DNA of 64,000 nt from Lachnospiraceae bacterium (lineage in GTDB: Bacteria; Bacillota; Clostridia; Lachnospirales; Lachnospiraceae), in NCBI GenBank assembly GCA_017624855.1, contig JAGAMF010000002.1, positions 1 to 64,000 of the forward strand, written 5' to 3'. The position numbers and the translations under genes were made by a program. Below are positions 1-64,000 of this stretch, in pieces. Numbering within the stretch: the first letter of the stretch is position 1; each line of letters begins with the position of its first letter. Below the pieces are notes generated by a model. The model was not told the origin of the DNA and ran no database searches. It saw nothing but the letters and a program-made list of their open reading frames with translations.

Positions 1-719
1 ATGAAACATTTACATCCAAGCTTTTCTGCTATTTCTATGGAAGCCTCTCCACTGGTTACCTTATCCTGCAAACCGCCAATTACAAATACCGGACACTGAA
101 TTTTGTCTAATTCATCATAAGCATTACAGGTAAGGTTTGCTTTTGCTAACGTAATAAATCTTGGCACATCCTTTGGTTTCTGCAAGATTGTTAATAAAGG
201 CATAAAGAGCTTGTACTTTCTTACATAAGAATCCGTATACATTCTTTCGGTCATATCCTTAACAAGATTCTTTATATCGTTTTGTTCTGTCAATCTTATC
301 CACTCAGAAATTGCCGTTTCGATTGTTTCGTTACTCTTAGAAAGCGTCACTGCAAGAACAAGTTTATTTACTAAATCCGGTCTGTCAATTGCAAGATACT
401 GTGCAATCATACCACCCTGAGAAACACCAAAAACATCAGCACTTTGAATTCCCAAAAAATCCATTGCCATTGCTATATCCGCCGCCAATTCTCTAACTGT
501 AATGTTCTCACCAATATTTTCTCTGCGGTCAAAGAGGTAGACTTTATAATCCCTTGCAAAAATCCGATACATATACGCTAATGAACGGGATGCCCCCTTA
601 ATGCTCTGGGTATTGAGACCTTGAATCATAATCAATGACTTTTCTCCGTTTCCAAAAGTAATACAATTCATTTGTGTATCCTGAATATTTAACACCTGTT
701 CTTTTGCATTCCAAAACAT
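1..719 (-). CDS. Alpha/beta hydrolase, 3' end beyond window
   Basis: An open frame starts at the ATG at 719 and runs off the left edge after 239 codons without a stop, so the protein is C-terminally truncated by the window. A ribosome binding site (AGAAAGGAAAG) precedes the ATG. About 95 codons in, GVSQGG gives the GxSxG nucleophile elbow of the alpha/beta hydrolase fold, followed by a cap-like helical region. Near the truncated end, VIGGLQDKVT looks like the strand bearing the catalytic acid, and the catalytic His would lie outside the window. No signal peptide is seen, so it is probably cytoplasmic. The substrate cannot be told. It starts 15 bases after the stop of an HTH regulator gene and is probably cotranscribed with it. 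Confidence 0.8.
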   Translation of the reverse strand, partial: MFWNAKEQVLNIQDTQMNCITFGNGEKSLIMIQGLNTQSIKGASRSLAYMYRIFARDYKVYLFDRRENIGENITVRELAADIAMAMDFLGIQSADVFGVSQGGMIAQYLAIDRPDLVNKLVLAVTLSKSNETIETAISEWIRLTEQNDIKNLVKDMTERMYTDSYVRKYKLFMPLLTILQKPKDVPRFITLAKANLTCNAYDELDKIQCPVFVIGGLQDKVTSGEASIEIAEKLGCKCF

Positions 720-734
720 ATTATTCTTTCCTTT

Positions 735-1526
735 CTATCTTAATAGTTTCTTAAATCCTCTCCACAGAACACAAGTATGAACAAGCAAATAAATTCCCAC
801 GCCAATCATAAGCAACATGACACTCCCACCAATGGCGATAACCAAATCATTTTCTCCAGCCAACATGGAGCAAGCCATGAGTGGTATTACACTTACAAAA
901 CAAAGTGACACACCAATAATAATTCTTAACAAATGGGCATGTTCATTTGTTTTCATAAGCTCCTTAACCATTCCTGCAACGCCATATTCTGTTTCAAACG
1001 TATTCCTTTTCAAATGAGAAAATTTTGACAGCTTGACTCCACTTAATACAAAAACAATAACTGCCACAGCTAATATAAATACCTGTATAATCGAGCCAAA
1101 CATTGCACCTTTTTCAGCTGTAAATGGTGCATTGCCACCAACACCGAGAGCATATAATATGGCGGCAGCTATTGGTGAAACACAGAACAAAAACAACCCG
1201 GTGCCGATACCCCTTGAGGCATCTTTCACTGCCAAAAGGTATGCGTTTGCTTCTTCCATTGTTACAACGCGCTTTGATGTGTTATTTTTGATTGGCTCTT
1301 CCTTAATTTCTTTCTTTTCAGGTTCTTCCATCTCATCTTTCAGCAAATAATCGGTAGACACCCCAAAAACCTCTGCCATAGCGATTATTTTATTAATATC
1401 AGGAACCGTCTGCATACTTTCCCATTTGGATACAGCCTGTCTGCTTACTCCAAGTTGCTCTCCAAGTTCCTCCTGTGACCAACCATTCTTTTTTCTTAAA
1501 TCAATAATTTTATCTGCCAGAATCAT
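735..1526 (-). CDS. XRE-family HTH regulator with C-terminal membrane segments
   Basis: 263 residues. Residues 1-65 form a Cro/C1-type helix-turn-helix (WSQEELGEQLGVSRQAVSKW), as is common in clostridial regulators. A Lys/Glu-rich linker follows, and then a hydrophobic half with about four membrane segments (near residues 105-130, 140-162, 198-220 and 228-252). It is therefore probably a membrane-tethered DNA-binding regulator. It lies between two alpha/beta hydrolase genes in the same direction, 24 bases after the upstream one and 15 before the downstream one. It could control this small cluster, which is inference from position only. The ligand or signal is unknown. Confidence 0.8.
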   Translation of the reverse strand: MILADKIIDLRKKNGWSQEELGEQLGVSRQAVSKWESMQTVPDINKIIAMAEVFGVSTDYLLKDEMEEPEKKEIKEEPIKNNTSKRVVTMEEANAYLLAVKDASRGIGTGLFLFCVSPIAAAILYALGVGGNAPFTAEKGAMFGSIIQVFILAVAVIVFVLSGVKLSKFSHLKRNTFETEYGVAGMVKELMKTNEHAHLLRIIIGVSLCFVSVIPLMACSMLAGENDLVIAIGGSVMLLMIGVGIYLLVHTCVLWRGFKKLLR

Positions 1527-1550
1527 ACCTTTACCCCTATTATTCCAAAT

Positions 1551-2564
1551 TTATTCCAAATTTTCAATATAAGCCTTCATTTCCTCACTAATACGCTTAT
1601 ATTCAATATTATGCATAAAATGTCCACAGTCAAGTTCTATATATGTTCCTTCTTCGTTATCTGACACATATTCCTTCTGCAATTGAATCCAGTTTTCAGG
1701 ACTTTCCATCTGCAATTCTTTACCATCAGAAATAAATAACAGCATCGGAACTTCCGGCTTGGGCATACTGTTAATTAATTCCAAATCTTCCGGAAGAGAC
1801 AACATTCCAATCATCATAGTCTTATTTGGATATATTTTATAAGTAATCGCTTTATAGATCTTTTTATCTTCATCGGTCAGAGTACCCGTCTTAAACGAAT
1901 CCAACTCCTTTTCCAGATTATACTGTACTCTTGTCAACCCAAAGGTATTATATAAAAACAGCGTGCTGTCAAGAGATGCTACGGTAGCTTCCATATCATC
2001 CTTTGCCGCCCTCATCTTATTCATATATTCTTCATCATAAATCGCTTCATAAAATGCAGGAACAGACATATCAAGACCTATAATCGCTTCTACTTCTTCC
2101 GGATAAAGCTGGGCCCACAAGATTGCCTCAATACCACTGGCAGAATGCGGCACTAATATATAAGGTCCATTAATTTGAAACTTAGTTAACGCTTCTCTTT
2201 CCCAGTCTAATATAGTGTTCAAAGAAGGAATTCCTTCCACCTCATCACTAAAGCCATACCCGGGTCTTTCAACCACAACAATCCGATAATCATCACTAAG
2301 CAGAGAATAAAGTGACTTTGACTCTAATATAGGGGAAGGCATTCCACCGCCCTGCAAAAAGACAAGTGTCTTTTCTCCGGTTCCTTCCGTATACACGCTA
2401 ATATTGTGTCCGTCTACCTCTATGAGTTCTCCCAGTGGCTCTAGGTATTTTTCTTCTCTTGCTAATTGTATTTTGTGATAGGAAAATAATCCAAGACCTA
2501 ACAACAGCACAATAATCACAATACCAAGAATCACCTTACCAATTACCTTCAAAAATTTTTTCAT
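1551..2564 (-). CDS. Membrane-anchored alpha/beta hydrolase
   Basis: 337 residues. Residues 7-29 form a single N-terminal hydrophobic anchor after MKKFLK, with no lipobox or clear cleavage site, so the catalytic domain is probably outside the membrane. Motifs of the proline iminopeptidase-like hydrolases are visible: an oxyanion-loop LQGGG near residue 70, a nucleophile elbow VPHSASG in which Ser follows His (first Gly replaced by Pro, as in several clostridial relatives), FISDGKE for the acid, and ELDCGHFMHN for the catalytic His near the C-terminus. Substrate unknown. It is the first gene of a probable three-gene cluster (hydrolase, HTH regulator, hydrolase). Upstream lies a 224-base spacer rich in inverted repeats. 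Confidence 0.8.
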   Translation of the reverse strand: MKKFLKVIGKVILGIVIIVLLLGLGLFSYHKIQLAREEKYLEPLGELIEVDGHNISVYTEGTGEKTLVFLQGGGMPSPILESKSLYSLLSDDYRIVVVERPGYGFSDEVEGIPSLNTILDWEREALTKFQINGPYILVPHSASGIEAILWAQLYPEEVEAIIGLDMSVPAFYEAIYDEEYMNKMRAAKDDMEATVASLDSTLFLYNTFGLTRVQYNLEKELDSFKTGTLTDEDKKIYKAITYKIYPNKTMMIGMLSLPEDLELINSMPKPEVPMLLFISDGKELQMESPENWIQLQKEYVSDNEEGTYIELDCGHFMHNIEYKRISEEMKAYIENLE

Positions 2565-2626
2565 AACACTTTACATCCTTTCTGTTCGTCATTTGTTTTT
2601 TCGCCTCTAACTATACAAAAAAGAAC

Positions 2627-2665
2627 GGTTGACATCTACAAGCTACGGCTTGCAATTTGTCAACC
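2627..2665. repeat. Nested inverted repeat in spacer
   Basis: GGTTGACA (2627-2634) is matched by TGTCAACC (2658-2665), and inside it CAAGC (2639-2643) pairs with GCTTG (2648-2652). A second imperfect inverted repeat lies at 2719-2735 and 2763-2777. Neither is followed by a convincing U-tract on the minus strand, so a simple terminator for the GNAT gene upstream is not obvious. It could be a structured RNA, a processing hairpin or a degenerate repeat element. Confidence 0.4.
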
Positions 2666-2788
2666 GAGTGTTGATTTTGCTTAATATATAAGGTTTTTCT
2701 CTATTTAACTCGTTCGTCGAGAAACTTCAAATTCATGCGTGCTTTCAATCTCTCTGTAAGACTGAAATTTGTCTCTCCTACAAATATC

Positions 2789-3352
2789 CTATTCCATAGT
2801 TTCAAACTCATTTCTTAATATTGAAAAATATAATCTTCCAACATATTCTCCGTTCATATAGAAATAGTCTCTCAATGTTCCTTCATATACAAAACCACAT
2901 TTTTCTATTACTCGTTTTGATGGTGCATTGATAGTCTTAGTACAAATTTGAACCTTATGCAAATTCATTCTATCGAATCCATATGTAATAACTGCTTTTG
3001 TTGCCTCTGTTGCAAAACCTTTACACTGAAAATCCGAACCGATGCAATATTCAATTTCAGCAAAATGATTCTTACTGTCAATCAAAAAATATGCTATCTG
3101 TCCTATACATTCACCCGTTGTTTTTTCAACAACAGCCCAACGATAATAGTCATTCTTTTCATAAGAACCTATATACTTGTCAAGCAACCCTTTTACCTCA
3201 TCTTTAGTAGCGTATACTGGTTCAGAATATAATGATTGTATTTTCTCGTCTGCAACCCAATACTTAAGCATTGCGTCGTCATCTGTATATTCGAACCTTC
3301 GAAGTATTAATCTCTCCGTCTCTATTGTATTTGTGCCAACGTGTGTAAGCAT
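2789..3352 (-). CDS. GNAT N-acetyltransferase, RimJ/RimL type
   Basis: 187 residues, usual for the family. It begins TNTIETERLILRRF, the typical opening of RimJ/RimL-like GNAT enzymes. In the middle, FAEIEYCIGSDFQCKGFATEA contains the acetyl-CoA pyrophosphate-binding loop (Q/R-x-x-G-x-A-type), and NAPSKRVIEKCGFVYEGTLRD is the usual C-terminal signature. Such enzymes move acetyl from acetyl-CoA to N-terminal amines of proteins, aminoglycosides or small amines, and the substrate here is unknown. The start has a GGAGG site seven bases upstream. The gene is 19 bases downstream of an unknown small gene on the same strand, so they may be cotranscribed. Confidence 0.85.
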   Translation of the reverse strand: MLTHVGTNTIETERLILRRFEYTDDDAMLKYWVADEKIQSLYSEPVYATKDEVKGLLDKYIGSYEKNDYYRWAVVEKTTGECIGQIAYFLIDSKNHFAEIEYCIGSDFQCKGFATEATKAVITYGFDRMNLHKVQICTKTINAPSKRVIEKCGFVYEGTLRDYFYMNGEYVGRLYFSILRNEFETME

Positions 3353-3371
3353 CTTTATTCCTCCGTAAACT

Positions 3372-3806
3372 TCAAATTTTCTGTTGTTCTATGATTTCAC
3401 CATAATCATTAATATAAATAAAATGATAAAAATCATCATCTATTAATAATAAATATGGACTAATATACTCCCAGGCAGCATAGTCGTTAATAAAATCATC
3501 GTATCTTCCAAACACAAAAATATCATACATTGCGCAGTCACCCATTAGACAACAAAGATACATTTTATTATATTTATGCAAACACTTTTCTTTAACTTGC
3601 AATTGTCCCGGCGCCTCAAACTCAAGCTCCGAGACAAATTTTAGAATTTTTACTTTTTCACTTTCTTCTACAAATCTATACTTTTCATTAAAGCATTCTA
3701 CATTTTGAACAACACTACTTATTGCTTCTTGTATTGCTTTTTCTTTTTGTTTCAACTTATATTGTTCTTTCTTTTTTTGCAGAAGTTTTTCTTGTTCCGC
3801 GTTCAT
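3372..3806 (-). CDS. Hypothetical protein with charged N-terminal helix
   Basis: 144 residues, family not recognised. Residues 1-35 are rich in Lys, Gln and Glu and probably form a helix or coiled coil. The C-terminal half is rich in Tyr, Asp and Phe (FGRYDDFINDYAAWEYISPY). There is no signal peptide or membrane segment. The small size and acidic, aromatic C-terminus would fit an immunity- or SMI1-like protein, but I see no diagnostic motif and no toxin gene beside it. A plausible promoter lies at 3882-3911. Confidence 0.65.
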   Translation of the reverse strand: MNAEQEKLLQKKKEQYKLKQKEKAIQEAISSVVQNVECFNEKYRFVEESEKVKILKFVSELEFEAPGQLQVKEKCLHKYNKMYLCCLMGDCAMYDIFVFGRYDDFINDYAAWEYISPYLLLIDDDFYHFIYINDYGEIIEQQKI

Positions 3807-3881
3807 ACTTTACCTCTTCAAAAGTCTTAATCAATTTAAAATTTGTATAACTCATTATCATCATTCAACAAATCTGCAACT

Positions 3882-3911
3882 ATTTTAGCACACTTCCAAC
3901 CGCGCTGTAAA
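3882..3911 (-). promoter_or_regulatory. Likely sigma-A promoter for 3372-3806
   Basis: On the minus strand, TTTACA (3911-3906) is followed after 18 bases by TAAAAT (3887-3882), with an upstream TG making an extended -10. This predicts a leader of about 70 bases. Confidence 0.5.
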
Positions 3912-4042
3912 ACTATTCCTTTTACACTCTGCATCCATATACGCTAAATCTATCAACTACCCCTAAAATTTTATTTATCCTCTTAACTCTAAAAATACAC
4001 TTGCCCGACTTAATTCTAAAGTGCCCGACTCAAACATTAAAA

Positions 4043-4078
4043 AGTCTCATATCAACCATTTCTGATTAATATGAGACT
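4043..4078 (-). terminator. Rho-independent terminator of ppdK
   Basis: Perfect ten-base arms AGTCTCATAT (4043-4052) and ATATGAGACT (4069-4078). On the minus strand the stem is followed by TTTTAAT, 55 bases after the ppdK stop. Confidence 0.8.
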
Positions 4079-4132
4079 CTTAACTCTTAACTCACTATAT
4101 TCTTTACACTAAATCATATAGAAAAGCGTCAA

Positions 4133-6757
4133 CTATTTATTATTAATTGCTGCCTGTGCTGCTGCAAGTCTTGCAATAGGCACACGGAAAGGTGAACATG
4201 ATACATAGTCCAAACCAAGCTTGTGGCAGAATTCTACTGATGTAGGATCTCCACCGTGCTCACCACAGATACCGATGTGTAACTTGTCATTTACGGGCTT
4301 ACCAAGCTTAATTGCTGTTTCCATAAGCTTACCAACACCGTTCTGGTCAAGTCTTGCAAACGGATCGTTTTCAAAAATCTTGCTGTCATAGTAAGCATCT
4401 AAGAACTTACCTGCATCATCACGAGAGAATCCGAAGGTCATCTGTGTTAAGTCGTTTGTACCGAAGCAGAAGAAATCAGCTTCTGCTGCAATTTCGTCAG
4501 CAGTAAGTGCTGCACGGGGAATTTCAATCATGGTACCAACTTCATATTCCAAAGCAATGCCGGCTGCTGCGATTTCTGCATTTGCAGTTTCTACAACAAG
4601 TTTCTTAATAACCTTTAATTCCTTGATTTCACATACAAGAGGAATCATAATTTCAGGCTTCACATTCCAATCGGGATGTGCTTTCTTTACTGTAATTGCC
4701 GCACGGATAACAGCCTTAGTCTGCATCTTGGCAATTTCAGGATAAGTAACCGCAAGACGGCATCCTCTGTGACCCATCATAGGGTTGAACTCATGAAGGG
4801 AATCAATGATTGCCTTAATTTCTTCAATACTCTTGCCTTTTGCTTCAGCAAGTTTCTTAATATCGTCTTCTTCTGTAGGAACGAACTCATGGAGAGGGGG
4901 ATCCAAGAAACGGATGGTAACAGGATTTCCTTCCAAAGCTTCGTATAATTTCTCAAAGTCACCCTGCTGATAAGGAAGAATCTTCTCTAATGCTTCTTCT
5001 CTCTCTTCCATGGTGTCTGAACAAATCATTTCACGGAATGCTGCAATTCTGTCTTCTTCGAAGAACATATGCTCTGTACGGCAAAGACCGATACCTTCTG
5101 CACCCAACTCACGAGCCTTCTTAGCATCTGCGGGAGTATCTGCATTGGTACGAACCTTTAATACACGATACTTGTCAGCCCATGCCATAATGCGTCCGAA
5201 TGTACCTGTAATGGTAGCATCTACGGTAGGGATAATTCCATCGTAAATCTTACCGGTAGAACCATCGATTGAGATGTAATCTCCTTCGTGATATTCCTTA
5301 CCTGCAAGAGTAAACTTCTTATTTGCTTCATCCATTGCAATATCGCCGCAACCGGATACACAACAAGTACCCATACCACGTGCAACTACTGCTGCATGTG
5401 AAGTCATACCGCCACGAACGGTTAAGATACCCTGAGCAGCCTTCATACCTTCGATATCTTCGGGAGATGTTTCAAGACGAACAAGAACAACTTTCTCGCC
5501 CTTTGCATTCCATTCCTTAGCATCTTCTGCTGTAAATACAATCTTACCACAAGCAGCACCCGGTGAAGCACCAAGAGCCTTACCTACGGGAACCGCCTTC
5601 TTGATTGCTTCCGCATCAAACTGAGGATGTAACAAAGTATCCAAGTTTCTGGGGTCAATCATAGAAACTGCCTTTTCTTCGGTAATCATACCTTCATCTA
5701 CCAAATCGCATGCGATCTGTAAAGCAGCCTGAGCTGTTCTCTTACCGTTACGGGTCTGAAGCATGTAAAGCTTCTTGTCTTCAATGGTAAATTCCATATC
5801 CTGCATATCTCTGTAATGATCTTCCAAAGTTGCACAGATATCGATGAACTGATTATATACTTCAGGCATAACTGTCTCTAATTCAGAAATCTTATTGGGA
5901 GTACGAACACCGGCAACAACATCTTCACCCTGTGCATTCATTAAGAATTCACCCATAAGCTTCTTTTCACCGGTAGCCGGGTCACGGGTAAAGGCAACAC
6001 CTGTACCTGATGTATCACCCATGTTACCGAATGCCATCATCTGCACATTAACAGCGGTACCCCATGAATAAGGGATATCGTTGTCACGACGATATACATT
6101 TGCTCTGGGGTTGTCCCATGAACGGAATACTGCCTTAACGGCTGCCATTAACTGCTCCTTGGGATCTGTAGGGAAATCAGCGCCGATTTTTGCCTTGTAC
6201 TCAGCCTTAAACTGATTAGCAAGTTCTTTTAAATCTTCTGCTGTCAAATCAACATCCTGAGTAACGCCCTTAGCAGCCTTCATTTCGTCGATAAGTTCTT
6301 CAAAATACTTCTTACCAACTTCCATAACTACATCGGAGAACATCTGGATAAATCTTCTGTAGCAATCCCATGCCCAACGGGGATTTCCGGACTTTGCAGC
6401 CAATACTTCAACTACTTCTTCATTTAAACCAAGATTTAAAATGGTATCCATCATACCGGGCATAGATGCTCTTGCACCGGAACGAACAGATACAAGCAAG
6501 GGATTCTCTTTGTCACCGAATTTTTTACCGGTAATTTCTTCCATCTTGCCGATATATTCCATAATCTGAGCCTGGATTTCGTCGTTGATAACTTCTCCAT
6601 CCTCATAATACTGTGTACATGCTTCTGTTGTAATGGTAAAACCCTGGGGTACAGGCAAACCGATATTTGTCATCTCTGCAAGGTTAGCCCCCTTACCACC
6701 TAACAGGTTACGCATATCCGCACTACCTTCTTTGAATAAATAAACCCATTTTTTCAT
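4133..6757 (-). CDS. ppdK: Pyruvate, phosphate dikinase
   Basis: 874 residues, the standard length. It catalyses the reversible conversion of ATP, phosphate and pyruvate to AMP, pyrophosphate and PEP in the cytoplasm, and in anaerobes links glycolysis to PEP. The N-terminal ATP-grasp domain starts KWVYLFKEG and has GGKGANLAEM. The swivelling phosphohistidine domain has GGMTSHAAVVARGMG, whose His is phosphorylated. The C-terminal TIM barrel has GHRGCRLAVTYPE, FGTNDLTQMTFGFSRDD and GICGEHGGDP. The start has a strong AGGAGG-like site. It stands alone between its own extended -10 promoter (near 6850) and terminator (near 4060). Confidence 0.98.
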   Translation of the reverse strand: MKKWVYLFKEGSADMRNLLGGKGANLAEMTNIGLPVPQGFTITTEACTQYYEDGEVINDEIQAQIMEYIGKMEEITGKKFGDKENPLLVSVRSGARASMPGMMDTILNLGLNEEVVEVLAAKSGNPRWAWDCYRRFIQMFSDVVMEVGKKYFEELIDEMKAAKGVTQDVDLTAEDLKELANQFKAEYKAKIGADFPTDPKEQLMAAVKAVFRSWDNPRANVYRRDNDIPYSWGTAVNVQMMAFGNMGDTSGTGVAFTRDPATGEKKLMGEFLMNAQGEDVVAGVRTPNKISELETVMPEVYNQFIDICATLEDHYRDMQDMEFTIEDKKLYMLQTRNGKRTAQAALQIACDLVDEGMITEEKAVSMIDPRNLDTLLHPQFDAEAIKKAVPVGKALGASPGAACGKIVFTAEDAKEWNAKGEKVVLVRLETSPEDIEGMKAAQGILTVRGGMTSHAAVVARGMGTCCVSGCGDIAMDEANKKFTLAGKEYHEGDYISIDGSTGKIYDGIIPTVDATITGTFGRIMAWADKYRVLKVRTNADTPADAKKARELGAEGIGLCRTEHMFFEEDRIAAFREMICSDTMEEREEALEKILPYQQGDFEKLYEALEGNPVTIRFLDPPLHEFVPTEEDDIKKLAEAKGKSIEEIKAIIDSLHEFNPMMGHRGCRLAVTYPEIAKMQTKAVIRAAITVKKAHPDWNVKPEIMIPLVCEIKELKVIKKLVVETANAEIAAAGIALEYEVGTMIEIPRAALTADEIAAEADFFCFGTNDLTQMTFGFSRDDAGKFLDAYYDSKIFENDPFARLDQNGVGKLMETAIKLGKPVNDKLHIGICGEHGGDPTSVEFCHKLGLDYVSCSPFRVPIARLAAAQAAINNK

Positions 6758-6849
6758 GCCAATTGTTCCTCCTTTAAAATGTAGATACGATTCTTAATAT
6801 TATGTATCCTAGCATTCGTTTGCACAATTTATCCGCTGTGCGCTCAAAT

Positions 6850-6858
6850 ATTATATCA
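6850..6858 (-). promoter_or_regulatory. Extended -10 promoter of ppdK
   Basis: TGATATAAT on the minus strand (6858-6850) is a perfect extended -10 (TGnTATAAT). No good -35 is visible. The predicted leader to the ppdK start is about 85 bases. Confidence 0.55.
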
Positions 6859-6951
6859 TAATATTATTTTATCTGCCATATCTTTTTTATTTTTATGCAA
6901 TATTATTATTAAATTTTGTCTTTTGTGTTTTTTTGCATCTTAATTGCACAA

Positions 6952-6985
6952 AAAACTCCGTTTTTTTGCTTAAAACGGAGTTTTT
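6952..6985 (-). terminator. Terminator after glyQS, possibly bidirectional
   Basis: AAAACTCCGTTTT (6952-6964) pairs with AAAACGGAGTTTT (6972-6984), with a seven-base loop and T-runs on both sides. It lies 14 bases beyond the stop of the glycyl-tRNA synthetase gene. Confidence 0.9.
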
Positions 6986-6998
6986 ATAGTTCATAAAA

Positions 6999-8387
6999 TT
7001 AGAAATCGAACTTATCTGCAAAGAATGCATCCAATTCGTCGATTTTTACGCGAACCTGTTCCATAGTATCACGGAAACGTACGGTTACGGAATTATCTTC
7101 TTCAGATTCGAAATCGTAAGTAATGCAGAAAGGAGTACCGATTTCGTCCTGACGACGATATCTCTTACCGATGTTACCTCTGTCATCAAATTCACAGTTA
7201 TATTTCTTGCAAAGCTGTGTATAAATCTTCTCTGCGCCTTCGTTCAACTTCTTGCTCAAAGGAAGCACACCAATTTTAACAGGAGCAAGTGCAGGATGGA
7301 AACGAAGCACGGTACGCATATCGCCTTCGCCTAAATCTTCCTCGTCATAAGCACCGCAAAGGAATGCAAGAACCACACGGTCTGCACCCAATGAAGGCTC
7401 AACAACATAAGGAATATATTTCTCATTCTTTGTATCATCAAAGTAAGACATATCCTGCTTAGACACATTCTGATGCTGTGTTAAGTCATAATCGGTTCTG
7501 TCGGCAATACCCCAGAGTTCACCCCAACCGAAGGGGAATAAGAACTCAATATCGGTTGTTGCCTTAGAGTAGAAAGAAAGTTCTTCGGGATCGTGGTCAC
7601 GAACACGCATTTCTTCTTCCTTCATACCAAGAGCCTTTAACCAATCGATACAGAACTGTTTCCAGTATGCAAACCATTCAAGGTCTGTATCCGGTTCACA
7701 GAAGAATTCAAGTTCCATCTGCTCAAATTCACGGGTACGGAATGTAAAGTTACCGGGTGTGATTTCGTTACGGAAAGACTTACCGATCTGACCGATACCG
7801 AAAGGAATTTTCTTTCTTGATGTTCTCTGTACATTCTTAAAGTTTACAAAGATACCCTGAGCGGTTTCGGGACGGAGATATACGGTATTCTTTGCATCTT
7901 CCGTAACGCCCTGGAAAGTTTTAAACATTAAGTTAAACTGACGAATATCTGTAAAATTGTGCTTACCGCAGGTAGGACAGGGAATAGAATTCTCTTTGAT
8001 GAAATCCATCATCTTCTCATTAGACCATGCATCAACAGCTTCTGTTAAAGCAATACCCTTCTCTGCACAGAAATCTTCGATTACTTTATCCGCACGGAAA
8101 CGCTCATGGCACTCCTTACAATCCATAAGAGGATCGGAGAAACCGCCTAAGTGTCCTGATGCAACCCAAGTCTGGGGATTCATAAGAATCGCGCAGTCCA
8201 CACCTACATTGTAGGGGTTTTCTACGATAAACTTCTGCCACCATGCCTTTTTAACATTATTTTTTAATTCAACACCGAGATTACCGTAATCCCAAGTATT
8301 TGCCAAACCACCGTAAATTTCGGAACCGGGATAAATAAATCCTCTTGTCTTGGCAAGGGTTACGATTTTGTCCATTGTCTTTTCCAT
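6999..8387 (-). CDS. glyQS: Glycyl-tRNA synthetase, dimeric alpha2 type
   Basis: 462 residues from the chosen ATG at 8387, which has AGGAG seven bases upstream; an open frame extends 13 codons further without a good site. It charges tRNA-Gly with glycine using ATP. The sequence has the single-chain, eukaryotic/archaeal-type class II signature: [23 protein letters not shown] at the N-terminus (residues 5 onward), motif 2 around [21 protein letters not shown], motif 3 at [14 protein letters not shown] and a C-terminal anticodon-binding domain beginning [10 protein letters not shown] Cys pair (CKEC) and CPTCG suggest a zinc-binding insertion. It follows a small lipoprotein gene after a 60-base spacer. 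No T-box is seen. Confidence 0.97.
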
Positions 8388-8413
8388 TTTGCATCTCCTA
8401 TCGTTATAAAAAT

Positions 8414-8445
8414 AGTCTACGCCCAAAACCGGTTGGTTTCAGACT
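8414..8445 (-). terminator. Possible terminator of the 8448-9035 gene
   Basis: On the minus strand AGTCT and AGACT enclose CCAA/TTGG, followed by ATTTTTATA. The stem is interrupted, so this is tentative. Confidence 0.4.
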
Positions 8446-8447
8446 TT

Positions 8448-9035
8448 TTAATATATGATCACTGTGGCATCGGGATTTTCAAATCCGTCCACTTCATATT
8501 CATCAATATACTTGGCATCACTGCTCATATATACGATTTTACTTTCCGTACGAACATGCACCTGATCTTCTACAATTACAATCTTCGATTCCTGCATGGT
8601 AAGCAACTCATGCTCACCAATTACATCTTCCGAATTTGTAACATTTACAAGGCTTACATCCAAGTCATAATCAGCTTCCAATGCCTCTACAATTGTTCCC
8701 ACAAAAACATCTTCTCCGATATAATCGCTGTAAGCTGCCGCATCCGTGAAAGTAAGTTGCATTTTTGCAATATTGCCTTCCACTTCAAAATAAGTCATGG
8801 CAATTTTATCTGCGCCGGCAGTGGTATTATAAGCCGCAATCCCCTCTTCTGTCATGGTCCGCAATTCCTCCATGTCATACTGAGGCTGACTGAAATCTTC
8901 CACATAAGTGGCTGTAATACTGCCGTCATTGGCAAAATATATTGTTGTTGAGCCGATTTCTTCCGGTTTTTGCGCGTTGCATGCACATAATATTACAAGC
9001 AGAACCGACAACATAAGAATCAAGACTTTCTTCAT
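8448..9035 (-). CDS. Small lipoprotein of unknown function
   Basis: 195 residues from the ATG at 9035, chosen because it starts the signal peptide MKKVLILMLSVLLVILCACN and has GGAAGGAAA upstream; an open frame continues upstream without a site. The lipobox is LCAC, so the mature protein is a lipid-anchored, extracytoplasmic protein. The remainder is acidic and probably beta-rich, with repeated short strands such as TIYFANDGSITATYVEDF and KIVIVEDQVHVRTESKIVYM. No catalytic motif is visible and I do not recognise the family. It lies downstream of the YfhO-like gene on the same strand with a 129-base gap. Confidence 0.75.
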   Translation of the reverse strand: MKKVLILMLSVLLVILCACNAQKPEEIGSTTIYFANDGSITATYVEDFSQPQYDMEELRTMTEEGIAAYNTTAGADKIAMTYFEVEGNIAKMQLTFTDAAAYSDYIGEDVFVGTIVEALEADYDLDVSLVNVTNSEDVIGEHELLTMQESKIVIVEDQVHVRTESKIVYMSSDAKYIDEYEVDGFENPDATVIIY

Positions 9036-9164
9036 AATCTTTTCCTTCCGATACTTTCTTTCCGTTCCTCTTAACTCACACATGTACCTAATTATAACGA
9101 AGTCCCATCCGTTTTTCAAGATTTTATTTTTTCTTATGCATATACATCGAAAAATGCTGTTGTT

Positions 9165-11765
9165 TTACATATTTTTTACGGTTGTCTTTTTCTTTTTATA
9201 TAAAAGAAAACCATAAGCCACGCCTACAACAACACCGTCAATAGTAATTAGTAAACCTTCTTTGAACCCCTTCGGGCAGTAAGCCATGGCAATTTCATGC
9301 TCGCCCTCCGAAATCTCCACAGCCAAAAATGCATCTTTCCAACCAAAAATTTCAACCGTCTCTCCGTCAACGGTAATGCTCCATCCTTCATCATAAGGCA
9401 CAGACAGCAACAGCACACCTGCTTCTTTGGCATTGATTCTCCCTTTCACCTTATGCTCGGAAAATCCGGTAATTTCCATAGGATAACGGTTTAAAACCTC
9501 ATAAACACGCCAAAGCACATCTTCGTTCATTTTATAGGACATAAAAGAAACTTTATCAACAGAATCATCTCCGGATGAAATTCTTATAACGCGATCTGTA
9601 TCTTCCACTCCCAAAGATACAATTCGCTTAAATTTAAGGTCGTCATAATGGTGTGTTTCCGTCACTTCTCCATTTTCATTGACAAATTCCGCATCAATGG
9701 CCTCCATATATGTATTAACATAGAGAAACACATTCTCTCCGGCAGCCACTTCAATGCATGTATATTCAACAATTTCTTCCTCTTCGGTCAAAGCAGACTC
9801 GGCACCCGCATCCACATTAAAATCCGGGAATTCAAACGCCCTGTTCTGCGACACTTCCGTAAAAAGCAATACTTCCTCGCCCAATACAGCTTTCACAAAA
9901 CGATTCTGAGTCTCAAAAGGATTTCTCATATTATACTCAAAACCGTTCTCCAAATCGGAATCTACTACATACCCCAAAGGCAATACCGTTTGATTCTCAT
10001 AGATATGAATCTCATCATATGCATAATTTTCCACAATCTTCGTATAAGTATTACCGGGAAGATATTCTTCCTCCGCAGCAAACACATATTTTATGCCCAG
10101 TAATGATGTTGTTAAAGGAGTCGCACCTTCATGAGAATAAGATACGCTGCTGTTTCTGAACCCAAAGGCATCATACCACTCTTTGGTTCCTCCGGGCATG
10201 GTGGACGAAAAGTAGGAGGCTCCGTAATATCCGTCCCAGCCGGCATCATTCACCGTTTTACGGTCCTGTTCTTCCATGCGGTAAAAATCATCTTCTCCCG
10301 GCATATATTCCACCAAAAGTTCCTTGGTTTCCGCATCATCATTCATATAGGCCGCACGATTCACCACGGAATTCAATCCTATTACATAAGTATTGGTACC
10401 GGCTTCCAAGCAACACACTGCTACAAACAATACCAGAAACAACCTTTTGCCAAACTTCTTTTCCAGTCCGAACAATAAGCCGTAAAGCACAACAAAAATT
10501 ATGGTGCACAGATAAATACTCATTCCACCGCCGGTATTATCTTTTCCGAGAAATACCCATGCAACAGCGATTATTGCCAAAAGAGCCGACAACGATATCC
10601 AAATTTGTTTTTTCGATATTCTTTTACGCCTTGCATAAGCTTCATAACCCAGCATCAGCACAAGGAAAATATAAAAGAAGGACTGTCTTGCCGGAAAACT
10701 GTTGGGAAAATGCAGGCCGTGCCAAACATAATCAAACACATTTAAATCAAAACTTACCAACATAAAAATCAGTGTAAGTCCGTATATAATTTTATTTCGC
10801 AAACGAATCGTACCGTTTCCGAAATACATGGGCAAAAGAAACAGCACCAGAACCGACGCATATATATTGGGCAAGTCAGACCCTTTTAAGTTAGAGGAAA
10901 CATTCATGCACATCCGTTCAAACAATTCATAAAGCGGAAAATACAACTCTGTCTTTTCCGGAAAAGAACTGTCTCCCGCAGGCGTATTCATCAACGCGTA
11001 CGCCGCAGGCAAAAGAATCACTGCACACATTGCCACATATAAAAGAGTTGCAAGTATAAATTTACCGCCGGCCTTCAGCACATCCGTAAAAGTCTTTTTG
11101 CGACGAACAATCAGGCAAATGATCAGCCATACCACGCAACACATGCCAATAATGACTGCAAGATAAAAATTACTGAAGGTACATAGCAACATACTTGCTA
11201 TATACATCGCCGCACTTTTCCCCTTGGCAATACGCATTACGCCCAAAGCAACCAACGGAAATAAAACATATCCGTCCAGCCATATAATATTGCAGGCATA
11301 AGCCATGTAAAAACCGGAAAGCGCATAGAAAACGCCGAAGGCTGCCATTCCCACTTCCTCTTTACGGTCTTCTTTCAGAAAATACACAAATGTTGCTCCC
11401 GCAATACCGGCCCGTAAAATCATACTGAAATTCATAGCCTCAACTACATATTTCGCAGGCACCAATACCAAAAGCCAGTTTATGGGGCTGGCAAGATAAT
11501 ATGCGTAGTGTGCCCAGTAATTGGTTCCCAAACCGTACTCCCACGCATACAACAAACTTTCACCTTCCCGAATACGTCTGCAAAATTCCTTCATAAAAGG
11601 TGCATACTGATGATAAAAGTCCATGCGCATATAGCTTCTTTCCCCAAAAGGAAATATACCTCTGGCGACATATAGAATAAATAATGTCACCACAGGCACA
11701 ATAAAGGCTATCACCATAGGCCGAAGCCATCTTTTATATTTGGTTATATGTACTGTATCCATCAT
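9165..11765 (-). CDS. YfhO-family polytopic membrane protein
   Basis: 866 residues from the ATG at 11765, one base after the recO stop; GGAAGG precedes it. A second ATG follows immediately. About 12-13 hydrophobic segments occupy residues 15-480, with early loop motifs FPFGERSYMRMDFYHQY and WEYGLGTNY typical of the YfhO family. A large soluble domain follows (about 480-840), ending with a beta-domain (LLSVPYDEGWSITVDGE) and a final membrane helix. In Bacillus, Listeria and Staphylococcus, YfhO/GtlB relatives help to glycosylate teichoic acids, with an undecaprenyl-linked sugar donor. The same role here is inference. The architecture is like GT-C glycosyltransferases. It is translationally coupled to recO. 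Confidence 0.85.
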   Translation of the reverse strand: MMDTVHITKYKRWLRPMVIAFIVPVVTLFILYVARGIFPFGERSYMRMDFYHQYAPFMKEFCRRIREGESLLYAWEYGLGTNYWAHYAYYLASPINWLLVLVPAKYVVEAMNFSMILRAGIAGATFVYFLKEDRKEEVGMAAFGVFYALSGFYMAYACNIIWLDGYVLFPLVALGVMRIAKGKSAAMYIASMLLCTFSNFYLAVIIGMCCVVWLIICLIVRRKKTFTDVLKAGGKFILATLLYVAMCAVILLPAAYALMNTPAGDSSFPEKTELYFPLYELFERMCMNVSSNLKGSDLPNIYASVLVLFLLPMYFGNGTIRLRNKIIYGLTLIFMLVSFDLNVFDYVWHGLHFPNSFPARQSFFYIFLVLMLGYEAYARRKRISKKQIWISLSALLAIIAVAWVFLGKDNTGGGMSIYLCTIIFVVLYGLLFGLEKKFGKRLFLVLFVAVCCLEAGTNTYVIGLNSVVNRAAYMNDDAETKELLVEYMPGEDDFYRMEEQDRKTVNDAGWDGYYGASYFSSTMPGGTKEWYDAFGFRNSSVSYSHEGATPLTTSLLGIKYVFAAEEEYLPGNTYTKIVENYAYDEIHIYENQTVLPLGYVVDSDLENGFEYNMRNPFETQNRFVKAVLGEEVLLFTEVSQNRAFEFPDFNVDAGAESALTEEEEIVEYTCIEVAAGENVFLYVNTYMEAIDAEFVNENGEVTETHHYDDLKFKRIVSLGVEDTDRVIRISSGDDSVDKVSFMSYKMNEDVLWRVYEVLNRYPMEITGFSEHKVKGRINAKEAGVLLLSVPYDEGWSITVDGETVEIFGWKDAFLAVEISEGEHEIAMAYCPKGFKEGLLITIDGVVVGVAYGFLLYKKKKTTVKNM

Positions 11766-11766
11766 C

Positions 11767-12432
11767 TCAGCCTTCCGCACTTCCTTCCAATGTTTCCAAC
11801 ATTTCAAGGCTTGTAAAATTCTTATCGATTACACTTTTGCGAACCTTTTCCGTCTGCTCAATCAACTCCTGTAATACGCTGTCACTGACCCGAAAAGAAT
11901 ACACCTTCTCCGCCGGCATATCCCAAAGATGTCTGATTGCCCGTTCAGCGCCGCTTAAATCATCCCTTTTGTCAGGTACGCCCGCATATTCCCCGTTTAA
12001 CATGATTGTCTTTGTTTCATAAATCACTCTGACAAACTTTCTTTCCAAGTCAGGATGAGTGAGCGCCGTTAGGGACTGATATAAAAGCTTTAACAGCTGT
12101 TTCTCATCCGTACCTTCTCTGGCATAATAATCAGCCATTTCAAGGAAATAGGTTCCATAAAATACCAGCTCCATATCCTTGCGCACCGATTCAAAAAAAT
12201 TGCTGATATTTGCTTCCGCCAGCGAATATGAATTCTGCCCCGCATATAATTTAAATTCACCGAAACAAAAAGGTGTCGTTGTGGCAAGAAAACGGTTATT
12301 TTGTCTTCTTGCCCCTCTGGCAAACACCGTTATTTTTCCTTTTTCCCTGGTTAAAAGCACAACCCTTCTGTCATACTCCCCGATGGGCTCCGCTTTCAGC
12401 ACCAGACCTAAAACCACCGTAAAGTTCTGCAT
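11767..12432 (-). CDS. recO: DNA repair protein RecO
   Basis: 221 residues, slightly shorter than the usual 240-250. The N-terminal OB-fold is clear (VLGLVLKAEPIGEYDRRVVLLTREKGKITVFARGARR region), with the family's TPFCFGEFKLY segment, followed by the helical domain. RecO anneals DNA and loads RecA with RecR in recombinational repair. The C-terminal zinc motif seen in some RecO proteins is not present. The start lies inside a small YqzL-like gene, and era is upstream, which matches the conserved era-yqzL-recO order in Firmicutes. Confidence 0.93.
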   Translation of the reverse strand: MQNFTVVLGLVLKAEPIGEYDRRVVLLTREKGKITVFARGARRQNNRFLATTTPFCFGEFKLYAGQNSYSLAEANISNFFESVRKDMELVFYGTYFLEMADYYAREGTDEKQLLKLLYQSLTALTHPDLERKFVRVIYETKTIMLNGEYAGVPDKRDDLSGAERAIRHLWDMPAEKVYSFRVSDSVLQELIEQTEKVRKSVIDKNFTSLEMLETLEGSAEG

Positions 12433-12556
12433 TCTTTTCTTTTAAACCTCTATCAGTTTCTGCCTGTTCTTTTTCATCTCTGTTTCTGCAAAAAGTAAGA
12501 TAATCCTCTACTTTTCCGCTTCGATAAAATATATCCCAGTCACTTCCGTTCTTCAT
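12371..12556 (-). CDS. yqzL: YqzL-like small protein overlapping recO
   Basis: 61 codons. The N-terminus MKNGSDWDIFYRSGKVEDYL resembles the YqzL family (about 45 residues, pattern W-x-x-F-x-x-[ST]-G-x-[IV]-x-x-Y-L-x-[FY]), whose gene sits between era and recO in Bacillus and Clostridia. An AAAGGCGGG stretch precedes the ATG. The reading frame continues 62 bases into recO in another frame, so the last third is constrained by recO and is probably a tail. Function is unknown even in Bacillus. The call rests on position and a short motif. Confidence 0.6.
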   Translation of the reverse strand: MKNGSDWDIFYRSGKVEDYLTFCRNRDEKEQAETDRGLKEKNAELYGGFRSGAESGAHRGV

Positions 12557-12619
12557 AGCAAACCCGCCTTTCCACGCTTGGTATCCGATATAAAACCATA
12601 CTTTTATACCGCTTTGCGC

Positions 12620-12642
12620 AAAAAATTGGAAACCCTTTCCAA
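12620..12642 (-). terminator. Terminator between era and yqzL-recO
   Basis: On the minus strand TTGGAAA, loop GGG and TTTCCAA are followed by TTTTTT. The stem is short but perfect. It would end era transcripts before the yqzL-recO genes, or attenuate them. Confidence 0.6.
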
Positions 12643-12658
12643 TCGTCGTAATACGCAG

Positions 12659-12691
12659 GAAGCCACGACCATTTTTTCAGTTCGCGGCTTC
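12659..12691. repeat. Hairpin after era
   Basis: GAAGCCACGA (12659-12668) pairs with TCGCGGCTTC (12682-12691) with one mismatch. There is no T-run, so it is not by itself a terminator. It lies just upstream of the one at 12620-12642. Confidence 0.4.
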
Positions 12692-12719
12692 TCTCTTAGG
12701 GTCTGCTATTTTTATAAAA

Positions 12720-13619
12720 CTATTCAAAATCTTTAGATTGAAATCCGAAATTTTTCAACATAAAATCACTGTCACGCCAGTCCTTCTTGACCTTAACCCA
12801 TAACTTAAGATTAACCTTCATGTCAAGCATTCTCTCTATATCCGCACGGGCCTGAGAGCCGATTTTCTTCAACATCTGGCCACCTTTTCCGATGATGATT
12901 CCCTTATGTGAATCTCTCTCGCATACAATGGTAGCATCAATTTCTGCCATTTTTTTACTAAACTTCATGGAATCTACCGCAACCGCAATACCATGAGGAA
13001 TTTCATCTTCCAGACAACGCAGTGCTTTTTCACGGATCAATTCAGCAACAATCTGACGCTCCGGCTGATCCGTTAAAGTTTCCGGGTCGTAGAACCAGGG
13101 TCCGTAAGGCAAGTATTTACCAATGCACTCCAATAATGTATCCGTGTTATTGCCTTTCAATGCAGATACCGGCACCACTTCCGCAAAATCCAACTCCTTG
13201 CGGTAAGTATCGATTATATGAAGCAAATCATCTTTTTTAACCGTATCAATTTTATTTACTACTAAAATCACAGGACTCTTTACCTGCTTTAAGTAATCTA
13301 TGATACTTCTCTCTCCGGCTCCGATATAATCCGTAGGTTCTACCAGCCATAACACCACATCCGCTTCATTTAAAGTACTCTTGGCGGTATTTACCATATA
13401 GTCTCCCAATTTATTCTTGGACTTATGAATACCCGGTGTATCCACAAAAACAATCTGCATAACATCATTGGTATATACAGTCTGTATACGATTACGGGTG
13501 GTCTGAGGCTTATTTGAAGTAATCGCCACTTTCTGACCGATAATCTGATTCATCAAAGTAGATTTTCCCACATTGGGTCTTCCGATAATACTTACAAATC
13601 CGGATTTTTTCTGCTCCAT
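12720..13619 (-). CDS. era: Ribosome-assembly GTPase Era
   Basis: 299 residues from the ATG at 13619 (AGGAAGAG upstream); nine extra in-frame codons upstream lack a site. Era binds the 3' end of 16S rRNA and guides small-subunit maturation. G1 is GRPNVGKST, G2 is in KPQTTRNR, G3 is DTPGIH, G4 is NKID and G5 is SAL. The C-terminal KH domain has KGIIIGKGGQMLKKIG. The gene order DUF4349 gene, era, yqzL, recO runs on one strand. Confidence 0.98.
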   Translation of the reverse strand: MEQKKSGFVSIIGRPNVGKSTLMNQIIGQKVAITSNKPQTTRNRIQTVYTNDVMQIVFVDTPGIHKSKNKLGDYMVNTAKSTLNEADVVLWLVEPTDYIGAGERSIIDYLKQVKSPVILVVNKIDTVKKDDLLHIIDTYRKELDFAEVVPVSALKGNNTDTLLECIGKYLPYGPWFYDPETLTDQPERQIVAELIREKALRCLEDEIPHGIAVAVDSMKFSKKMAEIDATIVCERDSHKGIIIGKGGQMLKKIGSQARADIERMLDMKVNLKLWVKVKKDWRDSDFMLKNFGFQSKDFE

Positions 13620-13677
13620 TTCTCTTCCTGTCCTTGTCTGTGGCAAAAAGGCAGTTTTATTCTTCCTGTTTTGTTTC

Positions 13678-14724
13678 CTACTTCACTTCCTGTGTCGTCT
13701 CCGGTGCAGTCTCCTGCTTCACATTCTGTTTTGCCGCCTTCTTTGCTTTTTTCTTTTTAATTGCTTTTTTTATTATAACAATAATCACCTTAATTGCAAG
13801 AATAATTAAACCAATAATTACAAAGAAACGGATAAAATAAGGCAGATTAATAATAAGATTTTTCACAAAACGAACCATTGAATTCCAAATATCCAAAACA
13901 CTTGCTTCAAAGCCTTCTTTTATTTCTTCGCCAAAAGTTTTCTCTTCGGTTTCAACCGGTGTATAAACCTCTACTTCTTCGATATACAGATGAATGGTTG
14001 CATATTCTACCAAATCATCATATTTTAAAAGTCTTGATTCCAAATTCTCGATATTGTATCGCACTTCCGAAAGTCTGGATGTGAGATATGTGATATCTTC
14101 AACGGTTTCCGCCTTTTCCAAAAGGGCAAGGAGACTGGTTTCTTCTGCAAGATACATATCTCTCAATCCCTCTGTATCTACATATTCCAGTGTAATGTCC
14201 TGCGTAGAAGTTGTTTTACTTACCACATTTGAGAAACCGGAAACCTGATCTACGAAATTTTCTAAATCTTTATCGGGTACACGAACGGTCATTTCCGCAT
14301 ATCTTCTGTCGCTGTTATAATATGCGCTTCCGTTATAAGTATATGCATTTTCAATGTAGCCGCCCAAAGCCTCTACTTTATCTTCCACATTGCCAATCAT
14401 GGTGTCAAAATCTTCCGTTTCCACATCCATGGATACGGTACGAATCAATTTACGATTGGTAGTTACATCGCTTCGGGTACCGCCGGCAGAATCCGATGCT
14501 ACACTGTCCGAATCCATGGTGTTTTCAGTTACCATATCGTAGCTTTCTTCTGCCCAGCCTTCTTCCATGGCACCCGAATCATAACTGCTCGAATAATGAT
14601 AATTACCCTCAACCGCAGGTGCCATATCCTCTTTCATGTAACTGCCGCATGCCACAAGATTCAAACACAAAGTACCGATTACCAGAACCAAACCTGCTTT
14701 TTTCTTCCACACTCTTTTTTTCAT
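13678..14724 (-). CDS. DUF4349 lipoprotein with C-terminal membrane helix
   Basis: 348 residues. An N-terminal signal peptide ends in the lipobox LVAC. A Ser/Asp/Glu-rich linker (about 30-90) follows, then the DUF4349 domain starting RKLIRTVSMDVETEDF, with a long coiled-coil segment (about 180-240), and a membrane-crossing segment IRFFVIIGLIILAIKVIIVI followed by a very basic tail. The tail is therefore cytoplasmic, and the protein spans from a lipid anchor outside to the inside. Function is unknown. It is 58 bases upstream of era, so they are probably cotranscribed. Confidence 0.85.
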   Translation of the reverse strand: MKKRVWKKKAGLVLVIGTLCLNLVACGSYMKEDMAPAVEGNYHYSSSYDSGAMEEGWAEESYDMVTENTMDSDSVASDSAGGTRSDVTTNRKLIRTVSMDVETEDFDTMIGNVEDKVEALGGYIENAYTYNGSAYYNSDRRYAEMTVRVPDKDLENFVDQVSGFSNVVSKTTSTQDITLEYVDTEGLRDMYLAEETSLLALLEKAETVEDITYLTSRLSEVRYNIENLESRLLKYDDLVEYATIHLYIEEVEVYTPVETEEKTFGEEIKEGFEASVLDIWNSMVRFVKNLIINLPYFIRFFVIIGLIILAIKVIIVIIKKAIKKKKAKKAAKQNVKQETAPETTQEVK

Positions 14725-14743
14725 ACAATAATCCTCCTAAAAA

Positions 14744-14790
14744 ACTCCGTCTGATAGACGCTTCTAATCATAATACGCATCAGGCGGAGT
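14744..14790 (-). terminator. Terminator of the M16 peptidase gene
   Basis: ACTCCGTCTGAT (14744-14755) and ATCAGGCGGAGT (14779-14790) form a twelve-pair stem with one G-U. The minus-strand stem is followed by TTTTTT, and the next gene's AGGAGG site comes directly after. Confidence 0.85.
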
Positions 14791-14854
14791 GTTTTTATGG
14801 TAATTATTGTAAAAATTTTATAAATAATGAAAATAAATTCTCACGAATCTATTT

Positions 14855-17776
14855 CTAGCGGAAAAGAGGTTCCACATGCTTGAATAAGTTTTTCTCGTTT
14901 TCGATGGCATTGCTGTTACCGATAACACAAATGCAATTCTGTTCGAGGAATGTCTTCATATATACGGCAAGTCCGCGAATATCTTCTTCGGTGGTTCCCA
15001 ACAACTCATCTCTTTCCTTCTGCAATATCTTTTCATCCATATTGGTTAAATATGCACCCAAAGAACGCTTGCCCTTAGCTGAAGGTGTCAGGGGTGTATC
15101 TTCACCGCTTAAGGTTCCGATAATATACTGAGTCATTTCACGCTCATCTGCTGTAAACTTCTCCAAATATTCTACAACCTTTTCATACACTTCAACGGTT
15201 TTACCCAAATTGGGATCGCGATAAGAAACAAAATATGCGACACCGTTTCTGCGGAAGCCGGACATACATCCGTATGCCCCACCTTTTACGCGGACATTAT
15301 TCCACAGATAATCGTAACCCATGATGACACGAAGTACTTTTAATGAGCCCGTGTAAGTTAAACCGTTTCTTCCGTAATCTCCGGCACGACATACATACTG
15401 TACCTGGGCAGAGGTCTGAAAACCTTCGTTTTTAATGCTTACGGGCACAATTCTGTCATATTTCTCAATCGGTTCCGTATGAAGCTTTGCCTTGAAAGCC
15501 GCAAAGATTTCCCGAAGATTTCCCTCTTTATCCAAAGGAGAGGTGAAACTAATCATAATGTTTTCGGGACGGAACAACATCTTCATTAACAACTGAAGCT
15601 TCTTAATTACATCACCCTTCTCTTCTTCAAAGTTCTTTTCAATCTTTTCCAAAAGACGATAAAAGGGAATTCCACCCATCATATCCGTCAATGCACAACT
15701 TTCACGAATATAGGAAGATGCACGCATTGCTGCAACGGAATGGGCTCCGCTCATAAACTGAGACTGCATTCTTGACATGCACTCCGCAATAATATCATAA
15801 AGTCTCTTCTCATCGGTAACATTGGTACGCAAAAGAATTTCTTCGATTAAATCAAAGCCCTTCTGCATATTCTCGTATAAAACCTTGGTGGAAACCTCAT
15901 ATAAAACACGATATCCTTTATCTTTGTTTACATCTTCATAAATAGCGATTCCACCGGAAATTCCGCCTGTATGCAAATGTATTTCATTAAACAAATCACC
16001 ATAAGTATGATTCTCGGTATCCATATATCCCAAAACATTTTTTAAAATACCTGTATAAGCCAACAACTCCGTGGGAATGTGATCCGCATTGAACGCAAGT
16101 CTTACATAACCGATACCGTTTGTAAAATAATCATGGCGAAGATAAGTCGTACCGTCAATGTCTTCCACCCGATTGCTAAGCGGAAGGATTTCTCTGCGCA
16201 AATCCTCTCTTGTAAGCAAAGGAATCTTCTCCATATCTTCTTTGCTGTCCGGAGTTTCCTGATATTCCTTTAATGCCTTGGTTTCCTGCACAATAGCATC
16301 TATTTCTTCCTTGCTAAGACTATTTTTATAATCTGCAAGTTTCTTCGCAAGCGCAGCTTCCTTACGGTCTCCCAAGCCTTTTACGGGAACTGCGGTTACG
16401 ATGGTTTTATGGGTATTGTCTAATAAATACTTCTGCAACAGATGTTCAAAATAATCGCTATCAATCTTTTTCTTCAAAGCCGCGAAGGTATCATTTGCCT
16501 CAATATGCCAAAATACCTTGGCATCATCATATAACCAGCTGTCCATCACCTGCATTCCGTACATCAATCCCTTGGGATAAGAGCCGAAATCCGCTTCACG
16601 ATATTTGAATTCAAAGTACTGAATTGCCGCAGCCAGAGATTTTTTATCAATTCCGTTGGTAACCAACTCTTTGATTACCGCTTCAATTGTTGCAACAAAT
16701 TCTTCCTTACGGTTGCTGTCCGTATTCTTAGCAATCACAGAAAAATACGGCTGGCAAATACCGTTTTCATATACGCTGTAAACATCCTTACCGATTCCCT
16801 TGTTAATCAACGCTGTCTTCAAAGGGGCACCGGGTGCGGAGCAAACGGCATAATCCAGAATCTGGAACGCCACATACAACTCTTTGTCAAGGCTGTCACC
16901 AACAATTGCATTGTATGAAAGATATGCATTTCCCTCTTCTGATTCCGCTTCGGAAATGGGATACTCAATCTGAAGGTCTTTTATCTCTTTAAATGCATCC
17001 TGTGTCTTAATCTGAGAATCGATTTCCAAGGCATCAAATTCACTTAAATAGTGTTCGTCAATAAACTGAAGTCTTTCTGCCATATCCATGTCGCCATATA
17101 AATAAATATAGCTGTTGCTGGGATGATAAAAACTTTTATGGAAGGCAATAAATTCTTCGTAGCTTAATTCCGGAATCACATCCGGATCTCCACCGGATTC
17201 CACGCCATATGCGGTATCCGGAAAAAGAGAATTCATAATCTCGCGCTCCAACACATCATCCGGCGAAGAAAAAGCACCTTTCATTTCGCTGTAAACCACG
17301 CCGTTGATGGTCAACTCATCTTCGGTACTTTCCAGTTCATAATGCCAGCCTTCCTGCTCGAAAATTTTCTTCTCATTGTGAATATTGGGATAAAATACCG
17401 CATCCAGATACACATGCATAAGATTCTTGAAGTCCTTATCATTGCAGCTTGCTACCGGATATAATGTTTTATCGGGAAAAGTCATGGCATTTAAAAATGT
17501 ATTTAACGATCCTTTTGCCAACTCGATAAAAGGGTCTTTTACGGGAAATTCCTTTGAACCGCAAAGTACCGTATGCTCTACAATATGAGCTACACCTGTA
17601 CTGTTATGGGGCGGTGTACGAAATCCGATATAAAAAACCTTATTGTTATCGTCATTGGATAAAAGAGCCACTTTTGCACCGGTTTTTTTATGTCTTAAAA
17701 CAATACCCTCACTGTTTAAATCTTCAATATTTCTTCTTTCCAGAATTTCATATGCAGTCAATTCTTCCAGTCTCAT
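14855..17776 (-). CDS. M16C metallopeptidase, presequence-protease like
   Basis: 973 residues, the length of PreP/Cym1-type peptidases (two fused M16 halves with a linker). The inverted zinc motif HIVEH is at residues 64-68, and the second half is inactive as is normal. The family's VKDPFIELAKGSLNTFLNAMTFPDKT stretch follows at about 78-103, where the FxxxxKGSLxTFLNA core is diagnostic. There is no signal peptide, so it is cytoplasmic. It probably degrades oligopeptides or unfolded short proteins. It has its own terminator downstream and follows the EAL-domain gene, from which it is separated by a terminator. Confidence 0.93.
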   Translation of the reverse strand: MRLEELTAYEILERRNIEDLNSEGIVLRHKKTGAKVALLSNDDNNKVFYIGFRTPPHNSTGVAHIVEHTVLCGSKEFPVKDPFIELAKGSLNTFLNAMTFPDKTLYPVASCNDKDFKNLMHVYLDAVFYPNIHNEKKIFEQEGWHYELESTEDELTINGVVYSEMKGAFSSPDDVLEREIMNSLFPDTAYGVESGGDPDVIPELSYEEFIAFHKSFYHPSNSYIYLYGDMDMAERLQFIDEHYLSEFDALEIDSQIKTQDAFKEIKDLQIEYPISEAESEEGNAYLSYNAIVGDSLDKELYVAFQILDYAVCSAPGAPLKTALINKGIGKDVYSVYENGICQPYFSVIAKNTDSNRKEEFVATIEAVIKELVTNGIDKKSLAAAIQYFEFKYREADFGSYPKGLMYGMQVMDSWLYDDAKVFWHIEANDTFAALKKKIDSDYFEHLLQKYLLDNTHKTIVTAVPVKGLGDRKEAALAKKLADYKNSLSKEEIDAIVQETKALKEYQETPDSKEDMEKIPLLTREDLRREILPLSNRVEDIDGTTYLRHDYFTNGIGYVRLAFNADHIPTELLAYTGILKNVLGYMDTENHTYGDLFNEIHLHTGGISGGIAIYEDVNKDKGYRVLYEVSTKVLYENMQKGFDLIEEILLRTNVTDEKRLYDIIAECMSRMQSQFMSGAHSVAAMRASSYIRESCALTDMMGGIPFYRLLEKIEKNFEEEKGDVIKKLQLLMKMLFRPENIMISFTSPLDKEGNLREIFAAFKAKLHTEPIEKYDRIVPVSIKNEGFQTSAQVQYVCRAGDYGRNGLTYTGSLKVLRVIMGYDYLWNNVRVKGGAYGCMSGFRRNGVAYFVSYRDPNLGKTVEVYEKVVEYLEKFTADEREMTQYIIGTLSGEDTPLTPSAKGKRSLGAYLTNMDEKILQKERDELLGTTEEDIRGLAVYMKTFLEQNCICVIGNSNAIENEKNLFKHVEPLFR

Positions 17777-17811
17777 TTTACATCCTCGCTTTCTTAATAT
17801 ATATTCGGTAA

Positions 17812-17844
17812 AAAACGGGAAGAATATGTGTCTCTTCCCGTTTT
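17812..17844 (-). terminator. Terminator of the EAL-domain gene
   Basis: Twelve-base arms AAAACGGGAAGA and TCTTCCCGTTTT. The minus-strand stem is followed by TTTTTTACC, ten bases beyond the stop. Confidence 0.9.
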
Positions 17845-17854
17845 AAAAATTATC

Positions 17855-20644
17855 TTAGGTTTGTAATTCCGTTTCGTTACAGAACTTCGGAATATAAATG
17901 TGAATATTTTCAAATAACTCTGAAGGTTCTGCGAGGTACTGATAGGTACCCTCCGTGGTTTCAATCTTTTTACGATAAGATTCCTGGGTTTCAATCACCT
18001 TTTGGTATACAGGCATACCGTAAGCATTTACAGGTTGTACACCATCGCCAATATCACAGAAGATATTACCGCCGGTAATTTCCAAACGACCTTTTAAACC
18101 GCCCAGAGATAAGGGATTGGCTGCCAGCAGAACAATTTTAACGGTACCTGTTCGAATATAGGTATTACCGCCGCCGCGATAGTTACCGATACCGCCCACA
18201 TCCGAGCCTTCCACATATACAAATACTTCCTTACCAAAAATATATGTATCAACATCACCGTCTTTGGAACCGATTCCCACACCTTCCATACAGTGTAAAA
18301 GAATCTTGACCTTACCGTCATTAATGGCAACTTTACCCGCTCTGTCCCAAAGACTTCCGATACCGGTAGACACACTACCGGAAACATCCATTTCAATATT
18401 GGCAATAGACGCAATGTCCACATCACCGTTAAATGATCCAATACCGATGGAATCTGCCGCCGAAGACGAAATGGCAATGTCACAGTTATCCAAAATAATT
18501 CTGGTAGGTCCCTGCATGGAACCGATACCGATGGATTTACTGCCTGTAGCAATAATTTCGATATTACCGGTAGAAATCTTTATCTCAGAATCCTCATCCG
18601 CAACCACACCACCGATACCGATGGCGATTTCGCCGTTGGTTTCTACACGAATGGTTCCCTTGCTTTCAATTAAAATATTACCGTAAGCTTCATTTGAAGC
18701 ACAACCGATACCCACACCATTATTATGGTCTACATGTATGGTTAAATCTCCGTCACCCTGAATAATTAACTTTGATGACTTCGGTACATGAATACCCTCA
18801 TATGAAAGTATATTATCACCTTCCACGCAAAGGATTACCTTACAATTTTCACCGATTTCAATTGCCGGAGCTTCTCTACCTCGTAAATTAATGTTTGATA
18901 TGGTAATAACCGACTCCACATTATCCTTTACGCGGATACCCATGCATACTTCTCTTCCGGTTTCTCCCACAATTTTAACGGTAGAACAATCAACATAAAT
19001 CTGAGAGTAGAAATCCAACGCCAGATTTACAAGAGAAATTACATCATAATTGCTTGCTTCGTATATTTTATTTTCATAAGCCAGTTTTGCCAGCTTAAGA
19101 TTAATCGCCACAATCTGATTCTCAATATCTTCATTGATATGATCTACAATCTGAGAATTGGGTCTTCCGGTATAAAAGCCCTGAATCAAATGACAACCCA
19201 GCTGAATAACCATCTGCAATTCTTCTGCGGTTTCAACACCTTCCGCAAGAATCTTCATATTATGGTTATTTGCAAACGATACATAGCTGGAAACCAAATG
19301 CTGTTTCTTACTGTCTGTGTCGATACCCATAATCATGGAATGATCAATCTTTAAATAGTTGGGACTGTTATTCAACAATGTAGATGCGTTGGAATAACCG
19401 GTACCGTAATCATCCAGAGCCAGCTCGCAACCGCTCTTCTCCATGTATTTATGTACAGCCGCACAGGACTCTTCGGACTGCATACCGTTTTCTGTAATCT
19501 CTATTACAAGATTGCCCATAAGTCCCTGATAAGTATTCAGCAATTCATCAAATTCGTTCTCTTTTAAAATTGCGGTAGGAATACTGTTCAAAAACAACTT
19601 ACGGTCTTCAAAAATTCCACCGTGCTCATTCATGATTTTAAGAACATTAAAGAAAGTGTAATGCTCTACTTCATACAAGCGGTCCTGACGCTGTGCCAGT
19701 TCCAAAATATCCACGGGACTTAACCCAATTTCAGCCTTGGAACGCATCAATGCCTCATATGCATAAATTTTACCGGTCTTGGCACTTACAATAGGCTGGA
19801 ACTTATAATGCAATTCGTTGCGGTCCAAAAGGATTCTAAGCTTATTGTCCTTCATGTATTCCGTTTCCTGACGCTTAAATGCATCCGGGGAGAAATAATG
19901 AGGATCCGACTTACGGAACATTACCGCTTCATATACGGCAAAACTTGAATTCTTTACCATTTCTTCCACTGTTGCGGCATGTCTGGGGAAATTACTGTAA
20001 CCGCAGTATGTGGTAAAATTCTCGGCTGTGGGTAATTTTAACAGAATCTCATTAATAGAAGCTGTAAGGTTCTGCAAATCCACCTTTAAATCCTGACGGT
20101 CACAATCCTGTACAAGAACCATCAGTTCATGACCTGATTTGCTTCCGCATAAAACATTTCTTTCATTTCGAAGTTTCTGATAATCTTTTAGAATCTGTCC
20201 GATTTCCGCCATGGTATCTGCGGCTTTCTGATATCCCACAAAATGTCTTAAATGCTCGATACCTTCAATCTGAAAACACGCAAGATAACAGGTTGTAAGA
20301 GCAAGCTGTGTTCTGGTATCCGCCTGCTTTATAAACTGATCGTAATATAAAAGTCCCGACTCCGGGTCCACATCTTGTGATTCCAAGAGATTGGCATATG
20401 CAGGAATATCGTCTCGTTGAAAGGCTTTTACCATTTTTATGGCAATTACAAGGCCTACCACAAACAGTACAATACCTGCACAAACATATATGTACGAAAT
20501 CCAATAAGAAAAACCGGATACCCAAAAATTATATACACCTACTGCAATCAACAGAAATGCCAATACGATAAAGACATTTTCCGTCACCAGGTAGTATCTG
20601 ATTTTTTTGTATCCGGTCTTTTTTGAATTATTCTCCCGTTCCAT
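17855..20644 (-). CDS. Membrane EAL c-di-GMP phosphodiesterase with C-terminal GIG-repeat domain
   Basis: 929 residues. There are two membrane helices (about 23-42 and 47-70), then a GGDEF-like domain (about 92-250) in which the GGDEF signature is replaced by KSGHE, so it should not make c-di-GMP. The EAL domain (about 265-505) has all usual catalytic elements: EALMR (297-301), FLNSIP (351-356), IEITENG (381-387), DDYGTGYS (411-418), LKID, AEGVET and QGFYTGRP. It is predicted to hydrolyse c-di-GMP. Residues about 555-870 form a repeat domain with seven G-I-G turns near 645, 676, 706, 734, 761, 790 and 818, spaced 27-31 residues, like the rungs of a right-handed beta-helix of the Cthe_2159 (DUF4353) carbohydrate-binding type. 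Two membrane helices would keep this domain in the cytoplasm, which is odd for a carbohydrate binder. A promoter and a palindrome lie just upstream. Confidence 0.9.
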   Translation of the reverse strand: MERENNSKKTGYKKIRYYLVTENVFIVLAFLLIAVGVYNFWVSGFSYWISYIYVCAGIVLFVVGLVIAIKMVKAFQRDDIPAYANLLESQDVDPESGLLYYDQFIKQADTRTQLALTTCYLACFQIEGIEHLRHFVGYQKAADTMAEIGQILKDYQKLRNERNVLCGSKSGHELMVLVQDCDRQDLKVDLQNLTASINEILLKLPTAENFTTYCGYSNFPRHAATVEEMVKNSSFAVYEAVMFRKSDPHYFSPDAFKRQETEYMKDNKLRILLDRNELHYKFQPIVSAKTGKIYAYEALMRSKAEIGLSPVDILELAQRQDRLYEVEHYTFFNVLKIMNEHGGIFEDRKLFLNSIPTAILKENEFDELLNTYQGLMGNLVIEITENGMQSEESCAAVHKYMEKSGCELALDDYGTGYSNASTLLNNSPNYLKIDHSMIMGIDTDSKKQHLVSSYVSFANNHNMKILAEGVETAEELQMVIQLGCHLIQGFYTGRPNSQIVDHINEDIENQIVAINLKLAKLAYENKIYEASNYDVISLVNLALDFYSQIYVDCSTVKIVGETGREVCMGIRVKDNVESVITISNINLRGREAPAIEIGENCKVILCVEGDNILSYEGIHVPKSSKLIIQGDGDLTIHVDHNNGVGIGCASNEAYGNILIESKGTIRVETNGEIAIGIGGVVADEDSEIKISTGNIEIIATGSKSIGIGSMQGPTRIILDNCDIAISSSAADSIGIGSFNGDVDIASIANIEMDVSGSVSTGIGSLWDRAGKVAINDGKVKILLHCMEGVGIGSKDGDVDTYIFGKEVFVYVEGSDVGGIGNYRGGGNTYIRTGTVKIVLLAANPLSLGGLKGRLEITGGNIFCDIGDGVQPVNAYGMPVYQKVIETQESYRKKIETTEGTYQYLAEPSELFENIHIYIPKFCNETELQT

Positions 20645-20683
20645 GGCTGAAACTCCCCTAAATCATGAATAGTTCATTTATCT

Positions 20684-20698
20684 TGCCATATTATGGCA
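20684..20698. promoter_or_regulatory. Palindromic operator candidate at EAL gene start site
   Basis: TGCCATATTATGGCA is a perfect palindrome around a central base. It lies directly downstream of the -10 box at 20707-20712, at about +2 to +16 of the predicted transcript, where a bound repressor would block initiation. Confidence 0.5.
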
Positions 20699-20706
20699 TC
20701 TGAATA

Positions 20707-20735
20707 ATTATATCATATTTAGAAGATTCTACCAA
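20707..20735 (-). promoter_or_regulatory. Promoter of the EAL-domain gene
   Basis: On the minus strand, TTGGTA (20735-20730), 17-base spacer, TATAAT (20712-20707) with an extended TG. Confidence 0.7.
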
Positions 20736-20803
20736 GTAAATTTTGGTCCAATTCAGCAAAAACACCAAGAAAAAATATATAATTTTAGATATTTCGCCTC
20801 AAA

Positions 20804-21214
20804 TCAAAGAGAAAATGCCATTAAGGCCAACTTTGAAAAGATAAATTCCTCTGTTACAAGGGTATCTTCCGTTTGTGCAAGTTGTATATATTCGTCCAAA
20901 TGATATACCTTGCTGACATATTTTTTTGCTTCTTTGCCGAACAAATTCTTTTTATTCATATAAGTGCCCGCTTTGATTTTGATCTTTAACTGTTTCAAAA
21001 TCTGATAGCGAAAATCTTCCTTTTCCAGCTTAGGCATAACTTCGGCCAGGCCGGCCTCTTCCTGATTAATAAAATATTTGTTCATAATTGCCTTGATTTT
21101 AAAAGGAATCTCTTCCCAGGTCATCATATCCTCATAGGACATTCTGCCCCCGATAAACACTTGCGAAGTGTCTTGTATCACATATTTAAAATCCCGTTCG
21201 TTGGTATATTCCAT
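20804..21214 (-). CDS. Hypothetical cytoplasmic protein
   Basis: 136 residues, family not recognised. It is mixed alpha/beta and lysine-rich, with no signal peptide, membrane segment or metal motif. It opens EYTNERDFKYVIQDTSQVF and contains IGGRMSYEDMMTWEEIPFK. It lies 50 bases downstream of the sigma-like gene on the same strand and is probably cotranscribed. It may act with it, which is only inference from position. Confidence 0.65.
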   Translation of the reverse strand: MEYTNERDFKYVIQDTSQVFIGGRMSYEDMMTWEEIPFKIKAIMNKYFINQEEAGLAEVMPKLEKEDFRYQILKQLKIKIKAGTYMNKKNLFGKEAKKYVSKVYHLDEYIQLAQTEDTLVTEEFIFSKLALMAFSL

Positions 21215-21264
21215 CTTTTCTACCGCTCTTTTAACATGCAGAATGCATTTTTATGCAACTGCAA

Positions 21265-22011
21265 TTATTTTTTCCAATCGATTACTTCAATTTTACCGCC
21301 GGTTGCCTGCAAAATTTCTTCAATCTCTTCCACACTGATACCGGTCTCTTTGCTGACTTCTTCAGGAGTCACTTTGCGAAGCAGCTCATCCGCCAGTTCA
21401 TTGGCTTTCTCAAGAAGCATATTAGCCTTCTCTGCCCATTCTCCGGCACCTTCGCTTTCCTCCTGATTCTCATATACCAGACTTTCCATAGCCTGCATAA
21501 CCATCTGAACAATCATTTCTTCCGCTTCTTTGGCCGTGCTCTGACTTCCAAGCATATCCATAAGTACCGCCACGGCCACATTGCCTTCTCCGATTAAATC
21601 TTCCAGCAATACGCCCTGTCCGGCATAGATTTTGGCAATATCCACAACCTGAGGTAAAAATGCTTCCGTCAATTCATTTCTGGCAGAAGTATCTCCTGAC
21701 ATTACGGATAAAAGCAATGCTTCTTTTTTACCTTCGGATACCGTGGGCAACTGTGCAAGTTCTTCCAGATACATATCTAAATACTTACGGTCTTCGCCTT
21801 CAATCATGGAATCATAATCTACCGGCTCATCAACACCGATTTTGGCACCTTTTAAATACTCATATACCAGCGCCATCTGTTCGTCATTTAAATGATATTG
21901 AGCAAACTGCTCTTCCACTTGCTCCGTAGTAAGAAGATTCCCCTGAACGACCGCAGTTTCTTTTAATTCCACAAGAAGCTTTGTAAAAGTAGCTTCATTC
22001 AATCCCTTCAT
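21265..22011 (-). CDS. Sigma-70-like protein lacking regions 2.3-2.4 and 4
   Basis: 248 residues. Residues 1-62 resemble sigma-A region 1.1 (FTKLLVELKETAVVQGNLLT, then a YEYLKGAKIGV end). Residues 76-155 align by eye with regions 1.2 and 2.1-2.2: YLEELAQLPTVSEGKKEALL, SGDTSARNELTEAFLPQVV, then LLEDLIGEGNVAVAVLMDML, the surface that in sigma factors binds the beta-prime clamp. The aromatic -10 melting and reading segments (2.3-2.4) are missing and are replaced by an acidic helical stretch (about 156-212). The end, TPEEVSKETGISVEEIEEIL (215-234), resembles region 3. No region 4 helix-turn-helix follows. It may bind core RNA polymerase without recognising promoters, which is inference. A divergent but distinct function cannot be excluded. 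Confidence 0.75.
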   Translation of the reverse strand: MKGLNEATFTKLLVELKETAVVQGNLLTTEQVEEQFAQYHLNDEQMALVYEYLKGAKIGVDEPVDYDSMIEGEDRKYLDMYLEELAQLPTVSEGKKEALLLSVMSGDTSARNELTEAFLPQVVDIAKIYAGQGVLLEDLIGEGNVAVAVLMDMLGSQSTAKEAEEMIVQMVMQAMESLVYENQEESEGAGEWAEKANMLLEKANELADELLRKVTPEEVSKETGISVEEIEEILQATGGKIEVIDWKK

Positions 22012-22053
22012 GTTGCACCTCTTTTATGTCTAAATCCTTTTATTGCTTCTTTC

Positions 22054-22995
22054 CTAGTTCTTCTTTACATGTTCATGGGTAAATAAATGTTCCGAACAAT
22101 ATTCGTAATTGCCCTCACATTTTGAACAGTAGCGGAAAGAAAGGTTCTGATTGTCCTTCTCCGTCTGACCGCAAATTGCACACTTATGTCTGGTGACCGT
22201 GGATGCCGCTTTTACTTTCACCTTGTAATCATGTTGGCGTTTTATTTCCTTGGGTGATTTTACCCGCTTTGTTTTAAAAATCAGGAAGAACAGGAATGTA
22301 TTCATCAATGACATACCTATACTTACCAAATTGATGACGCCACCTATGATATTACCGCCGGCAAAAGGCATCAAAATGGTTATTCCAAGAATAATAACAT
22401 AAATGATACCCAATACTTTTACTTTTATGGGCAGGAAGAAAAATACATACACCTGCATGTCGGGATAAGTCATGGCAAAAGCAAGGAAAATGGACATATT
22501 GATGTAGAATATGCCAAAATGCTCTGCCACATACAAATAACCGTAGGAACCTCCGTATATGTCAGGGCAGACTTCGCCAAGATACGCTGTATAAACACTG
22601 TTCATCTGGGCAATCCATTCCTGACCGAAAATCTCCAAAAATCCAAACAGAATCAAAGCACCCAAAACGGTTAAAATCACGCCGGAGAAGAAATACACAT
22701 TAAAGAGAAAGCTTCCCCATGTTCTCTCCAAAGTACGCCCCAGAGAATAATAAAAATACAAACTGATTAGCGTAAAGAAGATATTCATTCCTTCCGGAAC
22801 CAGAATCCAGGTCAGAAGTCTCCATACCTGTCCCTTAAAAATCGCATGAAAATTTAAGGTAAACAAATCCATGGTCTGAGGAAACAACATATTCAGTATA
22901 AAGCCGAAACCATAGATAATGGTTAAGTATAAAGGCAAATTACGGATGGCATATTTACCGTATTTACGCTCCATTTTCGCAAAGAAAAGTCCCAT
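22054..22995 (-). CDS. Rhomboid-like pseudoprotease with C-terminal zinc finger
   Basis: 313 residues from the ATG at 22995 (GAGG nine bases upstream); the TTG three codons earlier would abut the site. About six membrane helices occupy residues 18-240, with rhomboid features GQVWRLLTWILVPEG and LGRTLERTWGSFLFNVYF in the first loop and helix 2. The catalytic GxSG is replaced by INMSIF, and the His helix has GGNIIGG without His, so proteolysis is not expected. A cytoplasmic tail has CAIC followed 19 residues later by CSKC and by further Cys and His, which looks like a treble-clef or double zinc site. It may be a chaperone-like or Derlin-like membrane protein. It lies 43 bases upstream of the sigma-like gene. 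Confidence 0.75.
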   Translation of the reverse strand: MGLFFAKMERKYGKYAIRNLPLYLTIIYGFGFILNMLFPQTMDLFTLNFHAIFKGQVWRLLTWILVPEGMNIFFTLISLYFYYSLGRTLERTWGSFLFNVYFFSGVILTVLGALILFGFLEIFGQEWIAQMNSVYTAYLGEVCPDIYGGSYGYLYVAEHFGIFYINMSIFLAFAMTYPDMQVYVFFFLPIKVKVLGIIYVIILGITILMPFAGGNIIGGVINLVSIGMSLMNTFLFFLIFKTKRVKSPKEIKRQHDYKVKVKAASTVTRHKCAICGQTEKDNQNLSFRYCSKCEGNYEYCSEHLFTHEHVKKN

Positions 22996-23069
22996 TTTTA
23001 ACAACCTCTTTTATATCGATTCTTTTACCTTCTTTTGTACATAAAAGATCAATTAATACAACCGGTAAA

Positions 23070-23975
23070 TTACAACTCGTAAGGTGTTACCTGATATACA
23101 TAATAATTTAACCAATTACTGTATAAATTGATACTGTGGGAACGCCACTGTAAAAAGGGCTCATTTTCCGGATTGTCCTCCGGGAAATAATGGGCAGGAA
23201 TCTCGGGATTCAAGCCTCTTCCACAGTCTCTGATATATTCATTCTTTAAAGTTACTCGATCATACTCCGGATGACCGGTAATAAAAATCTGCTTTCCTTC
23301 ATCCGCTATGGCAATATAAATTCCCGCTTCTTCCGATTCTGCCAACACCTTTAACTCCTTGCAGGCATAGACATCTTCCTTCGTCACTTCCGTATAACGG
23401 CTGTGAGGTGCATAGAAATAATCGTCAAAACCACGAACCAAAGGCTCTCTGCGGTTTCTAACGCGATGCTCGAAAATACCGGAAATCTTCTTCTCCAAAG
23501 CTTTCTTCTCCAGTCCGAAGTGATGATATAATCCGGCTTGAGCCCCCCAGCAGATATGTAAAGTAGAAGTAACGTTTCTCTTGGACCAATCCATAATCAT
23601 ACACAGCTCTTCCCAGTAATCCACCTCTTCAAAAGGCATCTGCTCCACGGGAGCTCCCGTAATAATCAAACCATCGAATTTTTCTTCTTTTACATCATCA
23701 TAAGTAATGTAAAATTTGTTCAAATGACTTGCGGACGTATTCAAAGAAACATGACTTTTTAAGGTCATAAAACTTACATCGATCTGCAACGGTGTGTTGG
23801 AAAGAACTCTTAAAAGTTGCAATTCCGTTTCTTCTTTCAAGGGCATAAGGTTGAGAATGCACACCTTCAAAGGACGAATATCCTGATGCATCGCTCTGGT
23901 TTCGTCCATGACAAATATATTTTCATTTTCCAGCTTCTCTTTTGCCGGTAAATCACTCTGTGTTCTAATGGGCAT
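23070..23975 (-). CDS. metAA: Homoserine O-acetyltransferase, MetA family
   Basis: 301 residues. It acylates homoserine for methionine synthesis. The active-site Cys is C142 in ICWGAQAG, and the His/Glu pair is in FITGHPEYD. Residue 111 is Glu (APVEQ). In this family Glu at this place, as in Bacillus cereus, goes with acetyl-CoA, whereas Gly, as in Escherichia coli, goes with succinyl-CoA. I therefore predict acetyltransferase activity. It has its own promoter at 24032-24060, with a small hairpin in the leader (24003-24021). The gap to ligA is too short for a SAM riboswitch. Confidence 0.95.
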
Positions 23976-24031
23976 GAAATACCCTCCTTCTATTCCGTAA
24001 TCTGCCGAATATCTCTCGGCAATCTTTGGAA

Positions 24032-24060
24032 ATCATATCATAAAAACAGCCAACAGGCAA
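24032..24060 (-). promoter_or_regulatory. Promoter of metAA
   Basis: TTGCCT (24060-24055), 17 bases, TATGAT (24037-24032) with an extended TG. It lies just past the ligA stop. The hairpin TGCCGA/TCGGCA (24003-24021) would be near the 5' end of the transcript. Confidence 0.55.
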
Positions 24061-24067
24061 CCTTATG

Positions 24068-26053
24068 CTACATGGTTCCCGCCACGCCATACTTCTCCAT
24101 AAACTCTTCTTCCGATAAAATCGGAATGTTCAATTCTTTGGCCTTCTTGTTCTTGGAAGATGATGAAGCAGTATCATTGTTTATAAGGCATTCCGTTTTG
24201 GCAGATACGCTGCCTGCTACCTTACCGCCCATGCTTTCGATGATTTCTTTTAATTCGCTTCTTCCGTTAAAATGATTTACGCTTCCGGTTACTACAAATG
24301 TTTTACCTTTTAATTTGTCCGCATCCGCGCCCGCTTCCGGTTTCTCAATATTGAGTTCTTCCAGAAGTTCATCCAACGCATTGACCTTGAGTGTATCACG
24401 GAAATATGAACAAAATGTGCCCGCAATAACGTCTCCCACACCTTCGATACAGCTTACTTCCTCTTCGGTAGCATTGCGCATGGCATTTAAATCATAATCA
24501 AAATGCTTGCAAACCACCTTGGCCATAGCTACACCGATATTGGCGATTCCCAAGGCATAAACCAATCTGGGCAATGTGGTATTTCTTGCCGCTTCGATAC
24601 TTGCAATGATATTATCGTAAGATTTCTCACCAAAACCTTCCATCTTCACAATTTCTTCGCGAAAACGATTCAGGCGGAATATATCTTTGTAACTTTTAAT
24701 AAAACCTTCCTTAACAAACTTTTCTAAGGTTGCCTCGCTTAATCCCTCCATATTCAGGGCATCTCTGCTGACAAAAAGGGTTAAGGATTTGATTTTTTTC
24801 ACGGGACATTCCGAATTGACACAGTATAAGGTCTGCACATCATTGATTGCCTGAATTTCGGTAGCCTCGCCACAAACGGGACAGACTTTGGGAATTTCAA
24901 CCGTATTGCTTCCGGTAAGATTGTCCGCAATCTGGGGAATAATCATGTTGGCTTTATATACGGTTATTCTGTCGCCGATTCCAAGCTTAAGACTACGCAT
25001 AACACTGATGTTGTGAACGCTGGCACGGCTTACGGTGGTGCCCTCCAATTCCACCGGTTCAAAAATCGCTACCGGGTTAATCAAGCCGGTTCTGCTGGGA
25101 CTCCATTCAATTTCTTTTAACACGGTTTCCCTGATTTCGTCCGCCCATTTAAAAGCAATGGCATCTCTGGGGAATTTAGCGGTTCTTCCCAGAGATTTGC
25201 CGTAAGCAATGTCATCATAAATCAAAACAAGACCATCGGAAGGAATATCAAAGGTTTTGATTTTATCCGCGAAAGTTTCAATTGCCTCCAACATATTGTC
25301 TGAAGTAACTTCCAGGTATTCCACCACTTCAAAACCCTGATTTTTCATAAAATCAAACTGCTTCTGTCTGCTGTTTGCATCATCCACGCCTTCCGCTTCC
25401 ACCAAAGCGAAAGCAAAGAAACGCACATGGCGTTCTGCGGTAATTTTATTGTTTAACTGGCGAACGGAACCGCTGCATAAATTTCTGGGATTTTTATACT
25501 GTAATGCAGGATCTTCAATGGCTGCATTGATTTTCTCAAAATCATCATAACCGATTACCGCTTCGCCGCGGATGACCAATCTGCCTTCATGAGCAATCTT
25601 TAGGGGAAGATTTTTAAAACATCTAGCATTGTTGGTAACAACCTCGCCTACTTCACCGTTTCCTCTGGTAACCGCTTTCACAAGCTCACCCTTTTCATAA
25701 GTTAAAACCACGGTAAGGCCGTCAAGCTTCCATGAAAGAAGACCGCTCTTATCTCCGATAAAACTTTTCATTTCTTCCCGTTCTTTGGTTTTGCCAAGAG
25801 AAAGCATGGGCGCGGCATGTTTCTCCTTCGGCAGCTCATCTACGGCTTCATACCCTACCTTTAATGTAGGGCTTCCTGCCAATACCATGTCACATTCTTT
25901 CTCTAATGCTTCCAGTTCGTCATACAGACGGTCATACTCATAATTACTGATGATTTCCTCATCCTTGGCATAATATGCTTCCGCTGCTTCGGATAAAATA
26001 TTCACCAGCTCTTTCATTCTTTCGATTCTATTGTCAGATACACTCTTACTCAT
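24068..26053 (-). CDS. ligA: NAD-dependent DNA ligase
   Basis: 661 residues, a normal length. It seals nicks in DNA in replication and repair using NAD. In order: the Ia NMN-binding domain (NYEYDRLYDELEALE), the adenylation domain with Lys109 in KLDG, the OB domain, a four-Cys zinc finger (CPVC, 18-base-pair-binding region, then CVNSEC), helix-hairpin-helix repeats, and a C-terminal BRCT domain (LKGKTFVVTGSVNHFNGRSE region, near 580-655). The sequence around the active site (SLGKTKEREEM and SWKLDG) is somewhat divergent from typical LigA, so this could be a second, specialised ligase. Only the rest of the genome could tell. Confidence 0.95.
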   Translation of the reverse strand: MSKSVSDNRIERMKELVNILSEAAEAYYAKDEEIISNYEYDRLYDELEALEKECDMVLAGSPTLKVGYEAVDELPKEKHAAPMLSLGKTKEREEMKSFIGDKSGLLSWKLDGLTVVLTYEKGELVKAVTRGNGEVGEVVTNNARCFKNLPLKIAHEGRLVIRGEAVIGYDDFEKINAAIEDPALQYKNPRNLCSGSVRQLNNKITAERHVRFFAFALVEAEGVDDANSRQKQFDFMKNQGFEVVEYLEVTSDNMLEAIETFADKIKTFDIPSDGLVLIYDDIAYGKSLGRTAKFPRDAIAFKWADEIRETVLKEIEWSPSRTGLINPVAIFEPVELEGTTVSRASVHNISVMRSLKLGIGDRITVYKANMIIPQIADNLTGSNTVEIPKVCPVCGEATEIQAINDVQTLYCVNSECPVKKIKSLTLFVSRDALNMEGLSEATLEKFVKEGFIKSYKDIFRLNRFREEIVKMEGFGEKSYDNIIASIEAARNTTLPRLVYALGIANIGVAMAKVVCKHFDYDLNAMRNATEEEVSCIEGVGDVIAGTFCSYFRDTLKVNALDELLEELNIEKPEAGADADKLKGKTFVVTGSVNHFNGRSELKEIIESMGGKVAGSVSAKTECLINNDTASSSSKNKKAKELNIPILSEEEFMEKYGVAGTM

Positions 26054-26104
26054 TATTATTCCTCTTTCTTCTCAACCCAATCTGTTGCACGCTTTTACCT
26101 TGTA

Positions 26105-26818
26105 TTACAAATTCGTTTCTGCCAACCGATATAATTCTTTTAATTCATCGCCCTCAATCTTACGATGCATTCCCGGTTTAAGATCACCCAGCACAATATT
26201 CATGACTCTTACTCGTTTAAGAATCTCCACTCTGCACCCAAGGCTCTCACACATTCGACGAATTTGACGATTCAATCCCTGGGTTAAAATAATACGAAAA
26301 GTATACTCTCCTTCTTTGGTTACCTTGCAGGGTCTTGTGGTAACATCAAGTTCTTCCAAATAAACACCTTCCGACATCTTTGTAATAAATTCAGGGGTAA
26401 TTTTTTGATTCACTTTTACAACATATTCTTTTTCATGATGATTTCTTGCTCTCATCATGCGGTCTATTAATTCACCGTCATTGGTCATAATCAAAAGCCC
26501 GGTAGAATCTTTGTCCAACCGTCCCGCATAATTCAGGCGTAAAGGATAGCGAAACACATCATCAATGGTCACTTTGGCATACTTGTCCTTTTTGGTGCAG
26601 GTTACGCCCTCCGGCTTATAAAAGGCCACCACATGCTTCTCGTCCTGCATATAAATCCGCTTGCCTTTTACACACACCACATCTTGCGGTTGTACCCTGT
26701 CTGCATTTTTTGCTTTTACACCATTGATGGTTACCTGACCGCTTTCCACCAATTTATCGGCCTGTCGTCTGGACGCAACGCCTGCGTCGGCCAAATATTT
26801 ATTGATTCTGACTTCCAT
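26105..26818 (-). CDS. rluF: 23S rRNA pseudouridine synthase, RluF-like
   Basis: 237 residues. An N-terminal S4 RNA-binding domain (INKYLADAGVASRRQADKLV) is followed by a pseudouridine synthase domain of the RsuA/RluB/E/F class, with the catalytic Asp in GRLDKDSTGLL and the class motif NRQIRRMCESLGCRVEILKR. The last motif is closest to RluF, which modifies U2604 of 23S rRNA. The sub-class is my judgement. It lies 51 bases upstream of ligA on the same strand and is probably cotranscribed. Confidence 0.9.
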   Translation of the reverse strand: MEVRINKYLADAGVASRRQADKLVESGQVTINGVKAKNADRVQPQDVVCVKGKRIYMQDEKHVVAFYKPEGVTCTKKDKYAKVTIDDVFRYPLRLNYAGRLDKDSTGLLIMTNDGELIDRMMRARNHHEKEYVVKVNQKITPEFITKMSEGVYLEELDVTTRPCKVTKEGEYTFRIILTQGLNRQIRRMCESLGCRVEILKRVRVMNIVLGDLKPGMHRKIEGDELKELYRLAETNL

Positions 26819-26890
26819 AAAACAGATTCCTCATCTTAAAATTATCAACTTGCTATATTCTATCACATTTTAAAAGAATTTTTAATACAA

Positions 26891-26923
26891 AAAAGGTTCA
26901 TAACCGAAGATTATGAACCTTTT
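26891..26923 (-). terminator. Terminator of the SH3b-protein gene
   Basis: Thirteen-base arms AAAAGGTTCATAA and TTATGAACCTTTT, loop seven, followed on the minus strand by TTGTATT after the A/T arm. It lies 13 bases past the stop. Confidence 0.9.
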
Positions 26924-26936
26924 ATCTCATGTTTAT

Positions 26937-28142
26937 TTATTCAACATACTCAGATTTCACATATGCGATTTCGCCGTTGTATTTCACCTTTGTCCAACCG
27001 TTACTCATATGCTCAACCAATTCAAGCTTGGTTCCCTGATATGCAAGGGCGACTCTGTCTGCATTTTGGTCCGCAGATTCACGGATATTTACATTTTCTT
27101 TTACCGTTACATATCCGTTTGCCGGAACGGTTTCAGTCTCAGTAGAAACCACCTCAAGGAACTCAGACTTAATATATCCCTCTTCGCCTTCATAAAGAAC
27201 CTTACTCCAGCCGTTTACCTTATTTTCAAGACGGGTTAATGTGGTTCCCGTTGTAACCTTGCCAAGCTTATCTGCGGTTTCACTGTCTGAACTTCTGACA
27301 TTAACCGTAGTAGTTGCTTTAACGGTTTCTGTTACAACCTGAACTTCAGAATCGCCTTCGGATGCTTCTTCGGAAGATGCGGATTCACTCTCTGATTCCT
27401 GCATCGCCTCGCTGGCTTCACGAATGGCAATCATCTTAACCATCTCTTCCGTCACCATTTCCTCAAAACCATCCATATAAGTTTTGATATCGGGATTGGC
27501 TTCCAAAACTTCACGATATTCCAAATCAACGGTATTATATAACGCCTGAACTTCCTGCTTCATATATGCGGAATAGTAATTATCCAATACGGTTTCGCTC
27601 ATATCCGCTTTACGATAGATATGATACTCACCTTCTTCGTTGGGGCAATAATACAAGCCGATCAAGCCCGGAATTGTTGCATCAAACTCTGCCATTTTAA
27701 GCTGATATGATACATAAACATAGTATGAACCGTCTTCAAAGCCCTCCTGGGTATAACAGTGAATATCATTGTAACTTTCCACATACTCACTCTTTACGGC
27801 AATACTTACCAGTTCATTTTCATTTACATATAAAAGATATTTCTGAATGGTTTCCACATCATTTTCAGCCAAAGCCTTGTGATAAGCTTCCATAACTTCA
27901 TTAATCTCGGGATATGCATCATACTGCAATGTCAAATCCTGAATATCATCTTCCGAGCCGTTCTCTACGGAAACTTCCTCGACAGATTCACTTATATTAT
28001 CACCTGTTACGGTAACATCTCTGTTTCCGGCTGAAAAAACCACCATAGCAACAACACCCACCGCTACCGCAAATAAGGCAGTCGCTGTGATCAATGAATG
28101 TTTCGCTATAAAACTGACCAAAAAGGTCTTAATCGCTTTCAT
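26937..28142 (-). CDS. Membrane-anchored protein with two bacterial SH3 domains
   Basis: 401 residues. There is one N-terminal membrane helix (about 17-38) without a lipobox, so the protein is anchored and mostly outside. Residues 75-235 form an unrecognised domain (DAYPEINEVMEAYHKALAEN onward). Ser/Glu-rich linkers lead to two SH3b domains at the end, with TVNVRSS and NVNIRES signatures and closing GYIKSEFL and AYVKSEYV. SH3b domains usually bind cell-wall peptides. No enzymatic domain is visible. The gene starts 27 bases beyond the tRNA-Arg 3' end on the same strand, and read-through from the tRNA promoter is possible. Confidence 0.8.
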   Translation of the reverse strand: MKAIKTFLVSFIAKHSLITATALFAVAVGVVAMVVFSAGNRDVTVTGDNISESVEEVSVENGSEDDIQDLTLQYDAYPEINEVMEAYHKALAENDVETIQKYLLYVNENELVSIAVKSEYVESYNDIHCYTQEGFEDGSYYVYVSYQLKMAEFDATIPGLIGLYYCPNEEGEYHIYRKADMSETVLDNYYSAYMKQEVQALYNTVDLEYREVLEANPDIKTYMDGFEEMVTEEMVKMIAIREASEAMQESESESASSEEASEGDSEVQVVTETVKATTTVNVRSSDSETADKLGKVTTGTTLTRLENKVNGWSKVLYEGEEGYIKSEFLEVVSTETETVPANGYVTVKENVNIRESADQNADRVALAYQGTKLELVEHMSNGWTKVKYNGEIAYVKSEYVE

Positions 28143-28168
28143 AATGGTCCTCCCGCTATATCATAAGC

Positions 28169-28240
28169 TGCACCCGGCAGGAATCGAACCTGCATTAAAG
28201 GCGTCGGAGGCCTTCGTTCTATCCATTAGACTACGGGTGC
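28169..28240 (-). tRNA. tRNA-Arg (anticodon CCG)
   Basis: The acceptor arm GCACCCG/CGGGTGC, D-arm TAGTCTAATGGATA, anticodon stem AAGGC/GCCTT with loop CTCCGAC (anticodon CCG at 28205-28207) and T-arm CAGGTTCGATTCCTG can all be folded. The discriminator base is A and CCA is not encoded. It reads the CGG codon. Confidence 0.97.
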
Positions 28241-28243
28241 TTA

Positions 28244-28284
28244 CAACAGTGGCAAATTGTTACGAAAATATTACGCCACTGTTG
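28244..28284. repeat. Ten-base inverted repeat just upstream of tRNA-Arg
   Basis: CAACAGTGGC (28244-28253) and GCCACTGTTG (28275-28284) are perfectly complementary, 21 bases apart, starting four bases from the tRNA 5' end. The predicted transcription start falls in the distal arm. The inner part is AT-rich. Its role is unknown. Confidence 0.6.
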
Positions 28285-28287
28285 CCT

Positions 28288-28316
28288 ATCATATCACACT
28301 ATTTCTCATTTGTCTA
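28288..28316 (-). promoter_or_regulatory. Promoter of tRNA-Arg
   Basis: TAGACA (28316-28311), 17 bases, TATGAT (28293-28288) with an extended TG. It is a strong sigma-A match, about 40 bases upstream of the tRNA. Confidence 0.8.
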
Positions 28317-28320
28317 GTAT

Positions 28321-29277
28321 TTAAAGCCGCACAATCCCCCTTGTTTCTACGCTATAGTAATAGACAAAATCTGACAACAGCTCCTGAGCCTCCACCTGCG
28401 TTTCGTTTACTTCTTGTACCATCTGTTCCAGTTTATCCTTGGTAACCTGGCCCTCATCCGGAATCAGAATTACTTCATGTACCGAGCTGGGAAGAATAAA
28501 AAGATTGGCTCCCAACTGCTTTGCACAGCTCTCCAATACGCCTTCATATAAAATAGATGTCGCCCCATACATTCTTGAAAAATTACTGAGCACATACATT
28601 CCTGTTTCGTCTTTTTTTACATGCATTTCCAATAAATATCCGTTTTCGCCGTTTAAAACATCATCCGGCTCATTTTTATCGGAATCTTTCCAAAGAAAAT
28701 CTTCTTCCGAAATTTCTTTTAATACCTCCATCATTCCGCAAAAATTCACTTTTAACAAAGTAGGCGTATTTATTTTGGCATGAGTATACAATTCCTCTTC
28801 TCCCACTTCCCAGCATTCCAAATGCTTGTTATGGATTAAAATGGTTGCATTGGCAAATTCTTTCATATCCACAAGATAATAATACACAATTGCCAAGTCC
28901 AAAAACTTTCTGTGGGGAATATGTTCCAGAAATTCTTTGTTTTTTTCATAATTTACCAACTTATATACAATTCTTTCCTTGGCCTTTCTGTACTCCGTAA
29001 AAAAGTCCATATCAACATCATGGTCCGGCTTACCGGTGTAATAAATCTCTTTTACCTCTTCCATTATTTCATCCATTGTTTTTCCGTCTTTATACTCTCT
29101 GTAAAATTCCTCCAAATATATGGTGGGAGATATATTAATCTCCTTCTTCGTAAAAGTAAGTCCGTTTAACATCACGCCGTTGTTTTTTACAATCTCCCGT
29201 AAAGAAACTTCCGCTTCTCCCTCCATCTCTTCCTGCATTACCTGTAAAATATGGAACATAAACTCCTGAAATGTCAT
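28321..29277 (-). CDS. DUF5688-family protein
   Basis: 318 residues from the ATG at 29277, which has a perfect AGGAGG six bases upstream. A frame of 34 more codons upstream is probably not translated, since it crosses the efp terminator. The start MTFQEFMFHI and middle (ISPTIYLEEFYREY) match what I recall of DUF5688, a family of clostridial cytoplasmic proteins of unknown function found in many copies in Lachnospiraceae. There is no signal peptide or membrane helix. It is acidic and mixed alpha/beta. It lies just upstream of the tRNA-Arg promoter, and no separate terminator is clear. Confidence 0.8.
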   Translation of the reverse strand: MTFQEFMFHILQVMQEEMEGEAEVSLREIVKNNGVMLNGLTFTKKEINISPTIYLEEFYREYKDGKTMDEIMEEVKEIYYTGKPDHDVDMDFFTEYRKAKERIVYKLVNYEKNKEFLEHIPHRKFLDLAIVYYYLVDMKEFANATILIHNKHLECWEVGEEELYTHAKINTPTLLKVNFCGMMEVLKEISEEDFLWKDSDKNEPDDVLNGENGYLLEMHVKKDETGMYVLSNFSRMYGATSILYEGVLESCAKQLGANLFILPSSVHEVILIPDEGQVTKDKLEQMVQEVNETQVEAQELLSDFVYYYSVETRGIVRL

Positions 29278-29352
29278 AAAATACCTCCTTAAGACTCCCC
29301 GACCGGGGCAAAATATTAGATGTGAACATAGAAATTTGCATAAAAATGCAAA

Positions 29353-29386
29353 AAAGACAATGAAAAGAAATCTCTTCACTGTCTTT
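29353..29386 (-). terminator. Terminator of efp
   Basis: AAAGACAATGAA and TTCACTGTCTTT pair with one G-U, followed on the minus strand by TTTTTTGC. Confidence 0.8.
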
Positions 29387-29417
29387 ATAAGCTAATGATT
29401 TAATTGAATTATACAGA

Positions 29418-29975
29418 TTAAACTCTACTCAGATACTCGCTTGTTCTGGTATCAATCTTAATCTTGTCCCCAATTTCAACAAAAAGAGGAACGCTAACGG
29501 TTGCACCTGTTTCAACTGTAGCAGGCTTGCTTGCACCGGTTGCTGTATCACCCTTGAATCCGGGTTCTGTTTCTGTAACTTCAAGTTCTACAAACAGAGG
29601 GGGTTCAATTGCGAATACGCTACCATTGTGTGATAACATTTTAACCATTTCGTTTTCTTTTACGAACTTCAAAGAATCACCGATTTCATCCTTGGTTAAG
29701 GAAATCTGATCGTATGTTTCTACATCCATGAAGTTGAACATATCGCCATCAGAATACAAATACTGCATATCTTTTCTGTCGATACGAGCCTGAGGACATT
29801 TTTCGGTAGGTCTGAAAGTTTTTTCAACCACACCACCACTCTTAATGTTTTTCAACTTGGTTCTAACGAACGCAGCACCCTTTCCGGGCTTAACATGCTG
29901 GAATTCAATAATCTGAAAAACATTGCTGTCTAATTCAATCGTAATACCGTTTCTGAAATCACCGGCAGAAATCAT
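29418..29975 (-). CDS. efp: Elongation factor P
   Basis: 185 residues, the usual length. It rescues ribosomes stalled at polyproline. There are three beta-barrel domains. The modifiable-residue loop is [10 protein letters not shown] with Lys at its tip, and the C-terminal signature [17 protein letters not shown] is present. The AGGAGG site is seven bases upstream. It has its own promoter (about 30016-30044) and terminator. No EF-P-modifying enzyme is seen in the window. Confidence 0.98.
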
Positions 29976-30015
29976 TGTTTCTTCCTCCTAATTTTTAACA
30001 TAATAATTCATGAAT

Positions 30016-30044
30016 AGTTTAATATAAGAACTCACATATTTCAA
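30016..30044 (-). promoter_or_regulatory. Possible promoter of efp
   Basis: TTGAAA (30044-30039), 17 bases, TAAACT (30021-30016). The -10 match is moderate. Confidence 0.4.
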
Positions 30045-30060
30045 CATTTTTTTGTTTTTT

Positions 30061-30561
30061 TTAATTTTTTTTATTTTCGTCATACTCTTTCATGACGATA
30101 TTCTCCAATTTTCGCTTTAAAACGATCTGAATTTCTTCCCGCGCATTAATGGGTTTTACGAGGATGGAGCGTATTCCCAGGCGCTTTGCGCCCCACACAT
30201 CCGTAAAGAGCTGATCACCCACAAAAAAGGTGTTATCCTTCTCGGTTCCCATAATTTCCATGGCTTTTTTGTAATTTTTTAAAAAAGGCTTCGCTCCCAT
30301 GGGGATGCAGTCCAAGTGCAGATCCTTATTGAACATGTCCACTCTTGCCTTGGAATTATTGGATAAAAGTACAATTTTGAATCCTCTGTCCCGCAGATAG
30401 TTCAGCAGTTTTTTACTTCTTTCGTCTGCCGGTGCATTATGGGGAACCAAAGTATTGTCTATATCAAAAATAATTCCTCTGTAACCGTCCTCATATAATT
30501 GTTCAAAATCAATTTCGTATGTGGAATCCAAATATTCGTCCGGATAAATTGCTTTAAACAT
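30061..30561 (-). CDS. yqeG: YqeG-family HAD phosphatase
   Basis: 166 residues from the ATG at 30561 (GGGAG five bases upstream, two bases after the ABC ATPase stop). HAD motif I is DIDNTLVP, motif II is LLSNN, and the motif III/IV region is KPFLKNYKKAM plus VGDQLFTDVWGAKR. The YqeG group (HAD subclass IIIA) is close to mitochondrial phosphatidylglycerophosphate phosphatase Gep4, but its substrate in Firmicutes is not certain. It is the last gene of the transporter operon and overlaps in translation with the last ATPase gene. Confidence 0.92.
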   Translation of the reverse strand: MFKAIYPDEYLDSTYEIDFEQLYEDGYRGIIFDIDNTLVPHNAPADERSKKLLNYLRDRGFKIVLLSNNSKARVDMFNKDLHLDCIPMGAKPFLKNYKKAMEIMGTEKDNTFFVGDQLFTDVWGAKRLGIRSILVKPINAREEIQIVLKRKLENIVMKEYDENKKN

Positions 30562-30563
30562 TT

Positions 30564-31286
30564 TTACTCCCAATCAATTCCTGCGCTACTCAGCAGGGCT
30601 TTTGTATAGTCTTGCTTCGGATTAAAGTATAACTCATCTTTGGTGTTTTCTTCAACCACTTTTCCGTTTTTCATTACCATAACCCTGTCGCACAGCTCAT
30701 AAACCGTGCGCAAATCATGAGAAATAAACAAAACGGCTAAATTTCTTTTATGACTTAATCGTTTTAAAAGTGACACAATCTGCTTCTGCACCGTTACATC
30801 CAAAGCAGATACCGGTTCGTCCGCAATCAACACCTCAGGCTTTGCCAAAAGCGCCATGGCAATCATAACACGCTGCCGCTGTCCGCCGGACAACTCGGAA
30901 GGATAATGCATCAGATAAGTATCATCCAATTCCACCGCATCCATAATTTTATGAATTTCTTCCTCACGCACCTCTTTGTCCTTAACCCCTTGCAACCTTT
31001 GGACTTCATGCAAAAGCCATCCGATTGTCTTGGCAGGATTGAGAGCACTGTAACTGTCCTGAAAAATCATGGCCGGCTTGTTACACTCCACCTTACCGGA
31101 ATCCGCTTTTAACAGCCCCGTAAGCACCTTGGCAAGGGTGGACTTACCGCTGCCGCTCTCTCCCACAAGGCCAAGAATCTCGCCGCTTTTTATGTGAATC
31201 GACACCTCTTCCAAAGTAGGCTTATTTTTCTTTCCTCCATAGGTGAAGAAAAGTTTTTCTGCACTACACACATATTCATTTATCAT
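30564..31286 (-). CDS. ABC transporter ATP-binding protein, OppF/NikE type
   Basis: 240 residues. Walker A is GESGSGKST, the Q-loop [11 protein letters not shown], the signature LSGGQRQRV, Walker B VLIADEP and the switch His in ISHDL. It lacks the C-terminal extension found in many OppF/DppF proteins, so its length resembles NikE. It pairs with the ATPase encoded 41 bases upstream, and the two should power the permease pair of the same operon. Confidence 0.9.
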
Positions 31287-31327
31287 TTCTTCACCCTCCT
31301 TTCGGAATTTTATTTTATAGGTTCCGA

Positions 31328-32122
31328 TTATTTATCATTCGGCTTACGCACCGTCGGAATGGCCGCAATCAACTCTTTTGTATATGCTTCCTGCGGGTTT
31401 ACAAAAACCGCTTCCGCTTCACCCTGTTCCACGATTTTACCGTCTTTCATTACAAGTACGCGCTTACACAATTGACGCACGAGACTCAAATCATGAGAGA
31501 TAAAAAGAATCGCCGTCTTTTTTTCTTTGTTGATTCGTTTCAAAAGTTCGATTACCTGAGCCTGCACCGTTACATCCAAAGCCGTGGTGGGCTCATCCGC
31601 AATTAAAAGTTTTGGTTTACTGATCATGGCTGCCGCAATCATAACACGCTGCCGTTGTCCACCGGACAACTGATGCGGATAGGAGGCATAGATTCGCTCG
31701 GTATCATCAAGACCAGCATCTTTTAAGGCCTGCATTGCCTCATTTTTTAATTTTATCTTGTCCTTTTCACCATGAACACGCAATGCTTCCTCTACCTGCC
31801 AGCCGATTCGTTTTACCGGGTTCAAAGCCGTCATGGGCTCCTGAAAAATCATGGCAATGTCTTTGCCCTGCAACGCACGAAGCTCACTTCTTTTACAATG
31901 AAGCAGGTTAAGACCGTTAAATACAATGTCTCCCGACTTGGTAATATCTCCTCGGTTTAAAAGCCCCGCAATGGATAAAGCGGTCAGACTTTTACCGGAA
32001 CCGGACTCTCCCACGATTCCCAGAATTTCTCCTTCTTTCATGGTAAAACTCACATCATCCACGGCGGTTTCGGGCAAGGAGTGGTCAAAAAACTCAATCT
32101 TTAGATTTTCTACGGAAAGCAT
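31328..32122 (-). CDS. ABC transporter ATP-binding protein, OppD/NikD type
   Basis: 264 residues. Walker A is GESGSGKSL, the Q-loop IFQEPMTALNP, the signature LSGGQRQRV, Walker B LLIADEPTTALDVTVQ and the switch His in ISHDLSLV. It starts 29 bases inside the end of the permease gene, with GAGGAGG upstream, which indicates translational coupling. Like its partner it is short and lacks the typical oligopeptide-transporter C-terminal extension. Confidence 0.9.
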   Translation of the reverse strand: MLSVENLKIEFFDHSLPETAVDDVSFTMKEGEILGIVGESGSGKSLTALSIAGLLNRGDITKSGDIVFNGLNLLHCKRSELRALQGKDIAMIFQEPMTALNPVKRIGWQVEEALRVHGEKDKIKLKNEAMQALKDAGLDDTERIYASYPHQLSGGQRQRVMIAAAMISKPKLLIADEPTTALDVTVQAQVIELLKRINKEKKTAILFISHDLSLVRQLCKRVLVMKDGKIVEQGEAEAVFVNPQEAYTKELIAAIPTVRKPNDK

Positions 32123-32918
32123 GTCCCATACCTCCTCCCTCGCTCATAAGACCAAAGCCCAAAAGCATGATAATCATAACAATACCCGGAAATATGGTAC
32201 AAAAAGGCGCCGTCTGCAAATACCCTTGCGCCTCCGACAACATTCTTCCAAGGCTTGCCTGAGGCGGCTGGACACCAATTCCCAAAAAACTCATGCCGGC
32301 TTCCGCCAACACCGCATTATTCAACGAAATCAAGATACAATTCAGTAGTGTAGGCAACACATTGGGCAAAATATGCACGAAAAGAATGCGCGCTTTTCCT
32401 GCCCCCATTAAACGAGCCGCCTGCACATAATCCATTTCTCTTTGCTTCATAAATTCGGTTCGCACCATTTTCGCAAAACTGGGTACAATGGCAAATCCCA
32501 ATGCCAGAATCACATTAAAAGTTCCCGTTCCGAACAAACTGATAAAAATAAGCGCCAGTAAAATACTGGGTATGGCGAACAACACATCAATAATGCGCAT
32601 AAGAAATTCATCAAGCAAACCGCCAAAATATCCCATTACCGCACCAAGAACCGTACCGATTACTGCACCGATCGCCGTAGAGCTCAAGCCGATTAACATC
32701 GTCATTCTGGTCCCCTGCTGAACGCGGCTCAAAATGTCTCTTCCAAAATTATCGCAACCAAAAAGATGTTTTAAGGAAGGTGCCGCAAGCTTGGATGCAG
32801 TATCCATCTCTTCCGGATCGAAAGGCGTAAAAACAAGACCCGCCAGCGCAAATACAATCACTGCCGATACCATGCACAAACCAATTATGAAGTTTTTATT
32901 GGTATTGGTCTTTTTCAT
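32094..32918 (-). CDS. ABC transporter permease, DppC/NikC type
   Basis: 274 residues. About six membrane helices, with an N-terminal helix (about 10-28) and the loop FGCDNFGRDILSRVQQGTR typical of DppC/OppC. The EAA motif is seen as YVQAARLMGAGKARILFVHILPN. It forms the channel with the DppB-type permease encoded 74 bases upstream. Confidence 0.92.
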   Translation of the reverse strand: MKKTNTNKNFIIGLCMVSAVIVFALAGLVFTPFDPEEMDTASKLAAPSLKHLFGCDNFGRDILSRVQQGTRMTMLIGLSSTAIGAVIGTVLGAVMGYFGGLLDEFLMRIIDVLFAIPSILLALIFISLFGTGTFNVILALGFAIVPSFAKMVRTEFMKQREMDYVQAARLMGAGKARILFVHILPNVLPTLLNCILISLNNAVLAEAGMSFLGIGVQPPQASLGRMLSEAQGYLQTAPFCTIFPGIVMIIMLLGFGLMSEGGGMGHAFRRKSKD

Positions 32919-32992
32919 CGTCTCTTTTCATTCCTCTAAGATTTTTATATCCGAAAACCGAGCATCCCTGTCGCCCGGTGTATATTTTACTT

Positions 32993-33949
32993 TTATTCCG
33001 ACTTGTCCGTCACCCGCACTCTGGGATCCATCCACGCATAAATCAAATCTGTAATCGTGCTGATAATGACAATTCCTGCCGCAATCAGCATAACAATGGC
33101 CATAACCACGGGATAATCTCTGGTGGATATTGCCGCTAAGAGGCTTCTTCCCAGTCCCGGGATGCCGAATACCTGCTCTATAATAATGCCGGATGCAATC
33201 ATGTCCGCTACCACCATACCGATAAAAGTAATCGTGGGCATAATGGCATTCTGTAAAATATGACGATACAACATGCTTGTAGTACTGTTTCCGCGACTGT
33301 ACGCCGTTCTGGCATAATCCTTCTTGGCTTCTTCCAGAATATTGGCTTTTAAAAGTCGGATGCACATGGCACACTTGGGCAAAGCCAATGCAACGGCAGG
33401 ACAGATTAAATATCCAACAAATCCAATAAAATTGTCCCGATAATCAACATATCCTCCCGGTGTAAACCACCGAAAAGTCAATCCAAAGATAAAAGTTAAT
33501 AGCAGGCCCAACAAAAAAGGCGGTACCGACATAAACAGCTGGTTTATTACGGTAAAAATTTTATCCGTAATGCTACCCACATGTTTTGCCGTATAAATCC
33601 CTATGGGAATGGATATCACACAGACAAGAACCAATGCCAAAGCCGACATGGTAAAATTAATAAAAATCTTGCTGCCGATTAAATCCGTTACACTCATGGA
33701 ATAGGAATAGGATTTACCGAAATCAAAGGTAAACATACCCAAAAGCCATTTGCCGTAACGAAGCAGGAACGGCTCGTTAAGCCCCATCTGCTCACGCAAT
33801 GCTTCTACCTTTTCCGGGGTAGCTTCCGTACCAAGCTTCTGCAATGCCGGATCTCCGGGCAGAATGGAAAAGGCCGCAAATACCACAAAAGAGACCGCAA
33901 GCAGGGTCAGTACAAGCATCAAAAGTTTTTTTAACATGTACTTAGCCAT
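32993..33949 (-). CDS. ABC transporter permease, DppB/NikB type
   Basis: 318 residues. It opens AKYMLKKLLMLVLTLLAVSF, the usual DppB/OppB first helix, then PGDPA and the large periplasmic-side loop (EKVEALREQMGLNEPFLLRY). The EAA motif is DYARTAYSRGNSTTSMLYRHI. It ends in RVRVTDKSE after the usual DLIYAWMDPR. A 255-base spacer containing a large structured element separates it from the binding-protein gene upstream. Confidence 0.93.
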   Translation of the reverse strand: MAKYMLKKLLMLVLTLLAVSFVVFAAFSILPGDPALQKLGTEATPEKVEALREQMGLNEPFLLRYGKWLLGMFTFDFGKSYSYSMSVTDLIGSKIFINFTMSALALVLVCVISIPIGIYTAKHVGSITDKIFTVINQLFMSVPPFLLGLLLTFIFGLTFRWFTPGGYVDYRDNFIGFVGYLICPAVALALPKCAMCIRLLKANILEEAKKDYARTAYSRGNSTTSMLYRHILQNAIMPTITFIGMVVADMIASGIIIEQVFGIPGLGRSLLAAISTRDYPVVMAIVMLIAAGIVIISTITDLIYAWMDPRVRVTDKSE

Positions 33950-33976
33950 TTTACGGTCTCCTTTCTTTTATTCAAA

Positions 33977-34179
33977 TTCTCGGATTCGCTTTTACTCTAC
34001 GATTGTGTGAATCATTTTATATTCCAACAGGACACGTTCTCACTCGATTAAGAATCGTAGCGGACACTAAACTCGTACTGCATTTCATTTGTACTCGTTA
34101 AGTGCCGACGTTCTTAAACGGTCCTTTATGGAATAAAAATGTTCACACAAAACCGTCAGAACATTGTCGAATCCGAGAA
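33977..34179. repeat. Structured repeat element, copy A
   Basis: A core (34029-34125) is flanked by long inverted repeats: TTCTCGGATTCG (33977-33988) with CGAATCCGAGAA (34168-34179) is perfect over 12, and 34005-34026 with 34129-34148 is nearly perfect over 20. The core shares 58 of 75 aligned positions with copy B at 45015-45165, in two ungapped blocks (34031-34075 and 34094-34123). Shared segments are GACACG, CTCGATT, CTAAACTCG, CCGACG and AAACGGTC. The differing bases are mostly compensatory: CACT/AGTG here against TGCT/AGCA in B, and AAGAA/TTCTT here against CATCT/AGCTG in B. It lies between the binding-protein and permease genes of the ABC operon. I do not recognise a named family. Confidence 0.8.
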
Positions 34180-34204
34180 CTCATATTACAAACAAATTTA
34201 AATT

Positions 34205-35740
34205 TTACTCTCCCGATGTCTCTACAATATAAATCTTAGACACATCCATTACATACATGGGATAAAATTCATATCCGGCGTACTTCTTGTTCAATGCGGT
34301 AAATTCAGGCAAGTCCTGAATGTATACATTTGCCGCATCTTCGGCAAGATAGGTTTCACATTCCTTAAAATATACTACCTTCTGCGCTTCGTCCGTAGTT
34401 GCCATAGCGTTGGCAAAAGCAACATCATAGTCCGCATTCGCGTAATTTACAAAGTTATCTCCCGCAGTACTTACAAAACGGTCCAAAAATGCCGTAGCGG
34501 TAAGCTGAGGCGCATCCACGCCGATTACGGTTGCTTCGTAATTGCGGTTGGTATAAGTTTCGCTTAACCAGGTATTCCAATCCACCAGCTGAATTTCTGC
34601 GGTTACATTTATATCTTTTAACTGCTCCGCAATTACCTGAGCTGTATCCACATGCTGCTGATAATTGGAAGGCACGGTAATGGTAAAAGTAAATCCGTCC
34701 TCATATCCTGCTTCTGCAAGAAGTTCTTTTGCTTTGTTTACATCATAGGGATACAATTCTGCCAGACTTTCATCATAATACTTGCCAAAGGCGGGAATCA
34801 TACTGGTTCCGATAATGGTTCCGTTACCGTCGGATACAAAATCCAATACTTCCTGACGGTTTACGGCATAACAAAGCGCCTGTCTTACGCGAATATCGCT
34901 AAACGGCTCAAAATCATTGTTTAAATACAACGCCTGCACGAGGTTCATGTTACCTTCCAACACATTGTACTTCTCCATATCAAGCTCAGCCATCTGTGCC
35001 GTGGTAAGTCTTGAAAACATATCAATGGAGCCGCCGTTTAATTCCATGGCAATGGTATCTGCATTGGAGCAGATTTTAAAAGTAACTTTCTCGATATGAG
35101 CAGCTTCTCCCCAATATTCATCAAAACGCTCCATTTTTACATTCTCCAAAGGAGAACGGGATACATATTTGTAGGGACCTGTTCCGATGGCATTACTGTC
35201 GGGATCTGCGTTATCGGCAGGAATCACAGCTGCTTCAATGGTGGATAACATGGTTAAGAAATCACTGTCCGGCTGAGCAAGTTTAATTGCCACTTTGCCA
35301 TCTTCAGTAACTTCAACGCTTTCAATATTAGAAAACGCCGCTACCGAAGGAGCTCCTCCTTCAATATCGGCGAATTTTTCTACTGAATATTTCACATCCT
35401 CCGCCGTAACCAAATTTCCGTTGTGGAACTTAACACCTTCCCTTACTGTAAAGGTATAGGTCAGTCCGTCTTCTGCGATTTCTACATCACTTGCTACTGC
35501 GGGCACTAAATTACCGTCGGAATCTGCCTTATATAAGCCTTCGTAGACATTGAAAAAGATTTCCTTGGTTCCTGCCGCCAACATATCATGGGGGTCAAGA
35601 CTGTCCTCAATGTCCTGAGGAATTCCGATGGTGATGGATGAAGAGGAATTCTCCTTATCACCTGAGCATCCGCTCAGTGCAACAGTACTTGCGAGTAAAA
35701 TCATCAGAAGAAGACTTGCTAACAATCTTCTTTTTTTCAT
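34205..35740 (-). CDS. ABC transporter substrate-binding protein, family 5
   Basis: 511 residues, standard for family 5. A signal peptide ends in the lipobox LSGC, so it is a lipoprotein at the outer face of the membrane. Family signatures are SLDPHDMLAAGTKEIFFNVY, the LTYTFTVREGVKFHNG segment and AIGTGPYKYV. It delivers a small peptide, nickel chelate or related ligand to the permeases encoded downstream. The ligand cannot be fixed from the sequence. It is the first gene of the operon, with a promoter and operator-like repeats just upstream. Confidence 0.93.
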   Translation of the reverse strand: MKKRRLLASLLLMILLASTVALSGCSGDKENSSSSITIGIPQDIEDSLDPHDMLAAGTKEIFFNVYEGLYKADSDGNLVPAVASDVEIAEDGLTYTFTVREGVKFHNGNLVTAEDVKYSVEKFADIEGGAPSVAAFSNIESVEVTEDGKVAIKLAQPDSDFLTMLSTIEAAVIPADNADPDSNAIGTGPYKYVSRSPLENVKMERFDEYWGEAAHIEKVTFKICSNADTIAMELNGGSIDMFSRLTTAQMAELDMEKYNVLEGNMNLVQALYLNNDFEPFSDIRVRQALCYAVNRQEVLDFVSDGNGTIIGTSMIPAFGKYYDESLAELYPYDVNKAKELLAEAGYEDGFTFTITVPSNYQQHVDTAQVIAEQLKDINVTAEIQLVDWNTWLSETYTNRNYEATVIGVDAPQLTATAFLDRFVSTAGDNFVNYANADYDVAFANAMATTDEAQKVVYFKECETYLAEDAANVYIQDLPEFTALNKKYAGYEFYPMYVMDVSKIYIVETSGE

Positions 35741-35778
35741 TTTACTTCTTCCTTTCTTCTAAAATATGAAATTGTCTT

Positions 35779-35804
35779 TCGGTTTCTTTATCGGTTGAAA
35801 CCGA
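35779..35804. promoter_or_regulatory. Inverted/direct TCGGTT repeats at operon start
   Basis: TCGGTTTC (35779-35786) and GAAACCGA (35797-35804) form a perfect inverted repeat, and a second TCGGTT (35791-35796) lies between them, able to form an alternative pairing. The site is at the predicted transcription start, so it may be an operator. Confidence 0.45.
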
Positions 35805-35808
35805 GGTT

Positions 35809-35837
35809 ATTGTAACAGATAAGATGATATTTTACAA
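35809..35837 (-). promoter_or_regulatory. Promoter of the ABC operon
   Basis: TTGTAA (35837-35832), 17 bases, TACAAT (35814-35809). Confidence 0.6.
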
Positions 35838-35881
35838 GTTTTAATTAGTACTACTTATAAATCAAAATTATTTTTATAAAA

Positions 35882-36703
35882 TTACAAACCCGGGAAAACA
35901 ATACCTTCTGCATCTTCAAATAAAATGAAAATCGGTTCAAAAGGTTCTTCACTTATTATTTCTTCTTCTCCACTAATATAACTTACAGTCACTTTTACCC
36001 CTTCTTCATAATACCAATATGCATATGTACGATCTTCATTATAATTATTCCCTCCGCCTGTTACTGCACCTGTCATAAGTAACTTTTCGTCACATATATC
36101 AAAGTGAATAAAATAATTTTCAATCCCAAAACAAAGTTCTCCGTCTAATACAAAAATACTATAATCCTTATTAGTACCATAATAATCACTCAGCAAAGTC
36201 CTGTTTTCCTGCCAAAAATCATATGTACCATCTGAATTCTGACGATATACACATATAATACGCGAGCTCTCGTAAGTATCATAGTCATTGATGCCCTTTT
36301 TTACATACAGACTATAAACAATTACCATATCCATTACTCCATCATTACCGATATCATCTTCGCATACATATTCAATTCGAATATCAGACGGAAGTTTAAT
36401 TCCTGAAATATCCCATTTAAGCCCATTCTCTCTATAATCCCATTTATCATCTTCCGTATCCCATTTATATTCCATTAAATGAAGTTCGGAATCTATTTCC
36501 ATTGCAAAACCATGTAGATATTGTTGGGCATAGTATTTCTTTTCTTCATAACTATAACGGTCTGAATTTAACATCATTCTTAATTCCCATTTCGAATTGC
36601 CATTTCCACTCAAAAGAACAAATAAAATAATTCCTGCAACCGAAAAAAGAACAATTCCTATAATAGCACTGATTACTACTATTTTCTTCGTGTTTTTATG
36701 CAT
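35882..36703 (-). CDS. Hypothetical membrane-anchored protein
   Basis: 273 residues from the ATG at 36703 (GGGAG eight bases upstream). One membrane helix near the N-terminus (KIVVISAIIGIVLFSVAGII) is followed by an extracytoplasmic domain rich in Asp, Tyr and Trp. CEDDIGNDGVMDMVIVYSLY resembles an FG-GAP/VCBS-type calcium-binding strand, and other short beta repeats follow. Family not recognised. It stands alone between the ABC operon and rpsU on the same strand. Confidence 0.7.
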   Translation of the reverse strand: MHKNTKKIVVISAIIGIVLFSVAGIILFVLLSGNGNSKWELRMMLNSDRYSYEEKKYYAQQYLHGFAMEIDSELHLMEYKWDTEDDKWDYRENGLKWDISGIKLPSDIRIEYVCEDDIGNDGVMDMVIVYSLYVKKGINDYDTYESSRIICVYRQNSDGTYDFWQENRTLLSDYYGTNKDYSIFVLDGELCFGIENYFIHFDICDEKLLMTGAVTGGGNNYNEDRTYAYWYYEEGVKVTVSYISGEEEIISEEPFEPIFILFEDAEGIVFPGL

Positions 36704-36839
36704 ATTATCTACTCCCTGCCTTCGCATTCTTCATACACTTCCTAAACAGTTCCTATTCACTAATATGTATTTCAATTAAAATCATCTTATCAACCAATAC
36801 AATAAAATACAAGTCGTAACCTCTCACTCCACATAAAAA

Positions 36840-36862
36840 GAACCATCGCATTGCGATGGTTC
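36840..36862 (-). terminator. Terminator of rpsU
   Basis: GAACCATCG (36840-36848) and CGATGGTTC (36854-36862), five-base loop, followed on the minus strand by TTTTTATG. Confidence 0.9.
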
Positions 36863-36873
36863 CTTAACTTTAA

Positions 36874-37050
36874 TTAGTTAAATTTGCGCTTTCTAGCTGC
36901 TTCAGATTTCTTTTTACGCTTTACGCTAGGTTTCTCGTAGTGCTCTCTCTTACGGATTTCCTGTTGGATACCTGCCTTAGCACAACTTCTCTTGAAACGA
37001 CGCAATGCGCTATCCAAAGATTCGTTTTCTTTTACTTCTACTCTAGACAT
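36874..37050 (-). CDS. rpsU: 30S ribosomal protein S21
   Basis: 58 residues: it begins [20 protein letters not shown] and ends in the basic tail [12 protein letters not shown]21 binds the platform of the small subunit next to the anti-Shine-Dalgarno region. The ATG at 37050 has GGAGGAGGG upstream, slightly far (about ten bases). It has its own strong promoter and terminator. Confidence 0.98.
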
Positions 37051-37121
37051 CTACACTCACCCTCCTCCCAGTCTTAAATTGTGCACTGACTGTTCGGGTA
37101 TTTCTAAATTGCACAAGTTAG

Positions 37122-37149
37122 ATTATATCATAAAATTATCGTTCGTCAA
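37122..37149 (-). promoter_or_regulatory. Promoter of rpsU
   Basis: TTGACG (37149-37144), 16 bases, TATAAT (37127-37122) with an extended TG. Confidence 0.75.
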
Positions 37150-37220
37150 CCTTTTTTTTAAATCCGATTAAAAATATTGGAATTTTAAGGTATTTCGAAG
37201 ATATATACCCGTTTTTTATC

Positions 37221-39914
37221 TTATAACTGACCTGCAAGTACTTCTTCCACAGCAGCAATTGCATCATCAATTCCGGCAGGATTCTTACCACCGGCCTGGG
37301 CCATATTGGGTCTTCCGCCGCCACCGCCGCCTACTAAAGCTGCGATACCTTTGATTAAGTTACCGGCATGAGCACCCTTAGCCATTGCACCGTCGGTTGC
37401 CATGGCAATCATATTTACCTTACCGTCTTTATCAGAAATCAATACTACAACACCGTCTCCGAGCTTCTCTTTTAACTGATCTCCCAAATCACGAAGGCCG
37501 TTCATTTCCACGCCGGATACCTTGGTTGCAAGTAACTTAACACCTTTTACTTCTTTTACATTGTTCATTACATCACCCAATGCATCCTTAGCAGCCTTGC
37601 TCTTTAAGGATTCATTCTCGGAAGCAAGTGCCTTATTGTCTGCAAGGAGATGAGCAATTCTATCCTCTACCTTATCGGGAGTTGTTTTAAGGAGTTCTGC
37701 CGCCTTGGCAAGTTTCTTCTCCAAATCTGCATAATATGCCAACACACCGTCACCGGTTAATGCTTCAATTCTTCTTACACCCGCTGCAACACCGGATTCA
37801 GACAAAAGTTTGAATGACTGAATGGTGGATGTATTGCTTACATGAGTACCACCACAAAGTTCTACGGAGAAAGCATCCTTAAATGCTTCTTCAATGTCTT
37901 CCGCATCATTTTTGCCCATGCTGACAACACGTACACTTTCACCGTACTTTTCTCCGAAAAGTGCCATAGCGCCGGTTTTCTTTGCATCCGCAATGCTCAT
38001 TTCATCGGTAATAACCGGCAATGCAAGAGCGATTTCTTTGTTTACAAGAGCTTCCACTTCCGCGATCTGCTCTGCGGTCATAGCCTCGAAATGAGAGAAG
38101 TCAAAACGTAAACGGTCGGGAGTTACCAAAGAGCCCTTCTGCTCTACATGGTTACCAAGTACCGTCTTCAATGCCTTCTGTAAAAGGTGGGTTGCAGAGT
38201 GGTTCTTACATGTTGCTGCATGCTTGTCTGCATCAACGGTAACCAATGCTTCTTCGCCAACCTTTACTTCGCCTCTTGATACAAAACCTACATGACCGAT
38301 TTTAGCACCGGTAAGATGAATGGTTTCGGTAACGGTAAATTCGCCGTCCTTTGTAGAGATAACACCGCAATCGCCAAGCTGTCCACCCATGGTAGCATAC
38401 ATACAGGTTGTATCCAAAACCACGGTACCCTTTGCACCTTCGGTGAGTACATCGGTAACCTTGGCATCTTCTGCAGATGCATCGGTTGTCAAAGCTGTAA
38501 TTTTAGCACCACAGCTTGACTCTGTATATCCCACATAAACAGTTTCCAGATTCAGATCTAAATCATCATATACATTCTTCGCACGGCCTGCCATATGCTC
38601 TGCGCCTACATAAGTACCCTTAGACTGTGCTTTTGCTTCCGCCTTAGCTTTTTCGAAGCCTTCTTCATCATAGGTGAAGCCTTTTTCTTCCAAAATTTCG
38701 ATAGTTAAGTCAATGGGGAAACCAAAGGTATCATACAACTTAAATGCATCCTCACCGGACAATACCTTAGTGCCCTTTTTCGCCATATCTTCTTCCATTT
38801 TCGCAAGGATTGCAAGACCCTGGTCAATGGTTTTATTAAACTGTTCTTCTTCTTTTGCAATGTTTTTAAGAATAAATTCTTTCTTTTCTTCCAATTCGGG
38901 ATAACCGTCCTTGGAACCTTCGATAACGGTTACTGCCAAATCAGCAAGGAACGCACCCTGAATGCCTAAAATTCTGCCGTGACGGCATGCACGACGAAGA
39001 AGTCTTCTCATGACATAACCGCAACCGCTGTTTTCCGGCATAATACCGTCGGAAACCATAAAAGTAACGGAGCGGATATGGTCGGTTACCACACGGAGAG
39101 ACACATCGGTCTGCTCATCTTCACCATACTGCTTACCTGCGAGACGACATACATGGTCTCTTAATGCTTTCATGGTGTCTACATCAAACATGGAATCCAC
39201 ATCCTGCACAACACATGCAAGACGCTCAAGTCCCATACCTGTATCAATATTTTTCTTCTCAAGCTCTGTATAATTGCCCTTACCGTCATTGTAAAACTGT
39301 GAGAATACATCGTTCCAGATTTCCATATATCTGTCACATTCACAGCCAACCTTACAATCAGGCTTGCCACAACCATATTTCTCACCACGATCATAATATA
39401 CTTCTGAACAAGGTCCGCAAGCACCTTCACCATGCTCCCAGAAGTTATCGGCTCTTCCGAAGCGGAAAATACGCTCGGGAGCGATACCGATCTTTTTATT
39501 CCAGATATCGAATGCCTCATCATCTTCTTCGAATACGGAAGGATACAAACGATCCTTATCCAAGCCTACCACTTCGGTAAGGAACTCCCATGTATAGCTG
39601 ATTGCCTCCTCCTTGAAGTAATCACCGAAAGAGAAGTTACCAAGCATTTCAAAGAAGGTACCGTGACGGGCAGTTTTACCTACATTCTCAATATCACCGG
39701 TACGGATACATTTCTGACAGGTTGTAATTCTGCTCTTCGGGGGAATTTCCGCCCCTGTAAAATAAGGCTTCAAAGGAGCCATACCGGAATTAATCAGCAA
39801 AAGACTTTTATCATTCTTGGGAACCAAAGAAAAACTGTTCAGTCTTAAATGATCCTTCTTCTCAAAATAATCAAGAAACATTTTTCGTAATTCGTTTACG
39901 CCATACGCTTTCAC
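37221..39914 (-). CDS. alaS: Alanyl-tRNA synthetase
   Basis: 897 residues from a GTG at 39914, chosen because GGAGG lies seven bases upstream and the next residues, KAYGVNELRKMFLDYF, are the normal start; 15 further in-frame codons upstream are not expected to be translated. It charges tRNA-Ala. The class II catalytic core is at the N-terminus, the editing domain has HSATHLLQKAL and CGGTHVSNT (zinc-binding His and Cys), and the C-Ala domain ends GGGGGGRPNMAQAGG. A hairpin lies in its leader at 40007-40028 but no T-box. Confidence 0.98.
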   Translation of the reverse strand: MKAYGVNELRKMFLDYFEKKDHLRLNSFSLVPKNDKSLLLINSGMAPLKPYFTGAEIPPKSRITTCQKCIRTGDIENVGKTARHGTFFEMLGNFSFGDYFKEEAISYTWEFLTEVVGLDKDRLYPSVFEEDDEAFDIWNKKIGIAPERIFRFGRADNFWEHGEGACGPCSEVYYDRGEKYGCGKPDCKVGCECDRYMEIWNDVFSQFYNDGKGNYTELEKKNIDTGMGLERLACVVQDVDSMFDVDTMKALRDHVCRLAGKQYGEDEQTDVSLRVVTDHIRSVTFMVSDGIMPENSGCGYVMRRLLRRACRHGRILGIQGAFLADLAVTVIEGSKDGYPELEEKKEFILKNIAKEEEQFNKTIDQGLAILAKMEEDMAKKGTKVLSGEDAFKLYDTFGFPIDLTIEILEEKGFTYDEEGFEKAKAEAKAQSKGTYVGAEHMAGRAKNVYDDLDLNLETVYVGYTESSCGAKITALTTDASAEDAKVTDVLTEGAKGTVVLDTTCMYATMGGQLGDCGVISTKDGEFTVTETIHLTGAKIGHVGFVSRGEVKVGEEALVTVDADKHAATCKNHSATHLLQKALKTVLGNHVEQKGSLVTPDRLRFDFSHFEAMTAEQIAEVEALVNKEIALALPVITDEMSIADAKKTGAMALFGEKYGESVRVVSMGKNDAEDIEEAFKDAFSVELCGGTHVSNTSTIQSFKLLSESGVAAGVRRIEALTGDGVLAYYADLEKKLAKAAELLKTTPDKVEDRIAHLLADNKALASENESLKSKAAKDALGDVMNNVKEVKGVKLLATKVSGVEMNGLRDLGDQLKEKLGDGVVVLISDKDGKVNMIAMATDGAMAKGAHAGNLIKGIAALVGGGGGGRPNMAQAGGKNPAGIDDAIAAVEEVLAGQL

Positions 39915-40033
39915 AATCGTACCTCCAAATCGTACTAAACATTCTTCGCGCCGCGGCATTGCATCACAACGGAATTCATTACCGCAAAATGCGCATTTTT
40001 ATTTCGTTTCACGGAACTTTCCATGAAATAAAA

Positions 40034-40056
40034 GGGCACCGAACCTACCGGTGCCC
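40034..40056 (-). terminator. Terminator of the 40157-41251 gene
   Basis: GGGCACCG and CGGTGCCC form a GC-rich eight-pair stem with a seven-base loop, followed on the minus strand by TTTTATTTC. Confidence 0.9.
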
Positions 40057-40156
40057 TAAAAGGTGCCAATAAGCAACACCCATATTATAAGTTTATTTTA
40101 TGTTTGTGTCAAACATATCATTTGGATATTTTTACAATTAAAAATGCTTTTTTCTT

Positions 40157-41251
40157 TTAATTGCTAAAAATCTGTACCCAATAAGTTCCGTAACCGGAAT
40201 TGGAATCCGTATAATAGCCGATACCAACCTGTCCAAAAGAACCGTTTAAAATATTGGCACGATGTCCTTCCGAATTCATCCAACCCTGCATAACCGCCTC
40301 CGGAGTACCATAGCCTGCCGCAATATTTTCACCGGCAACCATATAAGTTACGCCGTTTTCTTCGAATACGGTAAAGCAAGAAGTTCCGTTTGGTCTTGTA
40401 TGCGAGAAACTCTGAACAATCTCCTGCGCACGAATCTGCGCCAAAGCATCCAAAGTAGAACTCTGGGTAATAGGTCCAACACCGTTGGCTGCACGCTCCT
40501 GGTTCATAATTGCCACTACCTGAGCACGATAATCACCGGTGTTTTGCTGAGCCTGTTGCTGCTGTTGCGCTGCCTGTTCTGCCGCTGCTTGCTCTGCCGC
40601 TGCCTGTTCTGCCGCCGCCTGCTCCCGCGCCGCCTGTTCTGCCGCCGCCTGCTCTGCCGCTGCCTGCGCTGCCGCTTCCTCTTCTGCAATCATGGCCTGA
40701 TAAGCAGTCTCATCAATGAGATAAGAAGATGCCACATAAGCTTCCGCACCATTATACTGAATTCGATACCACCCTGTATCCGCAATGCCTGTAATCTGAA
40801 TCTGTTCGCCCTTGCTTAATCCGCCGATTTTTTCATAATCCGTAGAGGGTCCGATACGAACATTGACTGCTTTTTTTACAAATAAAATTGCATTATGATC
40901 CTGTACGGTAAATTCCGGTTCTTCAGATTCACTTTCTTCTTCCGATACACTCTCTTCCTCAGATACGCTCTCTTCTTCGGACGCACTTTCTTCTTCGGAA
41001 GTTTTGTCCTCCTTGGAACTTTCTTCTTCAGACTGTTTTTCCGAATCTGCAACTTCCGATTCCGAAGGAACTTCCTTCTCTTCCGATACGGTTTCGCTAT
41101 CCGTTTCCGAAACATCTTCCGATACGGTTTCACTCATTGTCTCAGAAGAAGTATCTCCAAGCGAAATTTCATCTGCCGCGCCTCCACAGGCAACCATAGT
41201 TAATATCATAACCATGGATAAGATCAAACCAATCCATTTTTTTCTTCTCAT
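40157..41251 (-). CDS. SH3b and CAP (SCP-like) domain lipoprotein
   Basis: 364 residues from the ATG at 41251 (an ATG two codons upstream is possible). The signal peptide ends in lipobox MVAC. Then come a long Ser/Glu-rich stretch (about 25-120), an SH3b domain (AVNVRIGPSTDYEKIGGL onward), an Ala/Glu/Gln helix rich in AAAEQ repeats, and a C-terminal CAP domain with SFSHTRPNG, GENIA and SEGHRANIL. CAP proteins of this kind occur at clostridial cell surfaces and spore coats, and their role is unclear. It is paralogous to the gene at 45192-46256. The two lie on either side of the pyruvate:ferredoxin oxidoreductase gene. Confidence 0.9.
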   Translation of the reverse strand: MRRKKWIGLILSMVMILTMVACGGAADEISLGDTSSETMSETVSEDVSETDSETVSEEKEVPSESEVADSEKQSEEESSKEDKTSEEESASEEESVSEEESVSEEESESEEPEFTVQDHNAILFVKKAVNVRIGPSTDYEKIGGLSKGEQIQITGIADTGWYRIQYNGAEAYVASSYLIDETAYQAMIAEEEAAAQAAAEQAAAEQAAREQAAAEQAAAEQAAAEQAAQQQQQAQQNTGDYRAQVVAIMNQERAANGVGPITQSSTLDALAQIRAQEIVQSFSHTRPNGTSCFTVFEENGVTYMVAGENIAAGYGTPEAVMQGWMNSEGHRANILNGSFGQVGIGYYTDSNSGYGTYWVQIFSN

Positions 41252-41396
41252 AACCATACCCCAATTCTTTTCGTAAATCATAAACTTACTTTTGTCTATT
41301 TTAAAATGTTTTCATATAAAAATCAATACTTCCGTACACATACATGCATTTTATAATAATTCATTGTATCAGAGATCCTGATTATTTTTTTACATT

Positions 41397-41425
41397 TTGA
41401 CAACACTATAAAAAAGTTTTATTTC
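41397..41425 (+). promoter_or_regulatory. Possible promoter of the pyruvate:ferredoxin oxidoreductase gene
   Basis: TTGACA at 41397-41402 is a perfect -35. A -10 at 17 bases (TATTTC) is poor, so the exact promoter is uncertain. Confidence 0.35.
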
Positions 41426-41472
41426 ATGTTGCTTTTTGCACACAACCATAAAAAGATAAGGAGAATATTATT

Positions 41473-44997
<3,525 letters not shown>

Positions 44998-45014
44998 ATA
45001 GGGTTATACAGGAC

Positions 45015-45165
45015 GCAAGACGGATGTTTTTTTATGTTCTCTGACACGCTTTCGCTCGATTCATCTACGTAACGGATGCTAAACTCGATGATTTGCAAGC
45101 AAATCCTCTCGCTAAGCACCGACGAGCTGAAACGGTCATCGAACATAAAAAAACATCCGTCTTGC
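45015..45165. repeat. Structured repeat element, copy B
   Basis: A perfect 25-base inverted repeat (45015-45039 with 45141-45165, running from GCAAGACGG to ATGTTC) encloses a core (45043-45137) homologous to copy A at 34029-34125. Blocks 45043-45087 and 45108-45137 match ungapped. The central hairpin here is GATTTGC-AA-GCAAATC. The outer arms are unrelated in sequence to those of copy A. It lies between the convergent oxidoreductase and CAP-protein genes, and could also terminate both. Confidence 0.85.
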
Positions 45166-45191
45166 TGTGCTATGAATAATACATTTTTTAT

Positions 45192-46256
45192 TTAATTTCC
45201 GGTGCCACCGAGATTACCCCAATCAACTGTAACAAAATTATCCGGATATTTAGGATAAATTAAAAGTACATTATAATATTTTTCCCCTCCGGCAGCATTT
45301 ACAGTAATACATGTTGCAGACACCATTGTATGAGATGTTGCATTTGCGCTGTAATATAACATATTTTTATTATGTCCCGGTGAATTATAGTAATTCATAT
45401 AATAAGTATTAGCATTTCCCCCAATAGATACGAAAGTTATATTTTCTGCGGCTCCGCTTGGACATCCTCTATGACTAAAATCCTGGGTTATTTCTCTCGC
45501 ACGCCGCAAAGCTTCTTCTTCCTTCTCAGTATCCCAAGTTAATTCCGGTATTCCATTAGCACTTCTATGACCGTTTACAAGACCTAACATATCTTTTTCA
45601 AGATAGACCTCCTTAATCGTAAACGTGGTTAATTCATCCCATGTCCAATCATCCGTACCAATTTCCGGGGCCACCTCTGTATTGTTGGGTTCCGGAGTTG
45701 TCGGAGCCGGTGTCTGCTCCACAACTACCATATCATCACCCAAATAGTTATTAGAAACATATCCTATTCCATCATTGTACGATATCTCATACCAACCTGT
45801 ACTTGCCTTTCCTGTTACCGTCACTTCTTGATTTGTAGTCAATCCGCCTATTTTTTCATAATCCGTGCCGGGACCAATTCGAACATTCACGGAACGCTGT
45901 GCATACATCGTAGCTTCCATTGGCTCTACTGTATAAGAAGGAATATTTTCTTCTGAAACTTCCTCAACAACTTCTCCCGGATTTTCTTCGGGAACTATTT
46001 CTTGGTTCGTCTCTTCACTTACTTCTTCAATACGCTCCTCCTGCACAACTTCTTCGACAACACAATCCTCCGTTTTTTCTTCAGATGTATTCTCCGAAAA
46101 TTCTTCTATAATATCTTCATCCTTTTCCTCGGTTGTTTCCAATACCGTTTCTTCATTCATTATATCTTCTGTTTTACTGTCGCATCCTAAGAAACACACC
46201 ATTAAAATTATAGTTATCAAAATATATATAAATCTTTTCATATTTTTTTCTTTCAT
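45192..46256 (-). CDS. SH3b and CAP (SCP-like) domain lipoprotein, paralogue
   Basis: 354 residues; AGGAG is five bases before the ATG. The signal peptide ends in lipobox FLGC. A Glu-rich linker (about 25-110), an SH3b domain (SVNVRIGPGTDYEKIGGL onward), a Pro/Thr linker and a CAP domain follow (DFSHRGCPSG, AAENITF and SPGHNKNML). It shares the SH3b and CAP arrangement with the gene at 40157-41251 but lacks the Ala/Gln helix and has a more divergent CAP domain. Probably cell-surface attached. Confidence 0.88.
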   Translation of the reverse strand: MKEKNMKRFIYILITIILMVCFLGCDSKTEDIMNEETVLETTEEKDEDIIEEFSENTSEEKTEDCVVEEVVQEERIEEVSEETNQEIVPEENPGEVVEEVSEENIPSYTVEPMEATMYAQRSVNVRIGPGTDYEKIGGLTTNQEVTVTGKASTGWYEISYNDGIGYVSNNYLGDDMVVVEQTPAPTTPEPNNTEVAPEIGTDDWTWDELTTFTIKEVYLEKDMLGLVNGHRSANGIPELTWDTEKEEEALRRAREITQDFSHRGCPSGAAENITFVSIGGNANTYYMNYYNSPGHNKNMLYYSANATSHTMVSATCITVNAAGGEKYYNVLLIYPKYPDNFVTVDWGNLGGTGN

Positions 46257-46305
46257 TCTTTCTCCTTATATACTGTCTTTTGATTTTATAATCGATTTTT
46301 ATACA

Positions 46306-46740
46306 TTATTTATTTGCTTCCGCTGCCAATGTAAATAACATAATGTATAATAGTAAAAGAATTACACCCAATAAAATCGCCAGCATAGCGCCAACAATAC
46401 CTAATATTGCAATTACCTTATTTTCTCCTCGCTTTAATGCCACAACCGATAAAACAATTCCGGCTAACACTTCAATAACCACATAAAATGCTATTCCAAT
46501 AAAAACATACAGATTACAATACGCCAAAAGCATTGTTACACTTGATAAAATTCCCAATATCAAGGATATAATCGAGCAGGTATTACTTACTCTGTTTTTC
46601 TCTTCCAGTTCAATATATTCTCGTTCTTTTTCCAATTGTGCTTGAAGTTTTTCATAATCAACTGCATTGATAATTTCATAATTTATATGATTTATTATTT
46701 CATAATCAGCTTGTTCCTTATATTTAACCAAGTCATTCAT
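46306..46740 (-). CDS. Small membrane protein, DUF4190-like
   Basis: 144 residues. The N-terminal 50 residues hold a repeated segment (YEIINHINYEIINAVDYEKL) and a Glu-rich coiled coil. Three hydrophobic segments follow (about 54-75, 79-98 and 108-135), like the small membrane proteins of the DUF4190 type. Function unknown. It lies 49 bases upstream of the CAP-protein gene on the same strand. Confidence 0.65.
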   Translation of the reverse strand: MNDLVKYKEQADYEIINHINYEIINAVDYEKLQAQLEKEREYIELEEKNRVSNTCSIISLILGILSSVTMLLAYCNLYVFIGIAFYVVIEVLAGIVLSVVALKRGENKVIAILGIVGAMLAILLGVILLLLYIMLFTLAAEANK

Positions 46741-46838
46741 ATTATTTCTCCATCACTCACTCAACAAATTTTCTCGCATTATACCCGAAAATTTATCGTT
46801 CAAATTCTTACTCTAATTAATTTTTATCTTACGCCAAA

Positions 46839-47771
46839 CTACATTTCATATCCGAAATACTTTAATATTATTTCGATTTCTTTTGTTTGAGGATATGTTG
46901 TTTTAATATAATCCAAATAATCGTCCGAAAACGGATTTGTTTCCAAAACATCAACCAATGCCTTTAACCTTTTTTCTTCCGGAATACGCCTTTCTTTAAG
47001 ATTCATATATATTCCTTCCGCTTTAGCAACTTCTTCATTACTCGGACACCAAATCATTTTATTATGTTGCCGTAATATGTTACGCAATGTCAAAAAAACT
47101 CTCCAATAATCCAAAAATGCTCTTTCCATTAAAGCGTCTGTATTTATTTGTTCAAATAATTTTTTTCTTTGAGCGGTGGATACTTTTGCATTTTTTATTG
47201 AACTTTCAGCAATTCCATTGATTGTAACATTTAATGCAGTACCAACTATAATTCCGCCTACTCCACTGAAAAAAATGTTAGGTAACATATCAAATCCCTT
47301 TGCCGTATTAATTTGATTATTTTGCAAAGTGGCATTAAAATTATCTATCACGGTTTTATAATCTTCACCACATAAACAAAACTCTGCCGTATGACTTTCA
47401 TCAAATGCACTCAACGATATATCATATATTTCCGCTTGAGTCAAAATATCAATAGCAGCCTCAATAATAGGCCTCCGATAAGAAAAATACAGCGGTGAAA
47501 AATCTATAAGAAACTGATCCAAATTTCTAATTTCATATCTATATTGATGCTTAAATGCAGTTGAAGCTTGCTTCGCAATTTTCCGAAATACCTTTCTGTA
47601 AAAATTAAAAGCATCCATCTCTGCTGAAATAAATATTTTTTCTCCATTTAACTCAAGTTCAACATCTTTCCCTTCGTAATATGGAATATGAATGGGTTTT
47701 ACCACAGGCAACCGCTCTTCTATAGGTTTTAAATTTGAAATAATATTGGATGTATACGCTATATCCCCCAT
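46839..47771 (-). CDS. Hypothetical protein divergent from an HTH regulator
   Basis: 310 residues, family not recognised. A Tyr/Phe-rich helical first half (MDAFNFYRKVFRKIAKQAST) leads to a hydrophobic, Gly-rich segment (about 165-185, FFSGVGGIIVGTALNVTI) that could insert in the membrane or form an amphipathic hairpin, then a helical second half. No known catalytic motif. It is transcribed divergently from a small XRE regulator across a spacer holding two promoters and repeated ATTGTCA, so it is a likely target of that regulator. Confidence 0.7.
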   Translation of the reverse strand: MGDIAYTSNIISNLKPIEERLPVVKPIHIPYYEGKDVELELNGEKIFISAEMDAFNFYRKVFRKIAKQASTAFKHQYRYEIRNLDQFLIDFSPLYFSYRRPIIEAAIDILTQAEIYDISLSAFDESHTAEFCLCGEDYKTVIDNFNATLQNNQINTAKGFDMLPNIFFSGVGGIIVGTALNVTINGIAESSIKNAKVSTAQRKKLFEQINTDALMERAFLDYWRVFLTLRNILRQHNKMIWCPSNEEVAKAEGIYMNLKERRIPEEKRLKALVDVLETNPFSDDYLDYIKTTYPQTKEIEIILKYFGYEM

Positions 47772-47826
47772 TTTACTGTACTCCTTTACATTAATACGCC
47801 TTAAATATTAGCAATATATTAACAAT

Positions 47827-47855
47827 ATATTATCATTTTTACTAATTCTTTTCAA
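47827..47855 (-). promoter_or_regulatory. Promoter of 46839-47771
   Basis: TTGAAA (47855-47850), 17 bases, TAATAT (47832-47827). The direct repeat CAATATATTA (47812-47821 and 47823-47832) covers the -10. Confidence 0.6.
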
Positions 47856-47862
47856 CAGAAAC

Positions 47863-47895
47863 ATTGTCACTTTATTACTATTGTCAAAATGTGAC
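47863..47895. promoter_or_regulatory. ATTGTCA operator-like repeats
   Basis: ATTGTCA occurs at 47863-47869 and 47880-47886, 17 bases apart, and an inverted GTGAC is at 47891-47895, lying between the two divergent promoters. Confidence 0.5.
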
Positions 47896-47909
47896 TAATA
47901 TTCAATTTT

Positions 47910-47939
47910 TTGACCATATTTTAATATAAAAGATATAAT
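47910..47939 (+). promoter_or_regulatory. Promoter of the HTH regulator
   Basis: TTGACC (47910-47915), 18 bases, TATAAT (47934-47939). The leader is about 12 bases long. Confidence 0.75.
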
Positions 47940-47957
47940 GAAAAGGAGGTTGTGAAC

Positions 47958-48209
47958 GTGATTAGCTATGATCCCTTTTGGATAACAATGAAAGAACAAA
48001 AAGTTACACAATATCAATTGATTTATCATTGGAATATTTCTTCTAATACCATACGAAGAATGAAGCGCAATGAACCGATTTCGACTACCACTCTTAATGA
48101 GCTTTGTTTAATACTTAATTGTTCGGTTGATAAAATTCTTACTTTCGCACCCACTGACGAAGAATTGGAATTATTAGAACAATGTAAAACCAAAACAAAA
48201 TCACGCTAA
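47958..48209 (+). CDS. Small XRE-family HTH regulator
   Basis: 83 residues from the GTG at 47958, chosen because AGGAGG (47944-47949) lies eight bases upstream; the GTG at 47952 is only two bases away from it. The opening ISYDPFWITMKEQKVTQYQL is typical of this regulator group. It is a single helix-turn-helix (residues about 12-60) with a short acidic tail. The divergent neighbour is its likely target. Confidence 0.85.
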   Translation: MISYDPFWITMKEQKVTQYQLIYHWNISSNTIRRMKRNEPISTTTLNELCLILNCSVDKILTFAPTDEELELLEQCKTKTKSR

Positions 48210-48230
48210 CAACCTGGAATTCACACAAAA

Positions 48231-48255
48231 AAGGCACCGGATTAACCGGTGCCTT
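48231..48255. terminator. Bidirectional terminator
   Basis: AAGGCACCGG and CCGGTGCCTT with a five-base loop. The minus strand continues TTTTTTGTG after it, ending the dynamin-like gene, and the plus strand TATCTTT ends the HTH gene. Confidence 0.85.
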
Positions 48256-48271
48256 ATCTTTGCTAGAACAC

Positions 48272-50788
48272 TTACTCTTCTTCGCCCCAAATCTTCTTGT
48301 TGAGTTCGATATCCTTCTTCTCAACCAATTCGAGAACTGCCTTAGCTTTATTCTGTTCAGCTGTAGCCTTCTTCTCATCATTAATGAGAAGTTCTAAGTT
48401 ACTTGAAATAATATCAATATTATTCTTAAACTCCTGAATCAATTCAGCAGTCTTAACCTTGGCAACTTCTGTAATTTCATCAATATATGAGTCAAACTGC
48501 TTTCTTGTTGTCTGGGCAAACATTGTCTCTACGTCATTTTTATATGACTTCTTATCATTTGTAGAGAAAATGAAGATTGCTTTCTGCTTATTGATATAGT
48601 CATCCATCTTCAATGCTGTTAAGCTTGAAGGAGGAATCTGTGTATCCGCAACATTTGTAATTCTCTTAATGAGTTCCTCGTCGATTCCCTTATAACCGGT
48701 AATCTTCTTAACGATGATACCCTTTAATTCTTCAATCTGCTGCTGTAAAATTCTACCACGATTTACCTTGTAGTAGTCATCAATTTCCTGTAAGTAACGA
48801 TTCAATTCGTTACGGATGATATTGTTCTTCTCCTCAAATACTTCGGGACGAAGCGCAATCCATTTCATCTTATCCGCAATATGACCTGCCTGAATCTGAC
48901 GGTTACCCATTACAGTATACAATGTATTGATATCGTCAATCTGGAATACCATGTTTTCTGTGGTCATATTCTGCAAATAATCTGCATAAGCCGCATCAAT
49001 ATCGCTTACCATGCTGGTCTTCATTAACTCGATATTCTTAGCAATTTCTTCCTTGGACAATCTTGCCTGATTTTCAATTACTTCATAATCTTCCTTAATG
49101 AAGTTTACAACATTCTTAATACCGTCATAAAGGCCTTTTGCCTTAACCGCCAATGCATATTTCTGTGCATACTTAATAATTTCCTGCTCAATGGCAAACA
49201 TACCTGAGTTTACATAGAGACGCTGAATAATGGGATAAAGACTTGCGTCTTCCGGATTATCACATTTCTTCAATTCTTCCATACACTCTTCAATAAGCTG
49301 CTTGGTTTCGTTGTCCGCATTAGCCATCTTATCCAGCTTGAAGTACATACCTGTTTCTACTTCGGAAGCCTTTGTCTTGCCTAAGAAAGGATCTTCAACC
49401 GGCTCATTGTTGATTTCGTTTCTATGGTTTGCAAGCCATCTTCTCTCTTCTTCCGTATCTACATTGTTGTTAATTGCTTTCGCAATATATGCAGCCTTGG
49501 AAGATACAAAGAACAATCTTTCTTTTGCCAAATCAATATGCTGAGCTTCTTCGTTATAAATCTTATCTGTTTCTTTTAAGGTAACTTCAACCTTCTTGTT
49601 CTTCAATTCCGCAAGATCCGCAAGACCCTTGGTATCTGCCTGATTGATTACATGCAATGAACGGGTTAAATCGATGGTAACATTACTACCGTTCTCCTGC
49701 TCATTCTTAGAAGAATTAATCAAGTTATATAAAATAGAGTTACCGGTACCTTCCATCTTGGTAGGCTCATAGAGCACAATCAAAATAGAATTGGTCTGCT
49801 GATGCAATGCTTTCTGAAGTACCAACAAATGCTCGTTGGAATTACTGTCGGTACCCGGTGTATCATAGAAAGTAAAGTTAATGTTTTCATCCAAAGGAAT
49901 GGGGAAATTAACTTCAATGATACCGTCAATATATTCTTCACACTCCGCTGTGGGCGCATTGGGAATATCGTTTAATTTCTTCAAAACCTGATAAAGCTGT
50001 TCATGCTGCTGAAGGCGGAACATAAGGGCAGAATTAATCTCGCCGTTTACTTTCTCCTGTGTGAATTCACACTCACCGTCTGCATGGAATGCAAACTTCT
50101 TCTTTGTTTCATCCCATACGATATTGGCAATAATTGCCTTATCGCTGTCACCCTTCTTAACAATAAAGGATACCGCAGGCTTCTCACTGTTTTTAATACG
50201 GAACATCTTTGCCGTTTCGGAATTAATACTTTCCGGCAAAATTCTCTTACCGATTAAAGCATTGATAAATGTAGATTTACCTGCACTATATGTACCAACC
50301 AAACAAAGATTAACATCATTCTTGTTCAGTTTCTCTCTTTTTACTTCAAATTCAGCCTTGCGGGTTAAGAATGATTTCTGAATATCGGACCCCTGTAATT
50401 CCTTGCTGAACACATTAATGGTATCATCACAGAATTCGCTGATACAGGTATAAATATCAGCTACTGCCGGAAGCTCGATAAATTTACCGATTACAAAACG
50501 CTCTTCTCCCGAAGTTTCATTATACTCTTTTACTTTCTTTTCAAAATCTTCATAATCGATTTTGGTGCCCTTAAAAACAAGACTTACCTTGTCTCTCAAA
50601 AACTGCTCCCAAATATCCTCGAAGAATTTATTTCCGTGATTCTGTAATAAAAATTCGCCTTTATCAGGTCCGTACTGTGACAACCAGGGACACATAGCAT
50701 ACGGAATCTCAACAAACTCCCCCTTCGCCTTCGCCAAGAAACGAATTTCTTTTTTTACAGGATGATACATAATCATCAATTCTTTCAT
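48272..50788 (-). CDS. Dynamin-family GTPase
   Basis: 838 residues. An N-terminal region of about 155 residues is unrecognised. The GTPase domain then starts with the P-loop GTYSAGKST (165-173), then DTPGTDS for G3 and an atypical G4 NQAD (instead of NKxD). A long helical stalk (about 480-830) follows, without transmembrane helices, and no paddle is obvious. Bacterial dynamins remodel membranes, some in stress or phage defence. Which job this one has cannot be told. It has its own strong promoter and a bidirectional terminator, so it stands alone. The usual arrangement of paired dynamin genes is not seen. Confidence 0.85.
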   Translation of the reverse strand: MKELMIMYHPVKKEIRFLAKAKGEFVEIPYAMCPWLSQYGPDKGEFLLQNHGNKFFEDIWEQFLRDKVSLVFKGTKIDYEDFEKKVKEYNETSGEERFVIGKFIELPAVADIYTCISEFCDDTINVFSKELQGSDIQKSFLTRKAEFEVKREKLNKNDVNLCLVGTYSAGKSTFINALIGKRILPESINSETAKMFRIKNSEKPAVSFIVKKGDSDKAIIANIVWDETKKKFAFHADGECEFTQEKVNGEINSALMFRLQQHEQLYQVLKKLNDIPNAPTAECEEYIDGIIEVNFPIPLDENINFTFYDTPGTDSNSNEHLLVLQKALHQQTNSILIVLYEPTKMEGTGNSILYNLINSSKNEQENGSNVTIDLTRSLHVINQADTKGLADLAELKNKKVEVTLKETDKIYNEEAQHIDLAKERLFFVSSKAAYIAKAINNNVDTEEERRWLANHRNEINNEPVEDPFLGKTKASEVETGMYFKLDKMANADNETKQLIEECMEELKKCDNPEDASLYPIIQRLYVNSGMFAIEQEIIKYAQKYALAVKAKGLYDGIKNVVNFIKEDYEVIENQARLSKEEIAKNIELMKTSMVSDIDAAYADYLQNMTTENMVFQIDDINTLYTVMGNRQIQAGHIADKMKWIALRPEVFEEKNNIIRNELNRYLQEIDDYYKVNRGRILQQQIEELKGIIVKKITGYKGIDEELIKRITNVADTQIPPSSLTALKMDDYINKQKAIFIFSTNDKKSYKNDVETMFAQTTRKQFDSYIDEITEVAKVKTAELIQEFKNNIDIISSNLELLINDEKKATAEQNKAKAVLELVEKKDIELNKKIWGEEE

Positions 50789-50841
50789 TGTTCTACCTCC
50801 CGAAAAATGAAATTTTCCCCTTATAAAAGAAAACCATTTTA

Positions 50842-50870
50842 ATTATATACTTATAAAATGTAAAAGTCAA
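50842..50870 (-). promoter_or_regulatory. Promoter of the dynamin-like gene
   Basis: TTGACT (50870-50865), 17 bases, TATAAT (50847-50842). Nearly consensus. Confidence 0.8.
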
Positions 50871-50947
50871 AAAAATCATGGAAAAAAACGCATTTTTTCA
50901 CACTTTTTTAGAACAAATTCACTCTATTTTGTATATCTTGCACAAAT

Positions 50948-52339
50948 TTACGCTTTTGTACTGCTTTTTTCTGCCACCACATTCTGTATCCAGATACCTT
51001 TTTTAACCAAAATGACACCGATTACACTTTTAATCAGGTTCAAAGACTGGCAAAAAGCATACAATGGGATGATGTTCCAATCCGTAAAATTGACCAATAC
51101 TGTCGCCACAGGAATACTGATAACCCATAAAAACACACTATCAAATAGGAATGTGATAAAAGTCTTGCCACCGGAGCGCAAAGTAAAATATGCTGCATTA
51201 TTTAACGCATCAAAGGGTGTTAAAACCGCACAGATACAGATAAAAATTACTGCCAGTTCTTTTATACTATCACTTGTTTTATAGATTCCCGCAAATCCGG
51301 AAGAACACAAAGCCATCAGACCTCCGGTGAGCATGCAGCACATAACCGAAAAAGCAATCATTTTGGTTGCGGTACTCTTTGCCTCTTTTAGACGGCCTGC
51401 GCCCAGCTCCTTCCCTACAATGACCGAAATGGAACTTCCCATGGACAGATATACCACATTAAACAGATTTGCAATTGTGGATGTAATGTTAATGGCTGCC
51501 ACTACTCCAAGTCCCCTCTGAGAATAGCACTGATTCATTGCAACAATTCCCGCAGACCACATGGTCTCGTTTAGAAGCAACGGCGCACCTTTGTATATAA
51601 TCTGCTTAATCAACCACTTGGGAATATACATACTTTTGTATACACCCTTAAAAAATGCACGCTTTCCTCTATGACAACTGATTATGACAATGGCAAATTC
51701 AATATATCTGGAAATAACCGTAGCAAGCGCGGCTCCCACAACTCCCAATTTGGGGAATCCCAACAAACCGAAAATCAACAGTGCATTCAGCACTAAATTA
51801 ACGGCAACCGCAATGGTACCGGCCTTCATGGGCAGTACCGTTTCTTCGGTTTCTTTTAAGGAGCTGGCATAAGCCTCTTTTATGGAAAAAGGCGCCAAGC
51901 CCCAAAGCATTACCGTCAAATACTGCTTTCCGTACATTAATGTGGTTGCCACATCCCCTTCGCCGGAATCCGTCAAAAACAGTTTAATCAAAAAATCCGG
52001 AAACAACAGAAGCAAGGCAAGAGCAATCAGTGTGATTGCCACGCATATAATCATTTTAAAACGCAATACATAACGCAAGCCGTCTTCATTTCCGCTTCCG
52101 TAAAACTGGGCTCCGAAAATTCCGGCACCGGATACACCGCCAAAAATACAAATATTAAAAACAAACAACAATTGGTTTACCACTGCCACACCGGTCATCT
52201 GCTCGGTGCCCACCTGACCAACCATAATATTGTCCAAAAGACCCACAAAGTTGGTAATTGCCATTTGTATGATAATGGGGATGGCGATTTTAAGCACCAT
52301 CCCGTAAAATTTTTTATCACCGATTAAATTTTTAAACAT
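50948..52339 (-). CDS. MATE-family efflux transporter
   Basis: 463 residues, about twelve membrane helices. The MATE halves are clear, with IPIIIQMAITNFVGLLDNIMVGQVG at the start (the first helix) and the second half restarting near MWSAGIVAMNQ. It exports drugs or toxic cations driven by Na+ or H+, but the substrate is unknown. It lies 75 bases downstream of lysA on the same strand. Confidence 0.93.
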   Translation of the reverse strand: MFKNLIGDKKFYGMVLKIAIPIIIQMAITNFVGLLDNIMVGQVGTEQMTGVAVVNQLLFVFNICIFGGVSGAGIFGAQFYGSGNEDGLRYVLRFKMIICVAITLIALALLLLFPDFLIKLFLTDSGEGDVATTLMYGKQYLTVMLWGLAPFSIKEAYASSLKETEETVLPMKAGTIAVAVNLVLNALLIFGLLGFPKLGVVGAALATVISRYIEFAIVIISCHRGKRAFFKGVYKSMYIPKWLIKQIIYKGAPLLLNETMWSAGIVAMNQCYSQRGLGVVAAINITSTIANLFNVVYLSMGSSISVIVGKELGAGRLKEAKSTATKMIAFSVMCCMLTGGLMALCSSGFAGIYKTSDSIKELAVIFICICAVLTPFDALNNAAYFTLRSGGKTFITFLFDSVFLWVISIPVATVLVNFTDWNIIPLYAFCQSLNLIKSVIGVILVKKGIWIQNVVAEKSSTKA

Positions 52340-52414
52340 AATTTACTCCTAAAATCTTCCGCAAACCGCAAGCTTAGGATTATAACATCTTACATTGCTT
52401 TATTTGATTTATAT

Positions 52415-53686
52415 TTAAAAATCAAATTTATCAAAAATATCGAAACAATCCAAAGTTGCATAGTAATCTTTTACGGTTTCGGCGCGGCGGATTAATTTGG
52501 CCGTTCCGTCCTCCTGTAAAAGAATCTCTGCGGATTTCAATTTACCATTATAGTTATAGCCCATAGCATAGCCGTGAGCACCCGTATCATGAATAAAGAG
52601 ATAATCTCCCTTCTCAATTTCGGGCAACATTCTGTCAATTGCAAACTTATCGTTATTCTCACACAAAGAACCTGTAACATCATATTTATGATCGCAAGGT
52701 GCATTTTCCTTACCCAAAACGGTAATGTGATGGTATGCGCCATACATTGCGGGACGCATTAAGTTTACCGCACAAGCATCGCAACCGATGTATTCTTTGT
52801 GGATGTGCTTTTCATGAACCGCCTTGGTAACCAAACCGCCGTAAGGTCCCATCATAAAACGACCCAATTCCGTAAAAATTGCAACATCATCCATTCCTGC
52901 AGGCACAAGAACTTCTTCGTATACCTTGCGAACGCCTTCACCCACTGCATGAATATCACAGGGTTCCTGGTCCGGTCTGTAAGGGATACCCACACCACCG
53001 GAAAGGTTAATAAATGCAATATGCACACCTGTTTCTTCTTTTAACTTTACTGCCAACTCAAACAAAACTTTCGCAAGCATGGGATAATACTCATTCTGCA
53101 CCACATTACTTGCAAGAAATGCATGAATACCAAAATGCTTTGCTCCCTTTTCTTTTAAAAGCTTAAAACCTTCCACCATCTGTTCCGGAGTAAAACCGTA
53201 TTTTGCATCTCCGGGATTATCCATAATACCGTTACACACCTCAAAAACACCGCCGGGATTATAACGGCAGGAAATGGTCTCAGGGATGTAACCGATGGTC
53301 TGCTCCAAAAATTCAATATGAGTAAAATCATCCAAATTAATGGTTGCCCCAAGTTTTGCCGCATACGCGAATTCCTCGGCAGGCGTTGCATTGGATGAAA
53401 ACATAATATTGCTTCCTGTGATTCCCATAGCCTTACTTAACATCAATTCTGACATGGACGAACAGTCGCAGCCGCAACCGTATTCATTTAAAATTTGAAT
53501 CAAATGAGGATTGGGATTGGCCTTAACCGCAAAATACTCCCTAAAACCTTTATTCCACGCAAACGCTTCCTGCATTGCTTTGGCATTTTTACGAATCCCC
53601 GCTTCATCATAAATATGAAACGGTGTGGGATATTCTTTTACAATTTCTTCAATTTTTTCTTTACTGACAAAGGGTGTTTTATTCAT
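52415..53686 (-). CDS. lysA: Diaminopimelate decarboxylase
   Basis: 423 residues. The fold III PLP-binding Lys is in YFAVKANPNP, the glycine loop is LSGGVGIPYR, and the C-terminal barrel has ACAVNLMRPAMYGAYHH, which supplies a substrate-binding Cys/Tyr pair. It decarboxylates meso-diaminopimelate to lysine. The pattern CDCSSMSELMLSKAMGI fits a clostridial lineage of LysA. It lies 18 bases downstream of ung and is probably cotranscribed with it. Confidence 0.9.
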   Translation of the reverse strand: MNKTPFVSKEKIEEIVKEYPTPFHIYDEAGIRKNAKAMQEAFAWNKGFREYFAVKANPNPHLIQILNEYGCGCDCSSMSELMLSKAMGITGSNIMFSSNATPAEEFAYAAKLGATINLDDFTHIEFLEQTIGYIPETISCRYNPGGVFEVCNGIMDNPGDAKYGFTPEQMVEGFKLLKEKGAKHFGIHAFLASNVVQNEYYPMLAKVLFELAVKLKEETGVHIAFINLSGGVGIPYRPDQEPCDIHAVGEGVRKVYEEVLVPAGMDDVAIFTELGRFMMGPYGGLVTKAVHEKHIHKEYIGCDACAVNLMRPAMYGAYHHITVLGKENAPCDHKYDVTGSLCENNDKFAIDRMLPEIEKGDYLFIHDTGAHGYAMGYNYNGKLKSAEILLQEDGTAKLIRRAETVKDYYATLDCFDIFDKFDF

Positions 53687-53704
53687 TTTATCCTCCTAAA
53701 ATAC

Positions 53705-54379
53705 CTATATATCTTCAATCTGCCAATCAATGGGCTCATAGCCGTTGGCAGTAAGAAATTCATTGGTTTTGCTAAAATGCTTACATCCGAAGAAACCTCT
53801 GTAAGCCGACAAGGGACTGGGGTGAGGTGCTTCCAATACAAGATGCTTGGGATTGTGAAGCATTACCTTCTTTTTCTGAGCCGGTGCCCCCCATAAAAGG
53901 AATACAATAGGGCGATCCTGCTCATCCAAAATTCTGATTACGGCATCGGTAAACTGCTCCCATCCAATTCCTCTGTGGGAATTAGCCTGATGCGCCCGAA
54001 CCGTCAATACGGTGTTTAACAAAAGTACACCCTGCTCCGCCCATTTTACAAGGTATCCGTTATTGGGAATGTTTAATCCCAAATCACTCTGTAATTCCTT
54101 GTATATATTTACAAGAGAAGGCGGTGTATCCACGCCGGGCTTTACGGAAAAGCATAACCCGTGAGCCTGTCCCACATTGTGATACGGATCCTGACCCAAA
54201 ATAACCACCTTTACATTTGCAAGAGGTGTCAAATGAAATGCATTAAACACATCGCAAGAATCCGGATACACTCTGGTAGCGGAATACTCCTCTTTCACTT
54301 TTAAATACAACTCTTTATAATAATCTTTTCCAAATTCCGGTTTAATAACCTCCAACCAGTCATTCGAAATCGCTGTCAT
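53705..54379 (-). CDS. ung: Uracil-DNA glycosylase, family 1
   Basis: 224 residues. Motif 1 is GQDPYHNVGQAHGLCFSV (catalytic Asp), the intercalation loop is HPSPLSAYRGFFG (catalytic His). It removes uracil from DNA. No unusual feature. It precedes lysA and follows hisF. Confidence 0.97.
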   Translation of the reverse strand: MTAISNDWLEVIKPEFGKDYYKELYLKVKEEYSATRVYPDSCDVFNAFHLTPLANVKVVILGQDPYHNVGQAHGLCFSVKPGVDTPPSLVNIYKELQSDLGLNIPNNGYLVKWAEQGVLLLNTVLTVRAHQANSHRGIGWEQFTDAVIRILDEQDRPIVFLLWGAPAQKKKVMLHNPKHLVLEAPHPSPLSAYRGFFGCKHFSKTNEFLTANGYEPIDWQIEDI

Positions 54380-54427
54380 ACCGTTTCTCCTCAGTATCTC
54401 TCAATTATATGCTGTAAAGTATATTCA

Positions 54428-54450
54428 GCCCTTTTGCAGATGAAAAGGGC
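54428..54450. terminator. Hairpin between hisF and ung
   Basis: GCCCTTTT and AAAAGGGC with a seven-base loop. The T-run (CGTTTTTT) follows on the plus strand only, which is the wrong side for the minus-strand genes, so its effect on hisF is uncertain. Confidence 0.4.
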
Positions 54451-54456
54451 CGTTTT

Positions 54457-55224
54457 TTATAACATTCTTCTTACGGAAATTCCGTTCTCATGAAGATATT
54501 CCTTCACTTCACGAATTTCAAGTTCTTTAAAATGGAACAGGGATGCTGCCAATGCCGCATCTGCCTTCCCCACAGTCAAAGCCTCTTTAAAATGCTCCTT
54601 GGTGCCTGCACCGCCGGAAGCAATTACCGGAATGGAAACATTTTCTGAAATAATGCGGGTCAATTCCAAGTCATATCCTGCCTTGGTACCGTCACAATCC
54701 ATACTGGTAAGCAAAATCTCACCCGCACCAAGTTTGTCTGCCTTCATGGCCCATTCAACCGCATCGATTCCCATATCCACGCGACCGCCGTTTTTATAAA
54801 TATTCCATCCACTGCCGTCTGCTCTTCTCTTGGCATCGATTGCCACAACCACACACTGGCTGCCAAACTTCTCTGCCGCTTCACTAATCAGTGACGGATT
54901 CATAATTGCCGCCGAATTCACAGCCACTTTATCCGCACCTTCGCGAAGAATCTTTTTAAAATCATCTACGGTACGAATTCCTCCGCCTACGGTAAACGGA
55001 ATAAAAACCTGGCTGGCCACACGACGCACCATGTCCACCACCGTATCACGACCATCGGAAGATGCCGTAATATCAAGAAAAACCAGTTCATCCGCACCGG
55101 CCTTATCATAAGCTCTGGCAATTTCCACCGGGTCTCCCGCATCGATTAAATTAACAAAATTTACACCTTTTACTACTCTGCCGGCATTTACATCAAGGCA
55201 GGGAATGATTCTTTTTGTATGCAT
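54457..55224 (-). CDS. hisF: Imidazole glycerol phosphate synthase cyclase subunit
   Basis: 255 residues, canonical TIM barrel. [16 protein letters not shown] holds catalytic Asp11-type residue, and VAVNSAAI and TSMDCDGTK the second catalytic Asp. With HisH it makes imidazole glycerol phosphate and AICAR. The hisH gene is 119 bases upstream. No other his gene is in the window. Confidence 0.97.
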
Positions 55225-55343
55225 GATACAACCTATTCTTAATATTAAGACCTTTCCGTTTCATTTCTAAACAAGCTTTTTTCGGTAGAATATGCTTCTA
55301 CGCATATCCGTTTCCTTCGTATCATATCAGAAGTGTCTGTTTT

Positions 55344-55949
55344 CTACAAGGAAATAAAATTTTTCAATATTGCCATACCCACATCGGAACTCTTTTCCGG
55401 ATGGAACTGGCAGGCAAACACATTGCCCTGCTCTACCGCTGCGTGAATGCACACACCGTATTCCGTAGTAGCCGCCACCATATCTTCCGCTTCTGCTTTC
55501 AGGTAATAAGAATGTACAAAATACACATAAGCACCTTCTTTGATTCCTTTAAAAAGCTTGGTCTCCTTTGTAAAATGCAATGAATTCCAGCCCATATGAG
55601 GAATTTTTAAATCCTCTCCCTCGGGAATTCTGAGAATTTTACCGGGAAGAAGTCCCAGACCTTTTACGCCGGGAGTTTCATCGCTTTCTTCAAACATTAA
55701 CTGAAGCCCCAAACAGATTCCAAGAAAAGGGGTTCCCTTATCAACGATCTGTCGAATTACACTTTCCAACCCATAGCTTCGGATTTTATCCATGGCATCG
55801 CCAAAAGCTCCAACACCGGGCAAAATCACCTTATCCGCCTTCAGAAGCACCTCGGCATCTCTTGTTATAGTTACTTCCTCCCCCAACGCCTGTAAAGCTT
55901 TTTCCACACTTTTAATATTTCCTGCATCATAATCAATTATTGCTATCAT
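55344..55949 (-). CDS. hisH: Imidazole glycerol phosphate synthase glutaminase subunit
   Basis: 201 residues from the ATG at 55949 (GAGGAG upstream); eleven additional in-frame codons upstream are rejected. The glutaminase triad is the Cys in GICLGLQLMFEES and the His/Glu of FHPEKS. It supplies ammonia to HisF. Confidence 0.96.
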   Translation of the reverse strand: MIAIIDYDAGNIKSVEKALQALGEEVTITRDAEVLLKADKVILPGVGAFGDAMDKIRSYGLESVIRQIVDKGTPFLGICLGLQLMFEESDETPGVKGLGLLPGKILRIPEGEDLKIPHMGWNSLHFTKETKLFKGIKEGAYVYFVHSYYLKAEAEDMVAATTEYGVCIHAAVEQGNVFACQFHPEKSSDVGMAILKNFISL

Positions 55950-56002
55950 TATGTCTCCTCGGCACCGTACATTTTCATACATAGTGCCTCAACCGTTATT
56001 TT

Positions 56003-58507
56003 TTAATTCGCAAAATTCACCGAACCGCCTTCCACAGAGCCTGAATACAGTTCGTTATCATTTCCGGAAGGCAAGTCTTGCGTTTCCGAAGGTTCTTCAT
56101 TCTCCTGCTGAAGCTGTTCAATAATTGCTTCTTCTTCCGGAAGGAGGTCTTCCAATTCATCCGCATTCAAACCGCCGTCTTCCGCCGGAGCCTCAACTTC
56201 TTCTTCCGAATTTTCAACCGAAGCTTCACCACCGTAATTTGACAGATCATCAAAAGTTTTTCCCGCCAATACATTCTCAACCGCTACCGTATAGTCGGGA
56301 TTACGCAACCCGCAAATTTGCTCAACAGTTTCCGCATCCAAACCGAACTGCTTTTGTAACGCATCCGTAAACATGTCGCGCATCATTTTCCACTCTGCCA
56401 TAATGCCCAAACGATCCGCCAAATTTTCTTCCTTATCACAGGCAATTACTCCCTGTAAAAGAGTATCCAACGCATCCTTTGTCATACCGCGTTTTACATA
56501 GATTTCATACTGATGATACCGCTCTTCAAGGCCATACAGCAACTCTGCTTTTTCATACAGTATTTTATCGCTTTCATTCAAATCCTGTCCCATAAAACGC
56601 ATGGCAGCTTCTTCATAGTTGCCGTTATAAAAGGCAGCTCGTGCTGTCATAAGAGACAACTGACGGGGCAGGAAATAGGTTCCCACAAGAATCAGTCCCA
56701 AAAGCGATGCACACACCAACAAAGTTGCCACAATTCCCTTGGTTCCGATGGAATGTCTGGCTTCCCGTTTTTCGGCCTCAATCTCCGCCGGTGTTTTCTC
56801 AGATACAACAACCTTTTTGGGTTTCTTTTCTTTTGCCGGCTTTTCTTTCTTCTTTGCCTTCTTCTTATCTTCCTCTTCCAATTCCGCTTCAATGGCAGCA
56901 TTCTCATCCGATACTTTACCGCCTTTGGCTTCTTTTTTCTTTTTCTTGGAAACTTTTTCTTTCTTTGCTTTTGCAGGTTTGGTTTCAATAGCATCCAATT
57001 GATTCATCGGATCTAAATCATCCGGATTCTCAGCTTTTGCTCCGTCACCTTCTGCACTTTCATCTTCAAGGCTTTCGTCCTCAAACATAAAAGCAGCGAT
57101 TCTGTCTTTTAAAGAAACCTTATTCTTCTTCTCTTTAACAGGCTTCTCTTTCTTAACCTTTTCTTTTTTGGCTTTCTTTTTCTTCTTCGGTGTCTCTTCC
57201 GCTTCACCGGAAGATTCAGAAGCCTCAGCTTCTTCATTTAATACATTATCAACAGCCTCTTGTGCCGCTTTTTCATCAGCCTCGCGGTTTGCAAGACTTT
57301 CCTGCATGCTCTCTTCTTCAAACTGACTGAGCATGGACATAATATCTTCTTCCACCTGTGCATCCGGCATGGCAGACTCTTTTTCCTCTGCCATCTTAGC
57401 CGTTGCTTCCAACATAGCTTCTACATTATCGATATCCAGAAGCATCTCTCCGTCAAAATCCGGAATATCAATAATCTGTCTTTCTTCGTTTTCACTCTGT
57501 GTTTCATCCGTTTCTTCGGAGGCATCTTCCATAAGACTATCCAATAAAAATGCCTCTGCATCTTCCTGTAAGTCCGGCATTAACTCTTCCGGCATCTCTT
57601 TTGAAGAATCTACCAGTACATCTGCAATATCGCCAAGTCCTATTTCTTCCAGTTCTTCTCTGGTAAGACCAATATCACTTGTTTTTTCTGCCCCCTCATC
57701 GTTCTGAGGCATTTCTTCCCAAGTTTCTACCACATCCGGTTCCGGTGCCTTTTCTTCTGCTGTGGGTTCCGTTCCTGCATCGTCATTTCCCATAGATGCA
57801 AACAATGCTGCAATCTCATCCGGTGACAACACTCCCGTATTGGAAACTTCCGGTGCAGGTTCTGCAACCTTCACTTCCAGTTCTGCCACTACTTCAGGCT
57901 CTGCCTCTTTCGTCTCTGTTTCTGCATTATTTTCCATAGACGCAAACAGTGCAGCAATCTCATCGGGTGACAACACTCCCGTATTGGAAACTTCAGGCGC
58001 AGGTTCTGCAACCTTCACTTCCGATTCTGCCTCTGCTTCCGGCTCTGCCACCACCTCAGGTTCTGCCTCTTTCGTCTCTGTTTCTGCATTACTCTCCATA
58101 GACGCAAACAATGCAGCAATCTCATCCGGTGACAATACACCTGTATTAGTAACCTCAGCGGCTGGAGAAACTGCTGTTTCCTCCGGGATATCCATAATAT
58201 CCTCTTGTACTGCTTCCGGCTTAGAATCTTCTTTTTCAGGTGCTTTTTCAGGCACAGTTTCCGCCACCTGTGTCGCATATTGCGTCATAAAATCATCGGA
58301 GTCATCTTCCTCTTCATCACTTGCAACCTCTAACCCTAAAAGCAGAGCAAGTTGCTTTTGCAAAACTTCCTCTGTCAATTCCGATTCATCAAGTTCTTCA
58401 ATCGGCTTCATTTTTTTATGTTTTTTACTCGAATCATCTTCGTGCTGTGCATCCTGCTCATTCACCGAAGCAAGTAATTGGTCTAAATATTCTTCCGTAG
58501 ACTGCAT
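56003..58507 (-). CDS. Acidic membrane protein with three FliM-like EIxAL motifs
   Basis: 834 residues, family not recognised. Residues 1-590 are mostly disordered, acidic with Lys-rich tracts (about 440-465, 510-530, 548-566), and should be cytoplasmic. NTGVLSPDEIAALFASM occurs three times (121-137, 175-191, 223-239) with small changes outside it. VLSPDEIAALF closely follows the FliM/FliY N-terminal peptide LSQxEIDALL, which binds phosphorylated CheY. One membrane helix (591-613) follows, then a helical TPR-like region outside (about 620-755, AAFYNGNYEEAAMRFMGQD) and an acidic tail. cheV is directly upstream. I infer that the motifs dock a CheY-like receiver, such as that of CheV, to the membrane. 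No FliM-type C-ring domain exists in it. Confidence 0.8.
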   Translation of the reverse strand: MQSTEEYLDQLLASVNEQDAQHEDDSSKKHKKMKPIEELDESELTEEVLQKQLALLLGLEVASDEEEDDSDDFMTQYATQVAETVPEKAPEKEDSKPEAVQEDIMDIPEETAVSPAAEVTNTGVLSPDEIAALFASMESNAETETKEAEPEVVAEPEAEAESEVKVAEPAPEVSNTGVLSPDEIAALFASMENNAETETKEAEPEVVAELEVKVAEPAPEVSNTGVLSPDEIAALFASMGNDDAGTEPTAEEKAPEPDVVETWEEMPQNDEGAEKTSDIGLTREELEEIGLGDIADVLVDSSKEMPEELMPDLQEDAEAFLLDSLMEDASEETDETQSENEERQIIDIPDFDGEMLLDIDNVEAMLEATAKMAEEKESAMPDAQVEEDIMSMLSQFEEESMQESLANREADEKAAQEAVDNVLNEEAEASESSGEAEETPKKKKKAKKEKVKKEKPVKEKKNKVSLKDRIAAFMFEDESLEDESAEGDGAKAENPDDLDPMNQLDAIETKPAKAKKEKVSKKKKKEAKGGKVSDENAAIEAELEEEDKKKAKKKEKPAKEKKPKKVVVSEKTPAEIEAEKREARHSIGTKGIVATLLVCASLLGLILVGTYFLPRQLSLMTARAAFYNGNYEEAAMRFMGQDLNESDKILYEKAELLYGLEERYHQYEIYVKRGMTKDALDTLLQGVIACDKEENLADRLGIMAEWKMMRDMFTDALQKQFGLDAETVEQICGLRNPDYTVAVENVLAGKTFDDLSNYGGEASVENSEEEVEAPAEDGGLNADELEDLLPEEEAIIEQLQQENEEPSETQDLPSGNDNELYSGSVEGGSVNFAN
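57791..58147 (-). repeat. Three coding repeats of the FliM-like motif
   Basis: The motif copies lie at 58147-58097, 57985-57935 and 57841-57791. The surrounding tandem units are about 54 and 48 codons long, containing also KEAEPEVVAE and VKVAEPAPEVS segments. The high DNA identity between units points to recent duplication. Confidence 0.9.
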
Positions 58508-58553
58508 GAAACATCCTCCTGCGTCAGGTTTGAAACCTTATTATCAGAGTAGA

Positions 58554-58581
58554 AAAAGCCGGGGCATTACTCCCGGCTTTT
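58554..58581 (-). terminator. Terminator of cheV
   Basis: AAAAGCCGGG (58554-58563) and CCCGGCTTTT (58572-58581), eight-base loop; the minus strand continues in T after the stem. It separates cheV from the downstream membrane-protein gene, so coupling would need read-through or a second promoter. Confidence 0.85.
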
Positions 58582-58587
58582 GAAAAC

Positions 58588-59484
58588 TTATGAAAGAACC
58601 AAAGCGTCAATCTCTCTAACCAGATTTCCGATTTCAGGTTTTGTGAGCTGAACGTTTGCACCAAGTGCCTCTCCCTTTCTTCTCATATCATCATTGATCA
58701 GGGAAGAGAAAATCATAACCGGGATATCCTCTGTTGCGCTGTCCTCACGAATGAGTTTCAACAAATGATGTCCGTCCATCTGCGGCATTTCAATATCGGT
58801 AATAACCAATTTTACATGTTCATCAAGAACATCTTTTGCCTTACAGTCCTGAATCACATTCCATGCTTCCAATCCGTTCTCACAGCTGATGATGTTGCAA
58901 TACCCCGCTTTCTTTAAGGAGTCACAAATCAAAGCATTCAAAAGAGCCGAATCTTCTGCAATCAAAATAGGGATATCGTTTCTTTCTCTTACACCCAAAG
59001 CTTCTACTTCCGAAACTTTAAGTCCGGTATCCGGATTAATGTCGGATACAATCTTTTCAAAATCAAGAATAATAATCAATTTGCCGTTTACATTGATAAT
59101 ACCGGTAGAAATACCGTCTTCCGCAGAAACAACCGTTGCGCTGGGTTTTACAATATCTGCCCATGAAACACGATGAATTCCTACAACAGACTCTACATGA
59201 AAAGCAATGTCCAGCTTATTAAAGTTTGTTACAATAAATAAACCGCCGGGTTTTCCTTCACCAAGCTGCAAGCAATTGGATAAATCAATCGCTGTAATCA
59301 TAAAATCACGAGGCATAAAAATACCTTCGATGCTGGGATGTGCATTAGGCACCAATGTTACAGGCTGATAAGGAATAATTTCTCTAATCTTAGCCACATT
59401 AATACCGTAGGAATTACCACCCACTACAAACTCCAATACTTCCAACTCGTTCGTACCGTTTTCTAAAAGAATTTTGCTGTCCAT
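58588..59484 (-). CDS. cheV: Chemotaxis coupling protein CheV
   Basis: 298 residues. Residues about 12-150 form a CheW domain (LEFVVGGNSYGINVAKIREII) and about 171-296 a receiver domain with the acidic pair ED (177-178), phospho-acceptor Asp230 in VITDIEMPQMDG and Lys282. CheV links receptors to CheA and tunes adaptation. The receiver has all conserved residues. The neighbouring membrane protein with FliM-like motifs is a possible partner. No other chemotaxis gene is in the window. Confidence 0.96.
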   Translation of the reverse strand: MDSKILLENGTNELEVLEFVVGGNSYGINVAKIREIIPYQPVTLVPNAHPSIEGIFMPRDFMITAIDLSNCLQLGEGKPGGLFIVTNFNKLDIAFHVESVVGIHRVSWADIVKPSATVVSAEDGISTGIINVNGKLIIILDFEKIVSDINPDTGLKVSEVEALGVRERNDIPILIAEDSALLNALICDSLKKAGYCNIISCENGLEAWNVIQDCKAKDVLDEHVKLVITDIEMPQMDGHHLLKLIREDSATEDIPVMIFSSLINDDMRRKGEALGANVQLTKPEIGNLVREIDALVLS

Positions 59485-59577
59485 ACCGTCACCTCACCAA
59501 TATTTTTGCTTTCCCTTAATTCCAAATACATATATTTCGTACATTATATCATAAATGCAATAAAAATAACAGTTTTT

Positions 59578-60510
59578 TTATTTGTTTTCTTCAATATTTC
59601 TGTAAACATTTTCCATTAAACGACTTCTTGCTTCCGTAGTAGCCCATGCAATATGAGGAGTAATCAAAATTTTGCGGCTGTCTTTTAATTTAAACAACGG
59701 ATTGTCCGGTGACATAGGTTCTTTTTCCAGTACATCAAGCCCCGCTCCCGCAATCAGATTTTCTGTCAATGCACGATATAAATCGTCTTCTTTTACAATG
59801 GGACCGCGTCCCAAATTAAGCAAATAAGCAGATTCTTTCATCTTTTCAAAAACATCATAGGTGAACAGATGCTTTGTCTGCTCATTTAACGGCGCATGAA
59901 TGGATACAATGTCGGACTCTTCCAACAATGTATCAAAATCCACTCTCTCATAATTTGCATTGCTGTTTTTGCCGCTGGTGGAATAATAGATTACCTTACA
60001 TCCAAAAGCCTTGGCAATATCCGCCACCCTTGCTCCGATTTCACCCAGGCCCACAATGCCCCAGGTTTTGCCGGACAATTCATGAAAAGTCTCTCCAAAA
60101 TAAGTAAACCGGGGACATTTTATGTACTCACCGTCTTTTACATAATCATCATAAAAACGGAGCTTTTCGTAAAGATAAAATAACATGGCAAAAGTATGCT
60201 GTACCACGCTTTCCGTAGAATAACTTCTTACATTTTTTACCGCAATTCCGCGCCCGGCACAATATTCCATATCTACATTGTCCGTACCGGTAGCCGTAAC
60301 ACAAATCAGCCTTACATGCTCCGCCTCTGCCAAAGTTGCTTCATTCATGGGAATTTTGTTAATAACAAGTACTTCCGCATCACCGATTCGCTCTTTTACC
60401 TGTTCGTATTCCGTGGTTCCGTAAACGGTTAATTCCCCAAGATTTTCGAAGTAGCTTAAATCCACATCTTCACCGATATTGTCTCTTTCCAACATTACAA
60501 TTTTTCTCAT
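59578..60510 (-). CDS. D-isomer-specific 2-hydroxyacid dehydrogenase
   Basis: 310 residues from the ATG at 60510 (AAGG upstream); fifteen extra codons upstream are unlikely. The NAD-binding motif is GIVGLGEIGARVA, with the catalytic Arg/Glu/His set in LNLGRGPIVKEDDL, GLDVLEKEP and ITPHIAWAT. It reduces a 2-oxoacid, but the substrate is unknown. It lies 64 bases downstream of the Gfo/Idh gene on the same strand, and the two may act on one sugar acid or derivative, which is only inference. Confidence 0.93.
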   Translation of the reverse strand: MRKIVMLERDNIGEDVDLSYFENLGELTVYGTTEYEQVKERIGDAEVLVINKIPMNEATLAEAEHVRLICVTATGTDNVDMEYCAGRGIAVKNVRSYSTESVVQHTFAMLFYLYEKLRFYDDYVKDGEYIKCPRFTYFGETFHELSGKTWGIVGLGEIGARVADIAKAFGCKVIYYSTSGKNSNANYERVDFDTLLEESDIVSIHAPLNEQTKHLFTYDVFEKMKESAYLLNLGRGPIVKEDDLYRALTENLIAGAGLDVLEKEPMSPDNPLFKLKDSRKILITPHIAWATTEARSRLMENVYRNIEENK

Positions 60511-60574
60511 TTTGTTACCAACCTTACACTGTATTTTATCCGTAAAAATCTGCAAACGCTTTTAAAAATCACCC

Positions 60575-61546
60575 TTACTCGCAAGGGTATTTCATGCCCC
60601 ACTGTGCCCGGATTGCATCTAAAATACGCATTCCCCGAACGGTCTCTTCCAAGGGCATTTCCTTACATTCCGTTTCTCCCAAGGCAATTGCATTCATACA
60701 GGCAATTACCTCGTATTCATACCCGTTAATCTGAGGGGGCATTTCAACCTCTTTTATAATGCGATTGTCTTTATCGTAAACGGTAATGCCTTCGCAATTA
60801 TTGATATTGTGCACATGAATGCGGCCTTTATCTCCGTATATCACACCTTCTCTGTCAGTTAATGACATCATACTGCTGTGTAACACAGCCATAACACCGC
60901 TTTCAAAGGTTATGGTGACACTGTTAAGTAAATCTACACCTTCTTGAGAAAGAACTGCACTCGAAGCAATATCGCATATAGATTCATGCACCGCCATCAG
61001 AGCAAACTGAATGGGATACAAACCCACATCCAAAAGGGCTCCGCCTGCCAATTCCGGTTTGATCAATCGCTCTTTATGACGAATATCGTATCCGAGATTC
61101 GCAGTCAAAGACTGTATTTCTCCGATGATTCCTTCTTGTATCAAATCATCGATTACTTTACGCGCCGGCATATACCTTGTCCAAATCGCTTCCGCAAGCA
61201 AAACATTTTTTTCTTTCGCAAGACGCACCAGTTCCTCAGCCTGAGCAGTGTTCACGGTAAAAGCTTTCTCAACCAGTACATGCTTCCCCGCCTCAATACA
61301 CATTTTTGCATGCTCATAATGATGCGAATGGGGAGATGCTACATACACCAGTTCCACCGCAGGGTCCGCAACCATTTCTTCGTAAGAACCGTATGCTTTT
61401 TCATAATTCCATTCCTTTGCAAACTTTTCCGCCCGTTCCAAGTTTCTGGAAGCTACCGCATAAGGTTTTATTTCCGGAATTTTAGATACCGCATATGCCA
61501 TTTTCCCGGCAATGCTTCCGGGGGCCAATATTGCAAAATTCAGCAT
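60575..61546 (-). CDS. Gfo/Idh/MocA-family oxidoreductase
   Basis: 323 residues. The N-terminal Rossmann motif is FAILAPGSIAGKMA and the substrate-side EKAF (HVLVEKAFTVN) carries the conserved Lys-Pro/Ala position (here EKAF instead of EKP). YVASPHSHHYEHA is typical. It oxidises or reduces a cyclic polyol or sugar with NAD(P). Substrate unknown. Confidence 0.93.
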   Translation of the reverse strand: MLNFAILAPGSIAGKMAYAVSKIPEIKPYAVASRNLERAEKFAKEWNYEKAYGSYEEMVADPAVELVYVASPHSHHYEHAKMCIEAGKHVLVEKAFTVNTAQAEELVRLAKEKNVLLAEAIWTRYMPARKVIDDLIQEGIIGEIQSLTANLGYDIRHKERLIKPELAGGALLDVGLYPIQFALMAVHESICDIASSAVLSQEGVDLLNSVTITFESGVMAVLHSSMMSLTDREGVIYGDKGRIHVHNINNCEGITVYDKDNRIIKEVEMPPQINGYEYEVIACMNAIALGETECKEMPLEETVRGMRILDAIRAQWGMKYPCE

Positions 61547-61568
61547 AATCTGCTCCTTTCAAATACCC

Positions 61569-61598
61569 AAAAAGACCGGTTGTTCGCCGGTCTTTTTT
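61569..61598 (-). terminator. Terminator of nrdR
   Basis: AAAAAGACCGG and CCGGTCTTTTT form an eleven-pair stem, seven-base loop, six bases beyond the nrdR stop. Confidence 0.9.
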
Positions 61599-61603
61599 GT
61601 GTG

Positions 61604-62053
61604 TTATTTTAAAATTTTCTTCAATTCATCCATAAAAGTATTTACATCCTTAAACTCTCTGTATACAGATGCAAAACGCACATACGCAACCGGATCCAAG
61701 TCTTTTAACTTGTTCATAATCAATTCACCGATTATATTGCTGGATATTTCTCTTTCCTCGCGGTTTACAATTTCTGTTTCTACCGCATCCACAAGCTGTG
61801 TAATCTGCGCAGCGGAAACCGGTCTCTTATGACATGCTCTTAAAATACCTGCTTCAATCTTGGTTCTGTCATAAGTTTCTCTGTTATTGTCCTTCTTGAT
61901 AATAATCAAGGGGATTGTTTCCACCTTCTCATATGTAGTAAATCTTTTTCCACATTCATCGCACACACGGCGACGACGGATTGAGTTGTTATCCTCAGCC
62001 GGTCTGGAATCAATTACTCTGGTATTTTCATGATTACAAAAAGGACACTTCAT
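61604..62053 (-). CDS. nrdR: Transcriptional repressor NrdR
   Basis: 149 residues from the ATG at 62053 (AGGAGAG six bases upstream); 29 further in-frame codons are rejected. A zinc ribbon at the N-terminus (CPFC and CDECGKRF) is followed by an ATP-cone (about 48-138, IIIKKDNNRETYDRTKIEAG). It represses ribonucleotide reductase genes in response to nucleotides. It has its own promoter at 62144-62172. The leader holds an imperfect inverted repeat GTAAACCA/TGGTTAC but no clear NrdR box. Confidence 0.97.
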   Translation of the reverse strand: MKCPFCNHENTRVIDSRPAEDNNSIRRRRVCDECGKRFTTYEKVETIPLIIIKKDNNRETYDRTKIEAGILRACHKRPVSAAQITQLVDAVETEIVNREEREISSNIIGELIMNKLKDLDPVAYVRFASVYREFKDVNTFMDELKKILK

Positions 62054-62143
62054 TATGCTCTCCTGTTCTTGAGTGCCACAGCACTTTTCTCTTATTTTTT
62101 CTTTCTTTTTCGATGTAAACCACCTACATTTGGTTACCATAAA

Positions 62144-62172
62144 ATTTTATAACATTTACACCTTTTCGTCAA
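62144..62172 (-). promoter_or_regulatory. Promoter of nrdR
   Basis: TTGACG (62172-62167), 17 bases, TAAAAT (62149-62144). Confidence 0.65.
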
Positions 62173-62219
62173 CCAAATTCTGACATTTTAAGCGATATCC
62201 AAGCCATTGTAAAAGCATT

Positions 62220-62447
62220 TTATACATCCACAAGAATAATATCGGGGCCAATCTGCTTAATATCGCAAAAACAAATCACATAATCCGGTTCCTGACCAAA
62301 TAAATTGCACCATTTACTGCGACCCGGCACATGTATTTTTTCAATGCAGCCTTTGTGGCAATCAAATTCAATATCGCTGATATGTCCCAATTTCCTGCAT
62401 TCTTTTATGCTGATTACTTCTTTTTCTTTTAATTCAGAAAAGAGCAT
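62220..62447 (-). CDS. ylmC: YlmC/YmxH-family PRC-barrel protein
   Basis: 75 residues from the second ATG (62447); the first (62453) would abut the AAGGAG, whereas the second is six bases away. Its single PRC-barrel-like domain begins LFSELKEKEVISIKECRKLG and ends DIILVDV. The family lies next to sigG in sporulating Firmicutes, and the function is not established. It is on the opposite strand to sigG here. Confidence 0.85.
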   Translation of the reverse strand: MLFSELKEKEVISIKECRKLGHISDIEFDCHKGCIEKIHVPGRSKWCNLFGQEPDYVICFCDIKQIGPDIILVDV

Positions 62448-62535
62448 ACGCATCTCCTTTTTCTTTTATGATATGCCGACCCCGCTTTTTTGTGCCTGCA
62501 ACAAAAATTCTTCTAACAACCCACTCTTTTCTTTC

Positions 62536-62565
62536 GTATAAATTTCTTTTAAAAAGTAAATCCTT
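62536..62565 (+). promoter_or_regulatory. Weak forespore-type promoter candidate for sigG
   Basis: GTATA (62536-62540), 15 bases, then GTAAATCCTT (62556-62565), partly like the SigF/SigG pattern GYATA-N15-GGnrAnAnTW. The second G is missing, so it is tentative. Confidence 0.3.
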
Positions 62566-62618
62566 ATTTTACAGCCTCCCAAAAGAGACTTACGAAATAA
62601 AAGAAAAGGAGATACAGC

Positions 62619-63398
62619 ATGGCAGCCGGAAAAGTTGAAATCTGTGGAGTAAACACCTCGAAGCTCCCCCTTTTAAATGCGCAGGAAAAAGAAGAACTTT
62701 TTGAAAAAATCGCCCAAGGCGATAAAGAAGCAAGAGAAAAATATATAGAAGGTAATTTAAGGTTGGTACTAAGTGTCATCAAGCGATTCTCGGGAAATGC
62801 CGAAAACGCAGACGACTTATTCCAAATCGGATGCATCGGCCTTATGAAAGCCATCGATAATTTTGACACCACACTCAATGTAAAATTCTCCACATATGCA
62901 GTACCCATGATTATCGGTGAAATACGCCGTTTTTTAAGAGACAATAACACCATCCGCGTAAGCCGCTCCTTAAAAGACATTGCTTACAAAGCAATCTATG
63001 CCAAAGAAAATTTCACCAAACAAAATCTGCGTGAACCTACCATTCTGGAAATTTCTCAGGAAATCGGAATCCCCAAGGAAGATATCGTATATGCATTGGA
63101 TGCCATTCAAAACCCCATGAGTTTGTACGAACCGGTGTATACGGAAGGGGGCGATACCTTATATGTCATGGATCAGGTCAGCGACAAGAAGAACCGCGAA
63201 GAGCTGTGGGTGGAACAATTATCTTTAAGCGATGCCTTAAAAAAATTGAACCCCAGAGAACATGAAATCATTGTGCTCCGTTTCTTTGAAGGCAAAACTC
63301 AAATGGAAGTTGCCGATATGATCGGTATATCCCAGGCTCAGGTATCCCGTCTTGAAAAAAATGCCTTAAAAGTCATGCGTAACTACTTGGAAATTTAA
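62619..63398 (+). CDS. sigG: Forespore sigma factor SigG
   Basis: 259 residues. The N-terminal anti-sigma contact segment KVEICGVNTSKLPLLN is diagnostic for SigG. Region 2 (LRLVLSVIKRFSGNAENADD) and region 2.4, region 3 and the region 4 HTH (TQMEVADMIGISQAQVSRLE) are complete. It drives late forespore genes. AAAGGAG precedes the start. It is on the plus strand and points at sigE, which is unusual. Confidence 0.97.
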   Translation: MAAGKVEICGVNTSKLPLLNAQEKEELFEKIAQGDKEAREKYIEGNLRLVLSVIKRFSGNAENADDLFQIGCIGLMKAIDNFDTTLNVKFSTYAVPMIIGEIRRFLRDNNTIRVSRSLKDIAYKAIYAKENFTKQNLREPTILEISQEIGIPKEDIVYALDAIQNPMSLYEPVYTEGGDTLYVMDQVSDKKNREELWVEQLSLSDALKKLNPREHEIIVLRFFEGKTQMEVADMIGISQAQVSRLEKNALKVMRNYLEI

Positions 63399-63416
63399 TA
63401 TTTTATAACATGTTAA

Positions 63417-63457
63417 TTGCACACCGCTTAGGATTTATATCCTTTTACGGTGTGCAA
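63417..63457. terminator. Hairpin between convergent sigG and sigE
   Basis: TTGCACACCG (63417-63426) and CGGTGTGCAA (63448-63457) with an inner GGAT/ATCC pairing. There is no T-run on either side, so it is perhaps a terminator for both genes without the usual tail. Confidence 0.45.
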
Positions 63458-63506
63458 TCAACTTAAACCCATACATAAAGTCCTTAAGATAATACATGAA
63501 TGCAAT

Positions 63507-64000
63507 TTATATTTCTTTACTGATTTCTTTCTTCAACCGATTCATAATTTTCTTTTCCAATCTTGAAATATAGGATTGGGATATCCCCAGTAAATCCGCC
63601 ACTTCCTTTTGCGTCATTTCCCGTCCGTCGCTTCGATTTAAACCGTATCTTAAGTTTATAATCAGGCGTTCTCTCTCACTCAAACGGTTAATGGCCGCCA
63701 TCAATAACTTACGCTCCACATCCGTTTCAATATCACGATAAATCACATCCTCGTCTGTTCCAAGAATATCCGACAGCAAGAGCTCATTCCCGTCCCAATC
63801 AACATTCAGCGGTTCATCAATGGACACCTCCAGCTTCGTTTTGCTGTTCCTTCGAAGAAACATGAGAATTTCATTTTCAATGCATCTTGATGCATAAGTG
63901 GCAAGTTTAATATTTTTATCTGCACGGAAAGTATTTATAGACTTAATCAACCCTATGGTTCCGATAGAAATTAAATCTTCCACGCCTACGCCCGTATTGT
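63507..64000 (-). CDS. sigE: Mother-cell sigma factor SigE, 5' part beyond window
   Basis: The frame is open to the right edge: [20 protein letters not shown] is an internal segment of region 2, so the N-terminal part lies outside. Region 2.4, region 3 and region 4 ([20 protein letters not shown]) are complete, and it ends KKEISKEI. It directs early mother-cell transcription in sporulation. It is on the minus strand, convergent with sigG, and its usual activator gene spoIIGA would lie beyond the window. Confidence 0.95.

Follow-up and report, generated by a model that had tools for sequence, protein, structure and literature searches.

The locus and the scaffold protein

The window, that is, the whole 64,000-nucleotide stretch of Lachnospiraceae DNA analysed here, carries a gene for an 834-residue membrane protein between cheV and hisH, and this protein, referred to below as the scaffold, is the founding example of its family. 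The features of the locus are as follows.

58588..59484, minus strand: cheV, encoding a CheW domain and a receiver (domain search); 80 bp upstream of the scaffold gene
56003-58507, minus strand: CheV-linked scaffold gene, 834 aa (open reading frame; orthologues found)
58463..58498 (residues 4-15), minus strand: N-terminal motif STEEYLDQLLASV (residues 3-15) or TEEYLDQLLASV (residues 4-15), conserved in orthologues
58097-58147, minus strand: motif copy 1, NTGVLSPDEIAALFASM, residues 121-137; exact, 24.0 bits
57935-57985, minus strand: motif copy 2, NTGVLSPDEIAALFASM, residues 175-191; exact, 24.0 bits
57791-57841, minus strand: motif copy 3, NTGVLSPDEIAALFASM, residues 223-239; exact, 24.0 bits
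57383..57445, minus strand: tail segment MLLDIDNVEAMLEATAKMAEE, residues 355-375, conserved by eye in orthologues
57071..57121, minus strand: segment KVSLKDRIAAFMFEDES, conserved in the orthologue alignment
56669..56737, minus strand: membrane helix, residues 591-613, a hydrophobic stretch in the sequence
56246..56668, minus strand: C-terminal domain, conserved in alignments A1 and A3; no confident family or structural match
56123..56170, minus strand: C-terminal segment LNADELEDLLPEEEAI, conserved in the orthologue alignment
55344..55982, minus strand: hisH, 20 bp downstream of the scaffold gene

Searches of the 834-residue protein against Pfam and NCBIfam returned no family above the cut-off. 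No FliM, FliN or other C-ring domain, FliMN_C (SpoA) included, and no CheZ domain was matched in either collection, and Pfam gave no LysM, FimV or cytoplasmic FimV TPR domain. A relative of the C-ring proteins or of CheZ was rejected on these grounds, and the first-pass annotation was borne out in describing a protein tethered by a single membrane helix and devoid of a C-ring domain. A Lys-rich stretch lies ahead of this helix, so that an N-in/C-out topology is likely, as judged from charge. The tail preceding the helix (residues 1-590) is acidic, with 169 Asp and Glu against 69 Lys and Arg residues. Within the scaffold, MLLDIDNVEAMLEATAKMAEE is tentatively regarded as a further helical motif, and KVSLKDRIAAFMFEDES may possibly form an amphipathic helix lying on the membrane. 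Other parts of the tail are also conserved in the orthologue alignment, and acidic repeats of quite other sequence are common in scaffold tails. The conserved domain of about 150 residues that follows the membrane helix is probably extracytoplasmic; comparison with known families and solved structures gave no confident relative, the best weak match being FliS (E 0.022). Both this domain and the N-terminal motif had been missed in the first-pass annotation.

Association with cheV and with the flagellum

The membrane helix and the C-terminal domain are the best conserved part of the scaffold family, and a profile of this part (profile A1) found matches in 122 of 299 Lachnospiraceae-family genomes; the window scaffold itself matched at E 1.5e-72, its own sequence being included in the profile. 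In 101 of the 103 genomes with both genes on one contig, cheV lies just upstream of the scaffold gene, which supports a conserved cheV neighbourhood and pairs the scaffold, within one operon, with a specific lineage of CheV. The hisH gene, a conserved neighbour in 19 of 19 loci, is probably a metabolic bystander.

The scaffold family tracks the flagellum. FliMN_C genes (FliM/FliY) were found in 116 of the 122 scaffold-family genomes, and among the other six, flagellin was matched in all five tested; the earlier proposal that the scaffold controls something other than a flagellar switch is thus not supported. Conversely, the scaffold family went unmatched in 34 of the 150 genomes that have FliM/FliY, indicating that the flagellum does not need the scaffold. 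The genome of the window itself, which is 74.5% complete, gave three flagellin-N and six MCP-signal matches, one CheW-domain match and no FliMN_C match; the missing FliMN_C is most simply explained by missing sequence, and a flagellum-free CheV module was rejected.

FliY-like motifs and their carriers

FliY of B. subtilis and FliM of C. crescentus bear an N-terminal peptide that docks CheY, and among same-genus relatives of the window, FliY starts with GILSQDEINALLSGM-like peptides. The three exact copies of NTGVLSPDEIAALFASM are just where the first-pass annotation had placed them, all internal and none at the N-terminus, and their likeness to the FliM/FliY peptide, which it had also claimed, is strong: against a position-specific scoring matrix (PSSM) built from 28 FliM/FliY docking peptides, each copy scores 24.0 bits, and the best of 300 whole-protein shuffles reaches 16.1, although an unrelated window protein, a PreP-type peptidase, also scores 15.8 bits. 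Compared with FliY peptides from within the family, NTGVLSPDEIAALFASM has a mean BLOSUM62 score of 29.7, the maximum over 2000 shuffles being 19.3, and a degenerate DNA pattern for [PA][DE][DE]IAAxxA matched only the three scaffold copies in the window's genome. Comparison of the motif region with solved structures yielded a single alignment, an artefact, and the core string DEIAALF was absent from the literature searched.

The expectation that the motif would be conserved among orthologues held only in part. The nearest relatives retain the core: among the same-genus orthologues examined, strong copies occur in four, a single derived copy of 17-23 bits (for example LDMDEIDAIL) in eight and weak copies only in four. 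The core also recurs in other genera, where the cassette (D)PNxxLSxDEIAALFA is present in one to eleven copies, with multi-copy arrays in several genera. Among one-per-genus tails, a regular expression found the FliY-like core in 16 of 96 (shuffles, at most one), and the PSSM reached at least 13 bits in 18 of 96 (local shuffles, mean 1.8 and maximum 5) and 16 bits in 7 of 96 (shuffles, none). Most orthologues, however, lack the core and carry the N-terminal motif EEYLDxLLxS instead, which is the commonest short motif of the scaffold family (85 of 116 orthologues; 77 of 96 one-per-genus tails against at most one in shuffles) and is weakly FliM-like by the same matrix (mean 3.8 bits, shuffles -12.9). 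A FliY-like motif universal to the family was rejected, as 13 bits were reached in only 31 of 116 tails. The cassette, recorded in no more than about 20 of the 122 scaffold-family genomes, cannot account for the function of the whole family.

Pattern sites were also sought genome-wide, and 120 of 134 fell into two carriers (56 in the scaffold family and 64 in a second family, with 14 elsewhere), whereas a reversed-pattern control gave three sites. The second family consists of membrane coiled-coil proteins that are flagellate-linked and unrelated to the scaffold, and the motif forms their extreme C-terminus in 28 of 30 loci, contig ends cutting the remaining two frames. Its neighbourhood is not chemotaxis genes but parA-parB, with parB nearby in 12 of 20 loci and parA seen in 7 (neighbours identified by Pfam, one example each). 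It never occurs in the same genome as a cassette-bearing scaffold, and the split follows clade. In addition, one FliY with CheC and FliMN_C domains (genome G161) carries MLSPEEIAALVAG in its linker, and no docking motif was found at its N-terminus.

These distributions bear on two alternative explanations. The tail could be a fast-evolving acidic spacer in which amphipathic "DEIAAL" helices spread by slippage, self-associating at most and lacking a specific partner. Other repeats, EEPVVEE and SLDDLS among them, do occur in many tails, and 35 of 116 hold at least three copies of some 9-mer, of which about nine are FliY-like by reading. We nevertheless give this explanation little credence, because the cassette recurs across genera, terminates the proteins of an unrelated family and is present in the linker of one FliY, because so few sites lie outside the two carriers and because the core stays constant while its flanks vary. 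Alternatively, the scaffold may be a landmark protein that places flagella and arrays, its long acidic tail binding client proteins and its motifs recognising not a receiver but a placement factor, either an array protein or one like ParA or FlhG. PMC12918733 describes HubP/FimV landmark proteins as having an extracytoplasmic, cell-wall-side domain, one membrane helix and a long acidic cytoplasmic part, with roles in flagella and chemotaxis placement; the scaffold has a similar layout, conservation of its tail extends beyond the motifs, and the second carrier lies near par genes. The scaffold has no LysM or FimV match in Pfam, however, and the motif is FliY-like and in one FliY takes the place of the N-terminal peptide, so that we consider a landmark role unlikely.

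Candidate docking partners and comparison with known systems

The partner of the motifs could instead be the receiver of CheV, and docking to it would create, at the membrane, a phosphate sink specific to CheV. The operon linkage agrees with this, as does the receiver itself: its key residues D178, D230 and K282 are present in the window, as had been claimed, and the phosphorylation residues are intact in 96 of 96 linked CheVs. CheV has earlier been proposed as a phosphate sink (PMC12691637). At the position of CheY-Tyr106, however, all 96 linked CheVs have Gln (Gln279 in the window), as do 13 of 14 unlinked ones, which argues against a special docking face in linked CheVs; and since Gln replaces the docking-face aromatic, the CheV receiver is the weaker candidate. 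In all 29 CheYs detected next to FliY across 30 loci, 15 of them from the window's family, the residue there is aromatic (Phe). As most linked orthologues also lack the cassette, we regard docking of CheV as improbable.

A membrane protein with repeated FliY-like motifs beside cheV points to the capture of CheY at the membrane, or to a sink for it there, and the scaffold most likely docks CheY multivalently at the membrane, probably in its phosphorylated form, CheY-P, which the FliM and FliY peptides prefer. The scaffold peptides would be helices that dock on the alpha4-beta5-alpha5 face of CheY, preferentially of CheY-P, and would gather several molecules of CheY at the membrane, in the vicinity of the receptor array or a pole, while the C-terminal domain would anchor or place the scaffold from outside the membrane. 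CheY-P might be presented to FliY- or CheC-type phosphatases, to be dephosphorylated, or to CheV, for exchange, and the scaffold may act as a phosphate sink. For this reading as a whole, in which the scaffold spans the membrane once and serves flagellar chemotaxis, its tail peptides docking CheY at the membrane so as to buffer, localise or present CheY-P, we see an even chance. More tentatively, flagellated Lachnospiraceae may possess a distributed membrane-bound CheY-docking system, a tunable multivalent sink or relay for CheY-P, in which one transplantable cassette, (D)PNxx[LM]SxDEIAALFA, is repeated up to eleven times and shared by at least three unrelated carriers (the CheV-operon scaffold, the parAB-linked coiled-coil protein and the FliY linker), the carrier being swapped between clades and the cassette kept.

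To our knowledge, few studies have addressed chemotaxis signalling in the Lachnospiraceae, which are common motile bacteria of the gut, and a literature search on CheV, Lachnospiraceae and chemotaxis gave no title on this scaffold among the matches listed. If the motif docks CheY, the chemotaxis messenger would be held at the membrane by multivalent arrays, an arrangement unfamiliar to us from either E. coli or B. subtilis. Docking would also assign a role to two protein families that lack a name, open a way into the debate over what CheV does and offer a peptide that can be tested directly.

Several known systems resemble the scaffold in part. It differs from HubP/FimV in its N-terminal tail, its FliY-like peptides and its lineage, and in having neither LysM nor the cytoplasmic FimV TPR domain. 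CheV, its operon partner in a conserved pair, combines an adaptor with a receiver, and the scaffold has neither domain. CheZ grips CheY-P mainly through a short, flexibly tethered helix at its C-terminus (PMC1447658), and the second carrier family likewise bears its motif at the extreme C-terminus; the scaffold is set apart from CheZ by its membrane anchor and by the absence of a CheZ match in Pfam or NCBIfam. With respect to FliY and FliM, the scaffold copies are internal, repeated and borne on a membrane protein that has neither a CheC nor a C-ring domain, and have Ala for Asn/Asp and Phe for Leu, but they share with the FliY/FliM peptide the motif core [LM]SxDEIxAL[LF] and the arrangement of a helix on a flexible tether.

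The scaffold gene, its operon and its spread

In the window, the CheV-linked membrane protein (the scaffold) is encoded in the following arrangement.

56003-58507, minus strand: scaffold ORF, 834 residues
80 bp upstream of the scaffold gene: cheV, recognised by a CheW domain and a receiver
20 bp downstream of the scaffold gene: hisH

The first-pass annotation described a FliM-like motif in triplicate, and NTGVLSPDEIAALFASM was indeed found exactly at the three residue positions claimed. No Pfam or NCBIfam domain scored above cut-off in the scaffold, and its C-terminal domain gave no confident match to a known family or solved structure; an acidic cytoplasmic tail ahead of a membrane helix is its predicted topology. 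Elsewhere in the window, a 929-aa protein with an EAL domain (17855-20644) is a candidate c-di-GMP phosphodiesterase, and an 838-aa dynamin-family GTPase-like protein is encoded at 48272-50788 and lies past the his genes in many of 19 relative loci.

A pairwise search detected the scaffold in 20 of 61 genomes: the own genome, 15/30 of the same genus, 4/6 others of the same family and 0/24 from other families of the order, the last covered by this search alone and not by A1, a profile of the membrane helix and C-terminal domain. FliMN_C was present in all scaffold-bearing genomes of the 61 but the own one, and in 1/15 same-genus genomes without the scaffold (G016). At the 19 relative loci read, hisH was downstream of the scaffold in all and cheV upstream in 18, the sole other (G034) meeting a contig end there. 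With A1, the scaffold was found in 122 of 299 Lachnospiraceae genomes (122 genera), counting G182, where the match is weak (E 1.6e-4), and G200, where it is partial; FliMN_C occurred in 150 of the 299 and in 116 of these 122, and CheV (E 1e-60 or better) in 134 and 113, respectively. Flagellin was found in all five tested of the six scaffold genomes lacking FliMN_C (G000, G200, G221, G227 and G288), with G182 outside this test.

The suggested cheV neighbourhood proved to be conserved, as in 101/103 same-contig cases cheV shares the scaffold's strand and lies no more than 8 kb upstream of it (exceptions, G343 and G233). No scaffold-family match was found in 34 FliMN_C genomes and 21 CheV genomes of the 299; the CheVs of these 21 are 49-54% identical to the window CheV, G068 excepted, and the scaffold-bearing G146 and G155 have only CheVs of the distant kind, on separate contigs. 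From named records, the best 80 cheV loci of a longer list were examined; 65 have the scaffold gene, downstream and on the same strand in 65/65, some of these records being named Kineothrix, Robinsoniella or Acetatifactor. Eleven of the other 15 have <2 kb of sequence past cheV, and L308, L309, L315 and L324 have 3.8-7 kb there with no scaffold gene. The 14 cheV loci inspected by eye in the order's other families showed no scaffold-like neighbour.

Several side observations were made at these loci. A sirtuin-like gene, whose product is related to 5A3A, a SIR2-family protein of solved structure (profile E 6.2e-27), is present in 41/96 one-per-genus cheV-scaffold loci (L164-L259; L164:1031-1867, L171:3005-3775 and 39 more) and in 50 of the best 80 named cheV loci; it sits between cheV and the scaffold gene in 8/8 loci read, and the window has no sirtuin-like match. 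A CxxC...CxxC zinc-ribbon-like start was seen by eye in nine scaffold orthologues (L185, L198, L199, L201, L207, L230, L236, L241, L252). Seven same-genus genomes (G002, G004, G015, G021, G024, G025, G028) have 3-4 CheW-domain matches apiece, some in CheA-length frames, with no FliMN_C match and no CheV-length frame among the matches listed, and possibly possess a non-flagellar chemosensory array.

The FliY-like motif and its repeated cassette

The N-terminal peptides of same-genus relatives include GILSQDEINALLSGM in FliY and SEVLSQNEIDNLLKAL in FliM. With a PSSM built from 28 such FliM/FliY N-terminal peptides, the window copies scored 24.0 bits each, against a maximum of 16.1 in 300 whole-protein shuffles. 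Matches of at least 13 bits were found in 31 of 116 orthologue tails (96 one-per-genus and 20 from the pairwise search; 48 matches; shuffles, mean 0.9, maximum 3). The one-per-genus tails gave 18/96 at 13 bits (local shuffles, mean 1.8, maximum 5; reversed, 2) and 7/96 at 16 bits (none in either control), and match density was 26 in 46123 aa of these tails versus 1 in 14265 aa of 32 other window proteins. By these counts the FliY-like core is real but confined to a minority of orthologues; its conservation stands above shuffles without extending to most tails. The most frequent short motif of the family is the N-terminal EEYLDxLLxS (85/116; one-per-genus, 77/96; shuffles, at most 1), which resembles the FliM peptide only loosely. 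A FliM-like string in a PreP-type M16 peptidase (14855-17776), NSLSKEEIDAIVQET, scored 15.8 bits and is read as chance.

Repeat analysis and a regular expression revealed that a cassette, (D)PNxx[LM]SxDEIAALFA, recurs in multiple copies in other genera; the window version is without the DPN start. The expression matched 23/116 tails and 20/65 named proteins, which are overlapping sets, and 16/96 one-per-genus tails (shuffles, at most 1), with 8 matches in G133, 6 in G095, 5 in G253, 4 in G106 and 3 in G230. At the DNA level, a pattern for [PA][DE][DE]IAAxxA had 134 sites in 53 of the 299 genomes (reversed pattern, 3 sites), which by our assignment comprise 56 in the scaffold family (12 genomes; 11 sites in G154), 64 in a second, unrelated membrane protein family (family 2; 29 genomes) and 14 elsewhere. 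All 14 were read: 11 are chance-like, five of them being one site in the same protein kind, and three are telling. The G161 FliY (L421:843-2270; CheC, CheX and FliMN_C matches) has no docking peptide at its N-terminus and carries MLSPEEIAALVAG in the linker between its CheC and FliN domains; a short G308 protein ends in DPNKQLSPEEIAAMFANI; and a further protein in G286 has four cassettes, the last close to its C-terminus.

A second carrier family and its complementary distribution

Read by eye, family 2 proteins have two hydrophobic stretches near the N-terminus, followed by a coiled-coil-like part and an acidic tether rich in Pro. The motif comes last, and it was found at the C-terminus in 28/30 loci read (G305 included), the other two frames reaching contig ends. 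A seven-sequence profile (E 1e-5 or better) detected the family in 43/299 genomes, 42 of them with FliMN_C (Fisher P 4e-13); the exception, G221, has flagellin. Neighbouring genes at 20 loci (L388-L407), identified by Pfam on one example of each, include ParB, DUF4446 and DUF3881 genes (12/20), ParA (7/20) and an HD-domain gene (5).

Within the 122 scaffold genomes, the 20 known to carry the cassette in the scaffold (DNA pattern on all 299, and the regular expression on the tails read alone) and the 40 with family 2 do not overlap at all (hypergeometric P 1.5e-4, shared ancestry ignored). This split tracks CheV similarity: at 67% identity or above, the cassette is in the scaffold in 17/40 genomes and family 2 in 0/40, and below it the counts are 0/70 and 38/70, the threshold having been picked post hoc with the data already known. 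CheV typing covered 110 of the 134 CheV genomes; set aside were 22 whose CheVs are distant, together with G068 and the own genome. The split may reflect one or few evolutionary switches, and the complementarity is consistent with cassette transfer between membrane carriers.

Likely partner and known systems

The CheV receivers keep D178, D230 and K282 in 96/96. At the docking-face position corresponding to Tyr106 of CheY, Gln is found in 96/96 linked and 13/14 unlinked CheVs, whereas the CheY encoded beside FliY (found at 29/30 loci, 15 in the window's family) has Phe in 29/29; the guest of the motif is therefore more likely to be CheY than CheV, as far as these residues indicate. The scaffold would then bind CheY, perhaps in a phosphorylation-dependent manner, and might act as a sink or localiser. 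Recent work deems the role of CheV and of its phosphorylation uncertain (PMC12691637).

CheY-binding motifs are reported to be N-terminal in Bacillus subtilis FliY (PMC8809382) and Caulobacter FliM (PMC7534056). The FimV/HubP landmark proteins (PMC12918733) have a layout similar to that of the scaffold, although their defining domains were not found in it. In CheZ, the main hold on CheY-P is reported to be a short helix at the C-terminus, linked by a flexible tether (PMC1447658); the family 2 motif likewise stands at the C-terminus behind a tether.
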